From Seonamhaeicola sediminis (lineage in GTDB: Bacteria; Bacteroidota; Bacteroidia; Flavobacteriales; Flavobacteriaceae): a stretch of 64,000 nucleotides of DNA. A program made the translations under genes and the position numbers. The stretch spans positions 411,031 to 475,030 of the forward strand of contig NZ_SMZJ02000004.1 in NCBI RefSeq assembly GCF_004358095.2. The letters run 5' to 3'. This document shows, piece after piece, positions 1-64,000 of this stretch. Below the pieces are notes generated by a model that worked only from the letters and a program-made list of their open reading frames with translations, ran no database searches and had not been told where the DNA came from. Numbering within the stretch: the first letter of the stretch is position 1; each line of letters begins with the position of its first letter.

Positions 1-1
1 A

Positions 2-385
2 GGAATTATTTATCCAGAGTCTCATTATGGTCGTGATGCATTGGTTGGGGTTGCTCTGTTTTTAAGTCTTCTGGCAGATAAAAATATTTCTGTTAGTCAG
101 CTTAGGAAAACCTATCCTAATTATTTTATGAGTAAAAAAAAGATTGAATTAACTCCAGATTTGGATGTTGATGCTATTTTAAAGGAGATAGAAAATAAAT
201 ATCAAAATGAACAACTCACCACTATTGATGGTGTAAAAATTGATTTTCTGGATAATTGGGTACACCTTCGTAAAAGTAATACAGAACCTATTATCAGAAT
301 TTACACTGAAGCCAAAACACAGGCACAAGCAGATGAATTAGCAGATAGATTTATTGGAGAATTAAAGGCTATAGCTAACAGTTAG
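2..385 (+). CDS. glmM: Phosphoglucosamine mutase, C-terminal part (gene cut by window edge)
   Basis: The frame is open from base 2 with no start codon, so only the last 127 residues are present. GlmM interconverts glucosamine-6-phosphate and glucosamine-1-phosphate in the cytoplasm, feeding UDP-GlcNAc for peptidoglycan and lipopolysaccharide. Visible are the segment GIIYPESHYGRDALVGVALF near the window edge, typical of domain 3 of the hexosephosphate mutase family, and the C-terminal phosphate-binding loop KSNTEPIIRIY, which corresponds to the family's RPSGTEP loop. An ATG-like start inside the fragment is not the true start because homology continues upstream of it. The stop codon overlaps the stop of the convergent acyltransferase gene by 4 bases. 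A phosphomannomutase of the same family is the main alternative, but the HYGRDAL block favours GlmM. Confidence 0.85.
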   Translation, partial: GIIYPESHYGRDALVGVALFLSLLADKNISVSQLRKTYPNYFMSKKKIELTPDLDVDAILKEIENKYQNEQLTTIDGVKIDFLDNWVHLRKSNTEPIIRIYTEAKTQAQADELADRFIGELKAIANS

Positions 386-1263
386 TTGGTTTTTTTGTCT
401 TTATGTTTCCAACGTTTATGGGTCCAGAAATAATATTCTGGCGCTTCCTTTATTTGTTTTTCAACTTCAGTAAGAAACAAATCAGTTAGTTTGTAATCTG
501 GGTATTCCTTTGAGTTTTCAGCAAGGGTAATAATTTCGGCTTGATAATAACCTCGCTTCACTTTATTTATTTTTAGGTATGCCGTTGAAAAATCTAGTTT
601 TTTTGCTAATCGTTCTGCTCCAGTAAAACATGGTACATTAATACCCATAAACTTGCCCCAGTAAACATCTTTTGAAACACGAGGAGATTGGTCACTTAAA
701 AAACCCGTAATACTCTTAATGCCTTGAGCCTCTGTATCGGTGATCATGTTAATGGTTTCCTTGGTACTAATTAAATCGGTTTTAAATTTAGTACGTATAC
801 CACGTACCAACGTATCAAAATACTTGTTGGCCAGTTTTTTATAAACTGCAAATCCTTTAAAATTGATGTAGTGCTGTACTATGATAGCCCATTCCCAACT
901 GGCGTAGTGTCCAAAAATAAGTATGATACTTTTATTCAGTTCCTCAAGTCTTTTAAATTCCTCGGGGTTCGTAATTAAAAAACGTTGTTTTAGTTCTTCT
1001 TCTGTAATAGACATGGTTTTAGCCATTTCTAAAAACATATCGCATAAATGCTTATAAAACTTCTTTCTGATTGTTGCAATTTCGGATTCAGATTTATCTG
1101 GAAAAACTAATTTCAAATTATTGGTAACTACTTTTTTTCTGTAGCCAATAGCGTAGTATAATATAAAAAACAATCCATCTGAAAGTAAATAAAGCAATTT
1201 AAAGGGAAGTTTTGAAATACACCACAAAAGCGGATAAACAACAATATATACTAGAAATTGCAT
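382..1263 (-). CDS. Lysophospholipid / lipid A biosynthesis acyltransferase (LpxL/HtrB family)
   Basis: A 293-residue protein of the LpxL/HtrB family, which transfers secondary acyl chains onto Kdo-lipid A at the inner membrane. The N-terminal 40 residues are strongly hydrophobic (one membrane anchor) and the catalytic HX4E motif is seen as H119-YASW-E124 in GHYASWEW. Length fits the family (about 290-310). The start at 1263 is preceded on the minus strand by the box TACTTTTG about 25 bases upstream, a good flavobacterial -7 element. The gene is monocistronic and converges on glmM with a 4-base overlap of stop codons. Which acyl chain it adds cannot be read from sequence. In Bacteroidota such proteins can also act on other lipids. 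Confidence 0.85.
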   Translation of the reverse strand: MQFLVYIVVYPLLWCISKLPFKLLYLLSDGLFFILYYAIGYRKKVVTNNLKLVFPDKSESEIATIRKKFYKHLCDMFLEMAKTMSITEEELKQRFLITNPEEFKRLEELNKSIILIFGHYASWEWAIIVQHYINFKGFAVYKKLANKYFDTLVRGIRTKFKTDLISTKETINMITDTEAQGIKSITGFLSDQSPRVSKDVYWGKFMGINVPCFTGAERLAKKLDFSTAYLKINKVKRGYYQAEIITLAENSKEYPDYKLTDLFLTEVEKQIKEAPEYYFWTHKRWKHKDKKTN

Positions 1264-1287
1264 GAATTAGTTTTAGATTTGTAAGCG

Positions 1288-1315
1288 CAAAAGTAAATGA
1301 AAAAAATCATTTACT
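1288..1315 (-). promoter_or_regulatory. Promoter -7 box with overlapping 9-bp inverted repeat upstream of the acyltransferase gene
   Basis: On the minus strand TACTTTTG (1295 to 1288) matches the Bacteroidota -7 consensus TAnnTTTG. It is overlapped by a perfect inverted repeat AGTAAATGA (1292-1300) / TCATTTACT (1307-1315) with a 6-base A loop. The symmetry covering the promoter suggests an operator. No clear -33 TTG is seen. Confidence 0.4.
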
Positions 1316-1426
1316 GATGAAGTGTTAAATGAAGTAAGACTAATTTTTAATAGATTGTTTTTAATATAAAATTTAGTTCTTTACTCTGTAAACACATATT
1401 AATATGATTTTAAACGTACACAAAAT

Positions 1427-2071
1427 ATGCATTTAGACGGTATAACAATTGCAATTATAGCAGCTAATGTTTTGGTTTCAGTAAAAGGCTTAAATGATTA
1501 CAGTTTTTTAGATAAATATAAGTTTCATGTTGGTGCTGTTCAAAGAGGAGAAAAAATAAGGTTACTAAGTGCAGGCTTTTTGCATATAGATATGCAACAT
1601 TTGTTGTTTAATATGATAACACTGTTCTTTTTTGCTAGTATTGTAATAGACTATTTAGGCATTAGTGGATTCATATTGGTCTATTTAATGAGCTTATTGT
1701 TTGGTAATTTACTATCGCTTTATTTTCACAAGAATGAATATCACTATAGTGCCGTAGGGGCAAGTGGAGCTGTTACAGGTATATTATATTCGGCTATTTT
1801 ACTACAACCAGGCATGACTTTAGGACTCTATTTTATTATACCAATACCAGCTTATGTGTTTGGAATAGCTTATTTGTTATATTCTATTTACGGAATGAAA
1901 AAACGTATTGGTAACATTGGACATGATGCCCATTTTGGTGGAGCTATTGGAGGTTATGTAATTACTTTACTTTTGGCACCTTGGATTTTTGGTTCAAATT
2001 TACTTATGGTTGGTTTACTAGCCATTCCAATTGTATTATTATTTGCTTTAAAAAAAGCGGGCAAGTTATAA
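1427..2071 (+). CDS. Rhomboid family intramembrane serine protease
   Basis: A 214-residue polytopic membrane protein. Rhomboids cut transmembrane helices of substrate proteins within the bilayer. The catalytic dyad is visible: Ser113 in GASGAVTG and His169 in AHFGGAIGG (pattern HxxGxxxG). The helix-2 motif HLLFN (residues 58-62), which lines the oxyanion site, is also present. Six hydrophobic segments can be read, matching the basic six-helix GlpG core without an extra cytosolic domain. It stands alone between a divergent acyltransferase gene and lon, with 155-175 bases of AT-rich spacer on each side. The substrate is unknown. All key residues are present, so it should be active. Confidence 0.92.
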   Translation: MHLDGITIAIIAANVLVSVKGLNDYSFLDKYKFHVGAVQRGEKIRLLSAGFLHIDMQHLLFNMITLFFFASIVIDYLGISGFILVYLMSLLFGNLLSLYFHKNEYHYSAVGASGAVTGILYSAILLQPGMTLGLYFIIPIPAYVFGIAYLLYSIYGMKKRIGNIGHDAHFGGAIGGYVITLLLAPWIFGSNLLMVGLLAIPIVLLFALKKAGKL

Positions 2072-2092
2072 CTCCTAAACTTTAGCTTTGTA

Positions 2093-2118
2093 AACTTACT
2101 TATGGCACAAGTATTGAC
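2093..2118 (+). promoter_or_regulatory. Candidate lon promoters: TAnnTTTG box and a sigma54-like -24/-12 element
   Basis: TAGCTTTG (2093-2100) fits the Bacteroidota -7 box. Directly after it, TGGCAC (2103-2108), five bases, then TTGAC (2114-2118) resembles the sigma54 promoter TGGCAC-N5-TTGCW. The GG-to-G spacing of 10 bases is right, but the expected C at -12 is A. Either would give a leader of over 110 bases before lon. Confidence 0.35.
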
Positions 2119-2245
2119 TTTATACAGGTGATAATTATCTTGATTTCTTTTTAATTAACAGAAAATCAAATAATTAAATTTGTATAAAACTTTAAAATTG
2201 ATTGAAGTTTATATGTTTTAATGACATATTGACTTAAAATAATAT

Positions 2246-4696
2246 ATGAAAAAATCTAATTTTTTATCGCTTGACAGTTTGTCATTTCAGGAGTTTGACG
2301 AAAATTCAGAGTTAATTCCGTTAATGACACCAGAAGATGAAGAGGAAATGAATAAAGAAGAGTTACCAGAAACTTTACCGATACTTTCTTTAAGAAACAC
2401 CGTATTGTTTCCAGGGGTTGTTATTCCTATTACGGCTGGTAGAGATAAATCTATCAAACTTATAAACGACGCTAATAAGGGTAGTAAAGTTATTGGCGTG
2501 GTAGCTCAAAAAGATGAATCTGTAGAAAATCCTACGGCCCAAGAAATACACGAAACAGGTACAGTAGCCAGAATTTTAAGAGTTTTAAAAATGCCCGATG
2601 GTAATGTTACGGTTATTATTCAAGGAAAAAAGCGCTTTAAAGTAGCAGAAGTGTTGACTGAAGACCCATATATGAACGCTACCATTAGAGATCTACCTGA
2701 GGCTAAGCCTGCTCTTAACAATAAGGAGTTTAGAGCAATAATAGACTCTATAAAAGATTTGGCACTTGAAATAATAAAGGAAAATCCAAATATTCCTAGC
2801 GAGGCTTCTTTTGCCATCAAAAATATTGAAAGCAGTTCGTTTTTAGTAAATTTTGTGTCTTCTAATATGAATCTTTCTGTTGCGGAGAAACAGAAACTAT
2901 TAGAGATGAATGACCTTAAACAACGTGCTTTGGCAACTTTAAAGCATATGAATGTTGAGTTTCAGAGGTTAGAGCTGAAAAATGATATCCAGTCTAAGGT
3001 TCAAATGGATATGAGTCAACAGCAGCGCGAATATTTCTTGCACCAACAAATGAAAACCATTCAGGAAGAATTAGGAGGTGTGAGTCATGATGAAGAAATT
3101 GAAGAAATGAAAGCCAAGGCTAAAGAGAAGCTTTGGGATGAAAAAATAGCAAAACATTTCGATAAAGAAATAAGCAAGTTGCAGCGTATGAATCCTCAAG
3201 TTTCTGAGTACTCTATTCAGCGCAATTACCTAGAACTGTTCTTAGATTTACCATGGAACGAGTTTAGTGAAGATAAATTCGATTTAAAACGTGCCAAGAA
3301 AATTCTTGATAGAGACCACTACGGTTTAGATGATGTAAAGCGAAGAATTATTGAATATTTAGCGGTGTTGAAGTTACGTAACGACATGAAATCACCTATT
3401 TTGTGTTTATACGGTCCTCCAGGAGTTGGTAAAACATCACTGGGTAAATCTATCGCAGAGGCTCTTGGTAGAGAATATGTTAGAATTTCATTGGGTGGTT
3501 TACGTGACGAAGCAGAGATTAGAGGGCACCGTAAAACATATATTGGCGCTATGCCAGGGCGTATTATCCAGAGTTTGAAAAAAGCAGGAACATCCAATCC
3601 TGTATTTGTTTTAGATGAAATTGATAAGTTGTCAAATTCTCATCAAGGAGATCCTTCTTCAGCTATGTTAGAAGTATTAGATCCTGAGCAAAACAGTGAG
3701 TTTTATGATAACTTTTTAGAAATGGGCTATGACCTTTCTAAAGTTATGTTTATTGCAACTTCAAATAGTTTAGCAACTATTCAACCTGCATTATTAGACC
3801 GTATGGAAATTATTAATGTAACAGGTTATACCATTGAAGAAAAAGTTGAAATTGCAAAACGTCATTTACTTCCAAAGCAATTAAAAGAGCATGGTTTGTC
3901 TACTCAAAACTTAAAAATAGGAAAACCTCAGTTAGAAAAGATTGTTGAGGGATATACAAGGGAGTCTGGTGTTCGTGGTCTTGAAAAGCAAATAGCAAAA
4001 ATGGTACGTTATGCGGCCAAAAATATTGCTATGGAAGAAGAGTACAATGTAAAAGTATCAAATGAAGATATTGTTGAAGTTTTAGGAAGGCCTAAATTAG
4101 AACGTGATAAGTATGAAAATAACAATGTAGCCGGTGTGGTCACTGGTTTAGCTTGGACCCGAGTTGGTGGCGATATTTTATTTATTGAATCTATTTTGTC
4201 TAAAGGAAAAGGTAGTTTAACTATTACCGGAAACCTTGGTAAAGTCATGAGAGAATCGGCAACTATCGCCATGGAATTTATAAAATCAAATGCTGATAAA
4301 TATGGGATTAATCCCGAAGTATTTGATAAATACAATGTTCATATTCACGTACCTGAAGGCGCAACTCCTAAAGATGGACCAAGTGCAGGCGTTACTATGT
4401 TAACGTCTTTAGTCTCTTTATTCACCCAACGTAAGGTTAAACGAAGTCTAGCCATGACAGGTGAAATTACCCTTAGAGGAAAGGTGCTTCCTGTAGGTGG
4501 TATTAAAGAGAAGATTTTAGCAGCTAAACGAGCTAAAATAAAAGAGATTTTACTTTGTGAAGATAACAAGCGAGATATTGAGGAAATAAAGGAAGAATAT
4601 CTCAAAGGTTTGACCTTTCATTATGTGACTGATATGAGTGATGTTATAAAAATAGCACTTACAAAGCAAAAGGTAAAAAACGCTAAAACACTTTAA
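2246..4696 (+). CDS. lon: ATP-dependent protease La (Lon)
   Basis: An 816-residue Lon protease, the cytosolic AAA+ machine that degrades misfolded and regulatory proteins. Order of domains: acidic N-terminal extension (1-45), LAN substrate-binding domain (about 46-250), coiled-coil region, AAA+ ATPase with Walker A GPPGVGKT (390-397) and Walker B VFVLDEID, then the C-terminal serine protease domain with Ser713 in DGPSAGV and Lys756 in GGIKEK, the expected 43 residues apart. Length agrees with bacterial LonA. The acidic N-terminal extension is common in Bacteroidota. The gene is followed by a strong terminator and has a possible sigma54-type promoter upstream. Function is certain from motifs; client proteins are not. 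Confidence 0.98.
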
Positions 4697-4703
4697 AGTT
4701 ACA

Positions 4704-4730
4704 AACCTCGATTTTAATCGAGGTTTTTTT
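4704..4730 (+). terminator. Rho-independent terminator after lon
   Basis: A 10-bp perfect stem AACCTCGATT (4704-4713) / AATCGAGGTT (4716-4725) is followed by a run of T, 8 bases after the lon stop codon. Confidence 0.85.
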
Positions 4731-4795
4731 ATATTCTAAAATAAATAATAGTAACTAGCGTTTTAAGATAGATTTACTTTCTTTGTAACGTAAAT

Positions 4796-5815
4796 ATGCT
4801 AAGGAAAATTATCACTTTATTCATTTTGTGCTTCAGTGCCTCAATTTATGCACAAATAGGGGGGGAGTACACTTATCAATTTCTTAATCTGGTTTCTTCA
4901 CCAAGGCAAGCAGCACTAGGAGGGAAAGTGTTAACAAATGTAGATTATGATGTAACTCAAGGTTTGTTTAATCCAGCAACAATAAATGTTGAAATGGATA
5001 ATCAGCTAGCTCTAAATTACACCAATTATTTAGGAGGTATTGGCTACGGTACCGCCTCTTATGCCTATACTGTAGATAGACGTACGCAAACATTTCATGG
5101 AGGCATAACATATATTAATTACGGTTCTTTTGATGGTTATGATGAGCAAGGAAATGCTACAGGAACATTTTCTGGAGGAGAAACAGCCTTATCGTTTGGA
5201 TATGCAAGCCAAATAGGATATTCAGATTTTTATATGGGAGGAAATATTAAACTAATAAGCTCTAAATTAGAACAGTACGCCTCTTTTGGCGCTGCTATTG
5301 ATGTTGGTTTGTTGTATGTGAATGAATACCTAGATTTCAATGCGGCATTAGTTATAAGAAATGTAGGTACACAAATAACAACTTATGCTGGATTGCAAGA
5401 GCGTTTGCCTTTTGAGGTTAGTTTTGGAATGTCTCAGCGTTTAGAGAATGTACCAATACGATGGCATATAACTTTAGAAAATTTACAGACTTGGCCAATA
5501 TCCAGACCAAATCCAGCTAGGGTAACAAGTGATTTAAGTGGAAACCAATCTAATGAAAAAGTGGGGTTTTTGGGTCAAGTTATAAGGCATACTATTGTTG
5601 GGGCTGAGATATTCCCCGATGGAGGTTTTAATATCAGATTAGGATATAATTTTAGAAGAGGCGAAGAATTACGCATTGTTGACCAACGAAATTTTTCAGG
5701 CTTGTCGGCAGGTATTTCTATTAAAATGAATAAAATGCGTTTTAGCTACACGCATGCTAAATATACTAGCGCAGCTAATTCTAATTTTTTCGGACTTCAA
5801 ATTGATTTGAATTAG
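4796..5815 (+). CDS. porQ: Type IX secretion system protein PorQ
   Basis: A 339-residue exported protein of the PorQ family. It has a signal peptide of about 19 residues ending ASIYAQ, then the characteristic PorQ start (YTYQFLNLVSSPRQAALGG) and many glycine/aromatic beta strands consistent with an outer-membrane barrel. PorQ belongs to the T9SS, where it is linked to the cell-surface attachment complex that handles cargo with T9SS signals. Length is as expected. The neighbouring cmk gene is a typical partner of porQ in flavobacteria, though the functional reason is unknown. The window also holds at least three T9SS cargo genes, so PorQ fits the lifestyle. The start ATG lies just downstream of a T-rich promoter-like stretch (ACTTTCTTTG). 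Confidence 0.88.
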   Translation: MLRKIITLFILCFSASIYAQIGGEYTYQFLNLVSSPRQAALGGKVLTNVDYDVTQGLFNPATINVEMDNQLALNYTNYLGGIGYGTASYAYTVDRRTQTFHGGITYINYGSFDGYDEQGNATGTFSGGETALSFGYASQIGYSDFYMGGNIKLISSKLEQYASFGAAIDVGLLYVNEYLDFNAALVIRNVGTQITTYAGLQERLPFEVSFGMSQRLENVPIRWHITLENLQTWPISRPNPARVTSDLSGNQSNEKVGFLGQVIRHTIVGAEIFPDGGFNIRLGYNFRRGEELRIVDQRNFSGLSAGISIKMNKMRFSYTHAKYTSAANSNFFGLQIDLN

Positions 5816-5841
5816 GTAAAACATCTAAAATACGAGTAGTA

Positions 5842-5892
5842 AGTATTTAAAGTAGAAGCTATATGAATCAACTTTAAAATACTTTAAATACT
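5842..5892. repeat. 13-bp perfect inverted repeat between porQ and cmk
   Basis: AGTATTTAAAGTA (5842-5854) and TACTTTAAATACT (5880-5892) are exact reverse complements around a 25-base spacer. There is no T run after it, so an ordinary terminator is unlikely. It could be an RNA hairpin in the cmk leader or a protein-binding site. Confidence 0.6.
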
Positions 5893-5947
5893 CTAGCCAC
5901 TTCAAACTTCATACATTTTAGTAATTTAGCCATTACAAAATTAATAA

Positions 5948-6658
5948 ATGAACAAAATTACCATAGCTATAGACGGTTTTTCTTCAACAGGAAAAAGTAC
6001 CATTGCAAAGCAAGTTGCAAATCATTTAGGATATATTTATGTGGATTCTGGAGCCATGTATAGAGCTGTAACATTGTATGCCATGAATCAAGGTATTATT
6101 AATAAAAATGGTTTTGATGTTGAAACGCTTATTAAGAAACTTAAGGATATTAAAATCAGTTTTAAATTTAACAAAGACTTAGGTTTTGCAGAAGTTTATT
6201 TAAATGGTAACAATGTTGAGCAAACTATTAGGAGTTTAGAGGTATCTCGTTTTGTTAGTAAGGTAGCTGCTGTTTCGGCAGTACGAAAAAAACTGGTGGC
6301 AATTCAACGTAACATTGGAAAAAGTAAAGGAGTTGTTATGGATGGGCGTGATATTGGAACGGTAGTTTTTCCAGATGCCGAATTAAAACTATTTATGACC
6401 GCCTCACCCGAAACACGTGCTAAAAGGCGTTTTAAAGAATTGATAAGTAGAGGTGATGATGTTGTGTATGAAAATGTTCTTAAGAATGTTCAAGAGCGTG
6501 ACTATATAGATTCTAATCGTAAAGACTCACCTTTAATAAAGGCCAATGATGCCATTGAGATAGACAATTCTAATCTTTCACTTGAGGAGCAATTTGAAAA
6601 AGTATTACAGCTTGTTGGGATAGCTTTGGAGGTTAGTGAAATTAAAAAAAGCGACTAA
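5948..6658 (+). CDS. cmk: (d)CMP kinase
   Basis: A 236-residue cytidylate kinase, phosphorylating CMP and dCMP with ATP in pyrimidine nucleotide recycling. The P-loop GFSSTGKST is at residues 10-18. The segment DSGAMYRAVTLY and the later VVMDGRDIGTVVFPDAELK are family signatures for substrate binding, and RAKRRFKEL lies in the lid/C-terminal region. Length agrees with bacterial Cmk. The stop codon TAA sits in the loop of its own terminator hairpin. It lies 132 bases after porQ with a 13-bp inverted repeat between, so it may be co-transcribed or have its own promoter. Confidence 0.97.
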   Translation: MNKITIAIDGFSSTGKSTIAKQVANHLGYIYVDSGAMYRAVTLYAMNQGIINKNGFDVETLIKKLKDIKISFKFNKDLGFAEVYLNGNNVEQTIRSLEVSRFVSKVAAVSAVRKKLVAIQRNIGKSKGVVMDGRDIGTVVFPDAELKLFMTASPETRAKRRFKELISRGDDVVYENVLKNVQERDYIDSNRKDSPLIKANDAIEIDNSNLSLEEQFEKVLQLVGIALEVSEIKKSD

Positions 6659-6671
6659 TGTCGCCTTTTTT
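6644..6671. terminator. Bidirectional terminator between cmk and the LysM gene
   Basis: Stem GCGAC (6651-6655) / GTCGC (6660-6664) with a four-base loop that contains the cmk stop codon, flanked by an A run and a T run. It can serve both convergent genes. Confidence 0.75.
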
Positions 6672-6683
6672 ATCTCATTGATT

Positions 6684-7064
6684 TTATAAGTTAGGAATAA
6701 CTAATTCCTGATCTGGATAAATTAAATCTGGGTTTTTTAAGATGTTTGTGTTAGCTTCAAAAATCTCTTTGTACTTCATAGCATTACCATAATAGTGTTT
6801 AGCTATTTTGCCAAGTGTCTCACCACTTTTAACGGTGTGCCTGTGAAAGACAGTTTCGTCGGCTACTTTAATATCTGCCACAATATCGGTTGGTTTTTCA
6901 CCGCCAATTTCCTTAATCTTGTCCCAAATAAGGTTTTTTTCGTATTGTGTATTAGCTGTTCCCTTCACTTTTAAAAGGTTGCCTTCAACTTTTACATCGC
7001 CGTTTTGAATGTTTAAAGATTCTCCCAAATCCAAAACGGGTTGATATTTTTCTTTTACTGCCAT
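6684..7064 (-). CDS. LysM peptidoglycan-binding domain protein (BON-LysM, Kbp-like)
   Basis: A 126-residue protein with no signal peptide. Residues about 20-70 look like a BON-type domain (NGDVKVEGNLLKVKGTA), and residues 76-124 form one LysM domain (HTVKSGETLGKIAKHYYGNA...YPDQELVIP). The layout matches the small BON-LysM family that includes E. coli Kbp (YgaU), a potassium-sensing protein that otherwise resembles cell-wall binders. Without an export signal it may be cytoplasmic, which is usual for this group. It converges on cmk across a shared terminator and stands alone. Exact role in this organism is not visible. Confidence 0.85.
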   Translation of the reverse strand: MAVKEKYQPVLDLGESLNIQNGDVKVEGNLLKVKGTANTQYEKNLIWDKIKEIGGEKPTDIVADIKVADETVFHRHTVKSGETLGKIAKHYYGNAMKYKEIFEANTNILKNPDLIYPDQELVIPNL

Positions 7065-7235
7065 ATTTATATAAATTTAAATGTTAAAATATTTTTTACT
7101 AATATAAGGAAATTCCTTCGCTGTAAAAACTAATCTCATTTTTAGATTACTATTAATATTTAGACATAAAAAACTCGTATAAGTCACAATTTTTATATTA
7201 TCTATTCATTTTTAGGTAATTAGTGTAATTATATG

Positions 7236-7277
7236 TATTTTTGCACTCCTTTTGGCAAAACATGGAAAGGCAAAAGG
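7236..7277 (+). promoter_or_regulatory. rpsA promoter and 5'-terminal leader hairpin
   Basis: TATTTTTG (7236-7243) matches the -7 box. Transcription should start near 7248, at the left arm of a hairpin CCTTTTG (7248-7254) / CAAAAGG (7271-7277), extendable by AC/GT past one mismatch. About 85 bases of leader remain before the coding region. Autogenous control by S1 is known in other bacteria; a link here is inference. Confidence 0.5.
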
Positions 7278-7362
7278 TGTGAAACAATAATAAAATTAAC
7301 GCTTCTACGTGTTATTTGCTTAATTCTTTCCTAGCATGTGGAATACAAATTTTAATCAGCAC

Positions 7363-9198
7363 ATGGCTGAAAACGAAAAACAAGCTCAGGTTGAAGCAAC
7401 CGAAGCAAAAACTGCCGAAGCACCAGTAGTATCTGAAGCTCAAGCAAACCCTGAAAAATTCTTAAAAGAGTTTAATTGGCACAATTATCAAGAAGGAATT
7501 GATGAAGTTGATGACAAACAACTTAAAGAATTTGAAAAATTAGTAGCAGAAAACTTTGTTGATACCTTAGATGATGAGGTGGTTGAAGGTACTGTAGTTC
7601 ATATTACAGACAGAGATGCCATTATTGATATCAATGCAAAATCAGAAGGTGTTATTTCTTTAAACGAGTTTCGTTACAACCCTAACTTATCAGTAGGTGA
7701 TAAAGTTGAGGTATTAATTGATGTACGTGAAGATGCAACAGGACAATTAGTATTATCTCATAGAAAAGCAAGAGTAATTAAAGCTTGGGATAGAGTAAAC
7801 GCTGCCCATGATACTGGTGAGATTGTAAATGGTTTTGTTAAATGCAGAACTAAAGGAGGTATGATTGTAGATGTTTTTGGAATTGAAGCATTCTTACCAG
7901 GTTCTCAAATTGATGTTAAGCCAATTAGAGATTACGATCAGTACGTAAATAAAACTATGGAATTCAAGGTTGTAAAAATTAACCACGAGTTCAAAAACGT
8001 AGTAGTGTCTCACAAGGCTTTAATTGAAGCTGATATCGAAGAGCAAAAGAAAGAAATAATTGGTCAATTAGAAAAAGGTCAAGTACTAGAAGGTATTGTT
8101 AAAAACGTAACTTCTTACGGTGTATTTATTGATCTTGGTGGTGTTGATGGATTAATTCATATTACAGACCTTTCTTGGTCTAGAATTAACCACCCGAATG
8201 AAATTGTTGAATTAGACCAAAAACTTAATGTGGTTATCCTTGATTTTGATGAAGATAAATCAAGAATCCAGTTAGGATTAAAACAATTAAGCAAACACCC
8301 ATGGGAAGCTCTTGCAGAAGAGGTTAAAGTAGGTGATAAAGTTAAAGGTAAAGTAGTAGTTATTGCAGATTACGGTGCGTTTATTGAGGTAGCTGATGGT
8401 GTTGAAGGGTTAATCCACGTTTCTGAAATGTCTTGGTCTACGCACTTACGTTCAGCTCAAGATTTTGTAGCTGTAGGTGATGAGGTTGAAGCAGTTATCC
8501 TAACACTTGATAGAGAAGATCGCAAGATGTCTTTAGGTATTAAGCAATTAACTCCAGACCCATGGACAGATATCACATCTAAATACCCACTAGGATCAAA
8601 ACACAATGGTATTGTACGTAACTTTACAAACTTTGGTGTATTTGTTGAATTAGAAGAAGGAATTGACGGATTAATTTACATCTCTGATTTATCTTGGACT
8701 AAGAAAATCAAGCACCCAAGCGAGTTTTGTACTGTAGGTGATAAATTGGATGTTGTTGTTTTAGAATTGGATGTAGAAGGGCGTAAATTAAGTTTAGGTC
8801 ACAAACAAACAACTGAGAATCCTTGGGATAAATACGAAACAGACTTCGCTTTAGATACCACTCATACAGCTAGCATTGAAGAGTTAGTAGATAAAGGCGC
8901 TACTGTTAAATTTAATGATGATATAACAGCGTTTGTTCCTGCACGTCATTTAGAAAAAGAAGACGGAAGCAAACTTAAAAAAGGAGAAGAGGCTACGTTT
9001 AAAATCATTGAGTTTAGTAAAGAGTTTAAACGTGTTGTAGCATCTCATACAGCTGTATTTAAAGCTGAAGAGGCTAAAATAGTGAAGCAAGCTGCTAGAA
9101 AGGCTGAAGCTGCTGCTGCAGAAGCAAAACCAACTTTAGGTGATGCTAATGATGCTTTACAAGCGCTTAAGGATAAAATGGATGGAAAGAAGAAATAA
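7363..9198 (+). CDS. rpsA: 30S ribosomal protein S1
   Basis: Ribosomal protein S1 of about 611 residues. S1 binds mRNA at the 30S platform and unfolds leaders, which matters in flavobacteria because they rarely use Shine-Dalgarno pairing. Several S1 (OB-fold) repeats can be read, each with G-x-V..I..YG.F(I/V)..-type cores, for example around VKNVTSYGVFIDLGGVDGL and VVIADYGAFIEVADGVEGL, and each ending in a K-like Q(L/T) segment. The N-terminus is acidic and the C-terminus is Ala/Lys rich. I chose the ATG at 7363 (MAENEKQ) because it resembles the usual start of flavobacterial S1. The ATG at 7336 would add nine residues and cannot be excluded. A strong terminator follows. Confidence 0.96.
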   Translation: MAENEKQAQVEATEAKTAEAPVVSEAQANPEKFLKEFNWHNYQEGIDEVDDKQLKEFEKLVAENFVDTLDDEVVEGTVVHITDRDAIIDINAKSEGVISLNEFRYNPNLSVGDKVEVLIDVREDATGQLVLSHRKARVIKAWDRVNAAHDTGEIVNGFVKCRTKGGMIVDVFGIEAFLPGSQIDVKPIRDYDQYVNKTMEFKVVKINHEFKNVVVSHKALIEADIEEQKKEIIGQLEKGQVLEGIVKNVTSYGVFIDLGGVDGLIHITDLSWSRINHPNEIVELDQKLNVVILDFDEDKSRIQLGLKQLSKHPWEALAEEVKVGDKVKGKVVVIADYGAFIEVADGVEGLIHVSEMSWSTHLRSAQDFVAVGDEVEAVILTLDREDRKMSLGIKQLTPDPWTDITSKYPLGSKHNGIVRNFTNFGVFVELEEGIDGLIYISDLSWTKKIKHPSEFCTVGDKLDVVVLELDVEGRKLSLGHKQTTENPWDKYETDFALDTTHTASIEELVDKGATVKFNDDITAFVPARHLEKEDGSKLKKGEEATFKIIEFSKEFKRVVASHTAVFKAEEAKIVKQAARKAEAAAAEAKPTLGDANDALQALKDKMDGKKK

Positions 9199-9220
9199 AA
9201 TTTCCAACAAATAAACATCA

Positions 9221-9249
9221 AAGCCTTCAATTTTTTGAAGGCTTTTTTT
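9221..9249 (+). terminator. Rho-independent terminator after rpsA
   Basis: Stem AAGCCTTCAA (9221-9230) / TTGAAGGCTT (9235-9244), four-base T loop, then a T run to 9249. Confidence 0.88.
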
Positions 9250-9261
9250 ATGATCATTTAA

Positions 9262-9411
9262 TTACAAGGAATCAATCCATTTCATCTTATAGAAAAACCT
9301 ATCTGTAATAATCCAGATAAAGTACACAATGCCAATAACAATTACAAATATAGCGAGCCAATAAAGAATCAAACTAATGAATTTAATAATATGTTTAATA
9401 GCTGATTTCAT
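9262..9411 (-). CDS. Small membrane protein, 49 residues (downstream member of a pair)
   Basis: A short open frame starting MKSAIKHIIKF and ending KMKWIDSL. Residues about 10-35 are one long hydrophobic stretch (ISLILYWLAIFVIVIGIVYF), so a single-pass membrane protein is expected, with Lys/Arg on both flanks. It overlaps the end of the upstream small frame by 17 bases, as translationally coupled genes often do. I do not recognise the family. Support is limited to the membrane-protein-like composition, the tight pairing and the otherwise empty 460-base gap between rpsA and pyrR, so it is a candidate gene. Confidence 0.5.
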   Translation of the reverse strand: MKSAIKHIIKFISLILYWLAIFVIVIGIVYFIWIITDRFFYKMKWIDSL

Positions 9412-9538
9412 GAAGCAACATTTTTTTCCAATCAAAATGATTCATGTCATCAGTTTTAAAACCTTTCTTGTATTTATTTATAAATATTGGTATGATAACA
9501 ATTAAAACAAGCATAATGATTATATCAGATTTCAACAT
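9395..9538 (-). CDS. Small membrane protein, 47 residues (upstream member of a pair)
   Basis: An open frame starting MLKSDIIIMLVLIVIIPIFI, i.e. an N-terminal membrane helix of about 18 residues, followed by a charged tail (NKYKKGFKTDDMNHFDW). It precedes and overlaps the 49-residue membrane protein gene by 17 bases. No Shine-Dalgarno sequence is seen, which is normal here. Function unknown. Conservation of both frames in related species would be needed to be sure it is a gene. Confidence 0.45.
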   Translation of the reverse strand: MLKSDIIIMLVLIVIIPIFINKYKKGFKTDDMNHFDWKKMLLHEISY

Positions 9539-9627
9539 AATAATTCAAATATAAGCAATCAAAAAGTTGTTGTTTACTGGGTATCGTCTAAATCCTATTT
9601 TATCTTTAAATTTGTAATTTATTATAT

Positions 9628-9635
9628 TACCTTTG
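9628..9635 (+). promoter_or_regulatory. Promoter -7 box for pyrR
   Basis: TACCTTTG fits TAnnTTTG, 26 bases upstream of the pyrR start. The resulting leader of about 20 bases is too short for a classical PyrR attenuator upstream of pyrR itself. Confidence 0.5.
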
Positions 9636-9660
9636 TACTCCAGACACGTTTGGATAATTT

Positions 9661-10200
9661 ATGAGTCAAAAAGTTTTACTTAACGCAAAAGAGGTAAACA
9701 TCATTCTACATCGATTGGCTTGTCAACTTATTGAAAAACACAACGATTTCTCAAATACTGTTTTAATTGGGCTACAACCCAGAGGTATTTATTTGGCTGA
9801 TAGATTAACTAAAATTTTGAAATCTGATTATAAGGTTAAAGATATAAAATCTGGTCAGTTAGACATCACGTTTTACAGAGACGATTTTAGGAGAGGTGAT
9901 AAAACCCTGAAAGCGAATTCTACAGAATTAAATTTTTTAGTAGAGGATAAAAATATCGTGTTTATTGATGATGTTTTATATACTGGCCGAAGTATTAGGG
10001 CAGCATTAACAGCTATTCAATCTTTTGGAAGGCCTAATGAGATTGAACTTTTAACCCTGATTGACAGGCGTTTCAGTAGGCATTTACCCATTCAACCAGA
10101 TTATAGAGGAAGACAAGTAGATGCCATAAATAATGAAAAAGTTATAGTACATTGGCAAGAAAACGAAGGAGAAGATGCCGTGTACTTAATAGAAAAATAA
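9661..10200 (+). CDS. pyrR: PyrR: pyrimidine operon regulator / uracil phosphoribosyltransferase
   Basis: A 179-residue type I phosphoribosyltransferase of the PyrR family. The PRPP-binding motif is VFIDDVLYTGRSIRAA (around residues 100-115), and the segments LIGLQPRGIYLADRL and DITFYRDD are typical of PyrR rather than of hypoxanthine or xanthine transferases. PyrR makes UMP from uracil and PRPP and, in many bacteria, binds pyr mRNA. It lies 73 bases before pyrB, in the standard order, so an operon is likely. Whether it regulates RNA here is uncertain because no clear anti-antiterminator was found. Confidence 0.95.
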   Translation: MSQKVLLNAKEVNIILHRLACQLIEKHNDFSNTVLIGLQPRGIYLADRLTKILKSDYKVKDIKSGQLDITFYRDDFRRGDKTLKANSTELNFLVEDKNIVFIDDVLYTGRSIRAALTAIQSFGRPNEIELLTLIDRRFSRHLPIQPDYRGRQVDAINNEKVIVHWQENEGEDAVYLIEK

Positions 10201-10236
10201 TATTATGTAACTAAAGTTAAAGTATAAGAGGGTATA

Positions 10237-10260
10237 AACTTCTAACTTTTAACTTCTAAC
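10237..10260. repeat. Short direct repeat between pyrR and pyrB
   Basis: AACTTCTAAC occurs at 10237-10246 and again at 10251-10260, separated by TTTT, immediately before pyrB. Probably simple-sequence slippage, but it could affect RNA folding between the two genes. Confidence 0.5.
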
Positions 10261-10273
10261 GTTTAAATGGATA

Positions 10274-11203
10274 ATGAGCGAATTAAGTGTTAATCACTTA
10301 TTAGGAATAAAATATCTTAACAAGAAAGATATTCAACTTATTTTTGAAACGGCAGATCATTTTAAAGAAGTGATTAACAGGCCCATTAAAAAAGTACCTT
10401 CGCTAAGAGATATTACCATTGCCAACCTTTTCTTTGAAAATTCTACCAGAACGAAATTATCTTTTGAACTAGCAGAAAAGCGTTTATCTGCAGATGTTAT
10501 CAATTTTTCATCGGGGCAATCGTCTGTAAAAAAAGGCGAAACTTTAATAGACACCGTTAATAATATATTATCTATGAAAGTAGATATGGTGGTCATGCGT
10601 CATCCTAATCCTGGAGCTGGAATCTTTTTGTCAAATCATGTAAATGCTAGTATAGTAAATGCTGGTGATGGTGCCCATGAACATCCTACACAGGCGCTGT
10701 TAGATTCCTATTCAATAAGAGAAAAACTAGGGGAGGTTAAAGGAAAAAAAGTAGTTATTGTTGGTGATGTTTTACATAGTAGAGTAGCACTATCTAATAT
10801 ATTTGCCTTACAACTTCAGGGAGCAGAAGTCATGGTTTGTGGACCAAAAACCTTGTTGCCTAAGTATATAGATAAGCTTGGAGTAAAAGTTGAAACAAAC
10901 CTCCGTAAAGCATTAAATTGGTGCGATGTAGCAAATATGCTAAGAGTTCAGAATGAGCGAATGGATATTAGCTATTTTCCATCAACAAGAGAATACACAC
11001 AACAGTTTGGAGTTAACAAAGATTTGTTGGATTCTTTAGATAAAGAAATCATCATCATGCATCCAGGACCAATAAACAGAGGTGTTGAAATCACCAGTGA
11101 TGTTGCTGATTCTAGTCAAGCAATTATTTTAGATCAAGTAGAGAATGGCGTGGCTATACGAATGGCAGTGATTTATTTATTAGCTTCAAAAATAAAGCAG
11201 TAA
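10274..11203 (+). CDS. pyrB: Aspartate carbamoyltransferase catalytic subunit
   Basis: A 309-residue PyrB, joining carbamoyl phosphate and aspartate in the second step of pyrimidine synthesis. The carbamoyl-phosphate loop FFENSTRTKLSFE, the central HEHPTQALLDSY, and the aspartate-binding MHPGPINRGVEI are all present. The loop reads STRTK where many enzymes have STRTR; Lys is a conservative change. No regulatory subunit gene (pyrI) lies nearby, so the enzyme is probably an unregulated trimer. It follows pyrR and is 3 bases from the next gene, so those are co-transcribed. Start ATG at 10274 gives the normal length. Confidence 0.96.
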   Translation: MSELSVNHLLGIKYLNKKDIQLIFETADHFKEVINRPIKKVPSLRDITIANLFFENSTRTKLSFELAEKRLSADVINFSSGQSSVKKGETLIDTVNNILSMKVDMVVMRHPNPGAGIFLSNHVNASIVNAGDGAHEHPTQALLDSYSIREKLGEVKGKKVVIVGDVLHSRVALSNIFALQLQGAEVMVCGPKTLLPKYIDKLGVKVETNLRKALNWCDVANMLRVQNERMDISYFPSTREYTQQFGVNKDLLDSLDKEIIIMHPGPINRGVEITSDVADSSQAIILDQVENGVAIRMAVIYLLASKIKQ

Positions 11204-11206
11204 TCT

Positions 11207-11539
11207 ATGATTTTTGATCAAGACGGAAGTATAACTATCATAACCCAAGAAAAAGCAACTACCATTGAGCTTGTAAAAAAGCTTGAGACCTTATATCCTA
11301 AATATAAAAACAATAATATCATTATTAGCTTAACTACTCTTGGTAAAATCAGCACAGAGGAGATTATTGAGTTTTTACAACTTTCAAACACTCACAGGGC
11401 GTCTAAGCATTCTTTTATAATAGTTACTAATAAAGTAGATTTGGACGAGGTTCCTGATGAAATTATAGTAGTCCCTACATTGCAGGAAGCTTATGATATT
11501 ATTGAAATGGAAGAAATGGAGCGAGACCTCGGATTTTAA
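11207..11539 (+). CDS. Conserved protein of unknown function between pyrB and rnz
   Basis: A 110-residue soluble acidic protein with no signal peptide or membrane segment. Alternating beta strands and helices (SITIITQ, NNIIISLTTL, HSFIIVTNK, DEIIVVPTLQEAYDIIE) suggest a small alpha/beta fold, possibly STAS-like; this is inferred from pattern only. It starts 3 bases after pyrB, so it is translated from the pyr transcript, and it precedes rnz. Such proteins next to rnz are sometimes mislabelled ribonuclease Z, but no metal-binding HxHxDH motif exists here. Possibly a helper of either enzyme; I do not recognise a function. Confidence 0.8.
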   Translation: MIFDQDGSITIITQEKATTIELVKKLETLYPKYKNNNIIISLTTLGKISTEEIIEFLQLSNTHRASKHSFIIVTNKVDLDEVPDEIIVVPTLQEAYDIIEMEEMERDLGF

Positions 11540-11546
11540 TTAGTTT

Positions 11547-11596
11547 GTTGTTTAGTTGTATTTAATTAAGTCAATACAGCTATACAACTTAACAAC
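11547..11596. repeat. 15-bp inverted repeat (one mismatch) before rnz
   Basis: GTTGTTTAGTTGTAT (11547-11561) pairs with ATACAACTTAACAAC (11582-11596) at 14 of 15 positions across a 20-base loop, starting 8 bases after the previous stop codon and ending 12 bases before the rnz ATG. It could be a weak terminator, a leader hairpin or an operator. Confidence 0.6.
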
Positions 11597-11608
11597 GCAT
11601 ATCTTTAC

Positions 11609-12514
11609 ATGAAACTGACCATTTTAGGCTGTTATAGTGCCACTCCAAGAATTTTAACCAACCCAACTTCACAAGTTTTAGAAACCAAGGGGCATATGTT
11701 TTTAATTGATTGTGGAGAGGGAACGCAAGTTCAATTGAGAAAGCATAAAGTTAAGTTTAGCCGTATTAAGCATGTATTTATTTCACATTTACATGGCGAT
11801 CATTTTTTTGGATTGGTTGGTTTAATTTCAACATTTAGATTGCTTACTAGAGAAGCAGATTTACATATTTATGGCCCAAAGGGTATTAAAGAAATAATCA
11901 CACTTCAAATGAAACTAGCAGATTCTTGGACCAATTATAAGCTTATTTTTCATGAGCTAACTTCCAAAGAATCTGAATTAATTTTTGAAGATGAAAAAGT
12001 TGAAGTACATACCATTCCTTTAAACCATAGAATTTATACAAACGGCTTCTTATTTAAGGAAAAAGCAGGTAAACGAAAATTAAATATTGCCGCCGTTGAA
12101 AACGCTAATATTAATGTAGCGTATTACCGTAAACTTACTCAAGGTTTTGATGTAGTTAATGAAGATGGTGTTACAATTAAAAACGAAACAGTAACAAGAT
12201 CTGGTAACAAACCAAAAAGTTATGCGTTTTGTAGTGATACCATGTACAAAGAAGATATTGTTCCCATTATTGAGAATACCGATGTCTTATACCACGAATC
12301 TACTTTTTTAGAAACCCAAGCACATATAGCATTAAGAACAAAACATTCAACAGCTAAAGAAGCTGCTAAAATTGCTAAAAAAGCTAATGTAGGTAAATTG
12401 TTATTGGGGCATTATTCTACACGCTACAAAGGATTAGATGCTTTTAAAGCAGAAGCAAAAGAGGTGTTTGAAGCTGTAGAACTTTCTGAAGATGGAAAAG
12501 TTTTTGAGTTTTAA
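11609..12514 (+). CDS. rnz: Ribonuclease Z
   Basis: A 301-residue metallo-beta-lactamase-fold nuclease that removes the 3' trailer of tRNA precursors. The metal site HLHGDHFFG (about residues 62-70) is intact, and the later metal ligands are seen in FCSDTMY (Asp), LYHES and LLGHYSTRY (His). The exosite arm corresponds to the stretch around residues 150-190. Length matches bacterial RNase Z of the long-loop type. It follows the 110-residue unknown gene with a 69-base gap that holds a long inverted repeat. Function is secure. Confidence 0.96.
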   Translation: MKLTILGCYSATPRILTNPTSQVLETKGHMFLIDCGEGTQVQLRKHKVKFSRIKHVFISHLHGDHFFGLVGLISTFRLLTREADLHIYGPKGIKEIITLQMKLADSWTNYKLIFHELTSKESELIFEDEKVEVHTIPLNHRIYTNGFLFKEKAGKRKLNIAAVENANINVAYYRKLTQGFDVVNEDGVTIKNETVTRSGNKPKSYAFCSDTMYKEDIVPIIENTDVLYHESTFLETQAHIALRTKHSTAKEAAKIAKKANVGKLLLGHYSTRYKGLDAFKAEAKEVFEAVELSEDGKVFEF

Positions 12515-12535
12515 AATGATTTAATACTTATTCAA

Positions 12536-12543
12536 TACATTTG
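12536..12543 (+). promoter_or_regulatory. Possible pdxH promoter box next to the start codon
   Basis: TACATTTG matches TAnnTTTG and ends only 3 bases before the ATG at 12547, so a transcript from it would be leaderless. May be chance in AT-rich DNA. Confidence 0.25.
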
Positions 12544-12546
12544 AAT

Positions 12547-13194
12547 ATGGAAAATGACTTAAGCAATTACAGAAAGTCTTATGAAAAAGGGGAACTACTT
12601 TTAAGCAACGTTCCAGAAAACCCAATGGAGTTATTCCAGAAATGGTTTTTTGAGGTAGACAGGTTTTTTTCTATAGATGAAACCAACGCCATGACCATTT
12701 CTACTATTGGTTTAGACGGTTACCCAAAGAATAGGGTAGTGTTGTTAAAAAAATACACCTACGAGGGATTTATTTTCTATACCAATTATTTAAGTGAAAA
12801 AGGAAAGGCTATTGAACAAAACCCTAATGTATGTCTATCATTTTTCTGGCACGGGGCCGAACGACAAATCATTATAAAAGGAAAAGCAGAAAAAATAGCC
12901 GAAAATTTGAGTGATGGTTATTTTGAATCTCGACCACGCGGTAGTCAGTTAGGGGCATTAGCATCTAATCAAAGTGAGGAGATTAAAGATCGCCAATGTT
13001 TAGAGCAAAAATTATCTGATTTAGAAAAGGAATTTCAAGGAAAAGAAATCCCAAGACCCAAAAACTGGGGTGGATATATTGTAAAGCCTATTGAAATTGA
13101 ATTTTGGCAGGGGAGACCTAACCGTTTACATGATAGAATTAGATATAAACTTCAGCCAGATTACAATTGGTTAATTAATCGACTATCTCCTTAA
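12547..13194 (+). CDS. pdxH: Pyridoxamine 5'-phosphate oxidase
   Basis: A 215-residue FMN-dependent oxidase that converts pyridoxine- or pyridoxamine-5'-phosphate to pyridoxal phosphate. Typical segments are the N-terminal NYRKSYEKGEL, the FMN-binding RVVLLKKYTYEGFIFYTNY and the C-terminal EFWQGRPNRLHDRIRY. The ATG at 12547 is preferred; an in-frame TTG six bases upstream is less likely. It follows rnz by about 30 bases and could share its transcript. No pathway partner is present nearby. Confidence 0.96.
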   Translation: MENDLSNYRKSYEKGELLLSNVPENPMELFQKWFFEVDRFFSIDETNAMTISTIGLDGYPKNRVVLLKKYTYEGFIFYTNYLSEKGKAIEQNPNVCLSFFWHGAERQIIIKGKAEKIAENLSDGYFESRPRGSQLGALASNQSEEIKDRQCLEQKLSDLEKEFQGKEIPRPKNWGGYIVKPIEIEFWQGRPNRLHDRIRYKLQPDYNWLINRLSP

Positions 13195-13231
13195 AAAATA
13201 CGATTAAATACATACATCCGAATTTTTAATG

Positions 13232-13290
13232 TCATTTTATCGATTAAAAATGTTTTTTATCGATTTTAAAAATGCATTTCATCGATTTTT
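13232..13290. promoter_or_regulatory. Phased array of three ATCGAT elements upstream of the CAP lipoprotein gene
   Basis: ATCGAT occurs at 13239, 13259 and 13281, i.e. 20 and 22 bases apart (about two helix turns each), each inside a near-palindrome like CATTTTATCGATTAAAAATG. The same type of array lies upstream of four loci at 24.4-31.4 kb. Confidence 0.55.
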
Positions 13291-13359
13291 AGTACAAATA
13301 AAATTGTAGGCTGAATTAGGTTAATAACTTTATGGGACCAAATCTAAATTTACCTACTT

Positions 13360-13854
13360 ATGAAGTTATTAACAAAGTTGCCAATATTGGCATTGTTAGC
13401 TGTGTTGAGTTTTTCCTGCTCTACAGACAGCATCGATGAAAAGGTTGATAGTATTGAATTAAGCCTTAAAACTCCCCAAACAAAATCTATTGAAATTGAA
13501 ATCTTAGAACAAATTAACAATCATAGGTTGTCAGTAGGACTTAGCCCATTGTCTAATATGAGCATTGTTAAATCAGTAGCTTTTAGTCACACAGATTATA
13601 TGGTTGATAAAGATCAAATTTCTCACGATAATTTCTTTACACGAAGTAGTTATTTAAAAGAAAATGTTGGCGCTAAAAGTGTTTCTGAAAACGTGGCTTA
13701 TGGCTATACTTCTGCCGAAACTGTTGTTAGGGCTTGGTTAAGAAGTGAAGGACATAGAGAAACAATTGAAGGAGACTTTACCAATTTTGATGTCTCAGCA
13801 GAAAAAAATGCTGATGGTAAATGGTATTACACTAATATATTTATAAAAAAATAA
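13360..13854 (+). CDS. CAP (SCP/PR-1-like) domain lipoprotein
   Basis: A 164-residue exported lipoprotein. The signal peptide ends in the lipobox LSFSC with the acylated Cys20, and the following Ser-Thr-Asp suggests outer-membrane sorting. Residues about 45-163 form a CAP domain: AFSHTDYMVDKDQISHDNF, then SENVAYGY, HRETIEGDFTNFDV and YYTNIFIKK, which match the conserved His/Glu clusters of the family. Bacterial CAP proteins are extracellular; their activity is generally unknown. The gene has the phased ATCGAT array 79 bases upstream of its start, so it may be co-regulated with the adhesion genes. A terminator lies 150 bases downstream. Confidence 0.88.
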   Translation: MKLLTKLPILALLAVLSFSCSTDSIDEKVDSIELSLKTPQTKSIEIEILEQINNHRLSVGLSPLSNMSIVKSVAFSHTDYMVDKDQISHDNFFTRSSYLKENVGAKSVSENVAYGYTSAETVVRAWLRSEGHRETIEGDFTNFDVSAEKNADGKWYYTNIFIKK

Positions 13855-14003
13855 CGTTACTTCCTTTACAAGTAATGTAAACTCATAACCTTATTTGATT
13901 TACTGATTATTAGCAACTTTGCATAATAGAGGTATTGTGCAATTAAAAAATTAAATAGGTTATTTATTGATAACTTTATGTTATTGAATTTAGCTTTAGG
14001 TAT

Positions 14004-14033
14004 AAAACCTTCCCTATACTGGGAAGGTTTTTT
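14004..14033 (+). terminator. Rho-independent terminator downstream of the CAP gene
   Basis: Stem AAAACCTTCCC (14004-14014) / GGGAAGGTTTT (14021-14031) with a 6-base loop and T run. The 150-base stretch between the CAP stop and this hairpin contains no supportable gene. On the other strand the hairpin lies just past the end of the GldM-like gene and could end it too. Confidence 0.85.
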
Positions 14034-14047
14034 GTTTTCATATTTCA

Positions 14048-14473
14048 TTACTGTTGAATCAATAAGTTACATATGAAATCTTTTTCAATGTCAATGATGG
14101 AATTTTCTCTGTATCTCATATGAGTTAAAACTCCTATTAATGGAAAATCTTTATACATATAATTTAAATATTTAACCTTTCCATTTCTGATTAAAATATC
14201 TTCAGAACTTAAAATCCCATTAATTCTATACTTTAAATTTTCATCCTTAATTAGTTTTAGAATTTCATTTCTATAATTATTCATTTTAGCAACAAACTCT
14301 TTCCCTTTTTCAGAGTAATTATCTTTAATAAAGAACATATTATTAACATATTCTACTTTTGTAAGTTCACCTTCATAATCACTTGGATCAACTATTCTTG
14401 AATTATTTAAAAGATGGTAATACGTTCTACTTAGATAATTTAAATATTCAGTAGTAAGGCTATCATAATCCAT
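14048..14473 (-). CDS. GldM-like N-terminal domain protein, unanchored (possible fragment)
   Basis: A 141-residue protein that I align by eye to the first periplasmic domain of the T9SS motor protein GldM: EGELTKVEYVNNMFFIKD corresponds to GldM's doublet of acidic/hydrophobic residues before its GDGYTAKGNE segment, YSEKGKEFVAKMNNYRNEI to the helix with K-x-x-KYK, and KYLNYMYKDFPLIGVLTHM to KYLSYHFKGFPAIA. GldM's transmembrane anchor and three further domains are missing, and no signal peptide is present, so this is an orphan domain or remnant. The frame is open for 30 more codons upstream without an ATG. It lies just beyond the terminator of the adhesin operon. Function uncertain. Confidence 0.5.
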   Translation of the reverse strand: MDYDSLTTEYLNYLSRTYYHLLNNSRIVDPSDYEGELTKVEYVNNMFFIKDNYSEKGKEFVAKMNNYRNEILKLIKDENLKYRINGILSSEDILIRNGKVKYLNYMYKDFPLIGVLTHMRYRENSIIDIEKDFICNLLIQQ

Positions 14474-14674
14474 TATAGATTTATTCTGAGCAATTGTATG
14501 GTTTGCAAGATATTTTTTTATCTGTTTTTTAAGTATTTGGTTAGTTTGGGTCAGTTATTCGTTTAGTAAACCAAACATAGAATAATGTTCATTATTTTTT
14601 TGGAAAGAAAAAAATTATGATAAGCAAGAGAATAGAAAGTTTTTTTATGGGTGATAAATATAATTACAACAAAG

Positions 14675-14713
14675 AAAAAACCATCAAAAGAAAATATCTA
14701 ATGATGGTTTTTT
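14675..14713 (-). terminator. Terminator of the adhesin-sprF-ompA operon
   Basis: Stem AAAAAACCATCA (14675-14686) / TGATGGTTTTTT (14702-14713), 26 bases past the stop of the OmpA-family gene, with T run on the minus strand. Confidence 0.75.
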
Positions 14714-14738
14714 ATAGATTGAATGTAGCTTTATTATG

Positions 14739-16655
14739 CTATTCCATTTTGATAATGATAAACTCCGTACGTCTGTTTAACTGATGACTGTTTTCTTCAC
14801 AATTAACGCTGCCATCACATCCATTAGTTAACCTACGCTCACCAAATCCTTCATGAGCTGTAATTCTAGCAGGATCAACGCCATTATCAATTAAGTATTG
14901 ATAGGTTGAATTAGCTCTGTCAATAGATAGTTTATCGTTATATGTTAATGTTCCCCTAGAATCAGTATGTGATTCTATTCTAATCACCATTCCAGGATAT
15001 GTTTCGTTCATTAACTTAACAATCTTGTCAAGTTCTACTGCTGCATCCTGACGAATATTATGCTTGTCAAAATCGAAGTAGATAATACCTAAGTCAGCTA
15101 ATATTGGAACATCTCTTACAGGTGTTAATTCTAAGTTAGCCGTAATAGTGGTAACTTTTGTTTCAATACCTTTAGAGGTAAATTCTTTAACATCGTCTTC
15201 GTATTTCTTTTGACTAGCGGTAATTTTATAATCCACATCTCTATCAATGTTTATTTCATAATAACCTACTTCATCGGTTTCCATGTAAGCAATTTGTTTA
15301 CCATTACCATCTAATAAGGTAATGATTGCATTTGGTACAGGCTTTTTATTTACAATATCTGTTACAACGCCTTCTACATTCAATAGAGGTACTCTGTTAT
15401 AAGCATAAATATCGTCATCTCCCATACCGCCTGAACGGTTAGAAGCAAAGTAACCCGTTAAACCATCTTCATTCATAGTAAACGAAAAATCGTCTTTACT
15501 GGAGTTTACCGGAACTCCAAGATTAATAACATCTACTATTTCATCATCTTCATTAGCAATAGTTCCAAAAACATCAAGCATTCCTAAACCTATATGTCCA
15601 TCAGAAGAAAAGAATAAGCTTCCTTCATTGTTAATAAATGGCATCCCTTCAGAACCAGTTGTATTTACTACATTTCCTAAGTTTTTAGGTTCTCCTAAAG
15701 TTCCATCCTCGTTAATATCTACGACATAGATATCCGAAGATCCAATACCACCAGGTCTATCTGAAGCGAAGTAAAGTTTTTTGTTATCAGGGCTTAAAGC
15801 AGGGTGCTGTGTACTAAATTCTGAATCATTAATTGATAAATCAACAACATCTGTCCAAATACTATCTTTAAGAGTAGCTCTATAAATTTTTACTTGGTTA
15901 ATACCTTTACTATTACTATCATAAACATTTTTAATAAAACTATTTCTAGTAAAATACATTGTATTACCATCGCTAGTAATGGCTACAGGGCCATCATGAT
16001 AAATAGAATTTACATCACCCTTTAATTTTGAAGTGTGGTCTGCAGGTTCCTTACTATCTTTATCTACAGCATACACATCTAAGAATGGTTGCTCATTCCA
16101 GCCATAAAGTCTTTTAATAGAAACGCCTTCATCTCTTGTTGAAGCAAAGTATATTTTACCATTGTGCTCATAGGCACCAAAGTCACTTAGTTTAGAATTA
16201 TGATTGAATTTGCTTAAAAAATACTGTTGCTTTGCATTGAAAATATTGGTAATAAAGTTACCTTTCTTCAAATATTTACTGGTATTCACAACACCTCCAG
16301 AATCTTTGTAGCGTTTCATCCATTCTTTAGATTCCTCATATTTTTCAACACCTCTAAGTGCTTGCGCATAATTATAATAATATTCAATTGGAACATTTTC
16401 TTGAGCAACCGCCTTTTTGTAATATTTTGCGGCATTTTTAGCATCTCTCATAAGCGCATAGCAATCAGCTAAACGTCTAATAACATAATCTTCATTATAC
16501 TTATTTTCAAGAAGCTCTAGATAGGTTTCTGTAGCTTTTACAAAGGAGAACTTATTAAATAAGGTATCTGCTTTTTTCTGTTTTCCATATTGCGCAGAGG
16601 CCGAAATACTCACCGTCAATAGGATACAAACTAATATGTAATTTTTTAATTTCAT
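14739..16655 (-). CDS. PorE-like OmpA-family protein (TPR, PD40 propeller, CarboxypepD_reg, OmpA)
   Basis: A 638-residue periplasmic/outer-membrane protein. The signal peptide ends near SASAQ (22). TPR-like helices span about 25-155, a PD40/WD40-like beta-propeller 160-425 (repeated SPDNKKLYFASDRPGG-type blades), a carboxypeptidase-regulatory beta-sandwich 425-515, and a peptidoglycan-binding OmpA domain 520-638 (IYFDFDKHNI, HTDSRG, NRRTEF). This order equals that of PorE, the T9SS component that links the system to the cell wall. Here it is the last gene of an operon after an adhesin and a PorP/SprF protein, so it probably anchors that secretion unit. Confidence 0.88.
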   Translation of the reverse strand: MKLKNYILVCILLTVSISASAQYGKQKKADTLFNKFSFVKATETYLELLENKYNEDYVIRRLADCYALMRDAKNAAKYYKKAVAQENVPIEYYYNYAQALRGVEKYEESKEWMKRYKDSGGVVNTSKYLKKGNFITNIFNAKQQYFLSKFNHNSKLSDFGAYEHNGKIYFASTRDEGVSIKRLYGWNEQPFLDVYAVDKDSKEPADHTSKLKGDVNSIYHDGPVAITSDGNTMYFTRNSFIKNVYDSNSKGINQVKIYRATLKDSIWTDVVDLSINDSEFSTQHPALSPDNKKLYFASDRPGGIGSSDIYVVDINEDGTLGEPKNLGNVVNTTGSEGMPFINNEGSLFFSSDGHIGLGMLDVFGTIANEDDEIVDVINLGVPVNSSKDDFSFTMNEDGLTGYFASNRSGGMGDDDIYAYNRVPLLNVEGVVTDIVNKKPVPNAIITLLDGNGKQIAYMETDEVGYYEINIDRDVDYKITASQKKYEDDVKEFTSKGIETKVTTITANLELTPVRDVPILADLGIIYFDFDKHNIRQDAAVELDKIVKLMNETYPGMVIRIESHTDSRGTLTYNDKLSIDRANSTYQYLIDNGVDPARITAHEGFGERRLTNGCDGSVNCEENSHQLNRRTEFIIIKME

Positions 16656-16670
16656 GGGTGATTTTTTTTA

Positions 16671-17597
16671 TTAGAAATATCTAGGTGATTTTAATTTATT
16701 GCTCATAAACTTAAATTCATAAATTAACAATATTTCATGGGTTCCACTAGTATAATTGTTTATATCTGAATTAGGTTTCTCGTATGCATATCCTAAACGC
16801 AATTGCCTTGAGATTTGAAAATCCATAAAACCTCCAAAAGCTCCGGTCTGTTCATTCATTCTATAGGAACCACCTATCCAAAATTTCTCATTAAATAAGA
16901 AATTGGCAGTAAAGTCGTATGAAATAGGCGCTCCATTAGTGGCCTTAATCAAGTAAGAAGGTTTAAACTTTAACTTGTCGTTTAGGTTAAATACATAACC
17001 ACCAGTAAAGTAATAACTTATTCTTTCTAATGCTTCAAATCCTTCCTCTTTGTTCTGGTCATTATTCAGTACACGTGGAGTAGATAAACCTAGATACCAT
17101 TTATTAGTGTGCCAAAAAAGACCTAAACCTATATTTGGTGCCCATCTATTTTGGGTTCCATTAAAAAATGGATCGTTCATAATACTAGGGTCATTTAAGA
17201 ACTGCTGATCAAAACTGTAACCCGTAAAACCAGCTTTTAAACCAAAAGCTAACTTACCATCAACTCCTGTTGGAATACTATAAGAGAAATCTCCATATAG
17301 ATAGGAATAGTTTTGAGGGCCTAAATCATCTTGTATAAAAGATAACCCTAAACCTACTCTATCATTCCTTAAAGGAGAATGGATTGACAGTGTTTGCGTT
17401 ACAGGACCACCATTAAAGTCAACCCATTGGCTTCTGTGTAATCCTACAATGCTTAGAGCATCTCTACTTCCTGCATAAGCTGGATTTATTGAGATTGTAT
17501 TGTACATATACTGCGTAAACTGGGGTAGCTGTTGAGCTACTCCAAACGCAGAGCTAAACAATGCAATAGCGATTATGTAATGTTTAATAAGTTTCAT
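16671..17597 (-). CDS. PorP/SprF family type IX secretion membrane protein
   Basis: A 308-residue outer-membrane barrel. It has a signal peptide ending GVAQQ, then the PorP/SprF hallmark QFTQYMYNTISINPAYAGSRD, with repeated glycine/aromatic strands and a C-terminal ILLIYEFKF. Family members (SprF) are needed for secretion or surface attachment of cargo with type B (CHU_C) sorting domains. It sits 13 bases downstream of exactly such a cargo gene (the HYR adhesin) and 15 bases upstream of the PorE-like gene, so the three form one unit. It is a paralogue of two other SprF-like proteins in the window. Confidence 0.92.
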   Translation of the reverse strand: MKLIKHYIIAIALFSSAFGVAQQLPQFTQYMYNTISINPAYAGSRDALSIVGLHRSQWVDFNGGPVTQTLSIHSPLRNDRVGLGLSFIQDDLGPQNYSYLYGDFSYSIPTGVDGKLAFGLKAGFTGYSFDQQFLNDPSIMNDPFFNGTQNRWAPNIGLGLFWHTNKWYLGLSTPRVLNNDQNKEEGFEALERISYYFTGGYVFNLNDKLKFKPSYLIKATNGAPISYDFTANFLFNEKFWIGGSYRMNEQTGAFGGFMDFQISRQLRLGYAYEKPNSDINNYTSGTHEILLIYEFKFMSNKLKSPRYF

Positions 17598-17610
17598 AGG
17601 TTAAAGTTTT

Positions 17611-20600
17611 TTATTTGGTTCCTAAGTATACTGGTCCGGTAAATGGAGCTAGTCCAGATGCTGATCCATCACTATTTTTGAGTATTACTATATAATAATA
17701 TGTTCCGTTTGGAGCTTTATCTGCGTTTCCTATAGAGCCATTAGCTTGTCCTTCCCATTTGGCTGGATCTGGACTACCTGATTCATTGGCACCAATAGGG
17801 TAGTTGTTAGATTCATATATTAAGGCTCCCCATCTATTAAATATCTTCACTTCAGAAGTAAATCCACAATTTGGGTCAGCATCAATATCAAAACTTTGGT
17901 TATAGAAATCACCATTAGGTGTGACTGCTTTAGATATGATAATATCATCAGAACTACATGGGAAGACAATACAATCATCATTAATATTGATTGTTACTTC
18001 AGTCGTTTCCAAACAACCTGTAGGGCTTGTGTAAGTGTAACTAAATACATAGTCTCCTAAGAAGTTTGTGTCGCTTCCAACAGTAACTAAGTTTGAAGGA
18101 TCGAACTCACTTCCAACAAAATTGATATTATTGGTTACACCTGAAACAAATGTCCAAGAGGCATCATCGTTAAAATCGTTGATGTAATCATCTAAATTTA
18201 TAACGCCATCATCCGCACAGGCCTCATCAGTTACTTGACTAACAAACTCATCAATACTAACAGTAACTATTTGTTCAACTACTCTAGTGTTATTACATTC
18301 GTCAACCGCTGTCCATTTTCTAATAATTTCATATTCCTCGGTAGCATTCGTTGTGTACATATATTCTTCACTAAACGTTACCTGAACATTTTCAGAACAA
18401 TTATCAGCAAAACCAAGCTCAGGTGCATCAGGAATAGCATCACAGCTTACTGAAATAGTACCAGGTAATTGGGTTACTAATTCAGGAGCTTCATCATCAA
18501 TCACTGTTATTATTTGTACTTGATCAGCAGCTGGATTGTTACAATTATCAACCAAAGACCAAGTTCTAGTAATGATGCGTTCATTTGGACAGTCACCATC
18601 GGCAATGCTATCAGAATATCTAGCTTCTATACCTGTTGAACAATTATCACTTTCATCGGTTACATCACCTGAAATTGCTAAATCACTAACATCATCTTGA
18701 CAATTAATAGTAATATCAGCAGGTGCTGTAAAAGTAGGAGCCGTGTTATCAGAAATTGTAATAGTTTGTGTTTGATCTTCAGCAGCATTACCACAGTTAT
18801 CAACCAATGACCAAGTTCTAGTGATTACAAACGTACCTTCACAAGGACCAGCCACAGGCTCACTATCAGCATAGGTAGCTTCAATACTTGTAGAACAGTT
18901 ATCAGCTTCATCTGTCACATCTCCAACATTACCAACAGACACATCGTAGTTACAATCAGCATCGGTGAATATTTCAATATCAGCAGGTGCAGTAAATGTA
19001 GGTGCTGTATTATCTGAGATGGTTATAGTTTGTGTTTGATCTTCAGCAGCATTACCACAGTTATCAACCAATGACCAAGTTCTAGTAATTACGAACGTAC
19101 CTTCACAAGGACCGGCTACAGGAGCACTATCCGAATAGGTAGCTTCTATACCTGTAGAACAATTATCAGCTTCATCTGTCACATCTCCAACATTACCAAC
19201 AGACACATCGTAGTTACAATCAGCATCAGTGAATATTTCAATATCAGCAGGTGCAGTAAACGTAGGTGCTGTATTATCTGAGATTGTTATTGTTTGTGTT
19301 TGATCTTCAGCGGCATTACCACAGTTATCAACCAATGACCAAGTTCTAGTAATTACGAATGTACCTTCACAAGGACCAGCTACAGGTTCACTATCAGCAT
19401 AGGTAGCTTCAATACCTGTAGAACAATTATCAGCTTCATCTGTCACGTCACCAACATTAGCAACAGACACATCGTAGTTACAATCAGCATCCGTGAATAT
19501 TTCTATATCCGCAGGCGCCGTAAATGTAGGTGCTGTATTATCTGAGATTGTTATTGTTTGTGTTTGATCTTCAGCGGCATTACCACAGCTATCAACCAAC
19601 GACCATGTTCTTGTAATTACGAAGGTACCTTCACAAGGACCAGCTACAGGAGCACTATCCGAATAGGTAGCTTCTATACCTGTAGAACAATTATCAGCTT
19701 CATCTGTCACATCTCCAACATTAGCAACAGACACATCGTAGTTACAATCGGCATCAGTGAATATTTCAATATCAGCAGGCGCCGTAAATGTAGGTGCTGT
19801 ATTATCAGAAATGGTTATAGTTTGTGTTTGATCTTCAGCGGCATTACCACAGCTATCAACCAATGACCACGTTCTTGTGATAACGAACGTACCTTCACAA
19901 GGTCCTGCTACAGGGGCACTATCAGAGTAAGTAGCTTGGATACCTGTAGAACAGTTATCGGCTTCATCGGTCACATCGCCAACATTGCTAACCGATACAT
20001 CATAGTTACAATCAGCATTTGTGAATATTTCTATATCAGCAGGTGCCGTAAATGTCGGTATGATATTATCAGAGATGGTTATGGTTTGTGTTTGATCTTC
20101 AGCGGCATTACCACAGTTATCAACCAATGACCACGTTCTTGTGATAACGAACGTACCTTCACAAGGTCCTGCTACAGGGGCACTATCAGAGTAAGTAGCT
20201 TCGATACCTGTAGAACAGTTATCGGCTTCATCTGTCACATCGCCAACATTGCTAACCGATACATCATAGTTACAATCAGCATCTGTGAATATTTCTATAT
20301 CAGCAGGCGCTGTAAATGTCGGTGTGATATTATCAGAGATGGTTATGGTTTGTATTTGATCAGCAGCGGCATTACCACAGTTATCAACCAATGACCACGT
20401 TCTTGTGATAACGAACGTACCTTCACAAGGTCCTGCTACAGGTGCACTATCAGAGTAAGTAGCTTCGATACCTGTAGAACAGTTATCGGCTTCATCGGTC
20501 ACATCGCCAACATTGCTAACCGATACATCATAGTTACAATCGGCATCGGTGAATATTTCAATATCAGCAGGGGCTGTAAATGTAGGTGCTGTGTTATCTG

Positions 20601-23600
20601 TAACAGTAATCGTTTGAGTTTTTACAGTAGTATTATCGCAATCGTCTTTTAATGTCCAAGTTCTAGTGATTACTACAGAGCCTTCACAAGGACCAGCTAC
20701 TGTTTCATCTTGATACGTTGCTTGAATGTTAGGAGAACATACATCTCCTTCATCGGTTACATCACCTGTTACAGCAGGAGAGGTATCATAGTTACAATCT
20801 GCATCAGTGAATATTTCAATATCAGCAGGAACTGTAAATTCAGGAGCAATAGTATCTTCAATAGTAAACTTAGCCGTTGTTTCACTAAAGTTGCCACAAG
20901 CATCTGTAGCTCTAAAAGTAACAATAGCACTACCAGTCATACCACAGTCATCACTTAATGTAATAAAGTTATTAGTCCATGAAACAGCAGAACAATCATC
21001 TGTTGCTTCAGCACCGGCGTTCGAAGATAACCAAGTGTTAAATTCACTTAAGTTACCTGCACCGTCACATTGTACTGTTTGATCTGAAGCTGGAACAGTA
21101 ATTGTTGGGTTTTCAGTATCTTTAATTAAGTATGTTGCTGTTGTAGAAGTTGAATTATTACATTCATCAGTAGCAGTAAATGTTACTGTAATAGCACCAT
21201 TTTCACACTGAACTGAAGTGTCTTGTCCATAATCATTAGTCCAAGTTACAGCACTACAGTTGTCTGTAGCTATAGCACCACCATTGGTGTCTAACCAGTT
21301 CTGAAGTGCCATTTCATCGGCATCACTATCGCTTAAACATTCTATTTCGATATTTTGGGCTTGCGTAGTTATGGTTGGAACAATCTCATCGTCGATAATT
21401 ATTAATTGTGTACATGTCATTGTATTCCCAGCCATATCAGCAATCTGATATGTTCTGGTTACCGTTTCAGGACAGCTTAAGTTATCACTAACTTCACTTA
21501 TTAATGTAAAGCTAGCTTCATTAATACTACAGTTATCATTGGCGCTTCCTCCTGCATTTGTAAATTCTGCATAGGTAGTATAAGCAGGTTGTTCTGAAAT
21601 ATCACACATTGCTGTTAGGTTGCCTGGACAAGTAATAAAAGGTGCTTGGTTATCAGTAACCACGACATCTTGTGTACATACAGTATCATTACCAGCAGTA
21701 TCTGTAAACGTCCAAGTAATGGTAGTCGTACCTAATGGCCAAGGGTCATTAAGCGCAGCGTTGTCACTTCTAGTACCAACAGCGTTTATAGTACCATCAC
21801 AATTATCATTAGCCTGAGGTACCGATACATCCGTACTGTTAGAACATACAGTGTCTGAATCGGAGTTAAAATCTATTTGAGACAATGAGTCACAATCGAA
21901 TACAGGTGCTTGGTTATCAGTAACCACGACATCTTGTGTACATACAGTATCATTACCAGCAGTATCTGTAAACGTCCAAGTAATGGTAGTCGTACCTAAT
22001 GGCCAAGGGTCATTAAGCGCAGCGTTGTCACTTCTAGTACCAACAGCGTTTATAGTACCATCACAATTATCATTAGCCTGAGGCACCGATACATCCGTAC
22101 TGTTAGAACATACGGTATCTGAATCGGAGTTAAAATCTATTTGAGACAATGAGTCACAATCGAATACAGGTGCTTGGTTATCAGTAACCACGACATCAAT
22201 ACTACAAGAAGCAGTATTTCCAGAGCCATCGGTAACAGTCCAAATAACTGTTGTAGTACCTAATTGGAAAACAGCGCCGTTCAGAGTTGAACCATTATTA
22301 TAGTCATTGATTACAGATGCAACACCACAATTATCTAAAGTACTAGTTGGATTTAAACTAGCATCAGGAACTGTAAAAGTACAAACCCCATTATCAGTAT
22401 CATAAGAAGCATCAGGAGTTGCACAAGTAATGGTAGGGTTTTCATTATCTATAACCACGACATCAATACTACAAGAAGCAGTATTTCCAGAGCCATCGGT
22501 AACAGTCCAAATAACTGTTGTAGTACCTAATTGGAAAACAGCGCCGTTCAGAGTTGAACCATTATTATAGTCATTGATTACAGATGCAACACCACAATTA
22601 TCTAAAGCACTAGTTGGATTTAAACTAGCGTCAGGAACTGTAAAAGTACAAACCCCATTGTCAGTATCATAGGAAGCATCAAGAGTTGCACAAGTAATGG
22701 TAGGGTTTTCGCTATCAGTAACGGTAACCGTTTGATCACAAGTAGCAGTATTACCCGAAGCATCTTCAACAGTCCATGTTACAGTAGTTGAGCCAAAAGG
22801 GAATTGAAAGTTATCGGGAATATTTTTGGTAATTGTTAAATCATTTGTGTCACAATCGTCACCCACGGTTGGATCACCAAGGGCAACATTAGACGCATAA
22901 CAGAAGCCATTATCAGCACTCACATTAACAGTAGGAGGACAAGTAATAGTTGGTGCAGTGTCTGTAATTGTAATATCGTCCGAAACAGTAACACTATTAC
23001 ATCCCTTAATAGCGTCAGGATCATATATAGTAAGTGTTACAGTGTAGGTTCCATCTTGTGCATAAATATGAGATGGATTTTGAATATTATCAACACTATT
23101 ACCATCTCCAAAATTCCAATCATATTCCGTGTTAAGCCCACCACTTGATGATCCCGTAAAATCAACCGTTAAACTACATCCATCGCTATCAGGCTCAACA
23201 GTCATTAAAGTTCCAGTTACACCGGCAATAAACTCCATTTCAATATCAGCATCAACGGTAATAAATGTGCTTGTACATTCATCACTCAAGGATACTGTAA
23301 CAGCAACATTAAACACATATTGACCAGGTTCTGAAACTGTAATAGTAGGATCTTCAACAGTATTACTTGGGGCAAAATCAACTGTTGCCCCAGAAGGGGA
23401 AGAAACTACTGTCCATAAATAAGTAGGAGTACCTTCAACAAACCCATTTAATTCTAAATCTACAAAGGTAGGTTCAAAACAAAACTGATTCTCTCCAAGA
23501 CCTGGATCAATATCAATGTTTGGATCAATCTGTATGGTACCTCCTGCAGCTACTACTTCACTAAAGATAATACATACATTTCCTCCTCCAGTACAAGCCG

Positions 23601-24036
23601 TATATTCAACTGTACCAATATTTATCCTTTTATTGTTATTACAAGGTCCTATAGTAGACAAAGCTGCAGTACCATTACTGGTATTAAGGTCTGTAGTGTT
23701 TTCAATAACAATTGCGGTATTTGGGGCTAAAGTTAATGTGGCGTTTGCAGTCCAAATAATTTGACCACCATCTTCTATAATAACTCTATCTATGCTAGAA
23801 GGTATAGTGGTATCAACACTTATAAATATATCAATACCATTAGGGATAATAACAGTACCATCACACGTCGCTGCATTTGTAGTAACAAAAGTAACTAATT
23901 GGGCACCTGTCATATTATTTGGTACAGTACACTGAGCATTTACCTCAGAAATTCCTGCTAATAAAAAAGATATCGCAAACAATAATATCGTTTTACTGCG
24001 GATAATTGCAATTAGACTATAAGTATTAGTTTTCAT
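17611..24036 (-). CDS. Giant HYR/PKD-repeat adhesin with T9SS type B (CHU_C) sorting domain
   Basis: A 2,141-residue surface protein. I start at the ATG at 24036 because the next residues (MKTNTYSLIAIIRSK... ending SEVNAQ) form a normal signal peptide; an ATG 21 codons further upstream is unlikely. Order: signal peptide, a short N-terminal domain, a PKD-like domain near residues 300-370 (FTGSSSGGLNTEYDWNFGDG), then many HYR-type (hyalin) Ig-like domains, including about eight near-identical 88-residue units with core PADIEIFTDADCNYDVS. The C-terminus (VKIFNRWGALIYESN... GPVYLGTK) is a CHU_C type B sorting domain. Expected role: cell-surface adhesion or gliding. Binding partner unknown. Confidence 0.9.
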   Translation of the reverse strand: MKTNTYSLIAIIRSKTILLFAISFLLAGISEVNAQCTVPNNMTGAQLVTFVTTNAATCDGTVIIPNGIDIFISVDTTIPSSIDRVIIEDGGQIIWTANATLTLAPNTAIVIENTTDLNTSNGTAALSTIGPCNNNKRINIGTVEYTACTGGGNVCIIFSEVVAAGGTIQIDPNIDIDPGLGENQFCFEPTFVDLELNGFVEGTPTYLWTVVSSPSGATVDFAPSNTVEDPTITVSEPGQYVFNVAVTVSLSDECTSTFITVDADIEMEFIAGVTGTLMTVEPDSDGCSLTVDFTGSSSGGLNTEYDWNFGDGNSVDNIQNPSHIYAQDGTYTVTLTIYDPDAIKGCNSVTVSDDITITDTAPTITCPPTVNVSADNGFCYASNVALGDPTVGDDCDTNDLTITKNIPDNFQFPFGSTTVTWTVEDASGNTATCDQTVTVTDSENPTITCATLDASYDTDNGVCTFTVPDASLNPTSALDNCGVASVINDYNNGSTLNGAVFQLGTTTVIWTVTDGSGNTASCSIDVVVIDNENPTITCATPDASYDTDNGVCTFTVPDASLNPTSTLDNCGVASVINDYNNGSTLNGAVFQLGTTTVIWTVTDGSGNTASCSIDVVVTDNQAPVFDCDSLSQIDFNSDSDTVCSNSTDVSVPQANDNCDGTINAVGTRSDNAALNDPWPLGTTTITWTFTDTAGNDTVCTQDVVVTDNQAPVFDCDSLSQIDFNSDSDTVCSNSTDVSVPQANDNCDGTINAVGTRSDNAALNDPWPLGTTTITWTFTDTAGNDTVCTQDVVVTDNQAPFITCPGNLTAMCDISEQPAYTTYAEFTNAGGSANDNCSINEASFTLISEVSDNLSCPETVTRTYQIADMAGNTMTCTQLIIIDDEIVPTITTQAQNIEIECLSDSDADEMALQNWLDTNGGAIATDNCSAVTWTNDYGQDTSVQCENGAITVTFTATDECNNSTSTTATYLIKDTENPTITVPASDQTVQCDGAGNLSEFNTWLSSNAGAEATDDCSAVSWTNNFITLSDDCGMTGSAIVTFRATDACGNFSETTAKFTIEDTIAPEFTVPADIEIFTDADCNYDTSPAVTGDVTDEGDVCSPNIQATYQDETVAGPCEGSVVITRTWTLKDDCDNTTVKTQTITVTDNTAPTFTAPADIEIFTDADCNYDVSVSNVGDVTDEADNCSTGIEATYSDSAPVAGPCEGTFVITRTWSLVDNCGNAAADQIQTITISDNITPTFTAPADIEIFTDADCNYDVSVSNVGDVTDEADNCSTGIEATYSDSAPVAGPCEGTFVITRTWSLVDNCGNAAEDQTQTITISDNIIPTFTAPADIEIFTNADCNYDVSVSNVGDVTDEADNCSTGIQATYSDSAPVAGPCEGTFVITRTWSLVDSCGNAAEDQTQTITISDNTAPTFTAPADIEIFTDADCNYDVSVANVGDVTDEADNCSTGIEATYSDSAPVAGPCEGTFVITRTWSLVDSCGNAAEDQTQTITISDNTAPTFTAPADIEIFTDADCNYDVSVANVGDVTDEADNCSTGIEATYADSEPVAGPCEGTFVITRTWSLVDNCGNAAEDQTQTITISDNTAPTFTAPADIEIFTDADCNYDVSVGNVGDVTDEADNCSTGIEATYSDSAPVAGPCEGTFVITRTWSLVDNCGNAAEDQTQTITISDNTAPTFTAPADIEIFTDADCNYDVSVGNVGDVTDEADNCSTSIEATYADSEPVAGPCEGTFVITRTWSLVDNCGNAAEDQTQTITISDNTAPTFTAPADITINCQDDVSDLAISGDVTDESDNCSTGIEARYSDSIADGDCPNERIITRTWSLVDNCNNPAADQVQIITVIDDEAPELVTQLPGTISVSCDAIPDAPELGFADNCSENVQVTFSEEYMYTTNATEEYEIIRKWTAVDECNNTRVVEQIVTVSIDEFVSQVTDEACADDGVINLDDYINDFNDDASWTFVSGVTNNINFVGSEFDPSNLVTVGSDTNFLGDYVFSYTYTSPTGCLETTEVTININDDCIVFPCSSDDIIISKAVTPNGDFYNQSFDIDADPNCGFTSEVKIFNRWGALIYESNNYPIGANESGSPDPAKWEGQANGSIGNADKAPNGTYYYIVILKNSDGSASGLAPFTGPVYLGTK
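18716..20835. repeat. About eight tandem 264-bp repeats inside the adhesin gene
   Basis: The anchor TTTGATC (with small changes) recurs at 18771, 19035, 19299, 19563, 19827, 20091 and 20355, exactly 264 bases each time, encoding 88-residue HYR units. Many blocks are near-identical in DNA, including silent positions, which points to recent duplication or gene conversion. Confidence 0.9.
21641..22720. repeat. Two further pairs of near-identical repeats in the adhesin gene
   Basis: GGTGCTTGGTTATCAGTAAC recurs at 21641, 21905 and 22169 (264-bp steps) with almost identical sequence between. A second pair, anchored at ACCACGACATCAATACTAC, recurs at 22187 and 22454 (about 267 bp). They encode two other HYR unit types. 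Confidence 0.85.
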
Positions 24037-24447
24037 AAGCTTGTAGATTTGTATTGACTTTAGCAAGATTTTTATATATATAAATGGGTTGCACAACATT
24101 GGTGTTGAGCAAACATGCTTCGCTTCTTAAAAAAAGTAATGAGGGAAAAATGCCAACAAGGGCATTAACAACTTTTGTAGTGAAATTTAGATTTGGGGTC
24201 ATGATTTCAGTTAATAGCTACAACAAAGCAACGTACATATCTTTATTTATTCAAAAAAATATGTCAAATCACTCAAAAAGTCGACAAAGAGCTTTTTAGA
24301 CTCGTTTAATCGGATTATCTGAATCATTTGACGACTTGAATATCTAATGATGCCTCTTACTAAGGTTTTTATAATCCATATTTAATTGAATTTTGGTTAT
24401 TTAAAGTCGTAATTTTACAATTACAATAAGCAAATAAAGTTCTTTTT
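24037..24447. other. Divergent intergenic region between the adhesin and sixA, no gene seen
   Basis: About 410 AT-rich bases. An open frame at 24084-24299 lacks any recognisable protein character. No clear promoter box or terminator was recognised, although the adhesin operon must start here. Confidence 0.5.
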
Positions 24448-24496
24448 ATCGAAAAAAACAACATTTAATCGATAAAAAATAACATTTTATCTAATA
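24440..24496. promoter_or_regulatory. Phased ATCGAT-type array upstream of sixA
   Basis: ATCGAA at 24448, ATCGAT at 24468 and ATCTAA at 24489 are spaced 20 and 21 bases, each within a CATTTTATCGATAAAA-like context. The last element is 6 bases from the ATG of the SixA-family gene. Confidence 0.55.
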
Positions 24497-24499
24497 ACT

Positions 24500-24991
24500 A
24501 TGAGAAAATTAACCTTAATTAGGCATGCCAAGTCTTCATGGGAGCATGATGTTGTTGATCATGAACGTCCATTAAACACAAGAGGATTTAAAGATGCGGC
24601 ACTCGTTTCAAAAAATTTGTCCAAAAAATATGATTTAAAATTTGATAAAATTTTATCAAGTGATGCTGTAAGAGCTAGAACCACTGCCAACATTTTTATG
24701 GACCACCTGGGTATTGATGAAGAACATATAAACTTAAGTTATAAACTATATGACTTTGCTGGTAGAGATTTATTTGAAGTTATTAAAGAGTGTGATAACA
24801 ATATTAATAGTCTGCTGATTTTTGGACATAATCATGCTATTACAGCATTTGTAAATACTTATGGCGATGTTCATATAGATAATGTACCTACAAGCGGTGT
24901 AGTTTCCATTGAGTTTGATATTATTGATTGGAACGAGTTGAAAAAAGGAAAGACCGTATTAACATTATTCCCAAGGGATTTAAAGGAATAG
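24500..24991 (+). CDS. sixA: SixA-type histidine phosphatase
   Basis: A 163-residue protein of the histidine phosphatase superfamily. Its N-terminal RHAKSSWEH carries the catalytic His9 (RHG/RHA motif), ERPLNTRG is the usual SixA/CobC-type segment, and the second catalytic His lies in FGHNHAITAFVN. SixA in E. coli removes phosphate from His-containing phosphotransfer proteins; flavobacterial relatives are often annotated so, but the substrate here is unknown. It has no signal peptide. A phased regulatory array ends just before its start, and it heads the rightward block that leads to the spr genes. Confidence 0.85.
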   Translation: MRKLTLIRHAKSSWEHDVVDHERPLNTRGFKDAALVSKNLSKKYDLKFDKILSSDAVRARTTANIFMDHLGIDEEHINLSYKLYDFAGRDLFEVIKECDNNINSLLIFGHNHAITAFVNTYGDVHIDNVPTSGVVSIEFDIIDWNELKKGKTVLTLFPRDLKE

Positions 24992-25119
24992 CTTTATGCT
25001 ATTCATGTCCATAAAACAGGTTTGTTTTCTGTAAGATAGCTCATGGTTTTAGTTTTATATTTCAATGTATAATAGCTTGTAAATAGACGTGATTTCTTAT
25101 TAAATATAAAAAAAATATA

Positions 25120-25158
25120 AAAAAATCGATAAAACGATTGTTTTTAACGATAAAATGT
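25120..25158. promoter_or_regulatory. Phased CGAT elements upstream of the 148-residue exported protein gene
   Basis: AATCGATAAAA and AACGATAAAATG have CGAT cores at 25127 and 25148, 21 bases apart, with a third CGAT at 25135 between them. They lie 45 bases before the next start codon. Confidence 0.5.
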
Positions 25159-25192
25159 ATAAATTAGCGCACTGAACCTCAAATCTATTTTT

Positions 25193-25639
25193 ATGAAAAC
25201 AAAAATATTCCTACTTAGTTTTTGTCTTTTCTTAGTTACTGGGCTTAGTTTTGCCCAAAAAAAGAAACAACCTAAAAGCATTATTAATGATAAGGTAGCT
25301 ATAAAGAAATACCATAATAAAGATGAATTAGATAGAAAACAAAAAGGTGAGTTATTAGTATTGTATATTGAAAGAATAGAAAGCTTAGTACAGCTAATGC
25401 CTTACATCGCCTTTGCTACTAAACCAGGAATTACGATGTCTACCTTAGGAATTCCAAATGATAGTGATAATAGAAAAATTCTGGATGATCAGTTTGAAGC
25501 GACCGATGATTTTATTGAAAAAAACAAGGAGTTTCAGCAACGAATATTACCCTATTCGGATACTGATGACTTAATCTCAGCCATTTTATTTTATGAAGAT
25601 ACACTAAAATCACTTCATGAGTACAGTGAATTCCATTAG
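25193..25639 (+). CDS. Small exported protein of unknown function
   Basis: A 148-residue protein with a clear signal peptide (MKTKIFLLSFCLFLVTGLSFAQ) followed by a Lys-rich segment and a helix-rich, charged body (YIERIESLVQLMPYIAFATK, DDQFEATDDFIEKNKEFQQ). No membrane anchor, lipobox or sorting domain is visible, so it is probably periplasmic. I do not recognise a family. It lies between sixA and the spr-like cluster and has the phased CGAT elements upstream and its own strong terminator, so it is an independent unit sharing the same putative regulation. It may serve gliding or surface assembly; that is inference from location only. Confidence 0.75.
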   Translation: MKTKIFLLSFCLFLVTGLSFAQKKKQPKSIINDKVAIKKYHNKDELDRKQKGELLVLYIERIESLVQLMPYIAFATKPGITMSTLGIPNDSDNRKILDDQFEATDDFIEKNKEFQQRILPYSDTDDLISAILFYEDTLKSLHEYSEFH

Positions 25640-25667
25640 CAATTTTTAAAATGACAAAAATGTTATT

Positions 25668-25697
25668 AAGGAGCACTTTTCGTTTGCTCCTTTTTTT
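25668..25697 (+). terminator. Rho-independent terminator
   Basis: Stem AAGGAGCA (25668-25675) / TGCTCCTT (25685-25692), then a T run; 29 bases after the previous stop codon. Confidence 0.85.
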
Positions 25698-25779
25698 ATG
25701 CTTTAACCTTTGGTGATTGGTTTGCTAATAGGACCTTATTATATTTTTTTATGGTATCTAAAGTATAATAATAACCATT

Positions 25780-25855
25780 ATTTGTCTAAATAAAGCGCAT
25801 TTAATCGATAAAATATGAAAAATATTACATGTATAATACATTTTAACGATATATT
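25780..25855. promoter_or_regulatory. Phased CGAT-type array upstream of the beta-helix protein gene
   Basis: CATTTAATCGATAAAAT (CGAT at 25806) and CATTTTAACGATA (CGAT at 25847) are 41 bases apart. Degenerate copies near 25786 (GTCTAAAT) and 25828 (TTACATGT) fall close to the 20-21 base grid. Confidence 0.45.
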
Positions 25856-25932
25856 TGGTATTTCATGGAATTAATATTATATTTGAAAATTAATTAATAA
25901 ACCATTTCTACTGAAATCAAAAATGCTTGATT

Positions 25933-27252
25933 ATGAAAAAACTTAATGTATTAATATGGGTATTGCTTTTTGGTACTTTGAACCTTTTTGCTCAGCAGGA
26001 AAAAGGTATTATAGGAGCAACCAATTGGTTAAATAATTGGACAGATTTTCAATTTGATAAGCAGTATTACAGAGAGCCAACTCAAATTATCACTGGAAAT
26101 ATAACTAAAGACACTAAGCTATTTAAAAGAGATGCCTATCTACTTGTTGGAAGTGTATTTGTTACAAATGGGGCTACACTTTATATTGAACCCGGTACAG
26201 TAATTCTAGGCGATTATGATTCCAAAGCCTCTCTAACAATTTCTAAAGGATCTAAAATAATGGCTGAAGGTACTGAAACAGACCCTATTATATTTTCTTC
26301 AAACAAAAGTGTTAAGAAAGCTGGAGATTGGGGCGGGCTTATTCTTTTGGGTGATGCTCCTTTAAACAGGTTTGGTAACGGATCTGTAGCAAACTTTCAT
26401 AATAATTTGCAACCTGAAAATTACGTAAATACTAATTATGGTGGGAATAACTCAGAAGGTAGTTCTGGTATTCTTAAATACGTTAGAATTGAATACACAG
26501 GAAAAAGGATTAAAGGGGCGGGCTATTTTAATGGCTTGCTTTTAGCAGGTGTTGGGTCTAAAACTGTATTAGAAAATATTATGGTAACCTATTCTGCTGG
26601 TGATGCTTTTGAAATTTGGGGTGGTAATATTACACTTAGTCAAGCGGTATCATACAGAACAAGTAGTAACGATTTCAATTTTAATTACGGCACCCAATGT
26701 AAGTTAAATAACTCTTTAGCTATTAGGTCTCCTTACATTTCTAGTAGTGAAGGGTCTCGTTGTTTAAAAGTGTTATCATATGATAAACGAGAAGATGTTG
26801 ACTTTTCTAAAAATTCTACTTTGGTTATAGCAAACAATATTACAATCTTAAACGATACTGAAAATTTAAAGGAGGATATTGAAAAAGGATTGGTTAAGGA
26901 AGGCGTTTTTGTTGGTCAAAATGCGTCTTTAGAGATGAGTAAAAGTGTTATTTCAGGATTTAATCCCGCTGTTATACTAGATGATAGAATATCCATTAAT
27001 CAAACAAACCTTGAAAAAATTAAGTTTACAGATATGTATTTTAATAACTGTAATGGAAATATTTTTACTGCATATAACAGTAATAATGATGATTTAGAGA
27101 ATTGGTATGGAAATGCAGCTTTCTTTAATGTCTATTCTAAAAGCAGTAATAAAGAGACTTTTATCGATATTGAAAACCAGAGAAGGCCAGATTACAGGCT
27201 AAGAATTAACAAAATAATTGCTATTAATAAACCTGATGTTGATGAAGACTAA
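25933..27252 (+). CDS. Secreted right-handed beta-helix-type protein
   Basis: A 439-residue exported protein. I use the ATG at 25933; an in-frame TTG two codons upstream is less likely. After a signal peptide ending LNLFAQ, the sequence has the pattern of Bacteroidota parallel beta-helix proteins: NGATLYIEPGTVILG, LTISKGSKIMAEGTETDPIIFSS, AGDWGGLILLGDAPLN and KYVRIEYTG, with turns repeating about every 20-25 residues. No CHU_C or other T9SS sorting signal is evident at the C-terminus (which ends NKPDVDED), so it may stay in the periplasm or outer membrane. It lies 49 bases upstream of the sprC-like gene and probably belongs to the spr transcript. Confidence 0.75.
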   Translation: MKKLNVLIWVLLFGTLNLFAQQEKGIIGATNWLNNWTDFQFDKQYYREPTQIITGNITKDTKLFKRDAYLLVGSVFVTNGATLYIEPGTVILGDYDSKASLTISKGSKIMAEGTETDPIIFSSNKSVKKAGDWGGLILLGDAPLNRFGNGSVANFHNNLQPENYVNTNYGGNNSEGSSGILKYVRIEYTGKRIKGAGYFNGLLLAGVGSKTVLENIMVTYSAGDAFEIWGGNITLSQAVSYRTSSNDFNFNYGTQCKLNNSLAIRSPYISSSEGSRCLKVLSYDKREDVDFSKNSTLVIANNITILNDTENLKEDIEKGLVKEGVFVGQNASLEMSKSVISGFNPAVILDDRISINQTNLEKIKFTDMYFNNCNGNIFTAYNSNNDDLENWYGNAAFFNVYSKSSNKETFIDIENQRRPDYRLRINKIIAINKPDVDED

Positions 27253-27301
27253 ATAATGGCCGTTTATTTAGTGAATTACATAGTAATAAAAGAACCTGCT
27301 T

Positions 27302-28732
27302 ATGAAGAAGAATATTACCTTATTGCTTTTTGGGGTGCTCTCATTTTCATTAATGCATGCACAAATAGTTATTAGTAAACCAACTTTGGGTTTTACTCAG
27401 GCATGCGCAAGTTCTTCGTTCAATAATTATAATGTTACTTTTTCTTTTTCACCCGATACTGCTCTAACAGGATCTAATCAATTTATTGTTGAGCTTTCTG
27501 ATGAAACAGGAGATTTCTCTAATGCTACAACTGTTTTTACCTCTACGGCTGGAAGTGTTACTAGTTCTCCAGCAACTCTAAGCTTTTCATTACCAGAGGT
27601 CACAGCTGGTGAAGCTTATAAAGTAAGAATTAAAAGCACATCGCCTATTGCAACTAGTAGTGGTTCTGATCCTTTTGCTGCTTATTATAAGATTCAAGAT
27701 TCACCATTTACAATAAACAATTTAATAGAAACTGCAGTTTTTTGTTCTGGCAGTAGTTATGTGTTAACTATAGATAATCCTGGGGGTGCCATGAATGATT
27801 CGCCATTACAATACCCGTCATTAACATTTAATTGGTATAAAGAGACTGGTCCATCAACCTCTGTTTTCGTATCGTCTGGTGAAACATTAGAAGTTACAGA
27901 ATCGGGTACGTATTTTGTAGAAACTAATTACGGAACTTGTACTTCAGACTCCTTTTCAAACAGAGTTACAGTAAGTGAAGCTACTAATGGAGAAACAACA
28001 ACTGCTATAAATTCCCTTTTAGGTAATCCATATTGTCAAGAAGATGGTCCCACTACCTTAAGCACCATATCAGGAAATAGTTATCAATGGTTTAAAGATG
28101 GAGAAAGCATTGTAGGAGCTACCAGTCAAATGTTAGAAACTAATGAATCTGGTACTTATTCAGTTAATATAGATTTAGGAAATTGTACAGCTATTGCCAC
28201 TATTGATTTAGAAAATACTGGATTTACAAGTAATATTGATGTTGATGATTTGAATATGTTAGAAGAGGGGCAAACGTTAATTGCCACAGTAACCACTAGC
28301 GCAAATACACCAACTTATAAATGGTATCTTGATGGTTCTGAAATTTCAGGAGCTACATTTAGTAGTTATGAAATTAATAGTGCTGGTAATTATAAAGTAA
28401 CTATAAATCAAACGGTTGGTTGTTTGTCTTCAAAAGAATTTTTGTTTAGAGTTACAGAACCTTTTCCTAATGTATCTCAAATTCCTAATTTAATTAGTCC
28501 AAATGGCGATGGTGTAAATGATACTTGGATAATTCCGCAAGAGTATGTTAGCGGGTCAGGTGCTCAAGTCATGATTGTAAGCGAACAAGGAAAAATAGTT
28601 TTAAATACTAATAATTATCAAAATAACTGGCCAGAAAATATAAGCTTAAAAGATGTAAACCCAGTGTATTATTACATAATAACAACCCCAAATAACAAGA
28701 CTCGTAAAGGATCAATTACGCTTGTAAAGTGA
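27302..28732 (+). CDS. sprC: SprC-like surface protein with type B sorting domain
   Basis: A 476-residue secreted protein. Signal peptide to about residue 20 (LMHAQ), Ig-like/fibronectin-like repeats (FNWYKETGPS, SYQWFKDGESIVGATS, TYKWYLDGSEISGATF are typical Trp-containing Ig strands), then a CHU_C type B domain: NLISPNGDGVNDTW, followed by QVMIVSEQGKIV and ending RKGSITLVK. In Flavobacterium johnsoniae, sprC, sprD, sprB and sprF lie in this order in one operon; gene order, size and neighbours here match, so the name is based mainly on synteny. Its stop is one base from the next start, so it is coupled to the sprD-like gene. Confidence 0.7.
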   Translation: MKKNITLLLFGVLSFSLMHAQIVISKPTLGFTQACASSSFNNYNVTFSFSPDTALTGSNQFIVELSDETGDFSNATTVFTSTAGSVTSSPATLSFSLPEVTAGEAYKVRIKSTSPIATSSGSDPFAAYYKIQDSPFTINNLIETAVFCSGSSYVLTIDNPGGAMNDSPLQYPSLTFNWYKETGPSTSVFVSSGETLEVTESGTYFVETNYGTCTSDSFSNRVTVSEATNGETTTAINSLLGNPYCQEDGPTTLSTISGNSYQWFKDGESIVGATSQMLETNESGTYSVNIDLGNCTAIATIDLENTGFTSNIDVDDLNMLEEGQTLIATVTTSANTPTYKWYLDGSEISGATFSSYEINSAGNYKVTINQTVGCLSSKEFLFRVTEPFPNVSQIPNLISPNGDGVNDTWIIPQEYVSGSGAQVMIVSEQGKIVLNTNNYQNNWPENISLKDVNPVYYYIITTPNNKTRKGSITLVK

Positions 28733-28733
28733 C

Positions 28734-31169
28734 ATGAATAAATACCTCCTATATTGTATACTGTTTTTGTTTACGGTACAAATGATCCATTCTCAAGAGA
28801 ATGGTGTTGTTGCGTTTGATCTACCTGTAAGAAACTCTTTGAAATTTAACAGGCATGTTCTAAACCCTACCTTTAGTTTTGTTAGAGAACAAAACAAGTA
28901 TATAAGTTTTACTAATAAAAGACAATGGCTTCAATTTGATAATGCACCCCAGACTTTTCTATTTGGTTATTCCGGAAGGTTTAGAGAAAACATAGGAATG
29001 GGCTTAAGTCTTTTTCAACAAGATTATGGTGTGCAAACTACCTTTGGAGGTGTTCTAAACTTTGCCTATAATGTGTCATTAAGCAGAGAGAGCAATTTAA
29101 CATTCGGGCTTAATCTAGGTGCATATCAAAGTGGTATAAATGAAGGAAGCGTCATTATAAATGAACCAGACCCCTCACTTCAAAACATACCAAAGCACTT
29201 TATGTTAACCATCAATCCAGGTATTAATTATGGCACTGGTTTTTTTGATTTTGGCTTTTCAGTAAATAATTTGGTTTCCTATAATTTTAACAATTCAAAA
29301 TTAATAGAAGAAAATCCTGCGCAGGGTTTACAGGCTCATATTATGTATACGGGCTACATGAATAGCAGAGGTTTTTTTGATGAAAGTAAATTTTCCAGTC
29401 TATTCCGGTCTGAATTCAGAAAAGGTGAAACAATTTTTTCTGGTTTAGCTATGTTAACCATTCCTAGAGGGCTTTGGGGTCAAATAGGATATAATTCGTT
29501 ATATGGTGCCTCTGTAGGTCTTGGTATTAATATTAGTGAGCAAATTGCTATAGAATATAATTATGAACAATCTCTAGGAGATTTAGTTGAGTTTGGAAGT
29601 TCACATGAAGTTACATTGGCGTATAGATTCAAGAACCAAAGATTCAATTACAGTGGTGATGATGATGAAAAATCGGTTTTTACATCTTCAAGAAAAGTAA
29701 GGCGAGTTCTTGCTAGTAAAAATCCAACCAAGAAAACTGGATCTGCTACACCAGGTAGATTAAAATCTAGAAAAGTAAATCTAGAAGAAAATGATAATTC
29801 GGTTGCAGAAGAAGAACAAGAAATAATTGATAATACTAATAGTCAAGAAGACAAAGCAAATTTAGAAGAAGAGAAACGAAAAGCAGAAGAAGCTGCTAAA
29901 CTTGAAGCAGAGAGGATAGCTCAAGAAGAAGCAAATAGAATTAAAGCCGAAGCGGAAGCCAGAATCAAGGCAGAAAAAGAGCAACAAGAAAAACAAAGGG
30001 CTGAAGCATTGAAGCGTAAACAGGAGGCAGAGGCCAAGGCAAGACAAGATGCAAAATTAAAAGCTGAAGCGGAAGCAAAGGCTAGAATGGAAGAGGTAAA
30101 ACGCAAGGCAGAAGCGGCTGCGAGACTTGAGGCTGAAAGAATTAAAACAGAGGCGGAAGAAAAAGCTAGGTTAGAAGCCGAAAGATTGCAGACTGAAAAA
30201 GATGCTTTAGAGAAAGCCAAAAGAGACGAGGAAGAAGCAGTATCTAAATTGGAGGAGCAAACCATAGAAGAAAATAACTTAAGTGATCCAGAGCTAGATA
30301 AAGAAACAATTAATGAAATAAATAATTTGAATCAAATAGCTGAAAACTCAGTAAACCTGCAGCATATGCTATTAGATAGATTATCTAATAAAGTTAATAT
30401 CAAACAACAAGATTTAGATGATTTAAAGGAAGAAAACGATTTAAGTGAACAAGGAATTTATGTAGCTCCTAAACCATTTAAGAGTATTAGTGCGGAAAAT
30501 GCTGAAATTGAATCTATTAAAATCGAAATAGACAAGGTAATTGAAGAGCAGGATATTAAAATTCAAGAGTTAGAAGCTGTTCTAATTAAGCGAAAAGGGA
30601 AGAAACGGGATAAGTTAGATCCTTTATCTGCTAGTTATTTAAAAACCATTGAAGCACTAAAAGCCGAAAGATTAAAAACCATTAGATTGAAAGAAGATTT
30701 AATTGAAGAATTGAAAACTATTAAAGAAGCCACAGAGGTTGAAAGAAAGCGAAGAATTAAACGAGCAGCTTATCAAAATCAACAAGATAGATATGTGAAG
30801 GATAGAGCAACTCTAGAAAGAATAAGAAAATTTACAGAACCTAGTTTGGTACCATTACAAGAAGAAGATTTTGATTTTGGAGAAGAACAAAGTAATAGCA
30901 TTAAAATTATTAAAGATGTTAGCAATGAGGAAAACGGATTTTATATGGTTATAGCGGTTCATGATTCTGAAGAAAAAAGAGATGAATTTTTGAGAAAAGC
31001 GGTGGCATCTGGTGAAACCAATATTAATTTCTTCTTTGATGTGAATTCAAACAAGTATTTTATATACTACGATAAGTTTAACAATATTGAAGCGGCTCAA
31101 AAGACTTTGGAATCAAAAGGAACCAAACCATATAATAGTAAAATGTCTATTGTTAAAATAGAGAATTAA
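28734..31169 (+). CDS. sprD: SprD-like protein: PorP/SprF barrel, coiled coil and SPOR-like end
   Basis: An 811-residue protein. Signal peptide to about residue 20, then a PorP/SprF-type beta-barrel (RHVLNPTFSFVREQN; AIEYNYEQSLGDLVEFGSSH) to about 300. A long Lys/Glu/Ala coiled coil follows at about 375-510 (AEEAAKLEAERIAQEEA), a second charged helical region at about 590-700, and a C-terminal segment (NGFYMVIAVHDSEEKRDEFL... YFIYYDKFNNIEAAQKTL) resembling a SPOR domain. SPOR domains bind peptidoglycan stripped of stem peptides, so the protein may tie the barrel to the wall. Position between sprC- and sprB-like genes supports the name. A terminator follows. Confidence 0.7.
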   Translation: MNKYLLYCILFLFTVQMIHSQENGVVAFDLPVRNSLKFNRHVLNPTFSFVREQNKYISFTNKRQWLQFDNAPQTFLFGYSGRFRENIGMGLSLFQQDYGVQTTFGGVLNFAYNVSLSRESNLTFGLNLGAYQSGINEGSVIINEPDPSLQNIPKHFMLTINPGINYGTGFFDFGFSVNNLVSYNFNNSKLIEENPAQGLQAHIMYTGYMNSRGFFDESKFSSLFRSEFRKGETIFSGLAMLTIPRGLWGQIGYNSLYGASVGLGINISEQIAIEYNYEQSLGDLVEFGSSHEVTLAYRFKNQRFNYSGDDDEKSVFTSSRKVRRVLASKNPTKKTGSATPGRLKSRKVNLEENDNSVAEEEQEIIDNTNSQEDKANLEEEKRKAEEAAKLEAERIAQEEANRIKAEAEARIKAEKEQQEKQRAEALKRKQEAEAKARQDAKLKAEAEAKARMEEVKRKAEAAARLEAERIKTEAEEKARLEAERLQTEKDALEKAKRDEEEAVSKLEEQTIEENNLSDPELDKETINEINNLNQIAENSVNLQHMLLDRLSNKVNIKQQDLDDLKEENDLSEQGIYVAPKPFKSISAENAEIESIKIEIDKVIEEQDIKIQELEAVLIKRKGKKRDKLDPLSASYLKTIEALKAERLKTIRLKEDLIEELKTIKEATEVERKRRIKRAAYQNQQDRYVKDRATLERIRKFTEPSLVPLQEEDFDFGEEQSNSIKIIKDVSNEENGFYMVIAVHDSEEKRDEFLRKAVASGETNINFFFDVNSNKYFIYYDKFNNIEAAQKTLESKGTKPYNSKMSIVKIEN

Positions 31170-31192
31170 TTAACTACATAAATATCTTTTAG

Positions 31193-31224
31193 AAAATCGG
31201 TTTTTGGCACTATCCGATTTTTTT
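31193..31224 (+). terminator. Rho-independent terminator between the sprD- and sprB-like genes
   Basis: Stem AAAATCGG (31193-31200) / CCGATTTT (31214-31221), then T run. It implies that the sprB-like gene can be transcribed separately. Confidence 0.8.
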
Positions 31225-31530
31225 TAGGTTAATATATAATAAATGGTTTTTGTTGGGATACTTGGTCTTTTTATGTTTTTTGTGTAAATAATAGTACAAA
31301 AATATTATTATTTAACGCTTAAAAGCATTTTATTTTCGATGAAATACATAAAATGTGTCGATTTACTTCTTAGTTATAAAAAAAAATACGATATTTACCT
31401 CGTTTAAGTGTGTTTTATGTAGGTTGAATGACGCTGAAAAACAAAATAAACTTACAAATTAAATTGATTTATTAAGAATTGTAATAAGATATATTTCTTT
31501 TTATAGCCTCAATAAAAGAAATAAAATTAA
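31225..31530. other. Leader region of the sprB-like gene
   Basis: About 300 AT-rich bases with no gene. It holds the phased array listed separately at 31308-31366 and a weak promoter-like TATATTTC near 31490. Otherwise nothing was recognised. Confidence 0.5.
31308..31366. promoter_or_regulatory. Phased CGAT-type array upstream of the sprB-like gene
   Basis: AACGCT (C at 31316), TTCGAT (C at 31337) and GTCGAT (C at 31359) are spaced 21 and 22 bases, with flanks such as GCATTTTATTTTCGATGAAAT split over two units. One more ACGATA at 31388 is off the grid. Confidence 0.5.
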
Positions 31531-34500
31531 ATGACTGCCATGAAAAAAACTACTTATGTAAGCTATGGACTTGTTATTATTTTTCTTTTTCTAAGCATTC
31601 AATTGTCTGCTCAGACTTATGATCCATTCACGGAGAGAGAAAAAATCGAGGTACGTGGTAGTATGTTGGTTGTTGGAAACAGCATTATTGGAGAAAATAA
31701 CTTACCTTTTAATGATTTAACTAGAGATAATCAAGATGTCGATATGAGATATATCGATATTGACTCAGATGCAACTACTTTTAGTTCCAGTAGTGCAGAA
31801 ATACAATTACCTCCTCATGAAGATGGAAGTCCAACAGATTGTTACAGGGTAGTCTATGCAGGTTTATATTGGGCGGCATCACTTCAATCTGGAGATAGAA
31901 GTGATATTGATGAAGTAAAGTTTAAGCTGGCTGGAAGTTCAACATATATCGATATTACTGGAGAAATTATTTACGATGCTATCGTAAGTCCAATAGTAGC
32001 TGAAACTGGAGAGCCAGGAAATACGCCGTATGCTTGTTATGCCGATGTAACCAATTTATTTAGTGGTTTAACAAATATAGAAGGAAATTATACGGTTGCC
32101 AATGTTACTTCCAGTGAAGGATTTAACAATTCAACAGGGTTATCTGCAGGATGGACACTCCTTCTAATTTATGAGGATCCTGAACTCTATACAAAATCGT
32201 TTACAATTTTTGATGGTTTTAGCCATATTTTTGATGGTCATCAAGAAACCGTTAATGTTACAGGCTTCCGAACACCTCCAGCCGGAAATATCGATTTACA
32301 ATTTGCTTATGGAACCTTAGATGGCGATCGTACCAAGCGAGCCACCAAATTAGAAATAAATGGTAAAGAAGTAACAACAGAATTAAGGCCAGCCAATAAA
32401 TTCTTTGGTTCTGTAATTGAAAACTTGGGTTATGATGGTAACCCTAATCCTCCAAGTCTAGTTTATCCTAGAAATCCTCAAAGTACCAATACATTAGGAT
32501 ATGATACAGGGCTTTTGGAAATAATTAATTCCGAACCGGAATTCATAAGGAACGATGATACGGCAGCCGATTTTAGACTTCAGGTTGCAAGGGGTCAAGC
32601 AGATCCTATTTTTGCTTTTATGAGTGCATTTGGTGTAGATATAATCGCACCAGATATAGATCTTACAAAAATTGTTTTGGATGAATTAGGAAATGATATT
32701 GATGGAGATGATGTGATTTTAGGCCAGAATCTATTCTATGAAATTACCTATCAAAGTGTTGGTAATGATAATGTAACACAATTTACAATTAAAGATATAT
32801 TACCAGACAATATCATTTTTGATCCTACTACCGATATTGATTTGAGTAATGCTGGCGGTGCAACTTTGCAGTCATGGGATCCAGTAACTAGAGAATTGAT
32901 ATTCAGTATACCAGATGGCTCAGTTGAAGTTGATGATCCAGCGTTCACGATTCGCATTGCCATTCAGGTGGTACCAAATTGCTACGATTTAAGTCAGGCT
33001 TGTTCTAATGAAATTAAGAACCAAGCTTTTGCTACTTATAGAGGTGTTATAAATCCAACAATAATTGAAGAAGAAGGAAGTTTTGCAACTGAAGAGTGTT
33101 TGGGAGTTCCAGGCTCTACTAACTTTATCGTGGATATATCAAACTGTGATTTTGCTAGAACTGAAATTTTATGTGGTAGTAGTGTTGTTTTAACCGCTGC
33201 TTCAGGATATGATACTTATTCTTGGTCTACAAGTCCAACGGGAACTCCTGTAATTGGTACAGGTCAAACCTATACCGCTACAGAGGTAGGAACATACTAT
33301 GTTAATAATACCACAACATCAACGTGTATTTCTATAGAGGAAGCTATAACAGTGGCGCTTTATGGTAATACACAAACTAATCCAGTTATTCCTTACGCAG
33401 ATCAAGTAGTTACTTGTCCTAATGACGGTAAGCAACTGCCATATATATTCTTATGTGGAGCAAATGAAACAAGAGAGATTTTAACAGGTATAAGTGATGC
33501 AGTATCTATTGTTTGGGAACAACTGGATGAAAGTAGTTGTGCGGCATTAACTGTAGATGATTGTGCTAACGAAAGTGATGATTGTACATGGAACCAAGTG
33601 GGAACAGGATCAGATTACGTAGCTAATATGGCAGGTGAGTTTAGACTTGTTATTAATTATCCTGGCGGATGTTTTAGTATTTTCTATTTTAATGTGTATC
33701 AAAACTTATTAGATCCAACCATAACGGCCGAGGATATCATTTGTACCACTCCTGGTCAGGTAACCGTTGGAGGTGTACCCTCAGGTTATGAGTATAGCTT
33801 AGACCCTAATGGACCTTATCAGGCATCAAATACATTTACAGTTAATACTCCCGGGTATTATACAGTTTATATTCAGCAAACAGTAGCCGATTCATTTCCA
33901 TGTACTTTTCAAACTCCTAGTATATATGTGAGACAGCGTGATGCTAACCTAACTACGGTGGTTACACAGCCAGATTGTAATGGAGATAAAGGTAGTATTC
34001 AGTTACAGGTAAACGATGCGCTTCCACAATATTACTATAGTCTATCACAAGGAGGTACTTTAATTAATAGTGTAGGGCCTATTATGGATAGTAATTACGC
34101 CTTTGATAATTTAAACTCAGGAACATATACATATTCGGTAACCACAGATGATGGCTGCATTTTTACAGATGATATAGATATAATTGATCCACCAGTAATA
34201 ACGGTAACAGCAGCTTTAACGCAACCTTTAACCTGTACCGATGGTGAAATAACAATTTATCCGGTTGGTGGTACACCACCTTATAACTATTTTATTAATA
34301 GTACTACCATTTCACAGAATTACCCAGAATATGTTGTTACTACAGCGGGTGTATACAATATTACTGTTCTGGATTTCAATGGTTGTGAAGCTTCAACATC
34401 AATTACTGTTGATGGTATTTTACCACCTGAGTTTAACATAAATCAAAACAATATTTTATGTGCAGACGATCCTAATAGTGGCTCTATAACCGTTAATGTT

Positions 34501-37500
34501 ACCAATGCCAACGGTAATAGTTTAATGTATAGTATAGATGGCGGAACTACCTTTGTGAGTTCCAATGTGTTTACAGGTCTAGTGGCTGGCAACTATGATG
34601 TGGTTGTACAATATACTTACGATGCTGATGTATGTGCTTCTGTAGCTCAGAACATTACAATTACAACACAGGCTCCAATTACAGGAACAGCCACATTAAC
34701 AACACCGTTAACTTGTACAACAAATGGGGTAATTGCAGTTTCTGGAGTATCTGGAGGAACATCACCTTACGAATATAGTATTGATGGTGTTAACTTTCAG
34801 TCAGGAAACACGTTCTCAGGTTTAACTAATGGAACTTATACGGTTACTGTAAGAGATGCAAGTGGTTGTTCTTCAGTATTAACACCTATTACAATTGATG
34901 CTCTAGATCCACCTACCGATATGGACTTTAGCAGCACACCATTAACATGTCCCACCAATACTTCTGATATAACTATTACTGGAGTAACAGGTGGTACACC
35001 ACCTTTAGAATATCAAATTATTGCACCTTCAGGTTCAGCTACTGCATATCAATCGTCTAATGTTTTCAATGGATTGGGGTCTGATACTTATACCTTCCAA
35101 GTAAGGGATGCTAATAACTGTACTTATAGCGAATCGTATACCATAGATTCATTACCTACACTTTCGGTAATTGGATTGGTTTTAAATAACGAGACTTGTT
35201 TTGGTGCTTCAGATGGTACTGCAGAATTTACAGTAACTGGAACAACAAGTTTTACCTATACTATTAATGGTGGAGCATCTGTAGCTGGTAGTTCACCAAT
35301 CAATATAACAGGATTAGCTGCAGGTAGTAGTTATACCATAGCCATTACAGATACAACAACTAATTGTACCGCAACCGATACGGTAAGTATATCTGGACCA
35401 CCTTTTGCATTAAATATTACTGTAACAGAAACACCTATAACCTGTACTGCAAATGGAAGTGTCGCTGTCACTGCTACCGGTGGTTGGGGTGGTTATAGTT
35501 ATGAATTAGAACAACCTGACACTTCAATATTAGGTTCTCAAGGCAGTAATATTTTTGGAGGTTTATCCCAAACAGGAACGTATACGGTTACGGTGACTGA
35601 TGCCAACGGATGTCAAGTTACAACAACCTTTGTATTGAGTACGCCAAGTAACCCAACGGCTACGATAATCAATGCCAATTATTGTTATGATGGTACGAAT
35701 GCTTCTTCTCTTGAAGTGAGTGCTTCCGGAGGTAATCCACCATATGAATACAGTAACAACGGAAGTGTATTTCAAACAAATCCGGTTTTCTCAAACTTAG
35801 CACCCGGGACTTACGATATTATAGTAAGAGATGCTTTTGGATGTACCTTTACTTTACCAACTGAGACCATAGCAGACCAATTAACAGCTTCAGCTAGTTT
35901 AGTTAAAGGATTGGATTGTACTACGAGTCCAGATGCAGAAGTTAATGTTACGGTTTCTGGAGGTATTGCCCCATACAATTACGAAGTATCCTTTAATGGA
36001 GGTGTGTTTATCGCAACAGGTAATCCACCATATACCTATAATAGTGGACAGACGGGGGATTATCAATACAGGATTACGGATGCTTTAGGTTGTACGGCAT
36101 TAACCAATGTGATTACTATTCAGCCTATTTCAAATCCATTGGCCACAGCCATAGCTACTGATGTATTCTGTAGTGGAGACGCCACCGGAATTGTAGCAAT
36201 TGATATAGATGAAACCTTAGGGGTACCACCTTATCAAGTTAGCTTTAATGGTTCAGGATTCACATCTCAAGCAGTTTATAACGGATTAATAACTGGAACC
36301 TATAATTACATTGTTAGGGATGCCAACAGTTGTGAATTTAATGGTTCTGTAGTTGTTAATGAGCCTAGTGTTATTGCTTTGGGTTCTGAAATCATTACAC
36401 CTATTACTTGTGGTGTAGGTGGCAATGTACTTGGAGCTATTCAAATACTCAATGTTACTGGTGGAACACCTAATTATACTTATACGCTTTTAAATAGTTC
36501 AGGTGCTGTTGCTACAACATCGTCCTCAAATCCTTTTGGACCTACACCAAATGATAATGTAACGTTTAACGATTTAAGTTTTGGCAATTATTACCTAAGA
36601 ATAGTAGATGCTAATGGTTGTGAGTATAACTTTGGGCCTTATTTAGTGGCTTCTGATGTTGATAACTTAGATATTAATACAAATGCAACAGGAACTTGTA
36701 TAGCTGGGGTAGAATACAATATTGAAATTGTTAACGGTACGGGACCTTTTAGAGTACGTATTTATGATGGTACAACAACATTTAACCCAACAGATGGCAC
36801 TGCACCTAATGGATTACCAATTTCTAATATGTCGCCAAATGAAAGAAACCATCAGTTTTCTGGACTCCAGTTTGATGTGAGCTATACTTTTGAAGTATTA
36901 GATACTAGTACAGGTTGTACCTATATTGAAAATGTACCTGCTATACCAAGCCCGTCTACTATTGCTGTTTCTGGAACTGCTACAGATATTACTTGTTATG
37001 AAATCCCAGGATTAGATGACGGTACTTTCGACTTTACGGTAACCGCTTATAGTGGTAACGAATTATCATGGGAAGTTTTTAATAACCTTTCAAATACAAC
37101 AACTGGTATTACAGGCAATGCAACTGGCTTGTCTGGAGCAGATTATTCAGATACTGTTTCTGGTTTGGCCCCAGGAGATTATTATTTATTGGTTTCTGAA
37201 ACAGACTTAACCTCTACGCAGTGTACAGCTTTAGTGAATTTCCAGATTATACAGCCTACAGAATTATTATTAGCTGAAGTAGTTAATACAAATGCTAATT
37301 GTAATCAAGATGCACAGGTTGTTGTAAATGGTAGTGGGGGTACACCGCCATATGAATATGCTTTTGTTGAGGATGGTGTTACACCAACAATTGGAGATTG
37401 GACTGCTAATAATTTAGCTATTTTGGATGTTAATATCAATATTAATTGGGATGTTTACGTTCGTGATACTAATGGATGTGATATATCATCTCCATTAGAT

Positions 37501-40500
37501 GTTTCTATTTCGGCAGATCCGCTACCAGTAGTAACATTGCCTACTATTGCAAACGATCAATGTACATCAAATGGTAGTTCCTATACTTTTACAGCTACAC
37601 CTGGAGGAGGAGAGATAACACCTGTTACTTATAGTATAGATGGAGTAAACTTTCAATCAAGCCCAACATTTATAGTCACTTCAACAGGAACATTTACGGT
37701 AACCATACGTGATGGAAATGGATGTACAGCAACCGATACTATTACTATTTATGAACCTATACAAATTAGTGCTCAGGTAACGGCACTAACATCTTGTACC
37801 AATAACGATGGCATCATAACGATGACAGGGTATGGTGGTTCTGGAAATTATACTTATGAAATCACCTCTGGTCCTGTTTTAGTTGGTCCTCAGGCATCAA
37901 ATGTGTTTAACGGTTTACCAAGTGGGACTTATACCATTACCATAGCAGATACTACTACAGCATGTACAGACCAAGTAGATATTACTTTGGACGCTGCAAC
38001 CCCAGTTCTATTTACACCTGTAGCAACCAATGTTAGTTGTAATGGAGGTAATGATGGAATTATAACAGTAAATCTACCAGCGAGTAACGATAATCCTCCA
38101 TATACTTATGAGATTACTTCAGGCCCTGTGTTATTAGGGCCACAAAGCTCAAATATATTCACTGGATTACCAGCAGGAAATTATGATATCACTGTAATTT
38201 CAGGTAGAAATTGTAGTACAACTGAGCCAATAACCATAGGAGAGCCTGTGCTTTTAGATGTATCGGGAACAGCAACCGATTTTGCATGTGCTCCAGACAA
38301 TTCGGTGAACACATCAATATTGACCATTGTAGAAAACGGAGGGACATTTCCATATACATTCAGTATAGATGGTACTAACTATTTTACAACCAATACATTT
38401 GATATTATAGATACCGGAAGTGTTCAAACTGTTGATATTTATGTAAGGGATGCTAATGGATGTGTGGCCTCAAACACTGTAAGTATAAATCCCTTACCGG
38501 CATTAACTTTGGCTACGGCAGCCATAGCAACTCCAATTGATTGTAATAACACTGGCACTGTTTCAATTACTGTTACGGGTGGGTCTGGGAATTTTAATTA
38601 TCAGATGTTACCTAATGGAACACCTCAGGCTTCAAATACGTTTGCTATTACAGGCCCAGGAACCTATTATTTTAGAGTTAACGACGTAGACACTGGTTGT
38701 AGTATAGATACATCAGGGTTAACCATAGCACCTTATGATACCATAAATATTACAGCCACTGTAACTACAGATGTAACTTGCTATGGAGATAACAATGGCG
38801 TAATTGAATTTCTTGTAAATGGTTATACGGGGACATATAATTATGAAGTATTTAATAGTTTGGGAGTATCCATAAGTGGTGTTGTTGCTAGCGATACTTC
38901 AACTAACCCACAAACTATAACAGGAATGACTGCCGGTAACTATTATGTTGAAGTCACTGAAACAGCAAGTCCGTTCTGTTCGACGTCTTCCAACATAGTA
39001 AACATATTATCCCCAACAGAACCATTGACCTTATCGGCAACGGAAACATCAAATGTTACCTGTGATGATAATCAAGGCACTATCATTGCTATAGCTAGTA
39101 ATGGATGGGGTGGTTATGAATACCAATTAACCGGTGCTGCTACGGTACCATACTCAACAAACGGAACATTTAGTAACCTTTCAGCAGGAACGTACACTAT
39201 CAGTGTTAGAGATGCAGGTGGTTGTATTGTTTCAGAAAGCATAACATTAAATTTACCAATACCAATCAACGCTACTGTAGTGGCTACACCAACACTATTA
39301 AGTTGTTTTGGTGATACCAACGCAATGATTACGGTTAGTAATGTAACAGGAGGTCAAGGCAGTAACTACAGTTATACATTAAACATGACTGCTCCAACAG
39401 TTAGTGCTTCAGGACCACAGGCATCGCCAGTATTTAGCGGGTTAGCAGCAGGTACCTATAACGTAACTGTAACTGATGGTTATAACTGTACATTTAATAC
39501 ACCAGATGTAGTTATTTCAGAACCTACTCAAATAGTAGCTTCTTTAGTTACGGCAAGTACCCAAACTTGTATTAATGATGCTACCCTTACCTTAAGTGCA
39601 ACAGGGGGTACAGGAAGTTATGAGTATAGCAATACTGATAATTTTACAACAGTCTTGGGTTCTTTTGCAACATCAATAACCTTTTCAGTAAGTCCGGGAA
39701 CCTATCAATATTATGTAAGGGATGCTAATGGATGTGTGTCTAGTGTTTCTAATGGTATTACTATAGAACCTTTAGTCCCATTAACGGTTAATCTAGACAC
39801 AACCAATTCAACGGTTAACTGCGCTGGAGATTCTACAGGTGTTATTGTGGCAGAGGCACAAGGTGCTTTAGGAAATTATGTTTATACACTTCAAGATGGT
39901 AGTGGGAATGATATATTAGGAGCGGTACAAAATAATCCAGGTGTTTTTACAGAATTACCAATAGGAACGTATCAAGTATATGTTGAAAGTGTGGATTGTG
40001 ATATAACCTCATCAGCAGTTATTATTACAGAACCAACAGAACCTTTAACGGCTCAATATATTGTAACCGATATTACTTGTAATGGTGAAAATGATGGTAT
40101 CATTGAAGTAAGTGCTTCTGGAGGAACAGGCATCATAAAGTACGCAATTACTCCTAGACTGGATCAGTTTTTTGACGAACCTATTTTTGACGAACTGTCA
40201 CCAGGATTTTATGATATTATTGTACAAGATGAACTTGGTTGCTATGTACTGCTTGAAGATATAGAAATTGTAGAAGCAACTCCCGTTATACTTACCATAG
40301 TACCCAATTCCATATTGCCAGAGGTTTGTGAAGGCGATATGAATGGGGAGTTTAGTATTGATATTTCTGGAGGAACATTACCTTATAACGTTGCTTTAGA
40401 TGATATTAATGGTGCATATACAACTGGTGGACCAACACAAACCATATTTGATTTTAATGGATTAAGTGGTGGTGATCATATAGTTTATGTTATAGATGCT

Positions 40501-41271
40501 CAAGGGTGTGAGTCTGAATGGAATATTACGTTTCCAGAATCTGTAAGATTAGATCCGTCAGTTGAGGTTGATTATTGTACAGATATTTATGATGCGAGTA
40601 GTAATGCGGTAACTGTGAGTATAGACTCTAGTGTAGATTCTGTAGAAGTTGATTACTCTTTAGACGGTATAAACTTCCAAAGTAACAATGTATTTGTTGA
40701 TGTTGCTCCAGGTTTAAATCAATCAATAACCGTAAGGCATTCTAACGGATGTGAGCAACAAGTATTTTTCGATATTAATCAATATGATCCATTACAAATA
40801 GCGATTAGTGATGGTAATATTAATGAAATTGTATCGGCTGTTTCTGGTGGTTCAGGAGATTATGAATACGCCATTCAAAGGGTGAATTCAATCGACTTTG
40901 AGCCATATCAAGACACAGGTACTTTTATTATTTATGAATCTGGAACCTACACTATTCAAGTAACTGATAGTAACGGTTGTGTTGCTTCTGCATCAAGACA
41001 ATTTGAGTTTGTTGATGTTTGTATTGCAAATTATTTTGTACCAGGAAGAAATGAGGATTGGGGGCCTGGATGTACATCACAATATAGAAACTTAACTGTT
41101 GATATTTTTGATAGATACGGACGTAAAATAGCTACGCTTGGTGTTGATGAAACATGGGATGGAACTTATAATGGCAAACAATTGCCTACTGGTGATTATT
41201 GGTATGTAGTGAACCTTAATGATGAAAGAGATAAACGAAGTTTTGTTGGACACTTTACACTTTACAGGTAA
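31531..41271 (+). CDS. sprB: SprB-like giant gliding adhesin with type B sorting domain
   Basis: About 3,246 residues (an ATG at 31540 would start the protein at MKKTTYV, which looks like the more natural signal peptide start). Signal peptide ends LSAQ; then an N-terminal region with CYRVVYAGLYWAA (DUF3344-like), a DUF11-like domain near 375-520 (ITYQSVGNDNVTQFTIKDIL), and dozens of SprB repeats of about 70-100 residues (ITCTANGSVAVTATGGWGGY; LSAGTYTISVRDAGGC). The C-terminal VDIFDRYGRKIATLG... FVGHFTLYR is a CHU_C type B domain. F. johnsoniae SprB is the mobile surface adhesin of gliding; this one is about half as long. The gene sits before an SprF gene with an 11-base gap. Confidence 0.82.
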   Translation: MTAMKKTTYVSYGLVIIFLFLSIQLSAQTYDPFTEREKIEVRGSMLVVGNSIIGENNLPFNDLTRDNQDVDMRYIDIDSDATTFSSSSAEIQLPPHEDGSPTDCYRVVYAGLYWAASLQSGDRSDIDEVKFKLAGSSTYIDITGEIIYDAIVSPIVAETGEPGNTPYACYADVTNLFSGLTNIEGNYTVANVTSSEGFNNSTGLSAGWTLLLIYEDPELYTKSFTIFDGFSHIFDGHQETVNVTGFRTPPAGNIDLQFAYGTLDGDRTKRATKLEINGKEVTTELRPANKFFGSVIENLGYDGNPNPPSLVYPRNPQSTNTLGYDTGLLEIINSEPEFIRNDDTAADFRLQVARGQADPIFAFMSAFGVDIIAPDIDLTKIVLDELGNDIDGDDVILGQNLFYEITYQSVGNDNVTQFTIKDILPDNIIFDPTTDIDLSNAGGATLQSWDPVTRELIFSIPDGSVEVDDPAFTIRIAIQVVPNCYDLSQACSNEIKNQAFATYRGVINPTIIEEEGSFATEECLGVPGSTNFIVDISNCDFARTEILCGSSVVLTAASGYDTYSWSTSPTGTPVIGTGQTYTATEVGTYYVNNTTTSTCISIEEAITVALYGNTQTNPVIPYADQVVTCPNDGKQLPYIFLCGANETREILTGISDAVSIVWEQLDESSCAALTVDDCANESDDCTWNQVGTGSDYVANMAGEFRLVINYPGGCFSIFYFNVYQNLLDPTITAEDIICTTPGQVTVGGVPSGYEYSLDPNGPYQASNTFTVNTPGYYTVYIQQTVADSFPCTFQTPSIYVRQRDANLTTVVTQPDCNGDKGSIQLQVNDALPQYYYSLSQGGTLINSVGPIMDSNYAFDNLNSGTYTYSVTTDDGCIFTDDIDIIDPPVITVTAALTQPLTCTDGEITIYPVGGTPPYNYFINSTTISQNYPEYVVTTAGVYNITVLDFNGCEASTSITVDGILPPEFNINQNNILCADDPNSGSITVNVTNANGNSLMYSIDGGTTFVSSNVFTGLVAGNYDVVVQYTYDADVCASVAQNITITTQAPITGTATLTTPLTCTTNGVIAVSGVSGGTSPYEYSIDGVNFQSGNTFSGLTNGTYTVTVRDASGCSSVLTPITIDALDPPTDMDFSSTPLTCPTNTSDITITGVTGGTPPLEYQIIAPSGSATAYQSSNVFNGLGSDTYTFQVRDANNCTYSESYTIDSLPTLSVIGLVLNNETCFGASDGTAEFTVTGTTSFTYTINGGASVAGSSPINITGLAAGSSYTIAITDTTTNCTATDTVSISGPPFALNITVTETPITCTANGSVAVTATGGWGGYSYELEQPDTSILGSQGSNIFGGLSQTGTYTVTVTDANGCQVTTTFVLSTPSNPTATIINANYCYDGTNASSLEVSASGGNPPYEYSNNGSVFQTNPVFSNLAPGTYDIIVRDAFGCTFTLPTETIADQLTASASLVKGLDCTTSPDAEVNVTVSGGIAPYNYEVSFNGGVFIATGNPPYTYNSGQTGDYQYRITDALGCTALTNVITIQPISNPLATAIATDVFCSGDATGIVAIDIDETLGVPPYQVSFNGSGFTSQAVYNGLITGTYNYIVRDANSCEFNGSVVVNEPSVIALGSEIITPITCGVGGNVLGAIQILNVTGGTPNYTYTLLNSSGAVATTSSSNPFGPTPNDNVTFNDLSFGNYYLRIVDANGCEYNFGPYLVASDVDNLDINTNATGTCIAGVEYNIEIVNGTGPFRVRIYDGTTTFNPTDGTAPNGLPISNMSPNERNHQFSGLQFDVSYTFEVLDTSTGCTYIENVPAIPSPSTIAVSGTATDITCYEIPGLDDGTFDFTVTAYSGNELSWEVFNNLSNTTTGITGNATGLSGADYSDTVSGLAPGDYYLLVSETDLTSTQCTALVNFQIIQPTELLLAEVVNTNANCNQDAQVVVNGSGGTPPYEYAFVEDGVTPTIGDWTANNLAILDVNININWDVYVRDTNGCDISSPLDVSISADPLPVVTLPTIANDQCTSNGSSYTFTATPGGGEITPVTYSIDGVNFQSSPTFIVTSTGTFTVTIRDGNGCTATDTITIYEPIQISAQVTALTSCTNNDGIITMTGYGGSGNYTYEITSGPVLVGPQASNVFNGLPSGTYTITIADTTTACTDQVDITLDAATPVLFTPVATNVSCNGGNDGIITVNLPASNDNPPYTYEITSGPVLLGPQSSNIFTGLPAGNYDITVISGRNCSTTEPITIGEPVLLDVSGTATDFACAPDNSVNTSILTIVENGGTFPYTFSIDGTNYFTTNTFDIIDTGSVQTVDIYVRDANGCVASNTVSINPLPALTLATAAIATPIDCNNTGTVSITVTGGSGNFNYQMLPNGTPQASNTFAITGPGTYYFRVNDVDTGCSIDTSGLTIAPYDTINITATVTTDVTCYGDNNGVIEFLVNGYTGTYNYEVFNSLGVSISGVVASDTSTNPQTITGMTAGNYYVEVTETASPFCSTSSNIVNILSPTEPLTLSATETSNVTCDDNQGTIIAIASNGWGGYEYQLTGAATVPYSTNGTFSNLSAGTYTISVRDAGGCIVSESITLNLPIPINATVVATPTLLSCFGDTNAMITVSNVTGGQGSNYSYTLNMTAPTVSASGPQASPVFSGLAAGTYNVTVTDGYNCTFNTPDVVISEPTQIVASLVTASTQTCINDATLTLSATGGTGSYEYSNTDNFTTVLGSFATSITFSVSPGTYQYYVRDANGCVSSVSNGITIEPLVPLTVNLDTTNSTVNCAGDSTGVIVAEAQGALGNYVYTLQDGSGNDILGAVQNNPGVFTELPIGTYQVYVESVDCDITSSAVIITEPTEPLTAQYIVTDITCNGENDGIIEVSASGGTGIIKYAITPRLDQFFDEPIFDELSPGFYDIIVQDELGCYVLLEDIEIVEATPVILTIVPNSILPEVCEGDMNGEFSIDISGGTLPYNVALDDINGAYTTGGPTQTIFDFNGLSGGDHIVYVIDAQGCESEWNITFPESVRLDPSVEVDYCTDIYDASSNAVTVSIDSSVDSVEVDYSLDGINFQSNNVFVDVAPGLNQSITVRHSNGCEQQVFFDINQYDPLQIAISDGNINEIVSAVSGGSGDYEYAIQRVNSIDFEPYQDTGTFIIYESGTYTIQVTDSNGCVASASRQFEFVDVCIANYFVPGRNEDWGPGCTSQYRNLTVDIFDRYGRKIATLGVDETWDGTYNGKQLPTGDYWYVVNLNDERDKRSFVGHFTLYR

Positions 41272-41282
41272 TTAATTAAGTT

Positions 41283-42278
41283 ATGTTACAAAAAATCTTT
41301 ACATATATAGTTTTTCTCTTTGTAGTAAATGTTTTTGCTCAAGAGCTCAATTTACCAGTATTTACACAATATTTGGCAGATAATAATTTTGTTGTTTCCC
41401 CAACGTTTGCAGGAATTGGTGATAATGTGAAATTAAGAGCTAATGGATTGACTCAATGGGTTGGTATTAAAGGAGCTCCCGATAATCAATCTTTTTATGG
41501 AGATGTAAGAATTGCCGATAGAACAGGAGTGGGACTGTCTTTATACAATGATAGAAATGGCAATACCATTCAAACAGGTGCTAAATTTTCTTTTGCACAT
41601 CACTTGGTATTAGATTATTACTCTAAAATGTATTTGTCTTTCGGAATTTCATACAACATGAACAATTTTAGAATTGATACTCAGAATTTCACCAATAACG
41701 GAAATCCAAATTATCAATTTGATCCGCCAACTGACCCTAGGCGTACTACTAATCATAATTTTGATATAGGAGCTCTTTACAGGCTTAAAGGTTTCTTTTT
41801 AAGCTTAAACCTAAATAACGTTTTAGATAAAGATTTTGATTCATCAGAGCGTGTTTTTGAGCCGAATCTCCTTTTGAATTACCAAATTTATTCGGGATAC
41901 ACTTTTAGAGGAACCATACATAAAAGAAACCGATTGGAATTTGAACCTTCCATTTTCTATCAAATGTTTACCAGTGATAAGCGTTCTGCTACTGATATAA
42001 ATTTTAAGTTCAGAAAATATGGTAGAAACGACGATTATTTTTGGGGTGGTATCTCTTACCGTTTTCTGAATGACCAGTTTCTAAAACCTTTAAACATAGG
42101 CCCTATGGTTGGTTTTAAAAAATCACTTTTCTATTTTGGGTATGCTTACCAGATAACTACAAATGATTTGTCTGGTTACAACTCTGGAACACACGTGGTT
42201 ACTGTAGGTATTGACTTTTTACAAGGTATTAGTAATTGTCCGTGCACACAAAGTGTAACACGCAGTGATATGAAATAG
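41283..42278 (+). CDS. sprF: SprF, PorP/SprF family barrel
   Basis: A 331-residue outer-membrane barrel: signal peptide ending NVFAQ, then LPVFTQYLADNNFVVSPTFAG, the PorP/SprF family start, many aromatic strands, and a C-terminal VTVGIDFLQG. In F. johnsoniae, SprF is required for secretion or surface display of SprB. This gene follows the sprB-like gene by 11 bases, so it is expressed with it and is its likely partner. A short tail (NCPCTQSVTRSD) is unusual for the family and may be cleaved or flexible. It ends the spr block; ppk1 follows after 119 bases with its own promoter box. Confidence 0.85.
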   Translation: MLQKIFTYIVFLFVVNVFAQELNLPVFTQYLADNNFVVSPTFAGIGDNVKLRANGLTQWVGIKGAPDNQSFYGDVRIADRTGVGLSLYNDRNGNTIQTGAKFSFAHHLVLDYYSKMYLSFGISYNMNNFRIDTQNFTNNGNPNYQFDPPTDPRRTTNHNFDIGALYRLKGFFLSLNLNNVLDKDFDSSERVFEPNLLLNYQIYSGYTFRGTIHKRNRLEFEPSIFYQMFTSDKRSATDINFKFRKYGRNDDYFWGGISYRFLNDQFLKPLNIGPMVGFKKSLFYFGYAYQITTNDLSGYNSGTHVVTVGIDFLQGISNCPCTQSVTRSDMK

Positions 42279-42367
42279 GCTTATTATAAGAATAATTACT
42301 AAATATCAAGGTCTATATTTAAAGCAAATTTAAAGTATACTGAATTCATTTTTTATCTTAAATAGAA

Positions 42368-42375
42368 TATATTTG
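42368..42375 (+). promoter_or_regulatory. Promoter -7 box for ppk1
   Basis: TATATTTG matches TAnnTTTG, 22 bases upstream of the ppk1 ATG. No clear -33 element is seen. Confidence 0.4.
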
Positions 42376-42397
42376 TTAGGATATTAAGCCTGACAAT

Positions 42398-44461
42398 ATG
42401 ATTGCTACGGAAACTACTACAAACACTTACATAAACAGAGAAATAAGCTGGTTGCAATTTAATGCAAGAGTTTTACAAGAAGCCGATGATGAAAGAGTTC
42501 CATTAATTGAAAGATTACGATTTTTAGGTATTTTCTCAAACAATTTAGACGAGTTTTTTAAGGTGCGTTATGCTACTGTAAAGCGCATTGTAGAAGCGGG
42601 AAAAGAAGGTAAGAACCAATTAGGAGGAATTGCAGCAGCAGAATTACTTGAGATTATTACTCAAATTGTAATTGAGCAACAAGCAGAGAGTATTAGGGTG
42701 TTAAATGACATTGACTATAAGTTAAAGAAAGAAAATATTTTTGTCATTGATGAAACCGAAGTAGATAGTAGTCAGCATGATTTCATTAAAGATTATTTCT
42801 TTCAAAATGTAAGTTCAGAGTTGGTAACTATTATCCTAAACGATTTAGTGCAGTTACCCAATTTAAAGGATACCGCAGCATATTTAGCCGTTAAAATGCA
42901 AATGCAGGATGGGGCTAAACAATTTGCTTTGATTGAGATTCCTAAGGGTATTGATCGTTTTGTTGTGTTACCCAAACAAAATGGATATAGTTATATCATC
43001 ATGTATGATGACCTATTAAGGTATTGCCTAAGCGATATTTTTAGCAATTTTGAATATGAAACCATCTCTGCACATATGATTAAAATCACAAGAGATGCAG
43101 AATTAGATTTTGATGGTGATTTAAGTAAAAGTTTTATTGAAAAAATCTCTGATAGTGTCAAGCATCGTGAAGTAGGTGACCCTGTACGTTTTGTCTATGA
43201 TGAAACCATTGATAAAGATACACTACAGTATCTTATGGAAAAAATGGGTGTTGATAATACTGACAGTATAATACCTGGTGGGCGTTATCATAACCGAAGA
43301 GATTATATGAGTTTTCCTAGTTTAGGAAGAACAGATTTAATGTATGATAGAATAGAAGGCTTACAGGTAAAAGGTCTAAGTCTAAAAACAAGTCTTTTCA
43401 AAGCTATAAAAGAAAAAGACTATATGGTACATGCACCTTATCACACCTTTTCATACATAGTAAAATTTTTACGTGAGGCCGCTTTAGACCCCAAAGTAAG
43501 TACTATTAAAATAACCATTTATAGACTAGCAGAAATATCGCATGTAGCCAGTGCCTTAATAAATGCCGCTATTAATGGTAAAGCAGTTACAGTATCTATT
43601 GAGTTGAGAGCTAGGTTTGATGAAAGGGCCAATATATACTACGCTGAACAAATGAAAAAAGAAGGTATAAACCTTATATTTGGTGTACCTGGTTTAAAAG
43701 TTCACAGTAAAATGTGTGTTATTGAGCGTGAGGAAGGGAAGAAAATAAGACGATATGGCTTTATAAGTACCGGTAATTTTAACGAATCTACTGCTAAAAT
43801 TTATACAGATTTTACGTTGTTTACATATAATCAAGCTATTCTAAAAGAGGTTAATAAAATTTTTAATTTCTTTGATACCAACTACCGGGTATATTCATAC
43901 AAGCATTTAATAGTTTCACCACATTACACAGAGAACAGGATTTTTAAACTAATTGATGAACAAATAAAGTTAAGTAAGAAGGGCAAAGACGGATACATTA
44001 GAGTTAAAATGAATAGTATCTCAAATTATGCCATGGTTGATAAACTTTACGAAGCCAGTAATGCGGGTGTTAAAATAGATATGATTGTACGTGGTATATG
44101 TTGTTTAATACCAGGTATTGAAGGTATGAGCGAGAACATCACAGTTATTAGTATAGTAGACAAGTTTTTAGAACACCCTAGAATTTATATGTTTGGTAAA
44201 GATGAAGATGTTAAAATATACATATCTTCTGCAGATTGGATGACAAGGAATATTCACAATAGAGTAGAAGTGAGTTGTCCAATTTATGACCCAGAAATCA
44301 AGCAAGAAATAATAGATACATTTAATATTTGTTGGAGTGATAATGTAAAAGCTAGACTGATAAATACAGATAATGAAAACGAATATAAAACAGACAATAA
44401 TCGTAAAGTAAGATCACAAATTGCTATCTATGATTATTATCTAGATAAGCTCAAAGATTAA
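42398..44461 (+). CDS. ppk1: Polyphosphate kinase 1
   Basis: A 687-residue PPK1, which polymerises the gamma-phosphate of ATP into polyphosphate. The N-terminal domain begins YINREISWLQFNARVLQEA, and the first conserved phospholipase-D-like domain carries the autophosphorylated His436 in KVHSKMCVI, equal in position to His435 of E. coli PPK1. RYGFISTGNFNESTAKIYTD, the ATP-site region, and later SADWMTRNIHNRVEV are intact. Length matches the family. It is followed after one base by a Ppx/GppA gene, the usual arrangement in which synthesis and breakdown of polyphosphate share a transcript. Confidence 0.97.
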   Translation: MIATETTTNTYINREISWLQFNARVLQEADDERVPLIERLRFLGIFSNNLDEFFKVRYATVKRIVEAGKEGKNQLGGIAAAELLEIITQIVIEQQAESIRVLNDIDYKLKKENIFVIDETEVDSSQHDFIKDYFFQNVSSELVTIILNDLVQLPNLKDTAAYLAVKMQMQDGAKQFALIEIPKGIDRFVVLPKQNGYSYIIMYDDLLRYCLSDIFSNFEYETISAHMIKITRDAELDFDGDLSKSFIEKISDSVKHREVGDPVRFVYDETIDKDTLQYLMEKMGVDNTDSIIPGGRYHNRRDYMSFPSLGRTDLMYDRIEGLQVKGLSLKTSLFKAIKEKDYMVHAPYHTFSYIVKFLREAALDPKVSTIKITIYRLAEISHVASALINAAINGKAVTVSIELRARFDERANIYYAEQMKKEGINLIFGVPGLKVHSKMCVIEREEGKKIRRYGFISTGNFNESTAKIYTDFTLFTYNQAILKEVNKIFNFFDTNYRVYSYKHLIVSPHYTENRIFKLIDEQIKLSKKGKDGYIRVKMNSISNYAMVDKLYEASNAGVKIDMIVRGICCLIPGIEGMSENITVISIVDKFLEHPRIYMFGKDEDVKIYISSADWMTRNIHNRVEVSCPIYDPEIKQEIIDTFNICWSDNVKARLINTDNENEYKTDNNRKVRSQIAIYDYYLDKLKD

Positions 44462-44462
44462 T

Positions 44463-45368
44463 ATGCTTTCAATTAAAAAATATGCTGCCATTGATATTGG
44501 TTCCAATGCTGTTAGATTATTAATTTCAAATGTAATTGAAGAAAAAGGTAAGCCCGTAAGGTTTAAAAAGAATTCTTTAGTAAGGGTACCTATTCGCTTA
44601 GGTGCTGATGTTTTTATAAAGCAGCGAATTTCAAAAGAAAATACTAAAAGAATGTTAGATACCATGCTAGCATTCAAATTACTCATGCAATCGCATAAAG
44701 TAGTTAAGTATAAGGCTTGTGCAACATCTGCGATGCGTGAGTCTAAAAATGGTAAAGCTATTGTTGATGCGGTTTTAGAGCATGCTAACATAAACATAGA
44801 TATTATAGGGGGCGAAGAAGAGGCTGCTATAATTGCAGCTACAGATTTAAATAAATATATAGATCCGGAAAAGACATACTTATATGTAGATGTTGGTGGG
44901 GGAAGTACAGAATTTACGGTGATTCATAGAGGAAATCAAATAACATCAAAATCTTTTAAAATAGGTACTGTTAGGTTGCTCAATGATATGGTTCTAAAGG
45001 AAACATGGCAAGAGCTGCAGGAATGGATTGAATCTAATGCAAAGCAATATTCTAAAATATCTGTTTTAGGTTCAGGCGGGAATATTAATAAAATATTTAA
45101 AATCTCTGGTAAAGCCTTGGGAAAACCACTATCATATTTTTATATGACATCCTATTATAATACGCTGCAAACGTATTCTTATGAGGAGAGAATAACAGAG
45201 TTAGATTTAAATCAAGATAGGGCAGATGTTATTATTCCAGCTATGAGAATTTATCTTTCTGCAATGAAATGGAGTGGCTCAAAAAACATATATGTACCCA
45301 AAATAGGGCTCGCAGATGGTATTATAAAGAGTATATATTATGATACTGTTTCTAGTAATACACAGTAA
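44463..45368 (+). CDS. Ppx/GppA family exopolyphosphatase
   Basis: A 301-residue phosphatase of the Ppx/GppA family (ASKHA fold). The first phosphate loop AIDIGSNAVRLLI is at residues 9-21, and the second, YVDVGGGSTEFTVI, near 140. These proteins remove phosphate from polyphosphate or from pppGpp. At about 300 residues it has only the two ASKHA subdomains, as in many Bacteroidota, and lacks the C-terminal HD region of E. coli Ppx. Only one base separates it from ppk1, so the two are translated together. Which substrate dominates cannot be told from sequence. Confidence 0.9.
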   Translation: MLSIKKYAAIDIGSNAVRLLISNVIEEKGKPVRFKKNSLVRVPIRLGADVFIKQRISKENTKRMLDTMLAFKLLMQSHKVVKYKACATSAMRESKNGKAIVDAVLEHANINIDIIGGEEEAAIIAATDLNKYIDPEKTYLYVDVGGGSTEFTVIHRGNQITSKSFKIGTVRLLNDMVLKETWQELQEWIESNAKQYSKISVLGSGGNINKIFKISGKALGKPLSYFYMTSYYNTLQTYSYEERITELDLNQDRADVIIPAMRIYLSAMKWSGSKNIYVPKIGLADGIIKSIYYDTVSSNTQ

Positions 45369-45466
45369 AATTATGCACTTCATCTTTTAAATAACTCTAA
45401 TTTATTGAAAAAATATATCTTCGTTGTAAGAATGTTTGCTATAAAATAAACCCAAACCTATTAATT

Positions 45467-45997
45467 ATGAAAAAAACATTACTCTTAACCGTACTTATTG
45501 GTCTAGCTACTCTTTACGGGTTTTCTCAAGACACAAAATTTGGAGTTCGTGCTGGTTTAAATATCTCTAACATGGATTTTAAACCTGATGCTACTTTTAG
45601 TAATAAACACAGAAACGGTTTTATGATTGGTTTCTTTAGTGAATTAAGATTAGCTAAAGGCGTTGCTTTTGCTCCTGAACTTCAGTTTTCATCTGAAGGA
45701 GGTAAGGAAGAATCTATAAGAATAGATTATATTCAGGTTCCTGCATTTTTTAAATTTAAATTAAGTGATAAATTGCATATTGGTGCAGGTCCTCAAGTAG
45801 GAATTAAAGTGCACGAATACGAAGATGGATTTAAAAACTTTGGATACTCAGCCATAGGTGGGATAGAATTTAAAATATCCCATCAATTATTTGTGGATGC
45901 TAGGTACACTTATGGACTTGTAAATGTTTTAGACGATATTGAAAGTTTTGAAGCCATAAATACGAAAATCCAGTTCGGATTTGGTTATAAATTTTAA
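45467..45997 (+). CDS. Small outer-membrane beta-barrel (PorT-like) protein
   Basis: A 176-residue exported protein. The signal peptide ends YGFSQ, then the body reads as an eight-stranded barrel: TKFGVRAGLNISNMDF, GFMIGFFSELRLAKGVAFAPELQF, DYIQVPAFFKFKLSDKLHIGAGPQVGI and a final IQFGFGYKF with aromatic C-terminus. This is the OMP_b-brl (PorT) fold, common in Bacteroidota. True PorT is a T9SS protein, but this small family has many members, so no specific role is claimed. Its stop overlaps the convergent miaE stop by 4 bases. A weak promoter-like TATCTTCG lies upstream. Confidence 0.85.
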   Translation: MKKTLLLTVLIGLATLYGFSQDTKFGVRAGLNISNMDFKPDATFSNKHRNGFMIGFFSELRLAKGVAFAPELQFSSEGGKEESIRIDYIQVPAFFKFKLSDKLHIGAGPQVGIKVHEYEDGFKNFGYSAIGGIEFKISHQLFVDARYTYGLVNVLDDIESFEAINTKIQFGFGYKF

Positions 45998-46575
45998 CCG
46001 TGAACGGTTTCTTTTTTTCCTAAATTAGACATAATTTTAGCTTCATATTCAAGAAGTTGTTGCCATTTGGTGTCAACTTCTTTTTTATTTCCATATTGTC
46101 TGGCAAAACCTAAAAACATGGTATAGTGGTTGGCTTCGCTTACCATTAACTTTCTATAAAACTCAGCTAATTCTTTATCTTCTAATGCTTCTGAAAGTAA
46201 CCTGAAGCGCTCGCAACTTCTGGCTTCAATTAAAGCGGCATAAAGTAATCTGTGTACTAATTGTGTAGTTCTACTACCACCTTTTGGGAAAAACTTCATT
46301 AACTCAATAACATATTCATCTTTTCGGTCTCTTCCTAAAACCCAGCCGCGTTCTAAAATTTTATCATGAACCATTTTAAAATGACTTATTTCTTCTTTGA
46401 CCAAAGCCACCATTTCCTGAACCAATTCGGTGTATTCAGGGAAACTAACAATCAAGGAAATAGCTGTACTGGTAGCTTTTTGCTCGCAAAAGGCATGATC
46501 TGTTAAAATTTCTTCAATGTTCTTTTCAACAATATTAACCCACCTTGGGTCTGTTGGTAATTTAAGTCCTAACAT
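45994..46575 (-). CDS. miaE: tRNA 2-methylthio-N6-isopentenyladenosine-37 hydroxylase (MiaE)
   Basis: A 193-residue ferritin-like diiron enzyme. MiaE hydroxylates the ms2i6A37 base of certain tRNAs. The ligand helices are visible as AFCEQKATS, VALVKEEISHFKMVH, EARSCERFRLL and VSEANHYTMFL, giving the E...ExxH...E...ExxH pattern. Length is normal. It follows dnaX by 15 bases on the same strand and is presumably co-transcribed; a functional link is not known. It depends on miaA and miaB, which are not in the window. Its stop overlaps that of the convergent beta-barrel gene. Confidence 0.93.
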   Translation of the reverse strand: MLGLKLPTDPRWVNIVEKNIEEILTDHAFCEQKATSTAISLIVSFPEYTELVQEMVALVKEEISHFKMVHDKILERGWVLGRDRKDEYVIELMKFFPKGGSRTTQLVHRLLYAALIEARSCERFRLLSEALEDKELAEFYRKLMVSEANHYTMFLGFARQYGNKKEVDTKWQQLLEYEAKIMSNLGKKETVHG

Positions 46576-46590
46576 AGTTCATGTGGTTTT

Positions 46591-48321
46591 TTAAACATCC
46601 AAATTAAAAGCTTTCTTTAATAACTCTATATTAGGGTTTTTCTCTTTAAGTTTTTCAAACTTTTCAATAGGCGTATAGGCGTATTGTTTTTCCATGACTT
46701 CATTAACAGTAATGGCAAGGTCTATATCAAAGTTATTGAGTGATTTTCTTATAAACCCTAATAAATCGTACTGATTGCGTTCAATTTCCAATTTATTTGT
46801 TTCAGTTGGAAATTCAAGATGAATGGTGGTTTCTTTAAGTTTAGGTTTATCTATAGATAAAATAGAAGCCAAATTTCGTTTTCCAGACTTTTGCAAGTTT
46901 TCAATATAGGTATTCCAGACTTTTAAGAGTTCACGCTCTGTAAAATCGTCTTTAGGCAAGTCTTCTTCGTCAATAACCACGTTCATTTGCCTTATTTGGT
47001 GCTCCTTTTTTGTTTTTAAGCTACTTAATGAGAGACCAGATTTGCGCTTTGTTTCTTGTTTTAAAATAATTTTTGGAGGTTCTTTAACTTGAAAAGCTTC
47101 AACAGTTTTAGCAACTGGTTCAATAGGATTAACTATTGCTTGTTCCGTTTCATCAGAAACCTCATTGGACTCTTGTTTTTTCGGCACAGAAACCACAACA
47201 GGAGTGATGCCTTTGTTTTTAAAATAGGAAGGCGGTATTATGTAATGTCTGCTATTTTTTTTTTCTCCATCAAAAGTGATAGAGGCAAGTTGCATAAGAC
47301 AAAGTTCAACCAACAAACGTTGATTTTTACTGCTTTTGTATTTGAGATCACAATCATTGGCCAAATGTATACCTTGTATTAAAAAATCTCTGGTAGCCTT
47401 TCTAGACTGTTCCAAATATTTTTGTTTGGTCTGGTCACCAACTTCTAAAAGCGCAATAGTATTTTCTGTTTTACTTACCAATAAATCTCTAAAATGAGAT
47501 GCTAAACCAGCAATGTAATGGTGGCCATCAAAGCCTTTAGAAAGTGTATTATTAAAAAGAAGCAGTAATTCTGGTATTTTATTTTGTAGTATTAAATCAG
47601 TACTTTCAAAATAGGTTTCATAATCCAGTACATTTAAATTCTCTGTTACCGCTTGTCTGGTTAAATTTTTACCAGAAAAGCTAACAACTCTATCAAAAAT
47701 GGAAAGCGCATCTCTCATAGCGCCATCTGCTTTTTGTGCAATAATATGAAGGGCGTCATCTTCGGCACTAACACCTTGCTCTTCGGCAATATACTGTAAG
47801 TACGCTTTAGCATCTTTAACCGTAATTCGTTTAAAATCGAAAATCTGGCACCGCGATAAAATGGTTGGTATAATTTTATGCTTTTCAGTAGTTGCTAAAA
47901 TAAAAATACAGTGTTTTGGTGGTTCTTCTAAGGTTTTTAAAAAGGCATTAAAGGCAGCTTGTGATAACATGTGTACCTCATCTATAATGTACACCTTGTA
48001 TTTTCCAACCTGGGGCGGAATTCTAACTTGGTCTGTTAGATTTCTAATATCATCAACAGAGTTGTTTGACGCTGCATCTAGCTCAAAAATATTAAACGCA
48101 AAGTCCTCATCTGTTTCTGTACCATCACTGTTAATCATTTTGGCCAATATACGGGCACAGGTAGTTTTACCAACACCTCTGGGACCCGTAAACAGTAAAG
48201 CCTGTGCCAAATGATTATTTTCAATGGCATTTAAGAGCGTATTGGTAATAGCCTGTTGGCCAACAACATCCTTAAAGGTTTGTGGTCTGTACTTTCTGGC
48301 TGATACTACAAAGTGCTCCAT
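46591..48321 (-). CDS. dnaX: DNA polymerase III subunit gamma/tau
   Basis: A 576-residue clamp-loader ATPase. Walker A GPRGVGKT is at residues 46-53, Walker B YIIDEVHML near 111-119, and sensor ATTEKHKI/SRCQ motifs follow. Domain III ends near residue 350. The C-terminal part (about 360-576) is a low-complexity linker plus a tau-like domain that binds the polymerase. Two oddities: the four-Cys zinc module found in most bacterial DnaX is missing between residues 55 and 85, replaced by INSDGTETDEDFAFNIFELD; and codons 353-356 contain an A10 run whose slippage would make a short gamma form (see findings). It precedes miaE. Confidence 0.96.
   Translation of the reverse strand: MEHFVVSARKYRPQTFKDVVGQQAITNTLLNAIENNHLAQALLFTGPRGVGKTTCARILAKMINSDGTETDEDFAFNIFELDAASNNSVDDIRNLTDQVRIPPQVGKYKVYIIDEVHMLSQAAFNAFLKTLEEPPKHCIFILATTEKHKIIPTILSRCQIFDFKRITVKDAKAYLQYIAEEQGVSAEDDALHIIAQKADGAMRDALSIFDRVVSFSGKNLTRQAVTENLNVLDYETYFESTDLILQNKIPELLLLFNNTLSKGFDGHHYIAGLASHFRDLLVSKTENTIALLEVGDQTKQKYLEQSRKATRDFLIQGIHLANDCDLKYKSSKNQRLLVELCLMQLASITFDGEKKNSRHYIIPPSYFKNKGITPVVVSVPKKQESNEVSDETEQAIVNPIEPVAKTVEAFQVKEPPKIILKQETKRKSGLSLSSLKTKKEHQIRQMNVVIDEEDLPKDDFTERELLKVWNTYIENLQKSGKRNLASILSIDKPKLKETTIHLEFPTETNKLEIERNQYDLLGFIRKSLNNFDIDLAITVNEVMEKQYAYTPIEKFEKLKEKNPNIELLKKAFNLDV
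47255..47264 (-). promoter_or_regulatory. Candidate slippage site (A10) inside dnaX
   Basis: On the coding strand the sequence is GGA-GAA-AAA-AAA-AAT-AGC. An extra A (or a -1 ribosomal shift) reads E-K-K-K-stop (TAG) and a lost A (or +1 shift) reads five more codons and TAA. Both would end DnaX at about residue 356-360, at the edge of domain III. Confidence 0.55.
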
Positions 48322-48597
48322 TGAAATTTACGTAAGCTTGAGTGATTTTCAATATAAAATTGTACTTAGACTACGCTAAGTAGAACTAACGAAAATCAGT
48401 AAATTTTAGCTAACATGTTTCTCGATACGTTTTGAATGTATTCGAAACATTCGAAATGACATTTTAACTGTAACAAAGTTAAAAATTCGTCTTAAAATTT
48501 AGAATTTTGAACATACTATTTAATAAGAGTTATTAACAAATAGATGTTATTGATTACTATATTTAGTTGTTGATTTTGTAAAAAATTTCAACTACTT
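48322..48597. other. Intergenic DNA upstream of dnaX, no gene seen
   Basis: About 275 AT-rich bases. The only structure noticed is the short duplicated piece GAAACATTCGAAATGACA-like near 48440-48460. No reading frame with protein character. Confidence 0.4.
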
Positions 48598-48652
48598 TCG
48601 TTTAACAGCCGATAAAAGCAATTGAAACTGATTTTATCTTATAGTTAAACGA
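48598..48652. repeat. Two-part long hairpin upstream of rnpB
   Basis: TCGTTTAAC (48598-48606) pairs with GTTAAACGA (48644-48652), and inside them GATAAAA (48611-48617) pairs with TTTTATC (48632-48638). All 16 base pairs are perfect, with internal loops of 4 and 5 bases and a 14-base apical loop. A box like TACTTTCG (48593-48600) is just at its left edge. Confidence 0.6.
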
Positions 48653-48727
48653 ACCTTTTCAAACATAACCGGTCTATTCAATAACTTAACGCAACAAATC
48701 TAAACTTCTAGATATTTAAATTTAAGT

Positions 48728-48842
48728 TTAAACAGGGTATACGGGTAAGTGCGTTAAGGATTGTAGTGAAAAGCCCACAGCGCCGTAAGGAGCGCGGACT
48801 TGTAACGAAAAGCCTGACCCCGATTTTAAGAGGGGTAACGCC
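48728..48842 (+). ncRNA. Candidate structured RNA element just upstream of rnpB
   Basis: A GC-richer island in AT-rich DNA. GCGTTA (48751-48756) pairs with TAACGC (48836-48841); inside are GCGCC (48780-48784) / G-A-GCGC (48790-48795) and ACCCC (48817-48821) / GGGGT (48832-48836). The pieces AAGGATTGTAGTGAAAAGCC and AACGAAAAGCCTGACCCC resemble a sequence element I recall as frequent in flavobacterial genomes, possibly a named Rfam motif such as Flavo-1, but I cannot verify which. No reading frame is plausible. Confidence 0.45.
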
Positions 48843-48881
48843 AAAACATTTATTTGTTTAGATTTTAATAGTATTGTATTG

Positions 48882-48889
48882 TACCTTTG
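48882..48889 (+). promoter_or_regulatory. rnpB promoter -7 box
   Basis: TACCTTTG matches TAnnTTTG, directly before the 5' end of RNase P RNA. A TTTG at 48853-48856 may be the -33 element, with a spacer slightly longer than usual. Confidence 0.65.
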
Positions 48890-48893
48890 CATG

Positions 48894-49241
48894 TAAGTAG
48901 ATTGCCTTATCGCTACTATTTTATAGTAGAGGAAAGTCCGAACACCGTAGTGCATTATAGTGGTTAATGGCCACCAGTTGTGAAACTAGGAAAAGTGCAA
49001 CAGAAAGTATGTACAGGTAATGCTGTAGTGAAATCAGGTAAACTCTATATGGTGCAATGTCATGTATACCAGCGTCCCGATAGCAATCGGGAAAGGGTTG
49101 CACGCCCAATGTTGGAGGGTAGACAGCTAAAGTGTATTGGCAACAATGCATTGAGATAAATGATAGGGTATTTTTGTTCTTCTTTCAGGGAATCCTGAAA
49201 CAAGTTCAGGATGAACAGAATTCGGCTTATAGATTTACTTA
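48894..49241 (+). ncRNA. rnpB: RNase P RNA (class A)
   Basis: The catalytic RNA that removes 5' leaders from tRNA precursors. The universal GAGGAAAGTCC core (about 48928-48938) and the 3' ACAGAATTCGGCTTA core (about 49215-49229) are present, with AAACTCTATATGGTGCAA and GAGGGTAGACAGC between. The ends pair into helix P1: TAAGTAGAT (48894-48902) with ATTTACTTA (49233-49241), one G-U pair. About 348 bases, normal size. It has its own promoter and a following stem-loop. Open frames on the opposite strand here are chance. Confidence 0.96.
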
Positions 49242-49249
49242 GAAATAAT

Positions 49250-49274
49250 AAACCCTTCTTAAATAGAAGGGTTT
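49250..49274. terminator. Stem-loop after rnpB
   Basis: AAACCCTTCT (49250-49259) / AGAAGGGTTT (49265-49274) with a 5-base loop. T-rich flanks on both sides are weak; it can serve rnpB and the convergent exported-protein gene. Confidence 0.65.
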
Positions 49275-49296
49275 ATCTGTTAAAATGGGTTGGTTT

Positions 49297-50049
49297 CTAT
49301 TCTTCTTTGGGAGCATATGATAAATCTCTTCTAATCTCTCCAGTTACTTCTTCCATTTTTGTGGCATAATCCATAACCTTTTTAAAGGTTTCAAATCTGT
49401 CCGGCCCCAATAATTCTTCATTTGTTTTTTGTTTGTTTGCAGAATCTATAGCATCTTTGCTAGACATGGCTACCATATAATAGCTTTCCATAGCACCAAA
49501 TCCTGTTCTGTAAACTCTATAATGGCTTTTAGAGCCCTTGGCGGCAAACATTTCTTTTACGGCTTTCATACCTTCCCTAACGTTCTTACCATTTTTTGGT
49601 TTGTAGTAGATGAAATAATAATCTCTATAATCTTGTCCTTCTTGAGTTTGTGAAATACCATCTGGCATATAGGTTAATTCTTCATCTAACACAATGATAT
49701 AGTCTCCATGAGAACCATAGCATTGATCAAATTTTTTAAACATTTCACTAAATTTATCTCCCATGGCCTTAGCCATATCGGCAAAGGGACGTTCATCTAA
49801 ATCAGCAAAATTTTCCATGGGTGAAACGTATAAATACCGCATATCATCCATAGTGGCACATAACCATGTTGTTTGAGGATTATGTTCTACACACGCAGCA
49901 TGAAATTCCTTGGCTATTTTCTCATAATCCCAAATTTTTGATGGCATTACATTGTCTTGGTGCACCTGATAATACTTTTGTGCATAGCTTATGTTGCAGA
50001 AAAAGCATAAAGTACAAATTAGTAAAAGCGTTTTTTTAATTGTTTTCAT
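49297..50049 (-). CDS. Exported protein of unknown function
   Basis: A 250-residue protein with a signal peptide (cleaved near ISYAQ) and then a soluble mixed alpha/beta body, e.g. YYQVHQDNVMPSKIWDYEKIAKEF, DQCYGSHGDYIIVLDEEL and FYIYYKPKNGKNVREG-like stretches. No membrane segment or lipobox. I do not recognise the family; part of the sequence (repeated Y-hydrophobic-x strands at the N-terminus) could be an alpha/beta-barrel monooxygenase-type (ABM) fold, which is only a guess from pattern. It follows the SnoaL-like lipoprotein gene by 28 bases on the same strand, so the two are likely one operon. Confidence 0.75.
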   Translation of the reverse strand: MKTIKKTLLLICTLCFFCNISYAQKYYQVHQDNVMPSKIWDYEKIAKEFHAACVEHNPQTTWLCATMDDMRYLYVSPMENFADLDERPFADMAKAMGDKFSEMFKKFDQCYGSHGDYIIVLDEELTYMPDGISQTQEGQDYRDYYFIYYKPKNGKNVREGMKAVKEMFAAKGSKSHYRVYRTGFGAMESYYMVAMSSKDAIDSANKQKTNEELLGPDRFETFKKVMDYATKMEEVTGEIRRDLSYAPKEE

Positions 50050-50077
50050 AATTTATAAGGTTATTGATTAGTTGTTA

Positions 50078-50995
50078 TTATACTTTAGGTGGGCTTATAC
50101 CTAATTGGCTATAGATGGCTTGGTTATCGAAAAAGGCTTCCTCACTTACAAATTGACCTTCATTGTTTAGTGTCCATACACTAAAACCAGGAACTTTAAT
50201 TTTTTTTCCGGTTGCGGCATTGCCCATAAAATCACCATTATGAGTTCCCGTAACCGTCCAATTAATATACACTTTATTGTCTGCAATATCTACAGTGCTT
50301 ACATGAACTTTAAAGTCTGGAAAAGCAGTAACAAATACGCTCATAAAGCTTTCATATTCATCAATACTTTTAATATCAACAACACCGTTGGATGCTCTGG
50401 TAAGGTTTGGCACAGACAAAGCTTTAAGATTGGCAATGTTATGAGTATTCCAACCATCTACAACTTTATTCACGGCATCTGTAATTGCTTTTTCATCTGC
50501 AGGTAGATTATTATAAGCTTGTAAGTCTTGCATGGCATCTACATACTCTGATAGGTTATAATAAGCATATTCCTGAACGATTTTGCCATCTACAAATTCT
50601 GATGTAATATGAACTGGGATACTAATTTCTTTTCCATTTGCTTTCAATTTACCTCTCCAGGTATTCCAATAGTTTACCCAAGTTTTATTGTTTTTGTCAA
50701 CTACCATTTCGCTAACGGCATTTTCCTTACTAAAAGCATAGGAGGAAAGTGTAGAAAGCATGTCTTTCATTCCTGCCATGGTTTCATCTGGAGAATTACC
50801 CTTGTTTGAATTGTGAAAGATTTTTGCAGTGTCGGCATAATGACTTTTCCAAGTATCCCAATCTTGGGCTTCATAGGCGGCAACACCCGCTTTAAAGGTT
50901 TCTAATTCAGGAGAAGCATTAAAGTAATTCTGTGGTTGATTTTGGCAAGCAATAAATAAAATCATCGCTAGGCCAAGTACTAAAAGTTTTTTCAT
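50078..50995 (-). CDS. Lipoprotein with two SnoaL/NTF2-like domains
   Basis: A 305-residue lipoprotein. The lipobox LFIAC puts the lipidated Cys at residue 17. Residues about 30-150 and 165-300 are two related NTF2-fold units, each with a pattern such as GWNTHNIANLKALSVPNL, and VDGKIVQEYAYYNLSEYVD and FVSEEAFFDNQAIYSQLG at their ends. The second resembles SnoaL-like ester cyclase proteins. Catalytic activity cannot be predicted. It is the upstream gene of a two-gene operon with an exported protein. Such proteins often bind small hydrophobic ligands. Confidence 0.8.
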   Translation of the reverse strand: MKKLLVLGLAMILFIACQNQPQNYFNASPELETFKAGVAAYEAQDWDTWKSHYADTAKIFHNSNKGNSPDETMAGMKDMLSTLSSYAFSKENAVSEMVVDKNNKTWVNYWNTWRGKLKANGKEISIPVHITSEFVDGKIVQEYAYYNLSEYVDAMQDLQAYNNLPADEKAITDAVNKVVDGWNTHNIANLKALSVPNLTRASNGVVDIKSIDEYESFMSVFVTAFPDFKVHVSTVDIADNKVYINWTVTGTHNGDFMGNAATGKKIKVPGFSVWTLNNEGQFVSEEAFFDNQAIYSQLGISPPKV

Positions 50996-51151
50996 TGGTT
51001 AGTGTTTTAGTTAATTAATAGCATCCATAACCAAAGTAAAATTCATCTCAGAAATACTGAAATAAACTATTAAGATAAGAAGATAAATTTAGGGTGCTAT
51101 CTTAAGGAGAACTCTAATATACTGAAAAAAAGGTAATTATTGAAGATGGTG

Positions 51152-51697
51152 CTACGTTTTGTTTGTTTCAAAAAAACTAAAAACATTTCCGCCATAACTT
51201 TTGGAGTAACTAAAGTGATGTAATTTGGATAAATTTGTATGTTTTGAATGCTCAATAATTAATAGCCCACTTTCTGTTATTAGTTTATTACTGAAAACTA
51301 AATCTGGTATAGCAGAAAACTGTTCGAAAGTAAAATTATAAGGAGGGTCTGCAAAGATAATATCAGACTTTATTGTAGTCTTTTCTAAAAATTTGAAGAC
51401 ATCACTTTTTATTGTTTGAATGGGCATTTCAAACATTTCAGCAGTTTTATTTATAAACTTTACACAGTTAAAATTTTGATCCACACAAATGATATTTTGT
51501 GTTCCTCTAGAAGCAAATTCATAACTAATATTACCAGTGCCAGCAAACAAATCTAAGACGGCAACATCTTCAAAATAGTAAAGGTTATTTAGAATATTAA
51601 ACAACGATTCTTTTGCCATATCTGTAGTTGGACGTACAGGAAGATTTTTGGGAGCTGTAATCTTTCTTCTTTTGTATATACCTGATATTATTCGCAT
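51152..51697 (-). CDS. rsmD: 16S rRNA (guanine-966-N2)-methyltransferase RsmD
   Basis: A 181-residue SAM-dependent methyltransferase. Typical RsmD features are the start MRIISGIYKRRKITAPK, RPTTDMAKESLFNIL, the SAM loop VLDLFAGTGNISYEFASRG and the N2-G catalytic motif DPPYNF. Its start overlaps the stop of the upstream DUF3822 gene (TAATG), so translation is coupled. RsmD modifies the 30S subunit head during assembly. Downstream is an empty 150-base region. Confidence 0.95.
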   Translation of the reverse strand: MRIISGIYKRRKITAPKNLPVRPTTDMAKESLFNILNNLYYFEDVAVLDLFAGTGNISYEFASRGTQNIICVDQNFNCVKFINKTAEMFEMPIQTIKSDVFKFLEKTTIKSDIIFADPPYNFTFEQFSAIPDLVFSNKLITESGLLIIEHSKHTNLSKLHHFSYSKSYGGNVFSFFETNKT

Positions 51698-52524
51698 TAA
51701 AAACTTTTAATTAAAGCAAAATTTGAATATTTAGATTTGGGTAGTTCAGAATATTTGAATACATCATTTCTGTTACCAAATTCAACATGCCGCACATATC
51801 TGTAAGTAATTTTGTAAAATTCATCATCTTTATTAATATCACCTATAAATACAAGATTGAATACTTCTGGATTTAAGTTTAGTTGCTCTGCAGTAAACAA
51901 AATATAATAAATAAAATCTTCTTTAGTAACGTATTCAAACGTATTGTAAAATAATAATTTAGATTTATCTACAATTATGAGTTCTATATGGTTTAAACTT
52001 ACATTTACATAAAATTTTGTGCTTTCGGAGTTCTTTTCCAATTGAAGAATTGACTCAATTAAAATGCATGAAATATGCATAAAGGTAAATTCTCCGTACT
52101 TATCATATAAATAGTTGTTAATATTAATATAGGGCACGTATACGCATATACTATCGTTCAAAGCGATATGGTCATACGTTATAAAATCAGACTTTAAAAT
52201 CTTAGAGTTAAATTTTAAATAATCGGCTAAAGCAACGTCATTAAATAAAGATTTAGGTACTAGTGTAGACAAGTCGTTGTCATGAATAACATGTACTTTA
52301 CTAAAATTTGTTTGAAGTGCATGTTCTGAATTAAATATCCCTTTTAATTGATCTAATAACTCTAGAGGATTTAGTTTTTTTTCAAAACTAATTTGTTTTA
52401 GATTAGTTATCGTGTTAGTATTTCTTTCTAGGATACAAAAAGAAAGTCCATTCAAACTTATTTGAATGGACAGTTCTAAATTAGTTAGTTTATTTATAGT
52501 GTTGTTACTACTCGTTATCGCCAT
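51697..52524 (-). CDS. DUF3822 family protein
   Basis: A 275-residue cytosolic protein. I start at the ATG at 52524 (MAITSSNN), since an ATG 16 codons further upstream lies in the preceding gene. The sequence alternates beta strands (ELSIQISLNGLSFCIL, FYVNVSLNHIELIIVDKSKLLFYNTFEY) with helices, which suggests an actin-like (ASKHA) fold, as proposed for DUF3822 proteins of Bacteroidota. It lies between a membrane protein and rsmD and overlaps both, a conserved flavobacterial arrangement; the reason is unknown. Confidence 0.85.
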   Translation of the reverse strand: MAITSSNNTINKLTNLELSIQISLNGLSFCILERNTNTITNLKQISFEKKLNPLELLDQLKGIFNSEHALQTNFSKVHVIHDNDLSTLVPKSLFNDVALADYLKFNSKILKSDFITYDHIALNDSICVYVPYININNYLYDKYGEFTFMHISCILIESILQLEKNSESTKFYVNVSLNHIELIIVDKSKLLFYNTFEYVTKEDFIYYILFTAEQLNLNPEVFNLVFIGDINKDDEFYKITYRYVRHVEFGNRNDVFKYSELPKSKYSNFALIKSF

Positions 52525-53245
52525 AAGTTTTAGGCCAATTTCCAGATGTATTAACCTCATCCATTGATCCAACTTTTAAGGCATCTCCGTTTACACCATC
52601 AACCGATACAACTTGGTTCTCTTGAACCAATAAATCGGGGTTTTGGTCATGTAAAATAACATTCTTTTTTACAGAGGCTTCAAAAACAGGAATATTAATA
52701 CCATTTTGCTCCAAATAGCCTGCTTGTAGTTTAAATTTCTCTCCAGCTTTACCAATAGGTACATTCATCATGGTTTTATACCTGTCAGAATTTTTAAATA
52801 ATGAATCTTTAATAGGAACAAATCCTAAAGTATCAATAATAACAATATCTTTAAAGGTATCTACTTGATATAATTTAGTTAAGGCATCATCAATGATACT
52901 AGAATCTCTTCTTTGTGTTATTGTAAATTCTGCAGTATCTATGAACTTTACTAAACCATCAAAATCTTTGGCAAATTTGCCAGTTACGGTCTTGTGTGCT
53001 AACTGTGCATCTCTAATATCAATTAAACTTTCAATTATTTGTGCATAACGCTTTTTCTTTACCTTATTAAATTTAATAGGCTCGTAAATAGACATGTAAG
53101 TTTGATAGCCTAAAAAAGCAATTAATAACCAAAGGGCTATGGTTAAAAAAGGTTTAGCTTTAGCTGGTACAAATTTGTCTATTAATTTAACTAATACTAT
53201 TGTTAGTACAATAACACCAACTGCAATAAGGATAAATGTTAACAT
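52508..53245 (-). CDS. Conserved membrane-anchored protein of unknown function
   Basis: A 245-residue protein with two N-terminal hydrophobic segments (about residues 3-23 and 34-52), the second followed by a charged, helix-rich region (NKVKKKRYAQIIESLIDIRDAQLAHKTVTG) and a beta-rich C-terminal part. The segment with QLAHKTVTGKFAKDFDGLVKFID resembles pilin-type or DUF-like regulators of transport seen in Bacteroidota, but I cannot name it. It starts the operon with the DUF3822 and rsmD genes, overlapping the former by 17 bases. Confidence 0.8.
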   Translation of the reverse strand: MLTFILIAVGVIVLTIVLVKLIDKFVPAKAKPFLTIALWLLIAFLGYQTYMSIYEPIKFNKVKKKRYAQIIESLIDIRDAQLAHKTVTGKFAKDFDGLVKFIDTAEFTITQRRDSSIIDDALTKLYQVDTFKDIVIIDTLGFVPIKDSLFKNSDRYKTMMNVPIGKAGEKFKLQAGYLEQNGINIPVFEASVKKNVILHDQNPDLLVQENQVVSVDGVNGDALKVGSMDEVNTSGNWPKTYGDNE

Positions 53246-53372
53246 TGTTATTTTTTAATTAAAAGTTATCAAAGGTCTTTCGCAAATCTACAATTTTTTT
53301 TTAATCGTTAAAACACCCAGCTAATAAAAATCATTTCTATATTTGAATAATTTATTTTTTGTTAAATCCTTA

Positions 53373-54797
53373 ATGACGCCTCCAGAATTTTATTCTCTTA
53401 TAAAACAGCAATTTCCGTTTCAACCCACATTAAAACAGGATATTGTTCTACAGCAGCTGTCAGATTTTATTTTTAGTAAATCTCCTAATGCTATATACAT
53501 TTTAAAAGGATATGCTGGTACGGGTAAAACTACAATCATTAGCTCTATTGTCACTAATTTATGGAAAGCTAAAAAGAGTGCTGTTTTAATGGCTCCAACA
53601 GGTAGAGCTGCCAAGGTAATTGCAAACTATTCCAAAAAAGAGGCATTTACTATTCATAAAAAAATATACTTCCCTAAGAAAGAGAAAAATGGTGGAGTAA
53701 AATTTGTTTTACAACCTAATAAGCATAAGGATACTATTTTTATTGTTGATGAGGCCTCTATGATTCCAGATACTCCAGGGGAATCCAAGCTTTTTGAAAA
53801 CGGGTCCTTACTAGATGACTTAATGCAGTATGTGTATTCAGGTCATAAATGTAAACTGCTTTTAATTGGAGATACCGCTCAATTACCACCTGTTAAGTTA
53901 GATTTAAGCCCTGCATTAAATGAAAATTCTATTAGTTTAAATTACAACAAAGAAGTTAGTAAAATGGAACTAGACGAGGTTGTAAGGCAAGAATATGATT
54001 CGGGTATTTTAGTTAATGCTACTGTTTTAAGAGAAGCTCTTTCTAGTGAGGAACAGAATTACTTTAAGTTTGATTTAAATGGGTTTACAGATATTGTTAG
54101 ACTTATTGACGGTCATGAAATCATGGACGCTATTAATGGGGCTTATTCAGATTTAGGAAACGAAGAAACTACCATTATAGTTAGGAGCAATAAAAGGGCA
54201 AATTTATACAACCAGCAAATACGAAGTAGGATTCTTTTTAATGAAAATGAATTGTCTACAGGCGATTATTTAATGGTGGTAAAGAATAACTATTTTTGGA
54301 TTAAACCTACTACTGAAGCAGGTTTTATTGCTAATGGTGATATTATTGAAGTTTTAGAAATCTTTAGTATAGAAGAACTTTATGGTTTTAGATTTGCATC
54401 TGTAAAAATTAGGATGGTTGATTATCCTAGAATGCGTCCTTTTGAAACCGTTTTGCTTTTAGATACCATAAATGCAGAAACTCCTTCTTTATCTTATGAA
54501 GACTCAAACAGACTTTATCAAGAAGTGGCTAAAGACTTTGAAACCGAAACGAGTAATTATCGTAGGTTTTTAAAAATTAAAAGTAGTAAGCATTTCAATG
54601 CATTACAAGTAAAATTCTCTTATGCTATTACATGCCATAAATCTCAAGGTGGGCAATGGCACACTGTTTTTGTAGAGCAACCTTACTTGCCAAATGGAAT
54701 TGACAAAGAATATTTACGATGGCTTTATACCGCAATTACAAGAGCCAAAGAAAAATTGTATCTTATTGGTTTTAAAGACGATTTTTTTGAAGTGTAA
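53373..54797 (+). CDS. RecD-like superfamily 1 DNA helicase
   Basis: A 474-residue ATP-dependent helicase. Start ATG at 53373; a TTG at 53343 is not needed. Motif I GYAGTGKTT, motif Ia MAPTGRAAK, motif II VDEASMI, and the C-terminal motifs TCHKSQGGQW and WLYTAITRAKEKLYLIG mark a RecD/PIF1-type SF1B helicase. It lacks the long N-terminal region of RecD2, so it is the short, stand-alone form common in Bacteroidota. It is transcribed divergently from the operon with rsmD. Its DNA repair role is inferred from family. Confidence 0.88.
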   Translation: MTPPEFYSLIKQQFPFQPTLKQDIVLQQLSDFIFSKSPNAIYILKGYAGTGKTTIISSIVTNLWKAKKSAVLMAPTGRAAKVIANYSKKEAFTIHKKIYFPKKEKNGGVKFVLQPNKHKDTIFIVDEASMIPDTPGESKLFENGSLLDDLMQYVYSGHKCKLLLIGDTAQLPPVKLDLSPALNENSISLNYNKEVSKMELDEVVRQEYDSGILVNATVLREALSSEEQNYFKFDLNGFTDIVRLIDGHEIMDAINGAYSDLGNEETTIIVRSNKRANLYNQQIRSRILFNENELSTGDYLMVVKNNYFWIKPTTEAGFIANGDIIEVLEIFSIEELYGFRFASVKIRMVDYPRMRPFETVLLLDTINAETPSLSYEDSNRLYQEVAKDFETETSNYRRFLKIKSSKHFNALQVKFSYAITCHKSQGGQWHTVFVEQPYLPNGIDKEYLRWLYTAITRAKEKLYLIGFKDDFFEV

Positions 54798-54950
54798 ATT
54801 ATTAGTTCTTCCTTGAAATAATTATTTATTTTTGATTGCAAATTGATTAATAGTTTATGAAATAAGCCCTAATAACTAAATGCACATAATCATAAAAATG
54901 TCTTTTGGCGAATTACCTCTGAGCCTATGAAAAACAATAAAAATTAGTAG

Positions 54951-55679
54951 ATGAAAATAATTTCAATGATTCCCGCACGCTATAATGCTTCTAGATTTCC
55001 TGGGAAACTTATGCAAGATTTGAATGGTAAATCGGTGATTTTACGAACGTATGAGGCCACTGTGGGAACCAATTTATTTGATGAGGTTTTTGTTGTGACA
55101 GATAATGATATTATCTACAATGAAATTGTAAACAATGGCGGAAAAGCTATTATGAGTGTAAAACAACATGATTGTGGTAGTGATAGAATAGCTGAGGCTG
55201 TTGCAAACATGGACATTGATGTGGTCATTAATGTTCAAGGTGATGAACCTTTCACCGATAAAGAGTCGCTATCAAAATTAATTCAGGTTTTCAAAGCCGA
55301 TGATAAAGGCGAAGTAGATTTAGCATCATTAATGGTTCATATTACAGATGCTGACGAGGTTAAAAATCCCAATACGGTTAAAGTAATCATAGACCAATCA
55401 AACTTCGCTTTGTATTTTTCCAGAAGCCCTATACCATATTTACGAGATGAAAGCGTTAAGGTAAAGTATTATAAACACAAAGGCGTTTATGCTTTTAGAA
55501 AGCAGGCTATTTTAGACTTTTCTAGATTACCAATGAAAACTTTAGAAGCTGCTGAAAAATTAGAACAGCTACGATATTTAGAATATGGGAAACGAATTAA
55601 AATGGTTGAAACTAATGTACAAGGTATTGAAATTGATACCCCAGAAGATTTAGAGCGAGCCAAAAAAGCTTGGAAATAG
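54951..55679 (+). CDS. kdsB: 3-deoxy-manno-octulosonate cytidylyltransferase
   Basis: A 242-residue CMP-Kdo synthetase. It activates Kdo with CTP before lipopolysaccharide inner-core assembly. The N-terminal nucleotide-binding signature [27 protein letters not shown] and the later RSPIPYLRD are as in the family. Length is right. It begins a run of four genes in the same direction with a HAD phosphatase, a KdnB-like dehydrogenase and an acyltransferase. Related Shewanella enzymes prefer 8-amino-Kdo; which sugar is used here cannot be read from sequence. Confidence 0.95.
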
Positions 55680-55717
55680 CTTGCATAAGTTCTCTTTTGG
55701 AAACTTAAATTTTGCTA

Positions 55718-56419
55718 ATGAGTGATTATAAAAATATAAAAGTTATAGGTTTTGATGCCGACGATACCTTATGGGTAAACGAAACTTATTTTAGAGAAGC
55801 AGAGGAAACCTTTTGTAAGTTGTTATCTGAATACGAAACGCCAAATAAAATAGATCAAGAGCTATTTAAAATAGAAATAGCCAATTTAGAACTTTATGGT
55901 TATGGTGTTAAAGCTTTTATACTATCTATGGTACAATCTGCTTTAGAGCTTTCAAATTATAATGTGCCTCATAAAACCATTGAAAACATATTGAATATTG
56001 GTAAAGATATGTTAAACAAACCAGTAGAGTTATTAGATGGCGTAGAAGAGGTTTTAAAATTACTTTCAAAAAAGTATCGGTTAATTTTAGCAACTAAAGG
56101 AGATTTGCTAGACCAAGAAAGAAAACTAGAAAAGTCTGGATTAACAAGTTATTTTCATCATATTGAAGTATTAAGTGATAAAAAAGAGGTTAACTATTCA
56201 AGGTTACTTAGTCATTTAGATATTGAGCCTTCTCAGTTTTTAATGATTGGGAACTCGCTTAAGTCTGATGTATTACCATTAATCAACTTAAATGCGCATG
56301 CTATTCACGTACCATTTCATACCACTTGGGTTCATGAGCAAGTAAGCGATAAAGAAACTAATGGAAAAAAGTATAAAACAATAAAAAGTTTAAGAGAGCT
56401 TCTTAAACTATTAGATTAA
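55718..56419 (+). CDS. HAD-superfamily hydrolase
   Basis: A 233-residue haloacid-dehalogenase-type phosphatase, with start at the ATG at 55718. Motif I is GFDADDTLW (nucleophile Asp plus acid/base Asp), motif II ILATKGD, motif III the Lys in LSDKKEVNYS, and motif IV MIGNSLKSDVLP. The helical cap between motifs I and II is of the C1 type, as in YjjG-like nucleotidases. It is 32 bases after kdsB. A role on a Kdo-related phosphate is possible from context, but many HAD enzymes act on nucleotides. Substrate unknown. Confidence 0.88.
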   Translation: MSDYKNIKVIGFDADDTLWVNETYFREAEETFCKLLSEYETPNKIDQELFKIEIANLELYGYGVKAFILSMVQSALELSNYNVPHKTIENILNIGKDMLNKPVELLDGVEEVLKLLSKKYRLILATKGDLLDQERKLEKSGLTSYFHHIEVLSDKKEVNYSRLLSHLDIEPSQFLMIGNSLKSDVLPLINLNAHAIHVPFHTTWVHEQVSDKETNGKKYKTIKSLRELLKLLD

Positions 56420-56523
56420 AATTAAAAACTAAGATGTTGAAGTTTTAAGAAAGTTCAACATGATTTAAACCTGTAAAGATTAAAATAATTTTATTTTTAC
56501 ATCTCGAAAAAGAATCGAAATAA

Positions 56524-57606
56524 ATGAGTTATAAAAACTTTCCCATGGTGCCAAGAGTTATTTTTGGCAGAGGTAGTTTCAATCAGTTAAGCGATATATT
56601 AACCCCAAAACGTTTAGGCATAAATGCCCCGTTTATATTTTTAGTAGATGATGTTTTTAAGTCTAATTCATGGCTAACCTCAAGAATACCATTGTCTTAT
56701 GAAGATATAATTATTTACATATCTGCAGCAGAAGAACCTAAAACAGATCAAATTGATATATTGGTAGAAGAGATTATTGTAAATTCCAAAGAAAGACCAT
56801 CTGGAATTATTGGTATAGGTGGTGGAACACTATTAGATATAGCCAAAGCCGTTTCAATTATGCTTACCAATGAAGGAAAGGCAGAAGATTACCAAGGGTG
56901 GGATTTGGTTAAAAATGAAGCTATTTATCACGTAGGCATTCCAACCATTTCAGGTACAGGTGCTGAAGTTTCTAGAACCACTGTTCTTACAGGACCTGAA
57001 CGTAAACTAGGAATAAATTCAGATTTTACACCTTTTGATCAAGTTGTTTTAGATTCTGAACTTACAAAAGATGTACCAAAAAACCAGTGGTTTTATACGG
57101 GTATGGATTGCTATATTCACTGCATTGAGTCACTTCAAGGCACTTACTTAAATGCGTTTAGTCAAAGTTATGGTGACATGGCCTTAGAGCTTTGTAAGGA
57201 AATATTTTTAGGAGATGATTTAACTAATATAGAAGCTCAAGAAAAACTCATGATGGCCTCATGGCATGGGGGTATGAGTATAGTGTATTCTCAGGTTGGT
57301 GTAGCACACGCTATGAGTTATGGATTGTCTTATTTGTTAGGAACTAAGCATGGTATTGGTAATTGTATTGTTTTTAATCATTTAGATGAATTTTATCCAG
57401 AAGGTGTGAAGCTTTTTAAGGAAATGAAAGTGAAGCATGATATTTTGCTACCGCAAGGTATTTGTACCGATTTGAGTGATAAAGAGTTTGATATAATGAT
57501 TGATGTAGCATTAAATTTAGTACCACTTTGGGAGAATGCCCTAGGAAAGAATTGGAAGAAAACAATTACCAGAAAAAAGCTTAAGTTACTGTATAAAAAA
57601 ATGTAA
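56524..57606 (+). CDS. kdnB: Iron-containing alcohol dehydrogenase, KdnB-like
   Basis: A 360-residue group III (iron-containing) dehydrogenase. NAD(P)-binding loop GIGGGTLLDIAKAVS, metal-ligand region SGTGAEVSRTTVL, and the His-rich GVAHAMSYGLSYLLGTKHGIGNC are present. The start FPMVPRVIFGRGSFNQLSD and FLVDDVF match my recollection of KdnB, the enzyme that oxidises Kdo at C8 in 8-amino-Kdo synthesis, and kdsB lies two genes upstream. The partner aminotransferase KdnA is not in the window. I therefore regard KdnB as likely but not certain; a general alcohol dehydrogenase is the alternative. It ends 1 base before the next gene. Confidence 0.7.
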   Translation: MSYKNFPMVPRVIFGRGSFNQLSDILTPKRLGINAPFIFLVDDVFKSNSWLTSRIPLSYEDIIIYISAAEEPKTDQIDILVEEIIVNSKERPSGIIGIGGGTLLDIAKAVSIMLTNEGKAEDYQGWDLVKNEAIYHVGIPTISGTGAEVSRTTVLTGPERKLGINSDFTPFDQVVLDSELTKDVPKNQWFYTGMDCYIHCIESLQGTYLNAFSQSYGDMALELCKEIFLGDDLTNIEAQEKLMMASWHGGMSIVYSQVGVAHAMSYGLSYLLGTKHGIGNCIVFNHLDEFYPEGVKLFKEMKVKHDILLPQGICTDLSDKEFDIMIDVALNLVPLWENALGKNWKKTITRKKLKLLYKKM

Positions 57607-57607
57607 T

Positions 57608-58156
57608 ATGCAATGGCTTGCTAAATTTATTTATCACAAAATTTTAGGTTGGAAAGTTGTTGGAAACACTAACCTGTCAAAAGATAATATAAAAAAAGCG
57701 GTCATTATTGCTGCGCCTCACACTAGTTGGCATGATTTCTACATAGGTATTCTTTTACGTTCGGTTTTGGGCGTTAAAACAAATTTTATTGGAAAAAAGA
57801 GTTTATTCAATTTTCCCTTTGGTTGGTTTTTTAGAGCGCTAGGAGGTACACCTGTTAATAGGTTCTCCAGTGAGAATAAAGTCAAGGAAATAGTAAAAAT
57901 TTTTAATGAAAGAGACGAATTTAGATTAGGAATGTCTCCCGAGGGAACCAGAAAAAAAACAGATAAATGGCGAACAGGGTTTTATTACATAGCTAAAGAG
58001 GCTAACGTACCAATCATTATGTTTACTTTAGATTTTGAAAATAAGCAAAACAGCATATCTAAACCATTTTATCCAACTGATGATATAGAAGCAGATTTTA
58101 AATTTATAAAAGCCTTTTTTAAAGGGGTAAAAGGTAAAATTCCTGAGTATTCATGA
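57608..58156 (+). CDS. 1-acyl-glycerol-3-phosphate-type acyltransferase
   Basis: A 182-residue PlsC-family acyltransferase. The catalytic HX4D motif is APHTSWHDF, and the acceptor-binding SPEGTRKK motif lies at about residue 117. It starts 1 base after the kdnB-like gene, so the two are translated together. Small PlsC-type proteins of this size occur in Bacteroidota and may acylate lipids or sugars; in this context outer-membrane lipid modification is plausible. No membrane helix is obvious, so it is probably peripheral. Confidence 0.85.
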   Translation: MQWLAKFIYHKILGWKVVGNTNLSKDNIKKAVIIAAPHTSWHDFYIGILLRSVLGVKTNFIGKKSLFNFPFGWFFRALGGTPVNRFSSENKVKEIVKIFNERDEFRLGMSPEGTRKKTDKWRTGFYYIAKEANVPIIMFTLDFENKQNSISKPFYPTDDIEADFKFIKAFFKGVKGKIPEYS

Positions 58157-58178
58157 CATCATGAATTTTATTTAAGAT

Positions 58179-58194
58179 TGGCACAGAAATTGCA
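58179..58194 (+). promoter_or_regulatory. Perfect sigma54 (RpoN) promoter
   Basis: TGGCAC (58179-58184), five bases, TTGCA (58190-58194) is an exact TGGCAC-N5-TTGCW match. It lies in a gap between convergent genes, so no coding gene follows on this strand. Confidence 0.65.
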
Positions 58195-58204
58195 AACAAA
58201 TTAG

Positions 58205-58313
58205 TGTATTAGTAAATGAAACATAAAGTAAACAATATTTGTCCCTAAAAAGAAACATCAACTTATACACTTAAAAATAAAAAAAGCTATTTCACATTGA
58301 AATAGCTTTTTTC
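58205..58313 (+). ncRNA. Candidate sigma54-dependent small RNA
   Basis: Inferred transcript from about 12 bases after the -12 element to the terminator at 58281-58313, roughly 110 bases. No gene lies within, except a 10-codon frame (MKHKVNNICP) near 58217 that may be chance. An independent small RNA between two convergent genes is the simplest explanation for a perfect promoter followed by a perfect terminator. Confidence 0.45.
58281..58313. terminator. Bidirectional terminator
   Basis: Stem AAAAAGCTATTTC (58281-58293) / GAAATAGCTTTTT (58299-58311), 5-base loop, T runs on both strands. Serves the candidate small RNA and acyltransferase on one side and the metalloprotease on the other. Confidence 0.88.
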
Positions 58314-58334
58314 TTCACTATAAATATCTTTGTT

Positions 58335-60932
58335 TTACTTAATTTCTGTTAAGGCATTATCAATTAAAGTTCTTAAATGTTGCTTATGTGCCTTAGATGC
58401 TGTATTTCCTGAAGGAGCAGCCATAGTTCTTATTCGTTTTAAATTATATAGTGCCATAGATTTAGAATTGTAACTAAATCTGTCTTTTTGCTTTCCAGTT
58501 AGCATGTCAATTAATCGATTGGTATATTCAAGTTGTAAATTTTGTCTAAAGGTATTTACATTACCATAAATATCGGCACTAAAAATGGCTGTATTTAAAT
58601 CACTCATGAACTGTGGTAACGTATATTTATTTCCATAAAGTTCAGAATCTGTAATACGCTGTAATGTATTTGGATGAAGTATATGGTCTAAAACACTTTT
58701 TTGTGCTCTGAGCACTAGGTTATGTATTTTGGGGTCTTCGGGTGCACTTGCCAGATTCGAACCACGCCTTTGTCTTGCTAAATAGTTGTATAAATTATTT
58801 GGTGCATCAAAAGCCTTAGGCGCAAAAGCATAATCTTTTAAAGCTTTCATAGCCCTTTTTTGATCATCTAAACTTACAGGAGTATAGGGTTGAGTAGCGG
58901 CTTTTTGACCTGCCATAGCTCTGTCCACATAAACACCGCCTATGTATCTTGAAATAATATTTAAACCTAAAGCTTTTTGAGTATTTAACACAAAATATAC
59001 ATTTCTTAGTTCCTGATATGATTTACCTTCTGTTATGAAGTTATCTTTTGAAGTTTTCATTAAATCACTAGCAATCTCTATTCTATCTATTGAATATTGA
59101 ATCGCATCGTTGGATTGATCCCAAGTATTTACTCTAGGATCGATGGCTTTTCCAGGAGAACGCATATCATCAGCATCATTACCAAAAATTAACTCGGGTT
59201 CTGTTGATCTATTTAAAAGCGCTTCTCTTTCGGTATCTGTTTTAAAAGGTGTGTATCCAAACTGAATAGCCCAAATATCATAAGGGCCAACAGACATGTC
59301 GTCATACTGCCCTTGTTTGCTTCTATCTCTGGTAACATTTAATAATGTATAATCCATTACAGAGGCCGTTAAACATTTGCCTGCAATAAAATCAGGATTG
59401 GAAAGCTGTTGAGGAGAAAATAATTGACTGGCTTTAAAATTATGGTATAACCCAAGCGTATGACCAATTTCATGCATTACTAATCCGGTGATAACTTCTT
59501 TTTCTATCTGGTTTAGTTCTAAATAGGAACCACCAAAGGCAGAAGCAACAATTTTGGCAAATATGACATTTTCTTGTAAAGATTCAGTATAATTACACTC
59601 CAAATGGTCATTATTATGGTTTTTTTCAACTAAATCATTTGATAATGAAGACATACCAAAAACCTTGTCTATAAAAACCATATTTGAGAACGTGGAATAT
59701 TCTAGCATAACATCAGCCCCCAAAATTTGACCTGTTCGTGGATTTACAAACGAAGGACCATAACCTCCAAAGGGTGGTTGAGGAGAAGAGGTCCAGCGCA
59801 GTACGTTATAACGTATGTCACCAGCATCCCAATCGGCATCATCAGGTTGTTGCTTTACTACAATGGCATTTTTAAAACCAGCTTTTTCAAAGGCTTTGTT
59901 CCATTGTAAGACGGCGTCTTTTATGGTTTCTCTCCATTCATGAGGTGTTGTGTTTTCCATCCACCAAACTATGGGTTCAACAGGCTCTGAAATATCGGCT
60001 TCTGGATTTTTTTTCTTTAGATACCATCTCTGGATCAAGTCCCTATAAGGGGTAACACTTGTTGATGTTTTATTATCAATTTCCGTAATAAAAAAACCAA
60101 CTCTAGGGTCATCAAATCTGGGCTCATAATCATTTTCAGGCATTGCAATAAGGCTATGAAACACTTTTATACTTACATTTCTCCCGTCGGCTAAGGCATT
60201 AGAACCACCATTTAAAGTTGAAGGATTTGAATACACATATTCTACTTTTAAATTTGTGTTTTTTGGGTAATTTTTTATACTATTTATTTTTGTTTTGTTC
60301 TTATCCAAAACGCCAAGTTTGAAGGACATAGGTGAAGTTCCGGGAGTCGATGGCTGTTTTATTCTTGAAAAAGTTTCTTGCAAAAAAAGATCATCAGCTT
60401 TAATAAGATAGAGCTCTTTATTATCATCCATTGCTTCAATTTTAATACTGGCTAAAACACCATTGCTTACATTCGTGTTTGCAGATTTTGAAACAGGGTT
60501 ATTTGGATCGTAGTAAAATGAGGTGTTTTGTGCAATAAACTCTATTTTGTTAAAGTATTTTTCTATTTTAAAAATCTTCTCTTCTTTGTATTGACCTTTT
60601 ATTATTCTACCAGCATCTAGAACTCCATTTGCTATCTGACTGAAATAAATAAATTCTTTTCCAATTTGATCTTTAGAAATTAGCATTTGAAGTGACCCAT
60701 TTACAGTGTCTTGATATATAGTGAAAAGACCTTCTATCTTTTTACTTTTTTTCACCAAATCAGCAATCGTTTTTTCTTTTGGTGCTTTTGGTTTTGCAGC
60801 CACTGCAGTTACTTCATCTTTTTTCTTTTTATTCTTTTTCTTTTGTGCTTCTATATTTTGAGGCATTAAAAAAGCCATTAAAATAACGGCTGTTAAAAAG
60901 AATCTGATCTTTATGAATAATCTAAAATACAT
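58335..60932 (-). CDS. Secreted zinc metalloprotease, metzincin type (DUF5117-like)
   Basis: An 865-residue exported protease. N-terminal signal/anchor segment (FFLTAVILMAFLMPQNIEAQ) is followed by a Lys-rich stretch, a DUF5117/DUF5118-like N-terminal region and the catalytic domain. The zinc motif HEIGHTLGLYH (His487, His491, His497 with Glu488) is the metzincin HExxHxxGxxH, and SVMDY further on is the Met-turn. A C-terminal helical region of about 300 residues follows. Such proteins are frequent in Bacteroidota; their substrates are unknown. No T9SS sorting domain is obvious. It is monocistronic. Confidence 0.9.
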   Translation of the reverse strand: MYFRLFIKIRFFLTAVILMAFLMPQNIEAQKKKNKKKKDEVTAVAAKPKAPKEKTIADLVKKSKKIEGLFTIYQDTVNGSLQMLISKDQIGKEFIYFSQIANGVLDAGRIIKGQYKEEKIFKIEKYFNKIEFIAQNTSFYYDPNNPVSKSANTNVSNGVLASIKIEAMDDNKELYLIKADDLFLQETFSRIKQPSTPGTSPMSFKLGVLDKNKTKINSIKNYPKNTNLKVEYVYSNPSTLNGGSNALADGRNVSIKVFHSLIAMPENDYEPRFDDPRVGFFITEIDNKTSTSVTPYRDLIQRWYLKKKNPEADISEPVEPIVWWMENTTPHEWRETIKDAVLQWNKAFEKAGFKNAIVVKQQPDDADWDAGDIRYNVLRWTSSPQPPFGGYGPSFVNPRTGQILGADVMLEYSTFSNMVFIDKVFGMSSLSNDLVEKNHNNDHLECNYTESLQENVIFAKIVASAFGGSYLELNQIEKEVITGLVMHEIGHTLGLYHNFKASQLFSPQQLSNPDFIAGKCLTASVMDYTLLNVTRDRSKQGQYDDMSVGPYDIWAIQFGYTPFKTDTEREALLNRSTEPELIFGNDADDMRSPGKAIDPRVNTWDQSNDAIQYSIDRIEIASDLMKTSKDNFITEGKSYQELRNVYFVLNTQKALGLNIISRYIGGVYVDRAMAGQKAATQPYTPVSLDDQKRAMKALKDYAFAPKAFDAPNNLYNYLARQRRGSNLASAPEDPKIHNLVLRAQKSVLDHILHPNTLQRITDSELYGNKYTLPQFMSDLNTAIFSADIYGNVNTFRQNLQLEYTNRLIDMLTGKQKDRFSYNSKSMALYNLKRIRTMAAPSGNTASKAHKQHLRTLIDNALTEIK

Positions 60933-61175
60933 GTGATTTACATTAAATTTGAATAAGAATAAATCATTTTTAAATGATAGCTAATGTAATTAAAACCCTA
61001 ATAAATTAATACAATAAAATGTTAAAGTGTTATGTTTGGTAAGCAAATCAGGGTGTTTTAAGCTACTTTATAGATAGGTGAGTTCTATAAGTATTAATTA
61101 ATATAGGTAATCTAACACATTACAATATTTCTTATCAAATAAGGGGAATTTATATAAATTAACTTGAAAGGCGTA

Positions 61176-61922
61176 TTATTCTGAAAGTTCTTGCATAGTA
61201 TGATATACATTTTGCACATCATCATCTTCTTCAAGTTTTTCTAGAAGCTTTTCAACATCTGCAACCTTTTCTGCTTCCAAGGGTTTTGTAACTTGAGGAA
61301 TGCGTTCAAATCCAGATGAAAGTATTTCAATATTGTTAGCTTCTAGATACGATTGAATCTTACCAAAGCTTTCAAAAGGGGCGTAAACCATAACGCTATT
61401 TAATTCATTTCCGTCAGCATCTTCATCGGTATCTTCAAATATTTCCTCAACACCAAAATCTATGAGTTCTAGTTCTAATTCTTCTAAATCTAAATTATCA
61501 CCTTTAATTTTGAAGTTACAAGTATGGTCAAACATAAAAACTACAGATCCTGAAGTTCCTAAACTGCCATCACATTTATTAAAATAACTACGTACGTTGG
61601 CAACAGTGCGCGTATTGTTGTCGGTGGCTGTTTCAACTAAAATCGCAATTCCATGCGGTGCGTACCCTTCAAAAATAACTTCTTTATAATCGCCTTGACT
61701 TTTATCGGAAGCACGTTTAATGGCACGTTCAATATTGTCTTTTGGCATATTAACAGACTTTGCATTCTGTATAACAGCACGTAAACGGGAATTACTATCT
61801 GGATCAGGGCCGCCTTCTTTTACAGCCATTACAATATCTTTACCTATACGAGTAAAGGCTTTACTCATAGCAGACCAGCGCTTCATTTTTCTTGCTTTTC
61901 TAAACTCAAAAGCTCTTCCCAT
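61176..61922 (-). CDS. YebC/PmpR family protein
   Basis: A 248-residue member of the YebC family, cytosolic proteins acting in transcription control (PmpR) or as translation helpers at proline stretches (YeeN/TACO1 group). The start MGRAFEFRKARKMKRWSAMSKAFTRIGKDI and AVIQNAKSVNMPKDNIERAI are family signatures. Unlike the usual MAGHSKW start, it has MGRAFEF, a variant known in Bacteroidota. Length is normal. It lies alone between a metalloprotease gene and a pterin dehydratase gene, with about 240 empty bases after it. Confidence 0.92.
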   Translation of the reverse strand: MGRAFEFRKARKMKRWSAMSKAFTRIGKDIVMAVKEGGPDPDSNSRLRAVIQNAKSVNMPKDNIERAIKRASDKSQGDYKEVIFEGYAPHGIAILVETATDNNTRTVANVRSYFNKCDGSLGTSGSVVFMFDHTCNFKIKGDNLDLEELELELIDFGVEEIFEDTDEDADGNELNSVMVYAPFESFGKIQSYLEANNIEILSSGFERIPQVTKPLEAEKVADVEKLLEKLEEDDDVQNVYHTMQELSE

Positions 61923-62034
61923 AATTTGTTAAGTTATTTGTTGTTAAGTTGAAATTGATATAGCCACAAAAATATAAAATCTATACAGATAATTAATCTA
62001 AGACAACGTTATAATTGAAACCGAATAGAATAGA

Positions 62035-62325
62035 TTATTCAACGGGTTCTACTATAGTTTCAATGGCTTCAGCCAATTCAAAATCTTTATGAGTTACACC
62101 ACCAGCATCATGTGTTGAAAGTGAGATGGTTAATACGTTGTAAACGTTAGTCCAGTTAGGGTGGTGGTTTAAGGCCTCACATTCAAAAGCAATGCGGCTC
62201 ATAGCGCTAAAGCAATCCCTAAAGTTTTCAAACTCAAATTCAGCATGAATGGCATTGTCAAAGTATTCCCAGTCAGGAAAATGCAATAGTTTTTTTTCTA
62301 TGTCTTGTTCAGATAATTTGCTCAT
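62035..62325 (-). CDS. 4a-hydroxytetrahydrobiopterin dehydratase (PCD/DCoH)
   Basis: A 96-residue pterin-4a-carbinolamine dehydratase. It recycles pterin cofactor after phenylalanine hydroxylase-type reactions. The PCD signature is present as E-x3-HHP...Y...H...D in EALNHHPNWTNVYNVLTISL and THDAGGVTHKDFELA. Length fits. It lies 41 bases after the epimerase-like gene on the same strand. The biopterin-using enzyme it serves is not in the window. Confidence 0.93.
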   Translation of the reverse strand: MSKLSEQDIEKKLLHFPDWEYFDNAIHAEFEFENFRDCFSAMSRIAFECEALNHHPNWTNVYNVLTISLSTHDAGGVTHKDFELAEAIETIVEPVE

Positions 62326-62366
62326 CTATTTATTTTTTTTAAAAATAATGAATATTAATATTTGAA

Positions 62367-63206
62367 TCAATTAATTTTTAAGGCTTCCAAAATGTGACCA
62401 CTATCCATTTGCAGATGCTTTGGTAGTGTATTAGTTTTTGGTAACACTGCCAAATAACGTTCTTCATTTGTAGTATAAACCCGTTTGTATATGGCTTTTT
62501 GATGTGTAAGTGTTTCAATTATTTCTTTGATAAAATCGTCATGATGAACCAAATCGTTGCTACCCAAATGAAATACTCCAGACTTATTTCTGTTAATTAT
62601 ATAGTGAATTTGTTGCGTTAATTTATCATCAGAAGTTACATTCATAACTAGATTAGGAAACACCTCAACAGGTTCTCCATCTTTTATGTTTTTAAGAATT
62701 TCTTTTACTCTTGGTGATTGTGCACCAAAAACCATAGGTAACCTTAGTATTGCTACCTGTTTTTTAGGTAGGCGTAATAACATATTTTCTATTTTTATTT
62801 TGAAATGCCCGTATATACTATTACTAAGGGTTTTATCATTTTCATAACTAGGGTATTTGCTATAAGCATCAAAAACGTTGGCAGAAGACAGGAATATGAG
62901 CTTTACCTTCTTAGCAAAAACATATTCTGAAAGGTGTTGATGTAAAAGCACTTGCTTTGAAAAATCTCCTCTCAAAGCAGAAATAATTATTGTGGGTTTT
63001 ATGATATCAAGAATTTCGTAAATATCATCTTCCTCAAAATTATATTGAAAAAAATGATGGTTTTTTTCAAAGAGATTATTAGAAACACAGTATGTACCAA
63101 AGGTTTTAAAGTAGGAGCAGAGTTCTTTGTATAGGGCGTTACCTAAAAAGCCACTAGCTCCCAAAATTAAAATGCTATGTTTACTTTCTTTCTCCTCCTG
63201 CTTCAT
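62367..63206 (-). CDS. NAD-dependent epimerase/sugar-nucleotide reductase family protein (RmlD-like)
   Basis: A 279-residue extended short-chain dehydrogenase. The Rossmann loop ILGASGFLG is at residues 14-22 and YGHFKIK supplies the Tyr-x3-Lys pair (about residues 131-135). The family includes RmlD, which reduces dTDP-sugars. The sequence is diverged, so its substrate is unclear. It lies 13 bases after gcvT in the same direction and may share its transcript. Confidence 0.85.
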   Translation of the reverse strand: MKQEEKESKHSILILGASGFLGNALYKELCSYFKTFGTYCVSNNLFEKNHHFFQYNFEEDDIYEILDIIKPTIIISALRGDFSKQVLLHQHLSEYVFAKKVKLIFLSSANVFDAYSKYPSYENDKTLSNSIYGHFKIKIENMLLRLPKKQVAILRLPMVFGAQSPRVKEILKNIKDGEPVEVFPNLVMNVTSDDKLTQQIHYIINRNKSGVFHLGSNDLVHHDDFIKEIIETLTHQKAIYKRVYTTNEERYLAVLPKTNTLPKHLQMDSGHILEALKIN

Positions 63207-63219
63207 TTAAATAAAATTT

Positions 63220-64000
63220 TCAACCTTTATAAAAAGGCAACTTAACCACCGTTGCAGGAATTACTTTTTTTCTAATTTGAATATTAATTTTACTGCCAAT
63301 TTCAGAAAGAGTGGTTGGAACATAACCTAAACCAATACCTTTACCAAGGCTAGGAGACATTGTGCCAGAGGTAACGCGGCCAATTTTATTGCCATCACTA
63401 TCAACAATATCATAATCTTTGCGTGGAATACCTCGGTCATCCAATTCAAAAGCTATAAGCTTATTTTCTGGCCCGCGACGTTTTTCATCTTCTAAAGCTT
63501 TAGAATTAGTGAATTTTTTAGTGAATTTGGTTATCCAACCCAATCCAGCTTCAATGGGTGATGTAGTGTCATCAATGTCATTTCCGTACAGGCAATATCC
63601 CATTTCTAGTCGTAGGGTATCACGAGCTGCCAAGCCTATTGGTTTGATACCATAATTGGCTCCAGCTTCAAAAACTTTATCCCATATCTGTTGTACTTCG
63701 CTGTTTTTACAGTATATTTCAAAGCCACCGCTTCCGGTATAACCAGTGGCAGAAATAATAACATGGGCAATGCCTGCAAAATCACCAACTATAAAATTGT
63801 AAAATTTAATAGCTGCTAAATCATGGTTGCTTAAACTTTGCATAGCTTCAACGGCTTTAGGGCCTTGGATGGCAAGTAAGGAATAATCATCACTTAAATT
63901 TCGCATAGTGGCACTAAAATCATTTTTTGAAGAAATCCAATTCCAGTCTTTTTCAATATTACTAGCATTAACTACCAATAAGTAGGTGTTTTCTTTAACT
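63220..64000 (-). CDS. gcvT: Aminomethyltransferase (glycine cleavage T protein), 5' end beyond window
   Basis: The frame runs off the right edge without a start, so this is the C-terminal 260 or so residues of GcvT. The T protein moves the methylene group of glycine to tetrahydrofolate. Visible segments are [70 protein letters not shown] and the C-terminal [20 protein letters not shown]. The apparent ATG at 63978 is internal because the homology and open frame continue upstream. It heads a likely operon with the epimerase-like gene. Confidence 0.93.

Follow-up and report, generated by a model that had tools for sequence, protein, structure and literature searches.

A conserved A10 run with an adjoining hairpin in the dnaX gene of Flavobacteriaceae: a predicted RNA polymerase slippage site

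The dnaX gene of Thermus thermophilus contains an A9 run at which transcriptional slippage takes place: tau is encoded in frame and stop codons lie near in both other frames (PMC5009743, PMC1088944). In Escherichia coli the same gene relies on a −1 ribosomal frameshift at A_AAA_AAG, with an upstream Shine-Dalgarno (SD)-like stimulator and a downstream hairpin (PMC3711429). The GeneTack screen of 2013 reported 17 two-frame dnaX genes from 12 genera with runs of A7–A10, nine of them with A10; it proposes polymerase slippage and names Chlorobium and Chloroherpeton (PMC3711429). Outside dnaX, transcriptional slippage in the Roseiflexus IS630 element depends on a stem-loop; the inverted repeat lies immediately 5′ of the motif and was proposed to act as a nascent RNA hairpin (PMC5009743).

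The window analyzed here is a stretch of 64 000 nt from Seonamhaeicola sediminis with a G+C content of 33.6%. Its dnaX gene was identified by a profile search, the product scoring above the cut-off of NCBIfam NF011531 (Table 1). Close to where the gamma region ends, the sense strand of dnaX carries an A run of the Thermus kind (about nine or more), seen on the + strand as T10 at 47255–47264. The initial annotation had placed this run where domain III ends, and the match to the N-terminal model TIGR02397 indeed ends at residue 345, just before it. One added A gives the reading E-K-K-K and then TAG directly after the run, one lost A gives E-K-K-I-A-D-I-T and then TAA 14 nt beyond the run, the latter stop arising from an ATA isoleucine codon; read from the letters of the window, the annotated A10 with immediate stops either way was described exactly. 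The gene is a single frame in the DNA, with gamma and the tau-specific part not split between frames. The likeness to Thermus thermophilus thus covers the homopolymer A run on the sense strand, tau in frame, near stops in both other frames and gamma as the slipped product (predicted here), whereas the run there is A9 and here A10. With Escherichia coli the locus shares the gene and the predicted outcome, gamma arising via a stop just past an A run, but A_AAA_AAG is absent in phase from the window dnaX, where only A_AAA_AAA and A_AAA_AAT occur. Two very long open frames also lie in the window, at 31531–41271 (3246 aa) and 17611–24099 (2162 aa).

Table 1. Predicted features of the Seonamhaeicola sediminis dnaX gene (positions within the window)
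Feature	Position	Strand	Evidence
dnaX, tau (full-length zero-frame product, 576 aa)	46591..48321	-	open frame and NCBIfam profile
A10 slippage run (predicted), codons 353-356 GAA AAA AAA AAT (E353, K354, K355, N356)	47255..47264	-	read from sequence; conserved in relatives
Hairpin (predicted RNA), adjoins A10 run	47265..47284	-	fold z, codon-preserving nulls, pairing in relatives
TAG reached by one added A or −1 ribosomal shift; predicted gamma 356 aa	47252..47254	-	
TAA reached by one lost A or +1 ribosomal shift; predicted gamma 360 aa	47238..47240	-	

With the two strands of the genome combined (3.54 Mb, 50 contigs), sixteen runs of exactly ten A were counted, longer runs standing outside the count; only that of dnaX lies in the sense direction within an open frame of at least 200 codons. 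dnaX matches were obtained in 193 of 199 Flavobacteriaceae genomes, and the genes that we read were taken from among the matches listed. The first 129 of these genes carry A10 in 121 cases, A11 in five, A12 in two and A9 in one, and all 18 further listed genes, fetched later as a check, have A9–A11; in the family dnaX genes read, the A9–A12 run is placed at the end of domain III. Within the genus Seonamhaeicola A10 was found in six of seven genomes including our own, while the seventh (G002) has A11, which brings TAG into the main frame and splits dnaX. Codon choice in the run is invariant. In 130 aligned Flavobacteriaceae genes Lys354 is AAA in 129 of 129 lysines, Lys355 is AAA in 130 of 130 and Glu353 is GAA in 122 of 122 glutamates, compared with 2710 AAA among 3554 Lys codons and 2337 GAA among 3148 Glu codons upstream in the same kind of genes. 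A scan of synonymous sites over codons 1–365 gave the same location: the twelve most constrained 7-codon windows all start at codons 343–355. Some relatives have AAG in the run, unlike the GAA AAA AAA AAT of the window. In flavobacterial relatives, the dnaX coding sequence that precedes the site amounts to about 152 kb and contains 26 A7 and 11 A8 runs but nothing of A9 or longer.

The stops in the shifted frames are conserved as well. We compared them with a null of codon-preserving shuffles. In 96% of 130 single-frame genes the added-A frame meets a stop no more than 6 nt past the run (null 50%, maximum 60%), and in 86% of them the lost-A frame does so within 15 nt (null 26%, maximum 35%). 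A stop within 30 nt in both shifted frames is seen in 128 of the 130 single-frame Flavobacteriaceae genes, in contrast to 36% at control positions in the same genes, where single off-frame stops within 30 nt reach 69% and 54%; among the 18 genes read later the number is 17. It is mostly an ATA isoleucine codon that supplies the lost-A stop: ATA was found in 86 of 99 Ile in this column versus 851 of 4058 Ile codons upstream. For all groups together, 251 of 264 distinct loci with one long frame have a stop within 30 nt in each of the other two frames (L131 and L269 lack a single long frame and fall outside this count). The position and the two stops had seemed too apt to be chance, and the codon nulls, the control positions and the rarity of A10 in the genome uphold that judgement.

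A few other A runs were seen on the way. Elsewhere in the window a run of nine A or T occurs just twice, as A9 on the + strand at 31378 and as T9 at 53294, each time between open frames of at least 100 aa. On contig C45 of the same genome, a gene is split at an A10 (74466–74477) into two open frames, one of about 132 codons and one of about 144 (about 1130–1910 of L339). By eye its product presumably resembles an alpha/beta hydrolase, and the split would be due to either slippage or a recent frameshift.

We extended the comparison with named Bacteroidota contigs and with a phylum sample of 60 regions picked to spread over family codes. The second set has 74 loci from outside the family (L255–L328), and the run is present in 52 of the 71 that could be aligned (L293, L294 and L307 were unaligned and left out). 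Including the 16 family members of this set it is found in 68 of 87 loci, at a G+C content of up to 60%; the median G+C of the 19 loci without it is 59%. Over both sets, 29 of 304 aligned loci have no run of A8 or longer in the scanned stretch (10 of 217 in the first set and 19 of 87 in the second), and eight of the ten in the first set bear the name of Bacteroidales or of one of its subgroups. Counted from the equivalent of residue 353, the run starts as early as −16 and as late as +87 nt, and runs of at least nine occur in all three codon phases. After repeats had been dropped (275 to 266 loci; L381 and L382, regions of G289 and G242, are in none of the counts), run lengths were A9 in 28, A10 in 217, A11 in 17, A12 in three and A13 in one. 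Lack of conservation in relatives had been named beforehand as the point that would speak against the site; the family retains the run and both stops, and outside it the run is still kept.

Two side observations concern loci without the run. In one block of the phylum sample with many GC-rich members (L283–L292, L295–L298) a run of A7 or longer is absent after domain III. Three loci without an A run (L089, L115, L125; titles Bacteroides sp., Bacteroidaceae bacterium and Candidatus Cryptobacteroides) share GGGGCGTAG(C) just past DnaX domain III: one added G gives an immediate TAG, and in two of them GGGC/GCCC could pair. This is possibly another route to the same end.

The frame in which tau is stored differs between relatives. 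Among the 266 distinct loci tau is in the main frame in 206, needs one more A in 52 and one A fewer in six, and is ambiguous in two, so that it is out of frame in the DNA in 58. The two-frame genes of the GeneTack screen concern the same gene and the same kind of run, but those 17 are split in the DNA, unlike the window dnaX and the 206 single-frame loci. One more A is required in seven of seven genomes of the genus code g128 and in the named Flavobacterium loci L070–L072 and L075, whereas the Flavobacterium locus L073 needs one fewer. Errors in homopolymer assembly could lie behind L073 (A9), L143 (A12) and L010 (A11), and L119, likewise among the loci needing one A fewer, is cut by its own contig end; assembly error explains less easily L248 and L095, which have A10 with an in-frame stop. 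On a tree computed with FastTree from 227 DnaX N-termini, no fewer than 24 changes are required to account for the single-frame state, nine of which are forced by well-supported branches. Whichever way tau is stored, the nearby stops persist.

An inverted repeat is present directly 5′ of the run in Flavobacteriaceae dnaX. In the window the 5′ arm (47277–47284, CUCUAUCA), the loop (47273–47276, CUUU) and the 3′ arm (47265–47272, UGAUGGAG) can form the hairpin CUCUAUCA-CUUU-UGAUGGAG with 8 pairs and zero spacer to the A10 run. A segment of 41 nt that takes in the run folds at −9.7 kcal/mol (z −3.78), and none of 200 shuffles was as good; a search of Rfam over 46950–47500 gave zero matches reaching the gathering score. 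We evaluated the 24 nt upstream of the run in relatives against a codon-preserving null in which amino acids are fixed and codons are drawn from the usage of the same gene: the 39 distinct sequences that carry the majority stem had a mean z of −2.56 and the other 65 one of −1.49, 43% of the latter having p ≤ 0.05, compared with mean z of −0.18 to +0.11 and p ≤ 0.05 in 3–14% at 14 control positions in the same genes, the p values per sequence not being independent since the sequences are related. Eleven divergent representatives (<75% ungapped identity) gave z −1.97 (Wilcoxon p 0.002; p ≤ 0.05 in 5 of 11). Windows off the run in this set departed from zero as well (−0.78 at −39, −1.16 at −33 and −0.74 at +45; n 6–11), which we take as noise at that sample size. 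The 18 dnaX genes read later yielded z −1.34 (p 0.0008; p ≤ 0.05 in 8 of 18). Upstream windows of 30, 45 and 60 nt had mean z of −2.06, −1.27 and −1.11, whereas downstream windows of 24–90 nt gave no comparable fold signal (mean z −0.07 to −0.24, n 143–144). In the window dnaX the 3′ side of the run is weak too (z −1.10). An E. coli-like downstream hairpin was therefore rejected: where Escherichia coli has its hairpin downstream, the flavobacterial one lies upstream, adjoining the run.

With a cut-off of −4 kcal/mol or better and an end within 3 nt of the run, the hairpin is present in 80 of 104 distinct flavobacterial sequences and absent in 24. Paired cells amount to 74.5% in the 104 sequences, above the shuffles (mean 67.4%, maximum 70.0% in 1000), and partners slid by 1–3 nt pair in 44–50%. 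Double changes occur in 7 of 8 pairs with 26 further pair types and show no excess over slid controls (7–8 pairs, 28–29 types), the double-change cells numbering 56 versus 42–44. The claim of a hairpin accordingly draws on the percentage paired and the codon nulls, as the double-change counts give no support on their own. Stems with changed partners or register were seen in L176, L180, L183, L186, L190, L203, L210, L213, L229 and L230, and a stable stem is absent in L161, L198 and L205. Conserved letters at this place could also mark an internal Shine-Dalgarno sequence. In E. coli-type signals the SD-like stimulator stands about 10 nt upstream of the shift site; the GGAG of the window touches the A10 run and doubles as a hairpin arm. 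As the sole cause of the conserved upstream letters GGAG was rejected: of the 80 distinct hairpin-bearing sequences, 13 have no SD-like letters, and others have changed arms.

Farther out the hairpin was not enriched, with z −0.31 (n = 22) in the order/class sample and z +0.16 (n = 30) in that of the phylum; a z of −1.04 (n = 69) came from the named contigs, in which flavobacteria and others are mixed. A phylum-wide hairpin was rejected for lack of enrichment outside Flavobacteriales. Because this enrichment is missing further out, we regard the run as the wide feature and the hairpin as the flavobacterial one, and since the hairpin is also absent from the 24 flavobacterial sequences below our cut-off, it is not needed for upkeep of the run. 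The hairpin adjoining the run in Flavobacteriaceae, and the phylum-wide drift in position and storage frame, go beyond what is described for Thermus thermophilus. The Roseiflexus element shares the placing of an inverted repeat immediately 5′ of the slippage motif, but there the motif is mixed (T5C5), one base is deleted and the host is a mobile element, as opposed to A10 in a housekeeping gene with both directions possible.

The reading that we favor, with a probability of roughly two in three, is that the A10 run is a programmed RNA polymerase slippage site, aided by a hairpin in flavobacteria, from which both tau and gamma are produced. The polymerase would add A's on the run or, less often, drop them, giving mRNAs in all three frames. 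Those in the right frame would be translated into tau; those in the other frames would stop at once and yield gamma, roughly DnaX domains I–III. Slippage of the Thermus type goes with mRNAs of mixed run length and with tau and gamma at about 1:1. In Flavobacteriaceae the nascent RNA hairpin may fold at the exit channel with the run still inside the RNA:DNA hybrid, a geometry that equals an intrinsic terminator whose U's are replaced by A's and would promote realignment. The hybrid measures 9–10 bp (PMC5009743). Slippage by the polymerase would account for a run length near ten in every codon phase, matching the length of this hybrid; it would also account for the closure of both other frames, for the freedom of the storage frame to flip and for a hairpin that touches the run with nothing conserved downstream. 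What the sequences show is the run, the stops, the potential for a hairpin, the conservation of all three and the repeated change of storage frame; we infer that the polymerase and not the ribosome is the slipping machine, that the exit channel is where the hairpin works and that tau and gamma are both produced. The gamma form by slippage proposed in the initial annotation thus gains support from the comparison of genomes. We are evenly divided on a further step, namely that a terminator-like signal with A's for U's serves as a polymerase frame randomizer in an essential gene and that the storage of tau or gamma has flipped often throughout the phylum. As a frame randomizer makes the output independent of the DNA frame, dnaX could flip between storing tau and storing gamma in frame.

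Ribosomal frameshifting, a −1 slip on A_AAA_AAA (or on A_AAA_AAG in some relatives) modulated by the upstream hairpin or by GGAG, is an unlikely explanation that nevertheless accounts for several observations. Slippery heptamers are available in every phase of the window A10 run, 52 of the 58 two-frame relatives need the −1 direction (one A more) for tau, and a single tRNA-Lys (UUU) was found among 36 tRNA matches in the genome, a set that looks incomplete because tRNA-Ile is not among them. However, no structure is conserved downstream of the run, where a −1 stimulator would sit. A hairpin upstream of and beside the shift site is reported to attenuate −1 and to stimulate +1 shifting (PMC6321510), which speaks against a role as −1 stimulator here. 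A heptamer requires seven letters in phase, yet the runs reach at least nine in all three phases; the SD-like letters are missing from part of the hairpin-bearing sequences, as noted above; and six relatives need the opposite direction (L010, L073 and L143 perhaps by assembly error, L119 being contig-cut).

A hypermutable tract, in which gain and loss of A at the DNA level would cause phase variation of dnaX with no slippage in single cells, seems very improbable to us. Length and storage frame do vary among close relatives, as in the A11 with its in-frame TAG in one of seven genus members, but the nearby stops are retained in both storage forms. DnaX is an essential replication protein, which disfavors such a tract, as cells without tau would be costly. 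Mutational drift, that is an A-rich Lys-Lys-Asn stretch with chance stops in an AT-rich genome, is hardly credible: low G+C and common off-frame stops would suit it, but codon choice in the run is invariant, the stops exceed the codon nulls and the control positions, which contradicts a chance origin of run and stops, the run is kept in GC-rich loci and at shifting positions, and A10 is rare in the genome.

Thermus slippage and two-frame dnaX genes with A7–A10 runs were already known. The initial annotation knew of no such description in flavobacteria, and in open-licence literature (titles and starts of abstracts) we likewise found neither a single-frame flavobacterial site nor a hairpin beside the dnaX run; the novelty is narrowed, however, by the two-frame A10 dnaX genes for which slippage was proposed in 2013 (PMC3711429). 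In the main text of that screen the string ‘Flavobacter’ is absent, the supplementary list lying outside this word search, and the sole mention of ‘hairpin’ there concerns the E. coli-type signal (PMC3711429). To the initial annotation our analysis adds the adjoining hairpin, the retention of the run outside the family with a drifting position and the storage of tau out of frame in relatives.

For annotators the result means that dnaX genes seemingly broken at the A run are probably intact. The role of gamma in E. coli has long been disputed (PMC5009743); if our reading is true, it would point to selection for keeping a short clamp-loader subunit in the phylum. Productive slippage driven by a hairpin, so far the case of a mobile element, would then also occur in a housekeeping gene, and polymerase slippage would be a common route to gamma in a large bacterial phylum and not a speciality of Thermus.
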